Positions 1 to 24,994 of a stretch of DNA of 24,994 nucleotides are shown piece by piece. Each line of letters begins with the position of its first letter. Position 1 is the first letter of the stretch. Origin of the DNA: a virus; the IMG/VR virus record IMGVR_UViG_3300010397_000084, positions 1-24,994 of that record; one strand, given 5' to 3'. Under the pieces are notes generated by a model, which saw only the letters and a program-made list of their open reading frames with translations, was not told the origin of the DNA and ran no database searches. Made by a program: the position numbers and the translations under genes.

Positions 1-546
1 CTTGTTATTGGCAAAGGAGTCGGCGTCTACTTCCTGCAGCTTTTCGGCCAGCACTCCGGCATAGGCGGCGGATTCCTTGTAGTGGAGGGCGACGTCTTTC
101 GGCCCCTGCATCTGGGTGAGCTGCCCGGCGATCTGGATGTTAGAGACCTGGAACTCATCTACAAGATCCAGACCTTTTTTAATTACAGCACCGGCTGCCA
201 CGAACGGCGCGGAGATCAGACCGGCGGCCATAGTGAGGTTCATGACCCGCATCGTGACGGACATGATACCCATTTCCAGTTCACTCATTCCCATATAGGC
301 GGTTCTGGCGTGGGCGTGCATGCTCCCGGCCATGCGGCCGGAGGCGGCTTCCGCGGCCCCCAAGCTCCCCGCCATTCTGTTGGTGGCGGCGCCGACATCT
401 TCCATGCCGGTGGTCATCTTGCCGGTGGCTGTCTTGGTGGTAGTAGCGGTGCGCTCCACGGCGGAGTCGACACGTTCGAGGCCGGTCACTACGACCTTGT
501 CGCCTTCGATCTCCATCTGCAGTTTTAATTTCGCCAGACTTGCCAT
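1..546 (-). CDS. Tail tape measure protein, N-terminal part (runs off left edge)
   Basis: The frame is open from an ATG at 546 to the window edge, 182 codons without a stop. The first residues (MASLAKLKLQMEIEGDKVVV, then a VDSAV segment) fit the start of many phage tape measure proteins. They are followed by alanine/methionine-rich helices and a hydrophobic stretch at about residues 95-125, which includes AAGLISAPFVAAGAVIKKG. Position supports the call, because it directly follows the tail-assembly chaperone pair, as in siphoviruses. The family sets tail length and occupies the tube lumen. The size of the full protein and any lytic domain cannot be judged here. Confidence 0.8.
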   Translation of the reverse strand, partial: MASLAKLKLQMEIEGDKVVVTGLERVDSAVERTATTTKTATGKMTTGMEDVGAATNRMAGSLGAAEAASGRMAGSMHAHARTAYMGMSELEMGIMSVTMRVMNLTMAAGLISAPFVAAGAVIKKGLDLVDEFQVSNIQIAGQLTQMQGPKDVALHYKESAAYAGVLAEKLQEVDADSFANNK

Positions 547-569
547 TTAAACACCGGTTAAACAATCAG

Positions 570-1363
570 TTAAGGTTGAGGTGAATCTTCCTTCTTACAC
601 TGCCGGGTCAGCCATGCCTGATCCAGCTGAAGGATGATATCGATTTCCCAGGGCTGGGGAGCCGGCCGGATCCTCATATTGAATCGCCATGCCCTGATCT
701 CCTGATGCGTCAAAGGCGCCGGGCCGAACCCGGCGCCCCTGGTTAACTGCAACTGCTGCCACCAACCCCAAAGCTTGCTGCCGGCGGGGTGAATCTTCGG
801 TTCCTTGTCCAGCGCCGTTTTTTTCCCCAGGCGCTTCAGAACCAGCAGATGGTCCCGCCTGGTGCAGCCATCTTCGCCGGGCTTGTCGTATTCGGCCCGG
901 AACTCCTGGACGGCCAGCAGGTTGGCGGCTATTTGCCGCCGGCACCGGGCAAAAAATTGGCGCGGTTCCTGCTGAATGCGAAGACTGGCTCATAGACGAA
1001 CTTCATTTTTTCTTCAAAGACCCGCTTGGCCAGTTTCTCGCCGGCCGGGAGCCATTCCCCCTCTCCGATTTCGATCTTCGCCTGGGTAGTCTTCTTTCCG
1101 TCGAGCATTTCGGTGCGGACGGCGATCACTTGAAGAGCAAACCTCCCCTGGAGAAAGTCAAGCTTCTGATCGGCAGTACGGTCTACGATCCCGTTCTCTT
1201 CGATGAACTGTTCATTGGTCGCATCGATATACTCCTGCACCACCGGGGCGTCGTCACCCAGGATTGTGAAGAATATCTTGCGGTCGGTCATGCCGGCGAT
1301 GTTCAGGCGGAATTCCTTGCCGGCGACGGCGGAGTTATACGGGTTCAGTTTCACTAATGACAT
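570..1363 (-). CDS. Tail assembly chaperone G-T fusion made by -1 frameshift
   Basis: The upstream frame (1363 to 929) ends in TAG. An open -1 frame with clearly protein-like sequence continues to a TAA at 570-572, and it lacks a convincing start of its own. Shifting at the slippery heptamer at 950-956 joins codon 138 of the upstream protein (TTG) to GCC CGG TGC of the second frame, giving about 264 residues. The T part includes AANLLAVQEFRAEYDKPG and LTHQEIRAWRFNMRIRPAP. In lambda and many long-tailed phages, gpG and gpGT chaperone the tape measure during tail assembly and are made this way. Here the pair sits between tail tube and tape measure, the expected place. Frameshifting is inferred from sequence. 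Confidence 0.75.
929..1363 (-). CDS. Tail assembly chaperone (gpG-type, 144 aa)
   Basis: ATG at 1361-1363 follows a GGGAGA ribosome-binding site. The protein starts MSLVKLNPYNSAVAGKEFRL and is acidic in its middle (DDAPVVQEYIDATNEQFIEE). It is the unshifted product of the chaperone locus and should be the more abundant form. It follows the tail tube gene after an 84-bp gap that carries a terminator-like palindrome, and it precedes the tape measure. Function is inferred mainly from position, size and the overlapping -1 frame; I see no catalytic motif. Confidence 0.7.
   Translation of the reverse strand: MSLVKLNPYNSAVAGKEFRLNIAGMTDRKIFFTILGDDAPVVQEYIDATNEQFIEENGIVDRTADQKLDFLQGRFALQVIAVRTEMLDGKKTTQAKIEIGEGEWLPAGEKLAKRVFEEKMKFVYEPVFAFSRNRANFLPGAGGK
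950..956 (-). promoter_or_regulatory. -1 ribosomal slippery heptamer TTTTTTG
   Basis: On the minus strand, zero-frame codons AAT TTT TTG CCC give X XXY YYZ = T TTT TTG, a canonical slippery site. A -1 slip enters the open T frame exactly, and the zero-frame TAG (929-931) lies about 20 nt downstream. GC-rich sequence that could fold follows it (GCCCGGTGCCGGCGGC). Confidence 0.75.
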
Positions 1364-1400
1364 TGTTGTCTCCCTTTTAAATGGTGGTTAAAAAACGATT

Positions 1401-1424
1401 AAAAGGGCGAGGCATGCCTCGCCC
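1401..1424 (-). terminator. Palindromic repeat acting as terminator or attenuator after the tail tube gene
   Basis: GGGCGAGGCATGCCTCGCCC is a perfect 20-bp palindrome at 1405-1424. On the minus strand it is followed directly by TTTT and then AATCGTTTTTT. It lies in the 84-bp gap between the tail tube stop and the tail chaperone start, so it could lower expression after the abundant tube protein. It shares the GGGCGAG..CATG..CTCGCCC pattern with the palindrome at 16927-16946, so it may be a host-type repeat doing a terminator's work. Confidence 0.6.
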
Positions 1425-1447
1425 CTGCATTCAGCTCTTTCAAGATG

Positions 1448-2701
1448 CTACGGTCCCGGCTGGGTGTTCTTCAGCGTGATCTGCAGCGCTGCACCCTGGG
1501 CGTTGTTGTCGTAGTAGCCGGTGATTGGAAGTTTTACCGTCACCCCGCCGTCGCCATCGATGGTGGGAGTATTGCGGCCGAACATCAACTCGCAGAGGAG
1601 TATCTCCAGCTGCTCATTGCCGGCGGTACCGGCTCCGGAGCCAAGGGTGAACGTGACCTTCAGGGCGGTCTCGGTGCCGTTGATCGCCTTGGTGTACAGC
1701 GTCATGCTGTCGAACTGCACATTAAGGGTGCCGGAGAGCTTGAGCTTCTTGGCCGGCATGGAGGTACGCTTGCCGGCGCTACCGACGGTGTAGCCGGCTT
1801 CAGTATCGGGGTTGTTCTCCAGATTGATATCCAGGCCGGTGACGGTGGCCAGGGTGTTGTTGGCACCACCGGCATCCTCGATGATCGAGGCAATCTGGAA
1901 ACCGGTGAAGGAGACCTTGGTGAGATCCGTAGCCGTAGTGTCGAACGAAGTAGTCGAGGGGGTCTCATTAGACCCTACGAAGTTAAAGGACAGTTTCTGT
2001 ATTCCCTTGGGGGTGATCCCGAGGGACATTCCGCCCACCTTGAGCCCGTTGAAGAGAAAAAACTCCGGAACATCAGGAAAGCCGGTCTCGCCCACGAACG
2101 ACGGCAGCATTCCTCCGGATCTCATCTCGTGCACGTAGGAGGTGGCCGGGGCAGTAACCTTCTTGAGCGTGCCGGCGCCGATGGTGAACGCGCCCGATAC
2201 TCCCAGCGGGATCCGGCAAATGAAATTGCCGGCATCAACCACCTTCATAACCCGTAGGTAGGTGTTATTGAGTGCGGTAGGTGCGGTGATCCCCGCGACC
2301 TGGATGACGGCACCCACTGCCAGGCCGTGCGCGGCCGAGGCGATGGTGATGATCTGGAGGAACGGGTTGATGACTGCCGTAGGTGCGGCGAGGGCCGCGC
2401 CCACAGTTTCACCGGTACCGGTCATAGTGGTCTTGATGCTGCCGGTGAGACCGTAGTAGAGCATGCCCAGGTATGCCTGGAGCTCGGTGGTCAGCGGTCC
2501 CTTGACATCGATGTTGCCGAGGCCCGGCTTGGTCGGATTGCGTGTGCCGGAGATAATATCCGATTCTTCCAGCCCCTGGTCGCCCTGGATGCCGACGGTG
2601 CTGAAATAGACCTTGATCAGATCCGGAGTGCCGGGACTGACGCCATATACTTCCTCATACTGCAGGCCGAAAAGGCCGAATGCTCCCTGTCCCTGTGGCA
2701 T
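1448..2701 (-). CDS. Tail tube (major tail) protein
   Basis: 417 residues beginning MPQGQGAFGLFGLQYEEVYG. Elements typical of siphovirus-like tube proteins are visible: an early acidic/threonine-rich region (DIISGTRNPTKPGLGNIDVK), a central beta-rich stretch, and a late GTLNVQFDSMTLYTKAINGT segment. Residues about 115-180 (alanine/valine-rich, with AAHGLAVGAVIQVAGITAP) look like an inserted beta-sandwich domain of the kind seen decorating tail tubes. Its place before the chaperone and tape measure supports the call. The start lies next to the stop of the preceding gene (2702). No sheath gene is seen beside it. Assignment is by pattern and synteny. Confidence 0.7.
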   Translation of the reverse strand: MPQGQGAFGLFGLQYEEVYGVSPGTPDLIKVYFSTVGIQGDQGLEESDIISGTRNPTKPGLGNIDVKGPLTTELQAYLGMLYYGLTGSIKTTMTGTGETVGAALAAPTAVINPFLQIITIASAAHGLAVGAVIQVAGITAPTALNNTYLRVMKVVDAGNFICRIPLGVSGAFTIGAGTLKKVTAPATSYVHEMRSGGMLPSFVGETGFPDVPEFFLFNGLKVGGMSLGITPKGIQKLSFNFVGSNETPSTTSFDTTATDLTKVSFTGFQIASIIEDAGGANNTLATVTGLDINLENNPDTEAGYTVGSAGKRTSMPAKKLKLSGTLNVQFDSMTLYTKAINGTETALKVTFTLGSGAGTAGNEQLEILLCELMFGRNTPTIDGDGGVTVKLPITGYYDNNAQGAALQITLKNTQPGP

Positions 2702-3016
2702 TTAGCCCTCCTGCCCGGTCGGTGCGGAAAGCTCCACCCGCCGTTTGTCAATGGCCGACAGCACCTTGTTCCGGGTTTCCCCTTCGGCAATACTGTCCAG
2801 CTCGATGGTGGTTGCGGCCGCCGCGATCGCGGTGAGCTGCTCTTCGATGGTCGGAGGCGGTGGCGGCCCCTCGATGAAGAAGAGCGTCGTTTTCGCCAGC
2901 AGCTGATTGGCTACTGCGTCGTCTTCCACGGTTTCGGGCTTCCGCTTGGTGAACTGGCCGGCTTCGCCCATGTTCACGACATCGGGACCGCCGCCCATGT
3001 AGGTGACTATTTTCAT
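2702..3016 (-). CDS. gp35-related phage protein, paralogue of the gene at 4390-4821
   Basis: 104 residues; ATG at 3014-3016 with RBS GGGAGATAAGTT. The N-terminal half (MKIVTYMGGGPDVVNMGEAG, then FTKRKPETVEDDAVANQLL) resembles in layout the small Mu gp35-like proteins that begin MK(I/V) and end with an acidic helix. A proline run (PPPPP, residues 51-55) leads to a C-terminal helical unit at 71-96 ending AIDKRRVEL. The same unit occurs twice in the gp35-like protein at 4390-4821, so the two genes appear to be related by duplication. It sits between gp37 and the tail tube. A head-tail joining role is possible but unproven. Confidence 0.5.
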   Translation of the reverse strand: MKIVTYMGGGPDVVNMGEAGQFTKRKPETVEDDAVANQLLAKTTLFFIEGPPPPPTIEEQLTAIAAAATTIELDSIAEGETRNKVLSAIDKRRVELSAPTGQEG

Positions 3017-3019
3017 AAC

Positions 3020-3439
3020 TTATCTCCCGTTTTCTAAACTGAATTTTATGCCGTAGGCGGACTTGCCGCCGTCGGCTCCCAAAAACTGTGCAGATGCCGG
3101 CCAGAGATACCCAAAGCCGGTATTGAGTCGGGTAAGCCCGGCGGGCGCGGCAGCGATCAGCGCTTCGATCAGTACCAGGCTTTCCACCAGGCCGGTCTTG
3201 CGGTCGCGAAGGCTCTCGCTGATGATCACGATCGACCAGGTCGTTTCCGACGGAGCGGCCGTGGCGCCGATGGTGGCCGGCGGGTCGAAATCGGCGCCAC
3301 TCATCAGAACGTGCGCCGACGGCAACTTCTGCACCTTGTCGAGCAGCTCCTTGACATCCCCCATCCAGGCGTCCACGGTCTTGAAGTTCGGGATTGCCGC
3401 CAGGGCGATCAGGATGTTTTCTAGTGGGGTGGTGAACAT
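3020..3439 (-). CDS. Mu gp37-like protein (DUF1834-type), head-tail joining region
   Basis: About 139 residues. An ATG at 3437-3439 is chosen over the in-frame TTG one codon upstream; AAGGAG lies 8 nt before the ATG. The protein begins MFTTPLENILIALAAIPNFK and contains TTWSIVIISESLRDRKTG and GLTRLNTGFGYLWPASAQFL, which fit the Mu gp37/DUF1834 family. Members follow gp36 in Mu-like phages, as here, and are presumed to act at the head-tail interface or tail terminator. No catalytic motif is visible. Confidence 0.65.
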   Translation of the reverse strand: MFTTPLENILIALAAIPNFKTVDAWMGDVKELLDKVQKLPSAHVLMSGADFDPPATIGATAAPSETTWSIVIISESLRDRKTGLVESLVLIEALIAAAPAGLTRLNTGFGYLWPASAQFLGADGGKSAYGIKFSLENGR

Positions 3440-3451
3440 CAACAGGGCTCC

Positions 3452-3892
3452 TTAATACCGGTCCAGGACGTCTTTGGAAAACATGGCGGCGCCGGCCGAG
3501 ACGAGCAGAGTTTCCGACGGCGTTTCGGCGGCCGCTGTTTCCAGTTCGGCGGCGCCGAGCTTGACGTCGCCTTTCTGAATCGCCTGCAGAGTCTTGACTG
3601 CAGCTGCGTAACGTTCACCGATGGTTTTCGGCATCTCGAATGTCGGCTTGAGACTGTAAAAATCATAGGCATAGATATCAAGAGCCAGCTTCGGGATCAG
3701 GTCCGGTACCGGATCAAGCGGCAGCTTCAGCTTGCCGCGCAGAAAGCCGTCGATGAAGGCATCGCCGTCGGCGATAACGCCGGCAGCGGTCTCTTCATCG
3801 ATGACGCCGAGATTGTTATCATCCGTCAGCGAAATCAGTGTCGCTTCGGAAACTCTCAGCTTCTTGACCTTGTCGAGGGTGTTGTAAGGCAT
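3452..3892 (-). CDS. Mu gp36-like protein (DUF1320-type), head completion/connector
   Basis: 146 residues from the ATG at 3890-3892; a longer in-frame extension overlaps the preceding gene and is not protein-like. It reads MPYNTLDKVKKLRVSEATLI..., then IDGFLRGKLKLPLDPVPDLI and LALDIYAYDFY. This matches the gp36 family (short helices, a DGFLRGRY-like core, late helices) found between capsid and tail genes of Mu-like phages, where it is thought to be a head-tail connector. It starts one base after the stop of the secreted gene upstream, so the two are co-translated. Confidence 0.75.
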   Translation of the reverse strand: MPYNTLDKVKKLRVSEATLISLTDDNNLGVIDEETAAGVIADGDAFIDGFLRGKLKLPLDPVPDLIPKLALDIYAYDFYSLKPTFEMPKTIGERYAAAVKTLQAIQKGDVKLGAAELETAAAETPSETLLVSAGAAMFSKDVLDRY

Positions 3893-3893
3893 A

Positions 3894-4337
3894 TTATTGC
3901 TGCCGCCGGATACAGGTAGAAAAGGTTCGTTTTTTGGGCGACGAGTAGACCTTCTGCACGGCACGTTTGTAAGTGCTGCCTCCGCTATTCGTCATTCTGA
4001 AGGTGTGCCCTATAGCCATCATGACACCGTCCACCTCATACATGACCATGGCGTCCCGCGGGTTTGCCAGCTGGGTGGCGGCAGAGCTGTAAATGGTAAA
4101 CACATCGGTCTCGTAAGCGTGGTAACCGTCGATTGAGCTGTATTGCCCCTGGATAGCCCCTTTGGTGGCAGCCGTAGTGACGCAGCCCGACTTCAACTTT
4201 GCCGGGGCGATGGCGGTGACGTTCTGGATGGGGACATGGGGACTTGACGAATCGTAGAGCATCTTGCTGCCAGCCATGGCGGCGGTGGCCATGGATAAGA
4301 CGAGCAAGACAGACAGGGAAAGAATGCGGCATTTCAT
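3894..4337 (-). CDS. Secreted protein of unknown function inserted in the head-tail operon
   Basis: 147 residues; ATG at 4335-4337 preceded by CAGGAGG. It has a clear Sec signal peptide (MKCRILSLSVLLVLSMATAA, then MAG with an A-M-A cleavage site near residue 22). The mature part is rich in Ser/Thr/Ala/Tyr with two cysteines (SGCVTT and FSTCIRR) and ends in a basic tail. I do not recognise the family. A secreted protein between gp35-like and gp36-like genes is not standard for Mu-like phages, so it may be cargo (surface modification, superinfection exclusion) or an exported virion part. A GC-rich inverted repeat lies immediately upstream (4352-4376). Confidence 0.7.
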   Translation of the reverse strand: MKCRILSLSVLLVLSMATAAMAGSKMLYDSSSPHVPIQNVTAIAPAKLKSGCVTTAATKGAIQGQYSSIDGYHAYETDVFTIYSSAATQLANPRDAMVMYEVDGVMMAIGHTFRMTNSGGSTYKRAVQKVYSSPKKRTFSTCIRRQQ

Positions 4338-4351
4338 AGAGGTTCCTCCTG

Positions 4352-4376
4352 AAGGGGCGGGTGATCCCCGCCCCTT
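4352..4376. repeat. GC-rich inverted repeat, 10-bp arms
   Basis: AAGGGGCGGG (4352-4361) and CCCGCCCCTT (4367-4376) flank a 5-nt loop. The hairpin abuts the ribosome-binding site of the secreted gene (start 4337), so it could affect its translation. There is no T-run on the minus strand, so it is a poor intrinsic terminator. It resembles the other GC-rich palindromes in this window. Confidence 0.7.
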
Positions 4377-4389
4377 GGGTTTTGTGGTT

Positions 4390-4821
4390 TTACTCGGCCG
4401 GTTCGGTCAGTTCCGCCCGGCGTTTTTCGATGGCTTCCAGGATTGCAGGACGGGTTTCGCTTTCGGCCAAGGTTTCGAGATCGGCAGGATTCTGGGTGTT
4501 GGCCACGATACCGAGGTCAATCACTTCGAGTTCCTTCTCGCGCTTGATGATCGCGTTGATGACTCCTTGGCGTTCATCTGTCCTGAACTTGGCAAGGTCG
4601 GCGAAGAGAGCGGCAGCGATCAGTTTGCTGGTCTCGGTTACGTTGAGCGGAGTATTGCCGCCTGCAGCTGCCCCTTCGCCGGTCGCTCCCTTGACGACGC
4701 CGAGATCGATCAGCCTTTTGGCTTCTTTCTCGTCATCCAGGTTGAACTGGTCTCCCGGATAGAAGGGCTCTTTGCGCAGCTTGGTTTCTACATGATAGCC
4801 TGGTTGGACTTCAACTTTCAC
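4390..4821 (-). CDS. Mu gp35-like protein with two C-terminal helical repeats
   Basis: 143 residues. The N-terminal 45 residues (MKVEVQPGYHVETKLRKEPF, then YPGDQFNLDDEKEAKRLIDL) have the layout of small gp35-like/DUF7210-like proteins that follow the capsid gene in Mu-like phages. Two similar units follow: 74-98 (ADLAKFRTDERQ...IIKREKEL) and 113-138 (ADLETLAESETR...IEKRRAEL). A third copy is in the gene at 2702-3016. The role is unknown; position suggests capsid maturation or head-tail joining. The gene lies 13 bp after the capsid stop. Confidence 0.55.
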   Translation of the reverse strand: MKVEVQPGYHVETKLRKEPFYPGDQFNLDDEKEAKRLIDLGVVKGATGEGAAAGGNTPLNVTETSKLIAAALFADLAKFRTDERQGVINAIIKREKELEVIDLGIVANTQNPADLETLAESETRPAILEAIEKRRAELTEPAE

Positions 4822-4834
4822 TAGTCACCTCCCC

Positions 4835-5962
4835 TTAGCAGACGGTCGCGAAGATAATGCACTCGGGCTGGAAGAGGACCGGCAGCGGACGGGACTCAAC
4901 TTTAACCCAGCGCCCGGACGGATCTTCCTCTTCCCAGGACTTGGAAAAGAAGATATTCGGATCCTTGCCGGTGCCGACTCCGGCGTCATCTTTCAGGTCG
5001 ACGGTAGGCGCGTACAGCTCGGCGGCCGTATCCGGGCCGATCCCGATCAGGATGAAGGCGTTGGCCGGGACCATATCGACGATGTTACCGTCTTTATCCC
5101 GATAGCTGCCGAAGATCTCGTCGATCTGGATGCTGGCGAGATAGGCGATGCGACCCTCTTCGGCGATCTGCTTGCCGGCGGCATACTTCAGTTTGTCGCC
5201 GATTGCCTCGTTGCCGATCAGGGCATCCATGGCGTCGGAACCGCAGATAGCGACAAACTTGTCGACGGCGACGCGCTGGCCGATGTATTTCTTACAGGCG
5301 CGGAGGTTGACAAGAGGATCCACTCCGCCTTCGTTCCATTTCGAGCCGGCAGCCAGAACCGGCTTCTGTCCGGCCGGGAAGTTGTAATCGACAATGACGG
5401 CGCCGCTCTCGTCGACCACCTGGCCGGAGAGGCACTTGACTGCCATGAACTCGCGAGTCCGGTCAACGTCGCCGCGCATATCGGACTGCTCGTCGGCAAC
5501 TTTTTCTTTCATCAATTCCACACCCATTTCGCCGGCTTTACGGGCAGCATCGAGCTTATCAGCGCCGATAAAGCGTTTTTCGGCGAACCGGGGAGCCTCG
5601 CAGGTAACGGTTTTACGCTTGACGCCGTTGGTAACCTGGGCGGCGTCGGAGACGCGGAGGTTTTTCAATACTCGTTCATTGGACGCCTTAATGTCCCAGG
5701 CGAACAGGCTGGAGAGCTGGCCTTTCTTGCGGCTGAAAACCAGGTCGAGAACGCGGGTGGTGAACGGCCGCATCTTGTTGATGGCGATCGTCAGGACGCG
5801 GGTCTTGAAGATCTGGTCGAGGGAGACGGTGCCGGCCAGAAGGCACAGCCCGGCACCATGGTCCGGGGCAGGGACACCGGCCATGGATGCGGCCGGGAAA
5901 ATGATGACGGCCAGGAGTACCAACCCCAGCCAACCGAAGAGTGTTGCAAAACTGAATTTCAT
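4835..5962 (-). CDS. Major capsid protein (phage capsid E-like) with signal-peptide-like leader
   Basis: 375 residues from the ATG at 5960-5962. This start is preferred over one four codons upstream because GGAGG sits 5 nt before it. From about residue 43 the sequence fits E-type major capsid proteins: SLDQIFKTRVLTIAINKMRP, RKKGQLSSLFAWDI, CEAPRFAEKRFIGADKLDAA, a central VDPLVNLRACKKYIGQR, and a C-terminal FILIGIGPDTAAELYAPTVD. It follows protease, scaffold and decoration genes, the standard place. The first 30 residues (MKFSFATLFGWLGLVLLAVI, then an A-S-M-A site) look like a Sec signal peptide. That is unexpected for a cytosolically assembled capsid subunit, and I see no good alternative start downstream. 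Confidence 0.8.
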   Translation of the reverse strand: MKFSFATLFGWLGLVLLAVIIFPAASMAGVPAPDHGAGLCLLAGTVSLDQIFKTRVLTIAINKMRPFTTRVLDLVFSRKKGQLSSLFAWDIKASNERVLKNLRVSDAAQVTNGVKRKTVTCEAPRFAEKRFIGADKLDAARKAGEMGVELMKEKVADEQSDMRGDVDRTREFMAVKCLSGQVVDESGAVIVDYNFPAGQKPVLAAGSKWNEGGVDPLVNLRACKKYIGQRVAVDKFVAICGSDAMDALIGNEAIGDKLKYAAGKQIAEEGRIAYLASIQIDEIFGSYRDKDGNIVDMVPANAFILIGIGPDTAAELYAPTVDLKDDAGVGTGKDPNIFFSKSWEEEDPSGRWVKVESRPLPVLFQPECIIFATVC

Positions 5963-5999
5963 GACTACCTCCAAAAGTTAAAGTAATGGTAAAAGCGGC

Positions 6000-6332
6000 T
6001 TAAACGAAGTAGATCCCCCGAGCTTCCAGGGCATCCTCGGCAGCCTCGGTAAGGCCGGTGATATTGTCCCTGGCGTAGGCGCCACCCCCGAGACCGATGA
6101 TTGCTTCGACATCAGCAGCAGCGGCAGCGGCATCTTCGAGCAGCACGGCGACTGCGGTCCGCGATCCATCGTCGGCATCGCCTATAAGAGAGCGCTTGAA
6201 TTTACGGCCGACGGTAATCCGGCCAACGATTGTGCCGGCCTTGAGATCGTTGCCGGCGGCGATGGTCACCTTCTTGCGGACCGGGTTTCCGGAAGCAATG
6301 AGGGCCAGTTGTAACAGTTCATATTCAGTCAT
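6000..6332 (-). CDS. Head decoration protein (lambda gpD-like/HDPD)
   Basis: 110 residues starting MTEYELLQLALIASGNPVRK. It contains KVTIAAGNDLKAGTIVGRIT and an AVLLEDAAAAAAD segment, typical of the head decoration family that trimerises on the expanded capsid. It lies between protease/scaffold and capsid genes, as usual for these phages. Length agrees with the family (about 110-130 residues). No signal peptide, unlike the capsid gene next to it. Confidence 0.8.
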   Translation of the reverse strand: MTEYELLQLALIASGNPVRKKVTIAAGNDLKAGTIVGRITVGRKFKRSLIGDADDGSRTAVAVLLEDAAAAAADVEAIIGLGGGAYARDNITGLTEAAEDALEARGIYFV

Positions 6333-6363
6333 CGATCAAAATCTCCCTGGGGGGACTCCCCTG

Positions 6364-6816
6364 TTATTTTGTCGGCATCACGTAGGACACCATTTCCTCG
6401 GCCAACTTCTCATCGGCAGCAAAATCGGCGCTTTTCTTGTCGTCTTCCTTCTTCGGATTAACCATCTCCTTGAAGAGCGGGTGGGCGGCAAAATCCGAGA
6501 TGAAGGTGCGGAACCAATCACCGGGGCTTTCCTTCTTGCCGGCAGAGAATTCATAATCGCCACCCTGCTCATCCAGGGCAGCCATGAAATCCACCAGACC
6601 TTTTTCCTTCCAGGCCGGGAGGATCTTGCCGTCCTTGATCCCCTGGTCGACGAAGGAAACAATATCCGCTTTCTTCGCCTGCTTCTGTGCCGCGGAGAAG
6701 TCGGCTTCGCCCTTTTCGGCCTTGGACTTGAAATCGTTCCGCTCTGTTACCAGCTTCGCGTTCTCGTCCTTTACTGTCTTGAGTTCATCTTCCAACTGCT
6801 TTAAACGTGCATCCAT
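6364..6816 (-). CDS. Nested scaffold protein (Mu gpZ-like), internal start in protease gene
   Basis: An in-frame ATG at 6814-6816 (codon 142 of the protease gene) is preceded by GAGGGGG with 8 nt spacing, a strong RBS inside a gene. Starting there gives a 150-residue product made only of the coiled-coil scaffold part, beginning MDARLKQLEDELKTV. Mu and lambda (Nu3) make scaffold from a nested start in the protease gene in just this way. Inferred from the RBS and the family precedent. Confidence 0.65.
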   Translation of the reverse strand: MDARLKQLEDELKTVKDENAKLVTERNDFKSKAEKGEADFSAAQKQAKKADIVSFVDQGIKDGKILPAWKEKGLVDFMAALDEQGGDYEFSAGKKESPGDWFRTFISDFAAHPLFKEMVNPKKEDDKKSADFAADEKLAEEMVSYVMPTK

Positions 6817-7239
6817 AGAATTTACCCCCTCGCTGTAGTCGTAATCGTTGGCTTCAATGTCCGCTGAGAACTGAATATCTTTAAGCCCGGCAATGGCCGG
6901 TGGCGCTGCGCCGAGAAATGCCACATGGCCGAGCGTTCCATCCTGGTGAATTCTGACGGACCGCTTCTTGTAATGGCCGTCTTGAACCCACTTTGAAAAC
7001 TCGGGAGTTACCTGCTTAAATTTCGCCAGGAGCACCTCACCCACCCGTTTCAACCCATCGACCCAGCCGTAAGCAGGAGCGTTGTCGCCTTTCGGATGGC
7101 CGATGACGATCGGCGCCTCGAAGTCGGCAGGATTGTAAGAGCTGACCATCTTGTCCAGGTCGGCTTTTGTCCAGGTCCGGGTGCGGCCCTGGCTGTCGGT
7201 ATTGGTGCCTGCCTTGAAAACCTCTACCCATCCGTCCAT
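6364..7239 (-). CDS. Prohead protease gpI (Mu-like), scaffold-protease precursor
   Basis: 291 residues; ATG at 7237-7239 preceded by AAAAGGAGGAATAACC. The N-terminal half is the Mu gpI-type protease region (VFKAGTNTDSQGRTRTWTKA, then DFEAPIVIGHPKGDNAPAYG with His in GHP, and KKRSVRIHQDG...HVAFLGAAPPA with Ser in the RSV motif). The C-terminal half (from about 142) is a charged coiled coil, LKQLEDELKTVKDENAKLV, typical of scaffold. gpI cleaves scaffold and itself during capsid maturation. It has its own upstream intergenic region with a candidate late promoter. Confidence 0.85.
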   Translation of the reverse strand: MDGWVEVFKAGTNTDSQGRTRTWTKADLDKMVSSYNPADFEAPIVIGHPKGDNAPAYGWVDGLKRVGEVLLAKFKQVTPEFSKWVQDGHYKKRSVRIHQDGTLGHVAFLGAAPPAIAGLKDIQFSADIEANDYDYSEGVNSMDARLKQLEDELKTVKDENAKLVTERNDFKSKAEKGEADFSAAQKQAKKADIVSFVDQGIKDGKILPAWKEKGLVDFMAALDEQGGDYEFSAGKKESPGDWFRTFISDFAAHPLFKEMVNPKKEDDKKSADFAADEKLAEEMVSYVMPTK

Positions 7240-7258
7240 GGTTATTCCTCCTTTTACC

Positions 7259-7277
7259 TACGGTGCATTGCACCGTA
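7259..7277. repeat. Perfect 9-bp-arm palindrome at the protease leader
   Basis: TACGGTGCA-T-TGCACCGTA: 9-bp arms around one base, just upstream of the AAGGAGG of the protease gene. On the minus strand the left arm starts with TACGGT, which falls at the -10 position relative to the dyad at 7303-7316. It could be an operator overlapping the start of transcription, or a leader hairpin. Confidence 0.7.
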
Positions 7278-7302
7278 CCTTATCCCCTCGGGTCACTTCT
7301 AT

Positions 7303-7316
7303 TTGAAGCAGTTCAA
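7303..7316 (-). promoter_or_regulatory. Candidate late-promoter activator dyad upstream of the protease gene
   Basis: Minus strand TTGAACTGCTTCAA: 5-bp arms TTGAA/TTCAA around CTGC. The near-identical TTGAACCGCTTCAA lies at 18659-18672. A -10-like hexamer (TACGGT) follows at almost the same distance as TAAATT follows the other copy (25 and 24 bp after the dyad). That puts the dyad centre near -44, where Mu Mor and C activators bind. The region 7240-7379 has no gene and starts the capsid unit. Inferred from symmetry, recurrence and spacing. Confidence 0.5.
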
Positions 7317-7379
7317 TTTTTATCAGCGGGCTGTTTCAGAACCGTCTTTAAACCCTCTTTAAATTTCCTCACAATCGAT

Positions 7380-7895
7380 TCATCCGGTCCAGGTCGGGGG
7401 TGTATACCCCGGAACAAACGTCGGGCAAATTTGGGGCCTGAAATCAGTAAAATCAAAAGTCTGAATGGAAAAGAATTTAAGCCCATCTTTTAAAGTGAAA
7501 ATCTCCAATCGATCGCAGTCACCGCCAAGGATCAACATCAGCGGAATCGGTGCACGTGCTGCAGCATCTGCAGCTATGTTTTTCAAGCACGACACATCGA
7601 GATCCGAGGGAAAAGCAGGGCCACTTGGATGTGTATGCCAATCACCGAGATAGGTAAGCCTGCCATCGAATGCGTCGTAGAACAGACCAATTTGCTCAGC
7701 CTGCCAATTTGCGTCAGGCTCGAACCTGACAGGTGAATGTACGGCAGCAGGTCCAGGACCGATAATATGGGTGACGACCGCTTCATGTTCTGCCGACCAG
7801 TAGCCTAAAAGATTCCCGCCGGTTTCCTTGGGATACGATCTCCTCCCTTCAGTAACCAGCGCCGAAAGGGCTTTTTTATCGAGCCAGCACTTCAT
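7380..7895 (-). CDS. Stand-alone JAMM/MPN (JAB) metallopeptidase, probable cargo gene
   Basis: 171 residues. The complete JAMM zinc motif is visible: Glu24 in KETGGNLLGY, then His87-x-His89-Pro...Ser97-x-x-Asp100 in GDWHTHPSGPAFPSDLD. The ETGG and WHTHP forms resemble bacterial JAB proteins of the Mov34/MPN/PAD-1 type, including the Cap3-like deconjugases of CBASS and ICE-borne relatives. Such enzymes cleave isopeptide bonds to ubiquitin-like modifiers. It is not the lambda gpK tail type, because no NlpC/P60 domain is fused and it lies in the head region. Its ATG overlaps the gpG stop (ATGA), but GC content looks lower than its neighbours. Defence or anti-defence cargo is my inference; a role in head processing is the alternative. 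Confidence 0.8.
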   Translation of the reverse strand: MKCWLDKKALSALVTEGRRSYPKETGGNLLGYWSAEHEAVVTHIIGPGPAAVHSPVRFEPDANWQAEQIGLFYDAFDGRLTYLGDWHTHPSGPAFPSDLDVSCLKNIAADAAARAPIPLMLILGGDCDRLEIFTLKDGLKFFSIQTFDFTDFRPQICPTFVPGYTPPTWTG

Positions 7896-8473
7896 AAGGC
7901 GCCACCGCTTATGAATGCCGCTGCTGCCGTCTCTATTCTCCCGATCCCGCCGCCGCTAACCTTCATGAACTCGCGCTTCGGCATGTTGATCGTGTACCCG
8001 GCCGAACTGTATTTTCTCTCGGCGGCGCGCTTGTGGCTGCTCTTGGCGAAGACGGCCAGGTTCGCCTTCAGACCTTCGGTCCCCTGGCGCAGCAGGTTCC
8101 CCTTGGCATCGGTCCGGAGGCGCACCGAGGATTCAAAAGGTTTACGGGTAATCGGCCCGCCGAAGTTGTGAATGGCGGCGTAGATCTTGTTGGTGAATAC
8201 TCCGGAAGCGTTGCCGGCGACAAACTCCTGGATGGAGTTGACCAGCTGGGCCGATTCGATCAGGGTCTGGCCGCCGTGCTTCTTGACCCGCTCCGACTCC
8301 GGCCACTCGGGATCCCGGCCGCCGGCGGCGAAGTTCTCTTCCACCTCGTCGTGCATGATCCCGGCAATATCCAGCTGCAGCGGATGAATGTTGCGGCCGC
8401 GAGCGATCATTTCGCCGATGATGCGCCTGGCATTTTCGAGTCCCTGGAGAGATATTTTGATCCGATCAGCCAT
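7892..8473 (-). CDS. Virion morphogenesis protein (Mu gpG-like, tail completion)
   Basis: 193 residues beginning MADRIKISLQGLENARRIIG. Family features are clear: FAAGGRDPEWPESERVKKHG with a following SAQLVNSIQ, then AAIHNFGGPI and NMPKREFMKVSGGGI near the end. These match phage virion morphogenesis/tail completion proteins (Mu gpG, P2 gpS-like). It overlaps the gpF stop by one base and is followed by the JAMM gene through an ATGA overlap. Confidence 0.85.
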   Translation of the reverse strand: MADRIKISLQGLENARRIIGEMIARGRNIHPLQLDIAGIMHDEVEENFAAGGRDPEWPESERVKKHGGQTLIESAQLVNSIQEFVAGNASGVFTNKIYAAIHNFGGPITRKPFESSVRLRTDAKGNLLRQGTEGLKANLAVFAKSSHKRAAERKYSSAGYTINMPKREFMKVSGGGIGRIETAAAAFISGGAL

Positions 8474-9297
8474 TACCAGAGGCTCCTTATGGCCGGGTCG
8501 TATTTGGCCAGCTGCGGCTGCCAGCGATCCAGGCCGGGGTTGCTGCTCCAGCCGAGATCCGGGGAGACGGTGTATTTCTTGCCGAGATCATCGATGCCCT
8601 GGTAAACGGCAACGCGGCCGGTTTCGCCGTTCGTTCCCGGAATGAGGACATCGTTGAAGGACAGCCCTTTATCCTGCACCCAGACCCCTTCACCGTTCTT
8701 AACCATGTTGACGGCCTGGTCTTGGGTCAGAGCCCGGACCCGACAGCGGCAGCGCCAGCCATTGGGCGGGTAAAAATAGCGCCAGAAGGGGGAGTCGATC
8801 GGGGCGATAGTGCCGTGCAGCGCCCGGTGACTCGGCCGAGTCTTGCTGTCCAGTACCGAGACATACATGAGCATCGGCCGGGCGGCCTTGTTCTCCCACT
8901 GACTCTGCCAGCGGCCGGCCTGATACGAGGTCTGCAGGTTGGCTTCGTAGATGGTCCGGAGGCGGTAGGGTGAGCCGAGAGTGACATTGCGTAGCTCGCC
9001 GGTGGCCTCGTTGAGCACTTCCTGCCGGCCCCACCAGCCGAGCTTCTGGAGCTCCGGAGTGAGTTGCTTCTGGAACGTCTGAAACGTCTCGCCCTTATTG
9101 AGGCTTTGCACCAGCGCATCACGAATGCTCTGCAGCACGTCCAGGCTCGTTGCCTTGGCCACAGTGAATTCGCGGGCATGGGCGCCGTCGAGCATCTCGT
9201 GCCAGTCAAAGCTGATCTTGAACCCCTTGAGCTGCAGGTATTCGATCGCCTTCTCCGGAGTGAGCCCGAACAGGTATGCGAGGTCGAGATCGTTCAT
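8473..9297 (-). CDS. Head morphogenesis protein (Mu gpF-like, SPP1 gp7 family)
   Basis: 274 residues. The N-terminal helical part (LTPEKAIEYLQLKGFKISFD) is followed by RTIYEANLQTSYQAGRWQSQ and a C-terminal SKTRPSHRALHG...IDSPFWRYFYPPNGWRCRCRV. This carries the conserved H-x-x-LHG and NGWRCRC motifs of the Mu gpF/SPP1 gp7 minor head family. Such proteins sit at the portal and are ejected with or organise the DNA. The ATG follows the portal TAG with no gap. Confidence 0.9.
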   Translation of the reverse strand: MNDLDLAYLFGLTPEKAIEYLQLKGFKISFDWHEMLDGAHAREFTVAKATSLDVLQSIRDALVQSLNKGETFQTFQKQLTPELQKLGWWGRQEVLNEATGELRNVTLGSPYRLRTIYEANLQTSYQAGRWQSQWENKAARPMLMYVSVLDSKTRPSHRALHGTIAPIDSPFWRYFYPPNGWRCRCRVRALTQDQAVNMVKNGEGVWVQDKGLSFNDVLIPGTNGETGRVAVYQGIDDLGKKYTVSPDLGWSSNPGLDRWQPQLAKYDPAIRSLW

Positions 9298-10875
9298 CTA
9301 CTCCTCATCACCGGCAGAAACCCGGCCGATCGCTTCGGCAATAAACATCAGGTTGCCGAGGAGCTTGTCCATGTTTGCCGTGTCCATGTCCGGGAAGGCG
9401 GTCATCAGCGCCGCCATGGCTTCGTCGGGATTGCCGCTCTCCTGCAGTCCCTTGATGACCGGCTGCAACACCGGGCTCATCTGCTGCTGCATCATTTCGG
9501 GGGTGACCAGGCTGCAGAGGGTGTCGATCAGCTGCTGATCAGGGAAAGCAGGATCAAGGTGCGAGGTGCGAGGTGCGAGGTGTGCAGCGAATTCGGCCGC
9601 TGTTTTCCTCGTTCCTTTATCCTCGTTCCCCGTTCCTGTTTTTTCCTCCTTCAGGTCAAAATCGGCTTCATCAAATCCGTATGTCTTGACGTAGTGCGAC
9701 TTCCTGAACTCGACGCCGCCGTCCGACAAACTCTTGTCCCGCTCTGCAAACTCCTTTTTCGGGTCGCTTTCCTCGAACCAGACGAACTTCGGCGCGGGGA
9801 TTTCCGGAGCGTTCACCAGCATATAAAGCCAGGCAATCTCCTCCATGGTTTTCTTGACCAGGGTCTGGTCCGCCAGGCGAACATCATCCAAAACATCGGC
9901 ATGCACCTCCCCCTGGGCGCGGCTGCCGCCCTGGGCGCTTACCTCGGCGGTGAGAGTCTGGCACATGATCACCTTGGACATCTCGGCATTCATCTCGTGC
10001 ACCAGGCCGGAGTGGATGTTGCCGTCGGATCCTCCCTTGCCGGTCTCGATCAGCTCCACCGCTCCGCCCTGGGCTATGACGGCCACGGCATCGCGCACCA
10101 TGCGGGTCAGGTTGGAGAGCATCTCCTGCTTTTCCGGCTGGGTAGCCCCTACGCGGTGCTTGCCGATCAAGAACGGGATCCCGTATTTCTCGGCCAAGAC
10201 AGACCAGAACTTAATGCCGCCTTTTTTGAACGCTACCGGCCAGAAACAGCGGGAGAGCAGTCGCAGGCCGAAGGGATTGTCGTAGGTGGGGAAGTGTCGG
10301 CAGAGAACGAACTTGCCGAAGGGGAGTTCCGTGCCGTCCCAGGCGTTCTGCTGACTTACGAAGCGAGGCTCGTTGTACTCGTTGAAGCTGAACCAGCGGG
10401 ACGGCTTTGCCTCCAGATCCTTGATAGCGAGGCGGCTCTTGTCCGCTGCAGGCTCCCACTTGATCTCCACCGGGGTATTGCCGTAGAGCGGCGCATCGAG
10501 CAGGGCAGAAACAAGATTGTAGAGGTCCACGTTCTCCAGATCGGCGGCAAGGTTGTCGCGCAGCTGAACGGCCCGACGGGACGCTTTTTTCTCGCCCGGC
10601 GCGAGCCCCGCATCGAAACGGAACTCCTTCTTGAGCGTACCGAGTTTGCGTTGCTGGGTAATACCGATCAGGTGGCCGTCGGCAAGCAAGCTCTCCAGGA
10701 TCTCGGAGCCGTCGCCAAGCTTGCGGAGGATCGGATCCGGATCAGGGAGCAGTCCCATAAAACCGGACCAGTCATAGGCCGCCTGCCGAGTGGCGATTTC
10801 TTCCTGAAGGCGATCGCGATCGGGGGACTCGGAAAACTCTACATATTCGGTTGATGATACCCAGATACCTGCCAT
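9298..10875 (-). CDS. Portal protein (Mu gp29-like, DUF935)
   Basis: 525 residues from the ATG at 10873-10875; AAAGGAC lies upstream, and an in-frame extension further upstream is arginine/proline-rich and overlaps terminase, so it is rejected. Typical family sequence: DPDPILRKLGDGSEILESLL, SFNEYNEPRFVSQQNAWDG, FCRYWPVAFKK-like SRCFWPVAFKKGGIKFWSVL, AEKYGIPFLIGKHRVGA, and a Gln-rich C-terminal part. The portal is the dodecameric DNA channel to which terminase docks. Residues about 410-445 are encoded by repetitive DNA (9558-9636) and look like an insertion. Confidence 0.9.
   Translation of the reverse strand: MAGIWVSSTEYVEFSESPDRDRLQEEIATRQAAYDWSGFMGLLPDPDPILRKLGDGSEILESLLADGHLIGITQQRKLGTLKKEFRFDAGLAPGEKKASRRAVQLRDNLAADLENVDLYNLVSALLDAPLYGNTPVEIKWEPAADKSRLAIKDLEAKPSRWFSFNEYNEPRFVSQQNAWDGTELPFGKFVLCRHFPTYDNPFGLRLLSRCFWPVAFKKGGIKFWSVLAEKYGIPFLIGKHRVGATQPEKQEMLSNLTRMVRDAVAVIAQGGAVELIETGKGGSDGNIHSGLVHEMNAEMSKVIMCQTLTAEVSAQGGSRAQGEVHADVLDDVRLADQTLVKKTMEEIAWLYMLVNAPEIPAPKFVWFEESDPKKEFAERDKSLSDGGVEFRKSHYVKTYGFDEADFDLKEEKTGTGNEDKGTRKTAAEFAAHLAPRTSHLDPAFPDQQLIDTLCSLVTPEMMQQQMSPVLQPVIKGLQESGNPDEAMAALMTAFPDMDTANMDKLLGNLMFIAEAIGRVSAGDEE
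9558..9636. repeat. Short-unit repeats inside the portal gene
   Basis: On the plus strand GGTGCGA is repeated three times in tandem (9558-9578), followed within 30 bp by CCTCGTTCC twice (9607-9615, 9621-9629). The reading frame stays open and yields a low-complexity stretch including HLAPRTSHLDP. Such repeat units are typical of intergenic chromosomal elements rather than of portal genes. Confidence 0.65.
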
Positions 10876-10885
10876 ATGAAGTCCT

Positions 10886-12517
10886 TTAGTAGTTGCTCGC
10901 CATCTTGTAAGTCTCCCGGGGGGAGCCGGTGAGGATCGATGTATCTTCGACCGGTGTCGACCGGGCCTGAACGCAGAGAGCCTTTGCCCAGAAATGGTCG
11001 GCATGGCCGGTGGTCTCTTCCCGATCGGCGTCGAAGCGGAAGTTGCCGGTGCTAGTGGCGATCTTCTTTATAGTGTGGAGACTGTTGCGGATCTGCGTGT
11101 CTGCCGGGATCCGGTCTTTGCGGTCCTCGAAGCTCTTTCTGATGCCCGTGGCGAGTGCCTCTTTGCTCTTGGGCGTGAACGTAACCGGCTCAACCAGGTT
11201 CTCACCGAAGATCTCCAGGGCCTTCTCCGCGAGATCCATACCGATGCCCGTTTCGTCAATGCAGCAGCGGCGCATCTGCGGCAGCCGCAGCAGGGAGAAA
11301 AGCACCAGTCGCTGCACCCCGAACGGCTGTTTCTTGAGATCGATAACGGCCCTGGATCGGGCCAGGTCTCCGATAAGTTCGTCAAGCCAGATAATCGAGA
11401 GATCGCGTCGGCGAGCAACGTCGAATCCGGCATACAGCTCACCGGGAAAGAGGACATCTGCAAGGATCGAATCGCCAGCAGTAAACGGCGGCGGGTTCTC
11501 GTAGGACTTGTACTGCTCGTGATGATCAATAGCTGCATTGACAAGCTCCTCGGCCCAGAGCGGCATGGGATCCAGCTGGATATCTTCGACACCTTCAATC
11601 AGGTCGTATGGCAGCCAGGCTGTTGTTTCGTCCAGGAACTCGCAGAGATACTCCTGATGCCAGGCTTCGTCATCGGCCAGGGCCAGGCGCAAGTCCTCCG
11701 GCTCGATCTGGCCGCCGTCCTCGTCCATAAGGACAAGCCCCATCTCGACGGCGTCATTAATGTCGACCTTGTGTTTCGACCAGCCGCCGCGCTCGCCCTT
11801 AACTTCGTGCTCGAGACCGAAAAACGTCTGCAGGGTTTTGGCTGTCCAGAGCTCGTAGAACTTGTTTTTCTTCCCCATGGGTGTGGAAATGATCCGGATC
11901 ATGTAGCCGCGGGTTACGGTCGGGAAGAGGGCTTTCCAGATGGCCCGGCTGTCCTTGTGGAAGGCGAACTCATCGAGGAGGATATGGGCGGAGTGACCAC
12001 GGGCGGTGGCCGGATTTGCCGGCAGGCCGATGATACGGCTGCCGTTCGGGAAGACGATCTCCAGCTGTTTGTATTCGGAGTCGCCTTCCTTGAACGTCCC
12101 TTCAAGCTCGACAACCGCGAGGCCGATCGCACGGGCGTGCATAGCGGCGGTGGCCATCAATTCGCGGGACTGGCGCTCGCCGGCAGAGAGGAATACCCAT
12201 TTGGTCTTGCGCTCGTAGCAGTCGATGACCGCTTCCAGGGAAGTGCCGAAAGACTTACCCGCCTGGCGGGACATCATGCCGATCTTGAACCGGCTGCGGT
12301 CCTCGATCCAGCGCTTCTGGTATTCGGTGAGCTTGATCAGCGGCTCAACACCGTGATCGTCAAGCTTGAGATCCCGATGGCCGGTGTCGGAGGTCGGGAT
12401 ATTGGTCGGCACTGCAGCCGCCTCGATCGCCAAGGCCGCGACCGGCAGGATCGTATTCAGGAGGAAGCAGAAGACGAGCGCCAGGAGCGTTATGCGCCAG
12501 TGATTACGCCAGGCCAT
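10886..12517 (-). CDS. Terminase large subunit (Mu gp28-like) with unusual hydrophobic N-terminus
   Basis: 543 residues. ATPase: Walker A-like SRQAGKS at 83-89, Walker B HILLDEF at 178-184, and motif III STPMGKKN near 211-218. The RuvC-like nuclease shows acidic residues at Asp366 (GFDVARRRD), Asp421 (CIDETGIGMD) and Asp507 (TGHADHFW). The enzyme cuts concatemeric or integrated DNA and pumps it into the head. It partners with the small subunit upstream, overlapping it by 14 nt. The first 35 residues (MAWRNHWRITLLALVFCFLL, then A-L-A) resemble a signal peptide, which is not expected for terminase, where the family usually starts near LTEYQKRWIEDRSR. Confidence 0.93.
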   Translation of the reverse strand: MAWRNHWRITLLALVFCFLLNTILPVAALAIEAAAVPTNIPTSDTGHRDLKLDDHGVEPLIKLTEYQKRWIEDRSRFKIGMMSRQAGKSFGTSLEAVIDCYERKTKWVFLSAGERQSRELMATAAMHARAIGLAVVELEGTFKEGDSEYKQLEIVFPNGSRIIGLPANPATARGHSAHILLDEFAFHKDSRAIWKALFPTVTRGYMIRIISTPMGKKNKFYELWTAKTLQTFFGLEHEVKGERGGWSKHKVDINDAVEMGLVLMDEDGGQIEPEDLRLALADDEAWHQEYLCEFLDETTAWLPYDLIEGVEDIQLDPMPLWAEELVNAAIDHHEQYKSYENPPPFTAGDSILADVLFPGELYAGFDVARRRDLSIIWLDELIGDLARSRAVIDLKKQPFGVQRLVLFSLLRLPQMRRCCIDETGIGMDLAEKALEIFGENLVEPVTFTPKSKEALATGIRKSFEDRKDRIPADTQIRNSLHTIKKIATSTGNFRFDADREETTGHADHFWAKALCVQARSTPVEDTSILTGSPRETYKMASNY

Positions 12518-13064
12518 AAATCACCTTTTTGATGTAGCTGAGGGTTTCCGGCTTGAGCTGCATGGTGTCGGACTGCTTTTCGACTTCGATTGCCGCATCC
12601 TCTAGGGCTTTTTTCCGGATCTCGACCACTGTCTTGTTGTTCCGAAACGCCGCGGTCTCCAGGCGACCCAGGGACAGGGTGAGCATGTTTACCCGCTCGA
12701 TGGCGGCATCGATTGCGGCGCCGTCTTCAACGTCAATGGTCTGGATCTGACCCATCAGATCGTAAATGCCGGTCTGCAGCGCCTGGTTGAGCGCCATCCC
12801 CATTTCCGACTGGCTACGGGCATCGCCCAGAAGCTGTGATGTTATCTCTCTTGATCGGCGCAGGCGGGAGCCGACATCCTCCATGGAAACCAGCTGACTC
12901 TGCCGGGCGGCTTTGCGGGCATCCTGCCACTCGGTACCGGCGCGCTTTTTCCATTGGCGGAGGGAGTTCTCGGACACGCCGATCTGCTCAGAGATTGCCG
13001 GGATCTCATTGCCCTCGGCAAAGAGGCGGATGGCGTCCAACTCCAATTCCTGGCGTTTGCCCAT
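12504..13064 (-). CDS. Terminase small subunit (Mu gp27-like, DUF1804-type)
   Basis: 186 residues starting MGKRQELELDAIRLFAEGNE. An N-terminal helix-turn-helix (IPAISEQIGVSENSLRQWKK) is followed by long helices (QALQTGIYDLMGQIQTIDVE, RVNMLTLSLGRLETAAFRN). This is the layout of DUF1804/gp27-type small terminases: HTH binds packaging-site DNA, the helical region oligomerises. It directly precedes and overlaps the large subunit. Confidence 0.85.
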   Translation of the reverse strand: MGKRQELELDAIRLFAEGNEIPAISEQIGVSENSLRQWKKRAGTEWQDARKAARQSQLVSMEDVGSRLRRSREITSQLLGDARSQSEMGMALNQALQTGIYDLMGQIQTIDVEDGAAIDAAIERVNMLTLSLGRLETAAFRNNKTVVEIRKKALEDAAIEVEKQSDTMQLKPETLSYIKKVIYGLA

Positions 13065-13066
13065 GA

Positions 13067-13369
13067 TCAGTTCCTCGGCCCTGGGCGCTTGACGCCCGGC
13101 ACGGTGGCGTTGCCGGCAGCGACATCGGCTCCGCGCTGGGTGATAGTGGCTACCATGCAGCCGGCTACATCCTTTATCTCAAGTAGCTGCTGATCCTGAA
13201 GCCAGGAGAGTTCGGTCTTAACGCGATCGCGGCTGACCTGGTGGCCGAACTCGGCGAGGATGCTGTGGAGGATGCTCTCGTTGTGGCTGTAGCCGAGATC
13301 CTCGGCCAGCGCCCGGAGGATGACCAGGCGGATATCGGATGTGACCAGCTCGGCGAATTTCCCGCTCAT
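13067..13369 (-). CDS. Mu gp26-like winged-helix protein (VpaChn25_0724-type)
   Basis: 100 residues starting MSGKFAELVTSDIRLVILRA. It has LAEDLGYSHNESILHSILAE and a wing-helix-like VSRDRVKTELSWLQDQQLLE, and ends with TVPGVKRPGPR, a highly recognisable ending of this Mu-like phage family. It is conserved between gp25 and the small terminase and is presumed to bind DNA; its exact job is unknown. It overlaps the gp25-like stop by one base. Confidence 0.85.
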   Translation of the reverse strand: MSGKFAELVTSDIRLVILRALAEDLGYSHNESILHSILAEFGHQVSRDRVKTELSWLQDQQLLEIKDVAGCMVATITQRGADVAAGNATVPGVKRPGPRN

Positions 13370-13812
13370 TACTTCCCTCCGTTAAGTAGGAATTCATTCA
13401 TCATTTCCGTGATGTGCGTTATGCCGGGCATGGCCCCGGCAATGCCCTTGATGTCGGCCTTGAGGTCGGAGACCTGCGCCGAGACCTTATTAATCTTTTC
13501 GTGCAGCTTTTCGATATCGGCGTTTTTCGGCAGGTGTTTAAGGTCGGTTTCAACGGTGTTTAACAGCTCTTTATGCTGCTGCAGTCGATCGTTATGGCCG
13601 TTCATCCGGTTCACCATGTCCGTGTGGCCGGTGCAGGCGGTGGGGACGTTGGCCAGTTTTCTTTCCATGCCCTCGAGACGGCGGTTCTGTTCTTCGATCT
13701 GCTCCTTGGCGGCCTTCTTGCGCATGGAGATCAGCCCACCGATCAGCATGGCCGTGTTGAATAGGCCGAGCATCAGGTTGAGATAAAATTGATATTTGGC
13801 AAAGTCTGTCAC
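13369..13812 (-). CDS. Mu gp25-like membrane-anchored coiled-coil protein (DUF2730)
   Basis: 147 residues starting at a GTG (13810-13812) that overlaps the previous stop as GTGA. An N-terminal transmembrane helix (NLMLGLFNTAMLIGGLISM, about residues 12-30) is followed by coiled coil (AAKEQIEEQNRRLEGMERKL and DLKHLPKNADIEKLHEKI). This matches DUF2730 proteins located just upstream of gp26 in Mu-like phages. Function is unknown. The upstream gene is DksA-like. Confidence 0.8.
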   Translation of the reverse strand: MTDFAKYQFYLNLMLGLFNTAMLIGGLISMRKKAAKEQIEEQNRRLEGMERKLANVPTACTGHTDMVNRMNGHNDRLQQHKELLNTVETDLKHLPKNADIEKLHEKINKVSAQVSDLKADIKGIAGAMPGITHITEMMNEFLLNGGK

Positions 13813-14039
13813 AAAGCCCCCCAGTGGATTAAAAGTTCATATTGATGCTGGCAACCGACGCACCTGGTGCAACCTGGCATTGCCTTTCGTCTCGCCTCCG
13901 GGATCTCCCCTTCGCAGTCTTCGCATTTGGTGGCGGTAGCGTTCAGCGAGTTACGGATACCGCGGTTAAAGTGCTCCTGGATGGCCTGCTGCCGGAATAG
14001 TTCGTCATTCGCCTGTGCGCGATCGATCTCATCAGCCAT
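13809..14039 (-). CDS. DksA/TraR-type C4 zinc-finger protein
   Basis: 76 residues from ATG at 14037-14039; a longer in-frame extension overlaps the hydrolase gene and is not protein-like. The N-terminal helix is MADEIDRAQANDELFRQQAI. The C-terminal zinc motif is CEDC ... CTRCVGC, as in TraR/DksA-like phage proteins. These short forms bind the RNA polymerase secondary channel in place of DksA-ppGpp and alter host promoter use. They are common in Mu-like phages near gp25. It overlaps the upstream gene by 8 nt. Confidence 0.85.
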   Translation of the reverse strand: MADEIDRAQANDELFRQQAIQEHFNRGIRNSLNATATKCEDCEGEIPEARRKAMPGCTRCVGCQHQYELLIHWGAL

Positions 14040-14493
14040 TGAGCGTGCTCCGGAGCAGGTTATGCAGTCCCGATGGGTGGACTTGCCAGGGCTTGACCCC
14101 TCCCCAGAGCAGACCGCCTTCCTGAAGGGCCGCGCAGACGATCTCGCTGCAGAACCAGCGGTTCTTGCTCTCGCGGATCGCCGGGACCAGGAAGCGAAAA
14201 ACGCCGGGGTAATCGTATCCGCACTTTCTTTCATCCAGGCAGAACGCCTCGCTCTTCCTCATCTGCTCGCGAGTGAACTCCAGCTCGATGAAATCCCACT
14301 TGCCCTCATCGAAGGCGACCTTCTTGAACCGGGTACCGCCGTCCTGGATGGAGGCGCTGTAGCACCAGCCGTCCGGGAATACCAGCTCGCAGTGAGAGTA
14401 AGGGCCTTTGGTGACCTTGCGAATCAGGGCGTCAAACAGGCCGGCAATGCCGGGGCGGCCGGTGTACTTGTAGAAAGCGACTTTCATGCTCAT
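14032..14493 (-). CDS. Permuted NlpC/P60-like (YiiX/YebB-type) cysteine hydrolase
   Basis: 153 residues with AGGAGG upstream of the ATG at 14491-14493. Candidate catalytic residues: His34 in GPYSHCELVF and Cys115 in RWFCSEIVCAAL. Here His precedes the C-S-E motif, the order of circularly permuted NlpC/P60 enzymes (YiiX/YebB-like), which cleave peptide, amide or ester bonds. No signal peptide is seen. It may help in lysis or act on envelope or host targets; the substrate cannot be read from sequence. It overlaps the predicted lipoprotein gene by an ATGA. Confidence 0.7.
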   Translation of the reverse strand: MSMKVAFYKYTGRPGIAGLFDALIRKVTKGPYSHCELVFPDGWCYSASIQDGGTRFKKVAFDEGKWDFIELEFTREQMRKSEAFCLDERKCGYDYPGVFRFLVPAIRESKNRWFCSEIVCAALQEGGLLWGGVKPWQVHPSGLHNLLRSTLNG

Positions 14494-15176
14494 AGTCCGC
14501 AGAACCTCCTGTAATCGTCAGGGTAGGCAAGGAGCCTTGACACACTGGTCTCGGCCGGTACCGCGCCATAAGCCAGGCGCAAGTACTCCTGCTCGATCTG
14601 GTAAAGCGACGGGCCGACCCGGTGATTCTCGGAGATGATGTAGGCGGCGAACTGCACGGCATTCATGCCGAGCTTCTGGCCGAAACCGGTCATGTATGCT
14701 GTGGCGGTCTTACCGTCCTTCATAAAGGTGATATCGCCCTCGCCGGCATCGATGGCGATCGCGGCCTGGTAGTTCTCCTCATAGACGGCAGCGACACCGC
14801 TGTTCTTTGTAGCTTTCTCCAGGGCGATGGCGCGGATATCCTGAATGTCGGCGATGATCTTCGCCTTCAGTCCGGGACACGCTGCGAGCACTGCAGCATC
14901 GGTGGCGGTACCGCCGTCATCGTCCCAGAGCTCCGTTCGCTTGACCGGGTCAACGCCGTAAAGGTCGAAATCGACGGGCTTATAGAGCAGCTTCTTAACC
15001 GTGGCCGGGTAGACCGGTACCGGGCCGGGATTGAGGGCGGACTCTTGCTTGCCGACTCCCTGGACCAGGATGAATTGCGGCGAGATCTGGTCGCGGACGA
15101 TGATCGTGTAGCCGGCGTAACACTCCTCACAGGAAGCGAGGCACAACAGGATGATGGCTAACAGGATGCGGTTCAT
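14490..15176 (-). CDS. Predicted exported lipoprotein, unknown function
   Basis: 228 residues with GAGGGAGAT before the ATG at 15174-15176. The leader MNRILLAIILLCLASCEECY holds a lipobox-like L-A-S-C at 13-16, so it may be a lipoprotein; A|GYT after residue 21 is an alternative signal cleavage site. The mature part has PATVKKLLYKPVDFDLYGVD, a helical region and YLRLAYGAVPAETSVSRLL. I do not recognise the family. Its place in the lysis-side cluster suggests an envelope role (such as an outer spanin-like or adsorption factor), but this is weakly supported. Confidence 0.6.
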   Translation of the reverse strand: MNRILLAIILLCLASCEECYAGYTIIVRDQISPQFILVQGVGKQESALNPGPVPVYPATVKKLLYKPVDFDLYGVDPVKRTELWDDDGGTATDAAVLAACPGLKAKIIADIQDIRAIALEKATKNSGVAAVYEENYQAAIAIDAGEGDITFMKDGKTATAYMTGFGQKLGMNAVQFAAYIISENHRVGPSLYQIEQEYLRLAYGAVPAETSVSRLLAYPDDYRRFCGL

Positions 15177-15183
15177 ATCTCCC

Positions 15184-15375
15184 TCACGGAAATGGGCAGC
15201 GCGGTGCGCCGCTCGGAATGATCGGCTGGCAGCCGTTGGTCGTGTAGTACATGGACTCGGGATCGGTCGGCCGGTAACAAGGCGTCAGAGGGCGGCTGTT
15301 GGCGATGGACCGGCTGATGAACAGGAACGCGAAGCTGACAACCAGGATGGCGACGCAGATCAGGGCGGTTTTCAT
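15184..15375 (-). CDS. Small single-pass membrane protein (63 aa)
   Basis: It starts at the ATG 15373-15375, which overlaps the stop of the collagen-like gene (ATGA). An upstream extension in the same frame is His/Asp-rich and is rejected. The N-terminal hydrophobic segment is MKTALICVAILVVSFAFLFI. A proline/cysteine-rich tail (CYRPTD, NGCQPIIPSGAPRCPFP) would lie outside the membrane if the N-terminus stays inside. Three cysteines in the tail could form disulphides or link to the neighbouring lipoprotein. Function unknown; a spanin-like partner is one possibility. Confidence 0.6.
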   Translation of the reverse strand: MKTALICVAILVVSFAFLFISRSIANSRPLTPCYRPTDPESMYYTTNGCQPIIPSGAPRCPFP

Positions 15376-16343
15376 TTGATCGTCACCGTCCCTGTGAAAG
15401 TCATGGTGTTGTCGCAAGCCACGCTGTAGATGACGGTGCCGGTGGAGCTGAGCATCTTGAACGCCGGGGCAGAGTCACTGGTAATGCACTGGCGCACCAT
15501 GGTGCCATTGCTATCAACCCACTCCTTGGCATTACCGAGCCGGTCCTTGACGCCGATTTTCGCGTCGGTGGCCTGTTCGGTCGGTCCCTGCTGGACCCAG
15601 GCGACGGCGCCGTCGGTGGCGTCATCGAGCGCACCCAGGACGGCGGACTGAGTTACGGAGGCCGAGGGACCGGGAGGCCCCTGCGGGCCTTGAGGCCCCA
15701 CCAGGTCAATGTATGTCCCCCATGCACCGGCCGCTTTCGGTCCGTAAAGGTGGGCATTGGCGGTGTCGAGATAGAAGTCGCCATCGACGCCGAGGCCGCC
15801 CCCCGGTGCCCCGAAGCCGTTAAGGACGGTTTTGCCGTCTAAGCCGTTAGTCCCGGCCGGGCCGGTTGCTCCAGTTGCGCCGGTTGGTCCGGCTGCGCCG
15901 TCGCGGCCATCGTAGACGTTGACGCAGGCGATCGGGATCTCGGGCTTATTGAGGATCTCGGCCACGGAGCCGGAGGCGGTCCAGTCGGCATTGACCTGGG
16001 CAGAACCGGTGCCAGCATCGGCCCAGGTGGTGTCGTAATCGGCAGTGCTGGCCTTGACCAGGGCCTGGCCGGTGGTGCCGCCTGGAGGTACGCCGCCACC
16101 TTCAGTGGCCGTGCCGGTACCAGGGATACCCTGCGGACCGGGAACGGCGATCTCGACGGTTTCGGTGCCGGTGACGTTGACTTCGGCCGTGACGGTGACA
16201 ACCTCGGGAGTGACGGTTGTGGAGATCGGCTGGACAGTGACCTCCTGACTCGGGCCGTTAACAGTTACGGATACCGTTTCAGCGACGGCGGACGACGCGT
16301 GCGCCGCCCCAACGAGAATGATGGCAAAGAGGAGGCGCTTCAT
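15372..16343 (-). CDS. Secreted collagen-like / tail-fibre-like protein
   Basis: 323 residues. The Sec signal is MKRLLFAIILVGAAHASSAV, then A-E (A-x-A at 19-21). A Thr/Val-rich beta stretch follows (residues 22-65), then collagen-like Gly-X-Y triplets in three blocks (GPQGIPGTG; GAAGPTGATGATGPAG; GPQGPQGPPGPSA). A GVPPGGTTGQALVKASTADY segment is like those in tail fibres. The C-terminal beta domain ends MTFTGTVTIK. Virion fibres are normally made in the cytosol without a signal, so export is the odd point. It may coat the cell surface or be an exported adhesin. Confidence 0.75.
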   Translation of the reverse strand: MKRLLFAIILVGAAHASSAVAETVSVTVNGPSQEVTVQPISTTVTPEVVTVTAEVNVTGTETVEIAVPGPQGIPGTGTATEGGGVPPGGTTGQALVKASTADYDTTWADAGTGSAQVNADWTASGSVAEILNKPEIPIACVNVYDGRDGAAGPTGATGATGPAGTNGLDGKTVLNGFGAPGGGLGVDGDFYLDTANAHLYGPKAAGAWGTYIDLVGPQGPQGPPGPSASVTQSAVLGALDDATDGAVAWVQQGPTEQATDAKIGVKDRLGNAKEWVDSNGTMVRQCITSDSAPAFKMLSSTGTVIYSVACDNTMTFTGTVTIK

Positions 16344-16798
16344 GGCCGGGTCACCGTATCAACAATCCGGATAGTCCCCTTCATGCGGTACTTGATCTTA
16401 CCGTCGGCGCCGGTCTCCATCAGGTCGTATGTGCCGGCCGAATTGGTATTGCCGCGGGTGGTGGCGTGGGTGAGCCATTAGCGCGTCTGCCCGGTGGCGG
16501 CGTTGACGACCGTCGAGGAGAAGTTTAAGAAAGGTGCTGTTGCGCCAGTCTTTTTCGCCTGCAGTTTGTAGCTGCGGCCGGTGAGGTTTTCCGGGACGCC
16601 ATCAGTCTTGAAGATCAGGTTGAGCTCATAGTCCTGGTTGGCGTAGATGAGGATATCGAAGTTGCCGACCGGGTCGAGGGCGAAGGCGCGGCCGGCCAGG
16701 AGACAGAGCGCCAGCACGACCAGGATAGCCACGACCTTGCGGGCGCGGTAGGCGATGACGAGCCAGAGGCAGGTGAGAAGCTTGGAGAGCCTGGTCAT
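16340..16798 (-). pseudogene. BppU-like baseplate/fibre-type protein with signal leader, split by an in-frame TAA
   Basis: One frame runs from ATG 16796-16798 (GGTGG upstream) to a TGA overlapping the collagen-like start, 153 codons, but a TAA at 16478-16480 interrupts it. Before the stop: a signal-like leader (VVAILVVLALCLLAGRAFA) and FDILIYANQDYELNLIFKTD, PENLTGRSYKLQAKKT. After the stop, still protein-like: NSAGTYDLMETGADGKIKYR and MKGTIRIVDTVTR. Together they look like an N-terminal BppU-type beta domain (YxLxLxF..DG..xLTG.....GxYDLxxTxADGK...). The stop either kills the gene, is a sequencing error, or is read through. A truncated 106-residue product could still be made. Confidence 0.7.
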
Positions 16799-16800
16799 GA

Positions 16801-17517
16801 TCACCACCTGTATTCCGCGCCGAACTGGAGCTTGGCGCTGCCGTCGGTGGAGAGGTCGCCGTTAGTGGACAGATAGACGTCCTTGAGTCGAAGGAAGTCC
16901 CATTTACCGTACACGTCGCCGCAGTAGGGCGAGTCATGACTCGCCCCTACACAAAGGCCGTACCTGATGCCGAGGGCGGCGTCGTTCCGGAACTGGAACC
17001 AGGGACTTTCCTTTTCCCGCGCCATGATCTGCGACTCTCCGGAGACCATGTCGGTAACGCTGACCTCCTCATAGCCATTGTCTGACTCGGGAAGATCGCC
17101 GGTGGCGGTTATCCGTAGATCAGCGGCCGGCTGAGTGCCCTCCGGAGAGGGGGAGGTCACCTCCGTCGGCGTTATTGTCGAATTTTTATCGGCAGCCAGC
17201 GCACCGGCGATGTCGCCACCCTGGAGCCAGTCGAGATCCAGCTTCTTGGCGATCGCCTTTTTGTCCAGGACGACAATGCCGCTCTCCGGACAGGCGACCC
17301 GGACGCGGTCAATGCCGGCGGTGCCGCGGATCATCGGAACCGGGTGGAACTGGTTCTGGGTGATGATCCGGTATTGAGGCATGAAGTACTGCCAGGCGGA
17401 GGAGGCAACCGCGAGGACCAGGAGCACCAGGAGAATGGTTCTTTTCCAGTCGACCTGCTTCGGGTCGGTGGTGAACCAGTCGCGCCAGTTCATGTCAGGT
17501 AGCAGGCGTTTCAACAT
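16801..17517 (-). CDS. Membrane-anchored lysis-region protein, unknown function
   Basis: 238 residues from ATG 17515-17517 with AAAGGAGG 6 nt upstream, which overlaps the end of the holin-like gene; a longer in-frame extension is rejected. After a short cytosolic part (MLKRLLPDMNWRDWF) comes one transmembrane helix (TILLVLLVLAVASSAWQYF, about residues 27-46), and the rest should be periplasmic. It ends DGSAKLQFGAEYRW, an outer-membrane-like beta ending. Residues about 190-200 (CVGASHDSPYCGD) are encoded by a host-type palindromic repeat. I do not recognise the family. Confidence 0.6.
   Translation of the reverse strand: MLKRLLPDMNWRDWFTTDPKQVDWKRTILLVLLVLAVASSAWQYFMPQYRIITQNQFHPVPMIRGTAGIDRVRVACPESGIVVLDKKAIAKKLDLDWLQGGDIAGALAADKNSTITPTEVTSPSPEGTQPAADLRITATGDLPESDNGYEEVSVTDMVSGESQIMAREKESPWFQFRNDAALGIRYGLCVGASHDSPYCGDVYGKWDFLRLKDVYLSTNGDLSTDGSAKLQFGAEYRW
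16924..16950. repeat. Palindromic repeat embedded in frame in a coding sequence
   Basis: GGGCGAGTCATGACTCGCCC (16927-16946) is a perfect 20-bp palindrome, flanked by GTA on the left and C-TAC on the right. The same type occurs at 1405-1424. It is read as codons within the 16801-17517 gene and adds a short Cys-containing stretch without breaking the frame. Confidence 0.8.
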
Positions 17518-17872
17518 TGTCGCCTCCTTTGACGGCCTTGTAGGCTGCAATGCCTTTATCCGCAATCAGACCGCCGGTGAAGGTGGCCACGAGAGCCAGG
17601 ATGAGATAGAGAAGTGAATCCGGAACCACCGGGAGCTTCTTTGTGACGACCGTAATGACGACCAGCAGCAGCAAGACGGTGAGCACTACCAGCATTAGGC
17701 AGACGCGCTTAGTGCTCCCCTGCTTATCGTTCGGGTCAGCCAGGACTCCACCGATCCAGGCGAAAAACGCCGGGAGCCAGGCCATGCTGCCCCGCTTGAT
17801 AGCCATGATGACGATCAGCAGCAGAAACAGGCTGGACAGTGCCAAGAGCGAAAATGCGGTGAAATCATTCAT
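17495..17872 (-). CDS. Holin-like membrane protein
   Basis: About 125 residues from ATG 17870-17872, which has GGAGGGACTC just upstream; the ATG four codons earlier would lack this. Three hydrophobic helices are visible: residues about 6-24 (SLLALSSLFLLLIVIMAI), 60-77 (LMLVVLTVLLLLVVITVV) and 84-103 (DSLLYLILALVATFTGGLIA). Small size, three membrane spans and the place next to the endolysin fit a holin, which opens the inner membrane so the endolysin can reach the wall. The family is not certain. Confidence 0.6.
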   Translation of the reverse strand: MNDFTAFSLLALSSLFLLLIVIMAIKRGSMAWLPAFFAWIGGVLADPNDKQGSTKRVCLMLVVLTVLLLLVVITVVTKKLPVVPDSLLYLILALVATFTGGLIADKGIAAYKAVKGGDNVETPAT

Positions 17873-17902
17873 GAGTCCCTCCATGCGCCGTAGCGCGGGT
17901 AT

Positions 17903-18541
17903 TTAAGCCACTCCGAGAAGAGCGACGGCTTTTGCGTAGAGTTCCTTGCGTTCGGCGAGGCCGTTGAGCCCGCCGTTGACGAGCTTGGTGCAGGCAACAA
18001 CGTCGCGCTTGTCGGCAGATGGGTTGATGTTCCTGCTGTCCCAGTACAGGCAGGCGGAGAGAATCCCTCCTTCAGGAGTGAGGATGTACTCCAGCGCCTC
18101 TTCGAGCGTCTTGCCGACAGCCCTGGCAAAGTCCATCAAGTTGCCCTTACCGGTGGTCTGCAGGGGGCCATGGCCGCGGAACTTGTAACCGTCGCCAGAC
18201 TCCTCGGGGCCGTTGCCGTTCCTGTTGGCGTAGCAGTTGTTGCCGATGGCCTCGGGGTTGCGTGCCAGCTTCAGGGCGAGAGCGTTGGGCACCTTGGGTT
18301 TTGCCTTGGAATCGACGGCGTAACGGTTTGGCCAGGTGTCGGCCAGGGCCTGGGCGGAGTAGTTGAGGTTTTCGATCATCTTGGTGAAACCCTGGCTCTC
18401 GGTGCCGGTCTGGGCAAGGAACATCGCGAGACGCACGGGATCGATGCCGTGTTGCGGGCAAATGGTAACAATGGCGGCCGCCCATTCGTCGGGGCGTTTG
18501 TTGCCGGGAAAGAGCAGGCTGAATTGATGGGAAGTGATCAT
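17903..18541 (-). CDS. Endolysin, glycoside hydrolase family 19-like
   Basis: 212 residues; ATG 18539-18541 preceded by CCGGAGGCTTT. Family motifs: LAQTGTESQGFTKMIENLNY (Glu48 the candidate catalytic acid; usually AHESGGF-like), YANRNGNGPEESGDGYKFRG, and HGPLQTTGKGNLMDFARAVG. These match phage GH19 (chitinase-like) endolysins that cut glycan strands of peptidoglycan. No signal peptide, so it would depend on the adjacent holin. It is the first gene after the early terminator and starts the late unit. Confidence 0.9.
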   Translation of the reverse strand: MITSHQFSLLFPGNKRPDEWAAAIVTICPQHGIDPVRLAMFLAQTGTESQGFTKMIENLNYSAQALADTWPNRYAVDSKAKPKVPNALALKLARNPEAIGNNCYANRNGNGPEESGDGYKFRGHGPLQTTGKGNLMDFARAVGKTLEEALEYILTPEGGILSACLYWDSRNINPSADKRDVVACTKLVNGGLNGLAERKELYAKAVALLGVA

Positions 18542-18566
18542 AAAGCCTCCGGATTAAATGAGTGTT

Positions 18567-18599
18567 GGTCGCTCCAGGGAGACGAGTCCTGGAGCGACC
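18567..18599. repeat. Perfect 12-bp inverted repeat in the endolysin leader
   Basis: GGTCGCTCCAGG (18567-18578) and CCTGGAGCGACC (18588-18599) pair perfectly around a 9-nt loop. The hairpin lies about 26 nt upstream of the endolysin ATG and would be part of its 5' leader. There is no T-run on either strand, so it is not an obvious terminator. Processing, attenuation or mRNA stability are possible. Confidence 0.8.
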
Positions 18600-18616
18600 G
18601 GGCAAAGGAGAAAACA

Positions 18617-18676
18617 ATGACAGGTCGGAATTTACCGGCTAAAGGCGGGAATAAATACTTGAAGCGGTTCAAATAA
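18617..18676 (+). CDS. Possible 19-residue basic peptide on the opposite strand
   Basis: AAAGGAGAAAACA-ATG is a strong ribosome-binding site and start on the plus strand. It is followed by MTGRNLPAKGGNKYLKRFK and TAA, then within 2 bp by the hairpin that also ends in T-rich sequence on the plus strand. No clear plus-strand promoter is seen. It may be chance, an antisense transcript, or a small regulatory peptide. Confidence 0.25.
   Translation: MTGRNLPAKGGNKYLKRFK
18659..18672 (-). promoter_or_regulatory. Candidate late-promoter activator dyad upstream of the endolysin gene
   Basis: Minus strand TTGAACCGCTTCAA, with arms TTGAA/TTCAA around CCGC. TAAATT follows 24 bp after the dyad and is a plausible -10, putting the dyad centre near -44, the place used by Mor/C-type activators in Mu. 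A matching dyad (TTGAACTGCTTCAA) precedes the protease gene at 7303-7316. Since mor is the last gene before this region, Mor itself may act here. Inferred only. Confidence 0.5.
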
Positions 18677-18710
18677 AAAAAGCCCCTGAACCGTGATGGT
18701 CAGGGGCTTT
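18671..18710 (-). terminator. Rho-independent terminator ending the early operon
   Basis: Arms AAAGCCCCTGA (18679-18689) and TCAGGGGCTTT (18700-18710). On the minus strand the stem is followed by an uninterrupted T-run that continues from GGGGC. It lies 40 bp after the mor stop and ends early transcription. T-rich sequence on the other side suggests it may also work on the plus strand. Confidence 0.9.
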
Positions 18711-18749
18711 ATATTTCCTTTGGAGTCGGGCTCCTTGTTCAAATTCGGC

Positions 18750-19154
18750 TTATCTCACAGGATCGGAAGGGGTGTCAAGTGTTTGTTCGAAGAGGTCCGG
18801 CTGGCGGCGTTTGAACTCCTCTGCTTCCACTGCGGCAATAATATTGTAAATCTGGCGCTCGGAGAGATCGAACTCGTGTGCCAGCTGAGCGTGATTGGTC
18901 CCGTTGAAACGCCGGTAGATACGGCGATGCAGCTCGGAAACGTGCCAAAGGTGCCCCTGGCCGATATAGATGGCGGTGCCCTTCGCGTGCGTCTGGATGA
19001 CCCCTATGGCGAAGTTGGCGCGAGTCTTGGCGGCGTCGGGAGTGTCCTGGAACTCGGCCACGTAACCCTCGGCAATCGCAGCGGCGAACTGCTCCAGCAC
19101 TTCGGTGAACTTGCCCCTCTTGGTGGTATCCACCCGGCGTGTTTTACGCGACAT
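18750..19154 (-). CDS. mor: Mor-type transcription activator
   Basis: 134 residues; ATG 19152-19154 after GGGAGG, overlapping the GemA stop by 11 nt. The C-terminal part has the Mor/C helix-turn-helix LAHEFDLSERQIYNIIAAVE; upstream is GTAIYIGQGHLWHVSELHRR, also typical for the family (dimerisation part). In Mu, Mor binds a dyad near -43 and turns on the middle promoter. No separate C gene follows here, so this protein may directly control the late genes from the dyads at 18659 and 7303. It is the last early gene, followed by a terminator. Confidence 0.85.
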   Translation of the reverse strand: MSRKTRRVDTTKRGKFTEVLEQFAAAIAEGYVAEFQDTPDAAKTRANFAIGVIQTHAKGTAIYIGQGHLWHVSELHRRIYRRFNGTNHAQLAHEFDLSERQIYNIIAAVEAEEFKRRQPDLFEQTLDTPSDPVR

Positions 19155-19671
19155 TCTGAACCTCCCTCTCCAGCCAGTCTTTAAGCGCCTTCTTGACGAC
19201 GGTTACCTGCCGATCGTTGAGCCAATCCAGGGCGTCGACTTTGGTCATCCGCTTCACGAACTTGCAGAGCGCTTTCTCGGACGGATCTTTGACTTTGCCC
19301 GCCTGGTGCAGTTGGATCCACATGGCGCGCAACATAACGCTCTGCGGATCGTCGGCGAGGCGGCGGGTTTTAACCCCTCCCGACCTCCCCTTGTCAGGGG
19401 AGGAGAAGGCCTTCCGACCGGGCTGATCCTCCCAGCCCAGCTCCTTGAACCGCTTGATGACGAGCTGCCGCTCCTTCCAGTCGAGATCGCCGGAGGAAGT
19501 GGTGCGCTTGTTGCTCACCTCCAGGATGATCGCCTCGTAACTCTCCTGGTTGAAGCTGGGCTTGTTATCGCCGGCCCATTTCTTGGCGATATGGATCTTG
19601 GCCAGCTCCTGGGTACGGAACTTGTCGGGGCCGATTTTGCGGGCTGGTTTCTTTGAGGCTGTTTTAGCCAT
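19144..19671 (-). CDS. gemA: GemA/Gp16-family regulator
   Basis: 175 residues. After a basic N-terminus comes RTQELAKIHIAKKWAGDNKP, SFNQESYEAIILEVSNKRTT and DLDWKERQLVIKRFKELGWE, the conserved GemA/gp16 core. The C-terminal part, with VDALDWLNDRQVTVVKKALK, fits the family's second helical domain. In Mu, GemA affects host gene expression and DNA topology and is co-expressed with mor, as here. Between the halves (about residues 87-100, SSPDKGRSGGVK) the sequence is encoded by a palindromic repeat and looks inserted. Confidence 0.85.
   Translation of the reverse strand: MAKTASKKPARKIGPDKFRTQELAKIHIAKKWAGDNKPSFNQESYEAIILEVSNKRTTSSGDLDWKERQLVIKRFKELGWEDQPGRKAFSSPDKGRSGGVKTRRLADDPQSVMLRAMWIQLHQAGKVKDPSEKALCKFVKRMTKVDALDWLNDRQVTVVKKALKDWLEREVQNVA
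19384..19403. repeat. Palindromic repeat in frame within gemA
   Basis: CCTCCCCT-TGTC-AGGGGAGG: 8-bp arms and a 4-nt loop at 19384-19403, preceded by AACCCCTCCCGA. This is the pattern of common chromosomal repeats (CTCCCCTTGTCAGGGGAGG type). It is translated as a Ser/Pro/Asp/Lys/Gly/Arg stretch between two conserved parts of GemA. Confidence 0.75.
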
Positions 19672-19674
19672 GGT

Positions 19675-19893
19675 TTAAGTCCTAGTTAAGATGTGCTCTG
19701 GATATATGCACTCGTCATTTTTAAAATCTAAATATTCACATTTACCGGTAGGAGCGCCTCCGAAGCCGGTAGCGACGTAGAAGCAGCAACCGAAAACAGG
19801 GGCCGCAATAGGACAGTCTGGATACTGCATGGCTACAACTGCGTGATTCGACTGATCTTCATTCTTTTTGAATTTGGCTGGGTCAAGTTTCAT
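19675..19893 (-). CDS. Small cysteine-containing protein, unknown
   Basis: 72 residues starting MKLDPAKFKKNEDQSNHAVV. Cysteines occur at CPIAAPVFGCC, GKCEYLD and DECIYPEH, possibly a zinc or disulphide site. It follows the frameshifted gene closely (ATG 5 bp after its stop) and precedes gemA. I do not recognise it. Confidence 0.55.
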   Translation of the reverse strand: MKLDPAKFKKNEDQSNHAVVAMQYPDCPIAAPVFGCCFYVATGFGGAPTGKCEYLDFKNDECIYPEHILTRT

Positions 19894-19897
19894 GACG

Positions 19898-20270
19898 TTA
19901 AATGCTCCAGTTAAAGTCCGTTACGTCCGCCCCTTTAAGGTCGACCACCTTGACGATCCGGAGGCGGTAGGTGGCGGGGAGGTTGACGAGCGGGAGGCCG
20001 TTGATCGGCTCCATGCTGACGATGGCGACGTGCCAGGCCTGTTCTGTGGCGTCGTAGCGTACGGCGCCGTAGTAGTTGCCCTGGACCTGGAGCGGGGCGC
20101 TGTCGTCGGTGTAGATCCAGGCGTCCAGGCCGTGGACCGGGGGGGCGCTGGTTACGACCAGCTTGGCGGCCTGCTTTTCTGCATGGAAGTACCCCCCCCC
20201 CCTCGATTTCCGGCAATCTCAGCTGATACCAGCCGCTTTCGTCGATTCTATCTACGTTCTCAGCCATCAT
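19898..20270 (-). pseudogene. Early gene disrupted by a +1 frameshift at an 11-G tract
   Basis: Starts MAENVDRIDESGWYQLRLPE and reaches a run of 11 G (plus strand C, 20192-20202). In the zero frame it turns into Arg/Pro-rich nonsense and stops at 19935. Dropping one G gives clearly protein-like sequence to a TAA at 19898-19900: FHAEKQAAKLVVTSAPPVHG, DAWIYTDDSAPLQVQGNYYG, AVRYDATEQAWHVAIVSMEP, then LPATYRLRIVKVVDLKG. The full product would be about 123 residues. The family is not recognised. It could be a true mutation, a sequencing error in the homopolymer, or a phase-variable or slippage-controlled gene. Confidence 0.85.
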
Positions 20271-20530
20271 AAAAACCTCTTGATTCCTTCCAGGTACTGC
20301 TCCCTGGTTATCAATTCCAGCTGCTCTTCCGGCGATGATTCATGCCGCTTCATGTCTTTCGGTGCCGATAGCGTATGGCGGAACTCGGTCCCGCCATCGC
20401 GTGTCTTTCTCGTTTCGGTTTTCAGGTAGCAGATCCGGTGCGCCTTCTGCTCGGCCAACTCCCTGGAGAGCCCGCCAAGGTACTCCATGATCGCGGCTCG
20501 CTCCTGGTAGCCGCAGTCGTCAATAGGCAT
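20267..20530 (-). CDS. Small early protein, unknown (87 aa)
   Basis: Starts MPIDDCGYQERAAIMEYLGG with ATG 20528-20530 inside the end of the HTH gene. It has helical LSRELAEQKAHRICYLKTET and QLELITREQYLEGIKRFL, rich in charged residues. Its stop overlaps the start of the next gene as ATGA, so it is translationally coupled. No known motif. Confidence 0.6.
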   Translation of the reverse strand: MPIDDCGYQERAAIMEYLGGLSRELAEQKAHRICYLKTETRKTRDGGTEFRHTLSAPKDMKRHESSPEEQLELITREQYLEGIKRFL

Positions 20531-20828
20531 CGCTGGGGATCATCCCTCCCGGATATTCCGCGTCCAGGGCTGCGTGGACCATGCCGGGGATACCGGCCAT
20601 GAAGGCCCGGTCTTTCCGGTGGGCCTCCCGGATCTGCGCGGCCGTTTTCTCGGGGATGCCGCGCTTGCCGGCTTCATAGTCCTCGTAGGTGCGGCGGCTC
20701 TTGATGCCCAGCACGAGACGCATGTGCCGCGGCTTCAGGTTCATTTCTTCCCGAAGGCGGATCAATTCGGCGGCGCTCATGTGCGTGCGTTTTTGCCGCT
20801 TGTTTGGTTTTATTGACTGTTTTTGCAC
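20520..20828 (-). CDS. HTH (XRE-like) small regulator
   Basis: 102 residues from a GTG (20826-20828) with AAAGGAAACC upstream; the internal ATG at 20780 lacks an RBS. The HTH region is LIRLREEMNLKPRHMRLVLG followed by KSRRTYEDYEAGKRGIPEKT, similar to XRE-type helix-turn-helix proteins in which the recognition helix carries SRRTYEDYE. The basic N-terminus may add DNA contact. It could regulate early promoters; no operator can be assigned. Confidence 0.65.
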   Translation of the reverse strand: MQKQSIKPNKRQKRTHMSAAELIRLREEMNLKPRHMRLVLGIKSRRTYEDYEAGKRGIPEKTAAQIREAHRKDRAFMAGIPGMVHAALDAEYPGGMIPSDAY

Positions 20829-20838
20829 GCGGTTTCCT

Positions 20839-21054
20839 TTACAGCCGGCTTTCTATCGTGACGATTTCCATTTTGCCGGGTATGACTAGCGATTCCTCAC
20901 CGGCCCAGATCAGCCGGTGCTCCGACTCTTGCCTCTTCCAGGCGAAGCCGCAGCCAGGACACTGAAATTGACCGGGCGGCAGGTCACCATGAATCAACGT
21001 CCGGGTGAATTCGTCAAAGGGTGCCGTGTGTCCGCATTTACAGGTGATTTGCAT
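20839..21054 (-). CDS. Zinc-ribbon microprotein (71 aa)
   Basis: Begins MQITCKCGHTAPFDEFTRTL at ATG 21052-21054 with GGAGAG upstream; a longer in-frame extension is rejected because it would overlap the previous gene without an RBS. Zinc ligands CKC and CPGC (Cys5, Cys7, Cys32, Cys35) form a ribbon. Short proteins of this kind are frequent in early Mu-like operons, with unknown function. Confidence 0.65.
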   Translation of the reverse strand: MQITCKCGHTAPFDEFTRTLIHGDLPPGQFQCPGCGFAWKRQESEHRLIWAGEESLVIPGKMEIVTIESRL

Positions 21055-21065
21055 GTGTCTCTCCG

Positions 21066-21329
21066 TTAATCCGTAAACCCTTCCTCTATCTCTTTCTTTT
21101 CTTTTGATAGCCGAGTTCTGAGTAATTCTATTGCAGCCAGCTTTGCATGTGGTGACCGGCACGAGCCAAACTCCGAGTAGAAACAGGGGTAATCTCCATC
21201 AGGCGGCATTAATTCGCACCGTGCGTATTTACAGGCGGTCACACCCACACAATCAAAATTGATGTCGAATTTGCCCTCATAGATGGTAGCGCAGGCATTT
21301 GCGGTTTTAGTGGCTTGTTTCGCAGGCAT
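21066..21329 (-). CDS. Cysteine-rich early protein (87 aa)
   Basis: ATG 21327-21329 preceded by GGGGAGGAGTGCA. Six cysteines are spaced across the middle (NACATIY, NFDCVGVTACKYARCELM, YPCFYSEFGSCRSP), and a charged C-terminal helix ends LSKEKKEIEEGFTD. It looks like a small metal-binding or disulphide domain with helix. It overlaps the zinc protein upstream by 23 nt. Family not recognised. Confidence 0.6.
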   Translation of the reverse strand: MPAKQATKTANACATIYEGKFDINFDCVGVTACKYARCELMPPDGDYPCFYSEFGSCRSPHAKLAAIELLRTRLSKEKKEIEEGFTD

Positions 21330-21453
21330 TGCACTCCTCCCCCTTTAAAGACGATAGGCGGTTTAAGCCGCATTTTTTACACACCTGAAAATCGTACAGC
21401 CACAACTCTCCATTTTCGTAACACTCAGGACAGCATTCCCATTTCTCCAACAT
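21307..21453 (-). CDS. Double zinc-knuckle microprotein (48 aa)
   Basis: The start chosen is the ATG at 21451-21453 with AGAGGTG upstream, giving MLEKWECCPECYENGELWLY and three cysteine pairs (CCPEC, CKKC, CNAC). An in-frame TTG at 21522 would extend it by 23 residues, but it has no RBS and the extension would be encoded by a hairpin (21492-21516). A zinc-binding role is inferred from the cysteine spacing. Confidence 0.6.
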   Translation of the reverse strand: MLEKWECCPECYENGELWLYDFQVCKKCGLNRLSSLKGEECNACETSH

Positions 21454-21491
21454 ACACACCTCTAAAAACTGTTTTGCTTGACCGCTCAAGG

Positions 21492-21516
21492 GAGATCCGG
21501 AAGCGTTCCGGATCTC
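21492..21516. repeat. Perfect 11-bp hairpin between early genes
   Basis: GAGATCCGGAA (21492-21502) and TTCCGGATCTC (21506-21516) pair perfectly around GCG. There is no T-run on the minus strand. It sits between genes at 21531 and 21453 and may act as an attenuator, RNA processing site or operator. Confidence 0.8.
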
Positions 21517-21530
21517 GATCAACGTTCTAG

Positions 21531-21794
21531 CTAACCGTTTGCTCTATTCTGCCTTCTTGAAGCTGCGGCCTGCTTATTGTTGCTCCTGTTGCGCTTTTTC
21601 AGCCGTTCTGCGCGGCGGCATAAGGCAGCAAAGCGGCTCAATTTTCCGCCGGATGTGAGGCTGACGGTTGCCTCCGATCTGCCCGCCAGCTTCCTGTTTG
21701 CCGCAAGTGACAGATGGGGCGGGATTGGCTTGTAGCTGGCCGGCATGGCGGCTCCTTGGGCCAGTCTTACTAAGTGTCCGGTATCTGCGTTCAT
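21531..21794 (-). CDS. Basic early protein, unknown (87 aa)
   Basis: Starts MNADTGHLVRLAQGAAMPAS; ATG 21792-21794 overlaps the previous stop (ATGA). It is strongly basic towards the C-terminus (LCRRAERLKKRNRSNNKQAA, SRRQNRANG), suggesting nucleic-acid binding. No known domain recognised. Confidence 0.5.
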   Translation of the reverse strand: MNADTGHLVRLAQGAAMPASYKPIPPHLSLAANRKLAGRSEATVSLTSGGKLSRFAALCRRAERLKKRNRSNNKQAAASRRQNRANG

Positions 21795-21946
21795 CGTGCT
21801 ACCTCCTTGGGTTTATGTCCTGGGAAAGGCTTTTGTCCGTTCCCTTTGGCGTTGCAGCCGCGGCAGTGGCCGCCGTTGTCATCGAGCTTGGCGAGCCGGT
21901 ACTCGCAGGTGGTGCAGCTGGGGGCGTTGTCAACTGCTCTGCACAT
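21791..21946 (-). CDS. 51-residue zinc-ribbon microprotein
   Basis: ATG 21944-21946 with GGAGGGGG upstream, lying inside the end of the preceding gene, and stop overlapping the next start. Sequence MCRAVDNAPSCTTCEYRLAK, then DNGGHCRGCNAKG: ligands CTTC and CRGC. Open and coupled on both sides, so it is a real small gene. Function unknown. Confidence 0.65.
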   Translation of the reverse strand: MCRAVDNAPSCTTCEYRLAKLDDNGGHCRGCNAKGNGQKPFPGHKPKEVAR

Positions 21947-22217
21947 CGGTCACCCCCTCCAGCTGGCGCTCGTGCGCCCACTGATCAAGCAGGACCTGCA
22001 GCGCAGTCGGATCTTTGCAGGGCTCCAGGCGCTTGGTCTTGACGCGGCGGGTAGCGCAGGATTCGGTGATGTAACCGACAATCCAGTCCTCGCCGAGACC
22101 CTGGACGACGCCGATCTCGACCCGGCCGTCATTCGATGTGTTGTAGTGGTAGCGCTTGCCGAAGTAGCGGGCGCGACGGACGGCGCGGCCGTGCTCTCTC
22201 ATTTCGAGGGCGTTCAT
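21930..22217 (-). CDS. Early protein following gam, unknown (95 aa)
   Basis: Begins MNALEMREHGRAVRRARYFG; ATG overlaps the gam stop (ATGA). It contains RVEIGVVQGLGEDWIVGYIT and ESCATRRVKTKRLEPCKDPT, basic with two cysteines, and an LDQWAHERQLEGV end. The start is translationally coupled to gam, so it may work with the DNA-end protector. Family not recognised. Confidence 0.55.
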   Translation of the reverse strand: MNALEMREHGRAVRRARYFGKRYHYNTSNDGRVEIGVVQGLGEDWIVGYITESCATRRVKTKRLEPCKDPTALQVLLDQWAHERQLEGVTDVQSS

Positions 22218-22753
22218 GCGGCCTCCTCAAGCTCGTTATCAGAGCCAGCGGACTCTGACAGGATGGCGCTGATGATCTTGTCGACGTCGGAATCGGTGGC
22301 CTTGATCAGGATTTCATCGCCGGTACCCTGGACAGTGACTCCAATCTTTTTGAGGGTCGTTACATCCAGCTCGCCCAGGGCTTTCTTGATGATCTTTTCA
22401 ACGGTCTTGATCAGCAAATCGTGCTGGGCAGCCGGGAGGTGCTTGCGGATCAGGCGGATGACGGTGGCTTCGTCCTCGTAGTCGAGACCGCCCTTGCCCT
22501 TCCGGAGACCGACACTGATGCCGCTGATGACGATGGAGCGGGGCTTGACAAAAAGGTTGCGACTGGAGTCGATAACCGCCTCCAGGGCGCTCTTGGCGTT
22601 GGCGGTTTCGCCGGCCAGCGTCTTGATCTCCTCCAGGTGTTTGCGCTTCAGCTCCTCGATTTCGGTATTGAGCAGCTCGACCTTGAGGATCAGGAGCCCT
22701 CGCTTGTCCGCGTATGCTTTGGTAGCTACTTCGATTTCAGCCAGTGATGCCAT
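22214..22753 (-). CDS. gam: Gam-like host-nuclease inhibitor
   Basis: 179 residues with GAGGAGG upstream of ATG 22751-22753. The N-terminal helix (IEVATKAYADKRGLLILKVE, LLNTEIEELKRKHLEEIKT) and C-terminal beta/helix region (RNLFVKPRSIVISGISVGLR, KGKGGLDYEDEATVIRLIRK) match the Mu Gam family. Mu Gam binds double-strand DNA ends and blocks host exonucleases such as RecBCD; it is related to Ku. It follows a coiled-coil gene that overlaps its start. Confidence 0.88.
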   Translation of the reverse strand: MASLAEIEVATKAYADKRGLLILKVELLNTEIEELKRKHLEEIKTLAGETANAKSALEAVIDSSRNLFVKPRSIVISGISVGLRKGKGGLDYEDEATVIRLIRKHLPAAQHDLLIKTVEKIIKKALGELDVTTLKKIGVTVQGTGDEILIKATDSDVDKIISAILSESAGSDNELEEAA

Positions 22754-23120
22754 TGGTGTTTGCCTCCTCTTTTATGATGTCCAGCAGGGTTCCTATAGTG
22801 TTGATGGCGGCGGTGGGCATTTGCTCCAGGTTGCGGGCGCGCTCGATGATCTGCTCGATCTCGTCGAAGATCTGAACACTCCGGGTGTTAACGATAGAGC
22901 GGGTGTTCATCTTCAGGATGGCGGCGCGGTACCCGGCAACGGATTCGCGCAGCTCGGCGTTTTCAGTCTGCAGACTGGTGTTGCTCTTATGCAGTTCGAC
23001 AAAATCGCACTCCAGATGGGCCATTATGCTATCCATCCGGCCCATCTCGTCGGCGACCGATGACAGAAAGGGGCTGTCAGATGCCCGCAAGCGGGCCATC
23101 ATTACATTGAAATCGCTCAT
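22737..23120 (-). CDS. Coiled-coil early protein, unknown (127 aa)
   Basis: The real start is ATG 23118-23120 (MSDFNVMMARLRASDSPFLS), overlapping the stop of the 56-residue gene; a longer in-frame form is rejected as not protein-like. Helical heptads are seen in LECDFVELHKSNTSLQTENA and EIEQIIERARNLEQM. It overlaps gam by 17 nt. No known motif. Confidence 0.65.
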   Translation of the reverse strand: MSDFNVMMARLRASDSPFLSSVADEMGRMDSIMAHLECDFVELHKSNTSLQTENAELRESVAGYRAAILKMNTRSIVNTRSVQIFDEIEQIIERARNLEQMPTAAINTIGTLLDIIKEEANTNGITG

Positions 23121-23287
23121 GCCCGCCCTCGCTTCAGGGAAACGATGCTGACTCCCCGGTTGCAGCTGGTGAGGGCGCCGGTGATGGTCAATTTGACCGC
23201 CAGGGCGGTGGCGCGATAGTCGGACATCTTGCGGGTGCGCTGCCATTTCTGGCGGTTGCGCAGGTACTTAAAGAAGCGTTTAAGCAT
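23117..23287 (-). CDS. Very small basic early protein (56 aa)
   Basis: ATG 23285-23287 follows AGGAGG (within the end of the previous gene), and its TGA overlaps the next ATG. It reads MLKRFFKYLRNRQKWQRTRK then MSDYRATALAVKLTITGALT. The first 20 residues are strongly basic, a nucleic-acid or membrane-binding type of sequence. Both ends are coupled to neighbours, so I accept it as a gene. Function unknown. Confidence 0.6.
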   Translation of the reverse strand: MLKRFFKYLRNRQKWQRTRKMSDYRATALAVKLTITGALTSCNRGVSIVSLKRGRA

Positions 23288-23618
23288 GGTTAACCTCCTG
23301 TTGTTTGGCTTTGACTCGGCTCATATGGCCGAAGACGAGATTCTGATCGCATTTAAGATGGTCGGCGATGGCCTTGCCCGGTACGCCGAGAGCCCGCTGG
23401 GTAACGATGTACTCCTTTTCGGCGTCGGTGAGGACGCGCTTCGGCCGGAGCGGGTGAGCGGCGGTGTGGCAGGTGTCAGCGTCCTTTTTGGTGGCCGATC
23501 GGACGGTGAAGTCGTTCCAGGTGCGATTACCGCAGACGCGGCAGACACGGCCGGTCTCCCGGCCCTCAAGGTCGTTTTCGGGCCACATAAGGCCCTGTTT
23601 GCATTTCGGGCATTTCAT
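23280..23618 (-). CDS. Zinc-ribbon plus HTH-like protein (112 aa)
   Basis: N-terminal zinc ribbon MKCPKCKQGLMWPEN...CRVCGN (Cys3, Cys6, Cys26, Cys29). The C-terminal part LTDAEKEYIVTQRALGVPGK, then AIADHLKCDQNLVFGHMSRV, has the layout of an HTH with an E-K-E-Y-I start. It may bind DNA or RNA polymerase. Start overlaps the preceding stop as ATGA. Early regulator by inference. Confidence 0.6.
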   Translation of the reverse strand: MKCPKCKQGLMWPENDLEGRETGRVCRVCGNRTWNDFTVRSATKKDADTCHTAAHPLRPKRVLTDAEKEYIVTQRALGVPGKAIADHLKCDQNLVFGHMSRVKAKQQEVNHA

Positions 23619-23944
23619 GACTTACCCCCATTCTGTGGGCATTTGCGGCAGGCGCGGTAAAGCCGGGCCGTCTCGGGATTGGTGACTGATTCGTAGGGCT
23701 TGCGACGCTGCTGGGCACACCAGGAAAAAGAGACTTCGCCGCGGGCTGGGCAGTCAACGGTCGTCTTCCCTTGAACAAAAACCTTTTCTACCTGCTCCAG
23801 GATGATGTCAGGTTCGCCTTTATAGGTGCCTGAGAGCACTTGGCTGATGGCTGCAGGTGAGTAGCCGAGCATGTCGGCGACTTTTTTCTGGCTTCGTGCG
23901 AGGCATTCCTCCCGAAGCAGCTCCAGGAGATCGTGCTGGGTCAT
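23615..23944 (-). CDS. HTH early protein with C-terminal cysteine motif (109 aa)
   Basis: ATG 23942-23944 overlaps the preceding stop (ATGA); a longer in-frame form is rejected. The N-terminal XRE-type HTH is KKVADMLGYSPAAISQVLSG with TYKGEPDIILEQVEKVF following. The C-terminal part has CPARGEVSFSWC and ACRKCP, likely zinc-binding. This combination occurs in small Mu-like early regulators. Targets are unknown. Confidence 0.65.
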   Translation of the reverse strand: MTQHDLLELLREECLARSQKKVADMLGYSPAAISQVLSGTYKGEPDIILEQVEKVFVQGKTTVDCPARGEVSFSWCAQQRRKPYESVTNPETARLYRACRKCPQNGGKS

Positions 23945-24549
23945 TCGGCACCTCCCGTGATGACGGCCCAGACAACCCGCTGCAGGTTGGGATCGTAGAC
24001 TTGCTTGGTGCGCTGTACCTGGGGAGGTTGCGGGCCGGTCCACATGCCGTGCTTGAGTTTCCAGAGCTGCTTCTCTCCCTGTTTGCAGACTTTGGCCATA
24101 ACCAGATAACCGGCCCGGTACAGGTGCGTGATGTAGTCCTTGGCATCCACCTCTTCAACGGTGTGCTCGGGAGTGGAGGCGTTGTAGGCCAGATCCTGCG
24201 TGGTGAAGTTCTTCAGGATCGGGATGATGTTCCACATATACTGGCGGCTCTTCCCCTGGATAACTTCGCTGCCGTCCTTGCGGACCCGCGGGGCATGATG
24301 CCCGGCGTCTTTAACGAGGGTATAGGTGGTGTTTTCGGCGAGACCCTTGCCCTTTGTTGCGACCAGATACCCGGCGTTAGCCAGCCCGGTCAGATATTCC
24401 CGGACGCTGGATTTTTCCAGGTTAACGTCGATATCCTTGAGGATAAAGACGGCCAGGGGACCGTTGACATGCTCGTTGATCCGGATCCACTCCCAGATCG
24501 CCTGGCGACATTCGTTCGGCTGCTGTTTGTCGATGGCTTTGCGACTCAC
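23941..24549 (-). CDS. Two-copy winged-helix-like protein following MuB (202 aa)
   Basis: It starts with GTG 24547-24549, overlapping the MuB stop as GTGA. Two related segments are visible: DVNLEKSSVREYLTGLANAG then YLVATKGKG (about 40-67), and EEVDAKDYITHLYRAGYLVM then AKVCKQGEKQLW (about 131-165). Each looks like a helix-helix-wing DNA-binding unit. Similar proteins often follow MuB in Mu-like phages; function not established. Confidence 0.6.
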   Translation of the reverse strand: MSRKAIDKQQPNECRQAIWEWIRINEHVNGPLAVFILKDIDVNLEKSSVREYLTGLANAGYLVATKGKGLAENTTYTLVKDAGHHAPRVRKDGSEVIQGKSRQYMWNIIPILKNFTTQDLAYNASTPEHTVEEVDAKDYITHLYRAGYLVMAKVCKQGEKQLWKLKHGMWTGPQPPQVQRTKQVYDPNLQRVVWAVITGGAE

Positions 24550-24994
24550 GGCTGCCTCCGCGGCGGCGGTGCCTCGCCAGTGTAGAGCTCGCTTTTACCC
24601 CACTCTTTGAGGCCGATCGACTTGATACCGCGGCTGATGGCTTCCGACTTGGCGCGATCGAGGTTGACGCTGATCCGGCGCACTGAGCCGTGGGCCTTGT
24701 CGACTATGAGCTGGAGGAGGTCGTCTGAGATGGTGATGCCGTGGGCGTAGTATTTGGCCAGTTCCTGGGCGTCTTCGATGTTGGCGGCCGGTGCCGGCTG
24801 CCAGACCATGATGCGGCTATGGACCCGCTCCCATTTGGCAAGCTTGGCCGGCAGGCGCTCTTCGCCGATCAGGAGAATGGGAGCGTCGGCCTTGTCGTGG
24901 ATGTCGCGGATGATCTCGACGGCACCCTTTTCGACCAGGTGATCCATCTCGTCGATGATGAGCGGCCGGCCGGAGTCGGAGAGCTCTCTGCAGA
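24546..24994 (-). CDS. MuB-like AAA+ ATPase, target DNA activator (C-terminal part; start beyond right edge)
   Basis: The frame is open to the window edge. Upstream of the first internal Met it reads GRPLIIDEMDHLVEKGAVEI, so the Walker B motif (LIIDE) is in the window and the first Met is internal to it. Sensor-1-like PILLIGEERLP follows, then AAA+ lid-type RRISVNLDRAKSEAI. MuB binds target DNA, forms filaments and stimulates MuA strand transfer. Walker A would lie outside the window. Confidence 0.88.
   Translation of the reverse strand, partial: CRELSDSGRPLIIDEMDHLVEKGAVEIIRDIHDKADAPILLIGEERLPAKLAKWERVHSRIMVWQPAPAANIEDAQELAKYYAHGITISDDLLQLIVDKAHGSVRRISVNLDRAKSEAISRGIKSIGLKEWGKSELYTGEAPPPRRQP

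Follow-up and report, generated by a model that had tools for sequence, protein, structure and literature searches.

The phage record IMGVR_UViG_3300010397_000084, a fragment of about 25 kb (24,994 bases, here called the window), encodes a stand-alone JAMM/Prok-JAB isopeptidase (hereafter JAB) within a Mu-like head operon. Judged from its sequence, JAB is a foreign gene that was inserted cleanly and recently. Both by position and as variable, low-GC cargo, it occupies a known Mu-like anti-defence locus, the slot between gpG and the head maturation protease. We propose that JAB is a moron-like anti-defence isopeptidase descended from the JABs of E2-E1+JAB operons, probably made late, that strips tags attached by the host, the likeliest being a proline-rich peptide ending in R(P/Q)VG. 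Taken as a whole, we give this reading about an even chance.

Location of JAB in the head operon

The operon lies on the minus strand and runs from TerL through portal, F, gpG, JAB, protease I and a decoration protein to the major capsid protein. Its relevant features are:

7380..7895, minus strand: stand-alone JAMM/Prok-JAB isopeptidase gene, 171 aa (motif, Pfam match, alignment, fold model)
7892..8473, minus strand: gpG-like gene (Phage_tail_S; tail completion/Neck1; PF05069, phrog_26)
6364..7239, minus strand: Mu I-like head maturation protease/scaffold gene, which bounds the slot on the other side (PF10123, phrog_976)
8473..9297, minus strand: Mu F-like minor head protein gene, the query for finding relatives
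7433..7891, minus strand: segment of ~460 bp that has no counterpart in contigs L003, L005 and L007 (DNA alignment, GC ~50%, foreign codon usage)
7380..7432, minus strand: 3' end of the JAB ORF, formerly intergenic spacer (AAATTTGCCCGACGTTTGTT...), encoding the low-confidence C-terminal tail, approximately residues 155-171 (spacer identity, pLDDT)
7259..7277, no strand: inverted repeat TACGGTGCATTGCACCGTA shortly 5' of the protease gene (read directly)

As a preliminary description of this DNA had it, JAB sits between gpG and the protease, with gpG upstream and protease I downstream; the gpG stop and JAB start overlap as ATGA. The description also placed a new promoter region after JAB, a claim that was not confirmed: a scan of 7150-8000 for sigma-70-like promoters found no site, and the spacer 3' of JAB is a conserved phage spacer common to relatives. 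This spacer may hold a Mu-type late promoter, a class outside the sigma-70 scan. Dyads related to TACGGTGCATTGCACCGTA are also present in the gpG-protease spacer of L003 (~3580-3602) and L007 (~4180-4203), shortly before the next gene, and it is possible that the conserved dyad is a regulatory or late-promoter element. No HTH gene lies between JAB and the protease.

A complete JAMM motif in a predicted isopeptidase fold

The zinc motif is complete and consists of exactly the residues first described, Glu24, His87-Thr-His89-Pro, Ser97 and Asp100 (H-T-H-x7-S-x2-D). Across an 18-sequence alignment of relatives, E24, G27, Y82, G84, D85, W86, H87, H89, S97 and D100 are invariant. JAB scores 57.4 bits with Pfam Prok-JAB (1.6e-15; cut-off 25), and this match over the cut-off, together with the Glu and the H-x-H-x7-S-x2-D motif, places it among the JAMM/MPN+ metalloproteases. 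No NlpC/P60 or other second domain was found beside the single Prok-JAB domain, again in keeping with the earlier account.

A structure model built from the 18-sequence alignment reached a pLDDT of 86.7 and a pTM of 0.82, the last 12 residues (160-171) lying below a pLDDT of 50; a model built from 2 sequences was uninformative (pLDDT 36). JAB models as a ubiquitin isopeptidase fold with a complete active site, which suggests that it is catalytically active. In a Foldseek search of the PDB, yeast Rpn11 (5u4p) came out on top, followed by the complex of Cap3 and CD-NTase (9ild), and the bacterial Ubl-deubiquitinase complex 8tyx was also among the matches. VIA-align 2, a second look at the same Foldseek matches, placed Rpn11, a Caldiarchaeum Rpn11 homologue, CSN5 and Pyrococcus JAMM1 at the top (Z 18-20); 9ild had a Z of 16.8. 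By sequence, 9ild was the best match of a family-profile search of the PDB (1.7e-24), and the PADLOC JAB model PDLC00890 matched at 1.1e-25. The NCBIfam Cap3 equivalog scored 43.8 bits and did not reach its cut-off of 200, nor did TIGR02256 (ICE_VC0181; 79.1 bits, cut-off 127.6).

Some JAMM proteins, lambda gpK among them, serve in tail assembly. We reject a tail-assembly JAB of the lambda gpK type here for the lack of NlpC/P60 and for the location between gpG and the protease; no tail-assembly JAB stood out in the fold searches, although one could still be among the matches.

A recent insertion between gpG and the protease

The preliminary description judged JAB by eye to be lower in GC than its neighbours, and the numbers bear this out. 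Its GC content is 50.6% against about 59%, with the other head genes at 54-62%, and its GC3 is 48% against 63-80% in the remaining head genes. Of 1000 size-matched stretches, none had a GC content this low, and none a codon usage this deviant.

The closest comparisons are contigs L003, L005 and L007, whose F proteins are 69-76% identical to that of the window and all three of which are without JAB. In L003 and L007 the sequence AAATTTGCCCGAC... lies within ~10 bases after the gpG stop and matches the end of the JAB ORF in the window. The 3' end of JAB shares 40/61 ungapped identities with the L003 spacer (maximum over 500 shuffles, 31), while the L007 spacer diverges from it beyond the first 20 bases. 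It follows that ~460 bp entered between the end of gpG and this spacer, and that JAB acquired its stop and its last ~17 codons from phage spacer DNA.

In a set of 81 further Mu-like contigs carrying F, JAB was missing from every one, which rules it out as a universal head gene and agrees with the variable presence anticipated for a cargo site. The gene is neither universally conserved at this position nor structurally closest to a tail-assembly JAB, the two results that the preliminary description had named as telling against its reading.

The gpG-protease slot in Mu-like phages

The gap from gpG to I is at most 351 bp in all but seven of ~50 contigs having both genes. The seven slots that bear cargo are those of the window, L007, L010, L013, L014, L015 and L067. 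In L007, whose F protein is 70% identical to that of the window, the same interval contains an Acb2/Tad1-hairpin gene (L007:4217-4435, plus strand; PF24729, 5.4e-14) on the protease side of the spacer, a candidate anti-CBASS gene. L010 holds a ferritin remnant. The other cargo comprises a 306-aa protein (L067:6603-7523, plus strand) and a 99-aa protein (L014:7658-7957, plus strand), both without recognised family, a RES-like 308-aa protein that falls under the Pfam cut-off (L015:7678-8604, plus strand) and a 136-aa protein on the minus strand (L013:7644-8054). These four are candidate anti-defence or defence genes.

In phages DMS3, JBD24 and JBD5, the annotated acr genes are found in the stretch from the Neck1/gpG gene to the protease. 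A review likewise puts acr genes in the interval bordered by the gpG homologue and the head protease/scaffold (PMC4704812), and a genomic survey of DMS3-like phages ties the anti-CRISPR region to low GC (PMC4378225). Neither a promoter of its own nor an aca HTH gene, as in acr modules, was detected for JAB. The slot of Shewanella phage MuM16-1 (L179:6253-9526) contains a reverse transcriptase and an HTH regulator along with further ORFs, so the slot may host defence genes too. That of E. coli PhiKM has no annotated gene and that of Klebsiella KP12 a 126-bp ORF only.

Stand-alone JABs in other phages

Single-sequence homologue searches of INPHARED and IMG/VR gave no phage match, unlike a search of IMG/VR phages with the clade alignment, which recovered stand-alone JABs. 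They fall into at least four lineages besides the window, each tightly packed in a late structural operon:

L112/L113: 48% identity, after or next to head-closure Hc3
L114: 43% identity, before and overlapping a baseplate hub gene
L115: 45% identity, between TerL and portal
L116/L117: 38-39% identity, between a head-tail adaptor and the major head protein

No E2-E1 was found in the examined flanks of the L112-L117 JABs. One more JAB of the clade (L166:10596-11087, minus strand) lies near a terminase where a phage-like contig ends, and its nearest neighbour in the tree is the JAB of an S. chiapasense E2-E1 operon. It was not counted among the phage JABs (82 bits, contig edge), as an E2-E1 gene may lie upstream past the edge. 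A 134-aa protein encoded immediately 5' of the L114 JAB and overlapping it (L114:7591-7995, plus strand) resembles a C39/papain-like peptidase by eye and has only a weak match, to phrog_4049.

The phage JABs group with cellular E2-E1-associated JABs (branch support 88/87). Within this clade the window JAB joins L112 and L115 (95/89), and L114 and L116/117 branch elsewhere, a pattern that fits, without proving, several captures or transfers of phage JABs. With a clade profile that included the window JAB itself, members scored at least 118 bits and other JABs (CBASS, 6A and others) at most 78; CBASS-type JABs scored 51-70 and fall outside the window's group in the tree. By clustering, the window JAB belongs to the JAB clade of operons that encode E2-E1 and an R(P/Q)VG peptide. 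We reject a CBASS-specific Cap3 identity in view of the equivalog score and the tree.

Cellular relatives and their proline-rich peptide

The nearest cellular JABs (about 37-46% identity) are carried by plasmids and islands in Lysobacter, Hymenobacter, Arthrobacter, Indioceanicola, Sinorhizobium and Sphingobium. In each case the JAB gene overlaps an E2(Prok-E2_B)-E1(ThiF) fusion gene or comes immediately after it. The E2-E1 proteins form a group of their own, each scoring 154 bits or more with one or other of two clade queries, whereas the other E2-E1 or E1 proteins compared scored below 57 bits. E2+E1/JAB operons of NGR234 appear in rows 6b and 6c of Iyer et al. 2006. Among ORFs of at least 80 aa, only E2-E1 and JAB are common to all eight loci; a CD-NTase is not.

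Immediately 5' of E2-E1, all eight loci have an ORF of 44-61 aa with 23-41% proline that ends RPVG or RQVG, two of the peptides extending past the glycine (RPVGQQ, RPVGR). Two further Sinorhizobium operons, near-copies of L087, have it as well (10/10). The ORFs are:

Plus strand: L002:4129-4272, L084:2992-3168, L085:3063-3209, L086:3146-3316
Plus strand: L087:3090-3224, L088:3032-3217, L089:3042-3227, L183:1590-1724, L184:1572-1718
Minus strand: L110:5471-5608

No such peptide lies upstream in four CBASS-type outgroup operons (0/4), two of which have an annotated nucleotidyltransferase and two an unnamed gene where that would be. L090, which the tree labels with the peptide-bearing group, has no R(P/Q)VG peptide upstream; it was left out of the count, having no annotation and no confirmed intact E2-E1. 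Outside these operons the pattern matched one unrelated-looking ORF in 1.8 Mb (twice, in overlapping loci). The peptides span Bacteroidota, Actinomycetota and Pseudomonadota, and most lack annotation. They match nothing in Pfam or NCBIfam, and a search of mostly open-access literature found no mention of them, a weak sign of novelty.

The analogy of Cap2/CD-NTase and of ubiquitin makes the peptide a natural candidate for the conjugated tag, an unstructured ubiquitin-like modifier, and the residues that follow the glycine in two of the peptides would need JAB-like trimming. From their mobile-element and defence-like neighbourhoods, we infer that the E2-E1+JAB+peptide operons are defence systems. 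It is tempting to speculate on a minimal conjugation system in which E2-E1 would attach a disordered, proline-rich R(P/Q)VG peptide, rather than a folded Ubl or a CD-NTase, as an antiviral tag, and whose deconjugase several phage lineages would have captured independently and express from their structural operons to strip it. We hold this larger scheme tentatively and think it more doubtful than probable.

An E2-E1 partner was sought throughout the 25-kb window and an R(P/Q)VG peptide beside JAB and elsewhere in the window, and neither was found. The phage JAB is solitary, a relative of the E2-E1+peptide system and not part of it.

Proposed role and alternatives

We propose a model in which JAB derives from the lineage of JABs in an E2-E1+JAB operon, was captured from it directly or via other phages, and was put between gpG and the protease as an accessory gene in an anti-defence slot. 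Because the gene overlaps gpG and no promoter or regulator of its own was detected, its product would be made together with the late head proteins. The enzyme would hydrolyse the (iso)peptide bond between a host-made ubiquitin-like tag and its target, and tag removal would coincide with virion protein synthesis. The likeliest tag would be the R(P/Q)VG proline-rich peptide encoded beside E2-E1 in the cellular relatives; judged by descent alone, its conjugates are a more likely target than those of CD-NTase or Bil.

Anti-defence cargo is favoured because the gene is a foreign insert in the acr slot, because L007 has an Acb2-like gene there and because other lineages carry JABs in their structural operons. 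The preliminary description had suggested anti-defence among several roles, and it is the one that we now place first. Against it, proteins made late may miss the time at which some defences act, the slot can also carry cargo of other kinds (the ferritin remnant, RES-like protein, reverse transcriptase and unclassified ORFs), and JAB, unlike DMS3-like acr modules, is without a detected promoter or an aca regulator.

The preliminary description likened JAB to deconjugases of the Cap3 kind. The deconjugase part is supported, since JAB is an isopeptidase-type JAMM whose best structural matches include Rpn11 and Cap3; the CBASS/Cap3 assignment, as it was put, is not. JAB might still mimic Cap3, removing Cap2-made CD-NTase (cGAS-like) conjugates and so blunting type II CBASS. 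Consistent with this are the rank of 9ild in the fold and sequence searches, the PADLOC match, the Acb2-like anti-CBASS gene of L007 in the same interval, and the reversal of conjugation by Cap3 in vivo and in vitro (PMC11153139). We nonetheless consider it unlikely, given 43.8 bits where the equivalog demands 200, CBASS-type JABs that score 51-70 bits against at least 118 for the clade and fall outside the group, and nearest cellular operons without CD-NTase. Moreover, CBASS immunity sometimes requires Cap3 (PMC11153139), and extra Cap3 therefore need not benefit a phage. Position in late structural operons, common to five of five phage lineages, would also suit a late-made JAB that strips a beta-grasp Ubl, Bil-type or other, from tail or head proteins during assembly, and 8tyx is among the fold matches. 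Bil reportedly tags a tail protein, as Hor et al. are said to have described in 2024. This is quite improbable: neither sequence relatives nor the tree link JAB to Bil in a comparison made without a BilC-specific model, and a proline-rich peptide stands where a Ubl gene would be in the nearest operons.

The RES-like and reverse transcriptase genes of other slots look more like defence than anti-defence, and a JAB made from the prophage could regulate a host conjugation system's own JAB or stand in for it, or guard the host from other phages. Such lysogenic-conversion or defence cargo is very unlikely in view of the gpG overlap, the lack of a detected promoter, the late-operon position here and in other phages, and the lack of an E2-E1 partner within the 25-kb fragment. 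Location in a head operon brings to mind a protease for structure or assembly whose substrate would be a head or tail protein of the phage itself; the preliminary description had also entertained head-protein processing. We regard such a protease as the most remote of these readings: relatives with F 69-76% identical do without JAB, its composition is foreign, the gene positions in other phages are four quite different ones, and it lacks NlpC/P60 and matches deubiquitinase-type JAMMs best.

If the anti-defence reading is true, phages counter ubiquitin-like bacterial defences with a deconjugase of their own, in parallel with the deubiquitinases of eukaryotic viruses. The best-known anti-CRISPR locus would be tied to counter-defence against protein conjugation, and attention would be drawn to an E2-E1+JAB system that lacks a CD-NTase and has an unusual peptide as its candidate modifier. 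A literature search with few subscription papers within its scope found no report of a phage-encoded deconjugase for counter-defence.

Comparison with known systems

JAB shares its gpG homologue-protease interval with the acr-aca locus of DMS3/JBD phages, and both hold low-GC, variable, recently acquired cargo; JAB, however, is a predicted deconjugation enzyme rather than a CRISPR inhibitor and has no aca and no detected promoter. Sponges of the Acb2/Tad1 type are represented in the same interval by the L007 gene, which lies at the protease side of the spacer, whereas JAB lies at the gpG side. Acb2 binds cyclic nucleotides; JAB would act on protein conjugates. Lambda gpK and the tail JAB-NlpC proteins are likewise phage-encoded members of the Prok-JAB superfamily, but JAB is without NlpC/P60, lies outside a tail-tip module and has isopeptidases as its best fold matches.

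CBASS Cap3 resembles JAB in JAMM motif, size, fold (9ild) and stand-alone domain, yet the two are ~25% identical and on different branches, JAB falls short of the equivalog cut-off, the window, a fragment of about 25 kb, shows no Cap2 or CD-NTase partners, and the nearest cellular operons are CD-NTase-free. The closest likeness is to the JABs of the E2-E1+JAB plasmid and island operons, which have the highest cellular identity (about 35-46%), belong to the same clade and share the YLGDWHTHP motif. There the cellular JABs are accompanied by E2-E1 and the R(P/Q)VG peptide gene, whereas the phage copies stand by themselves.
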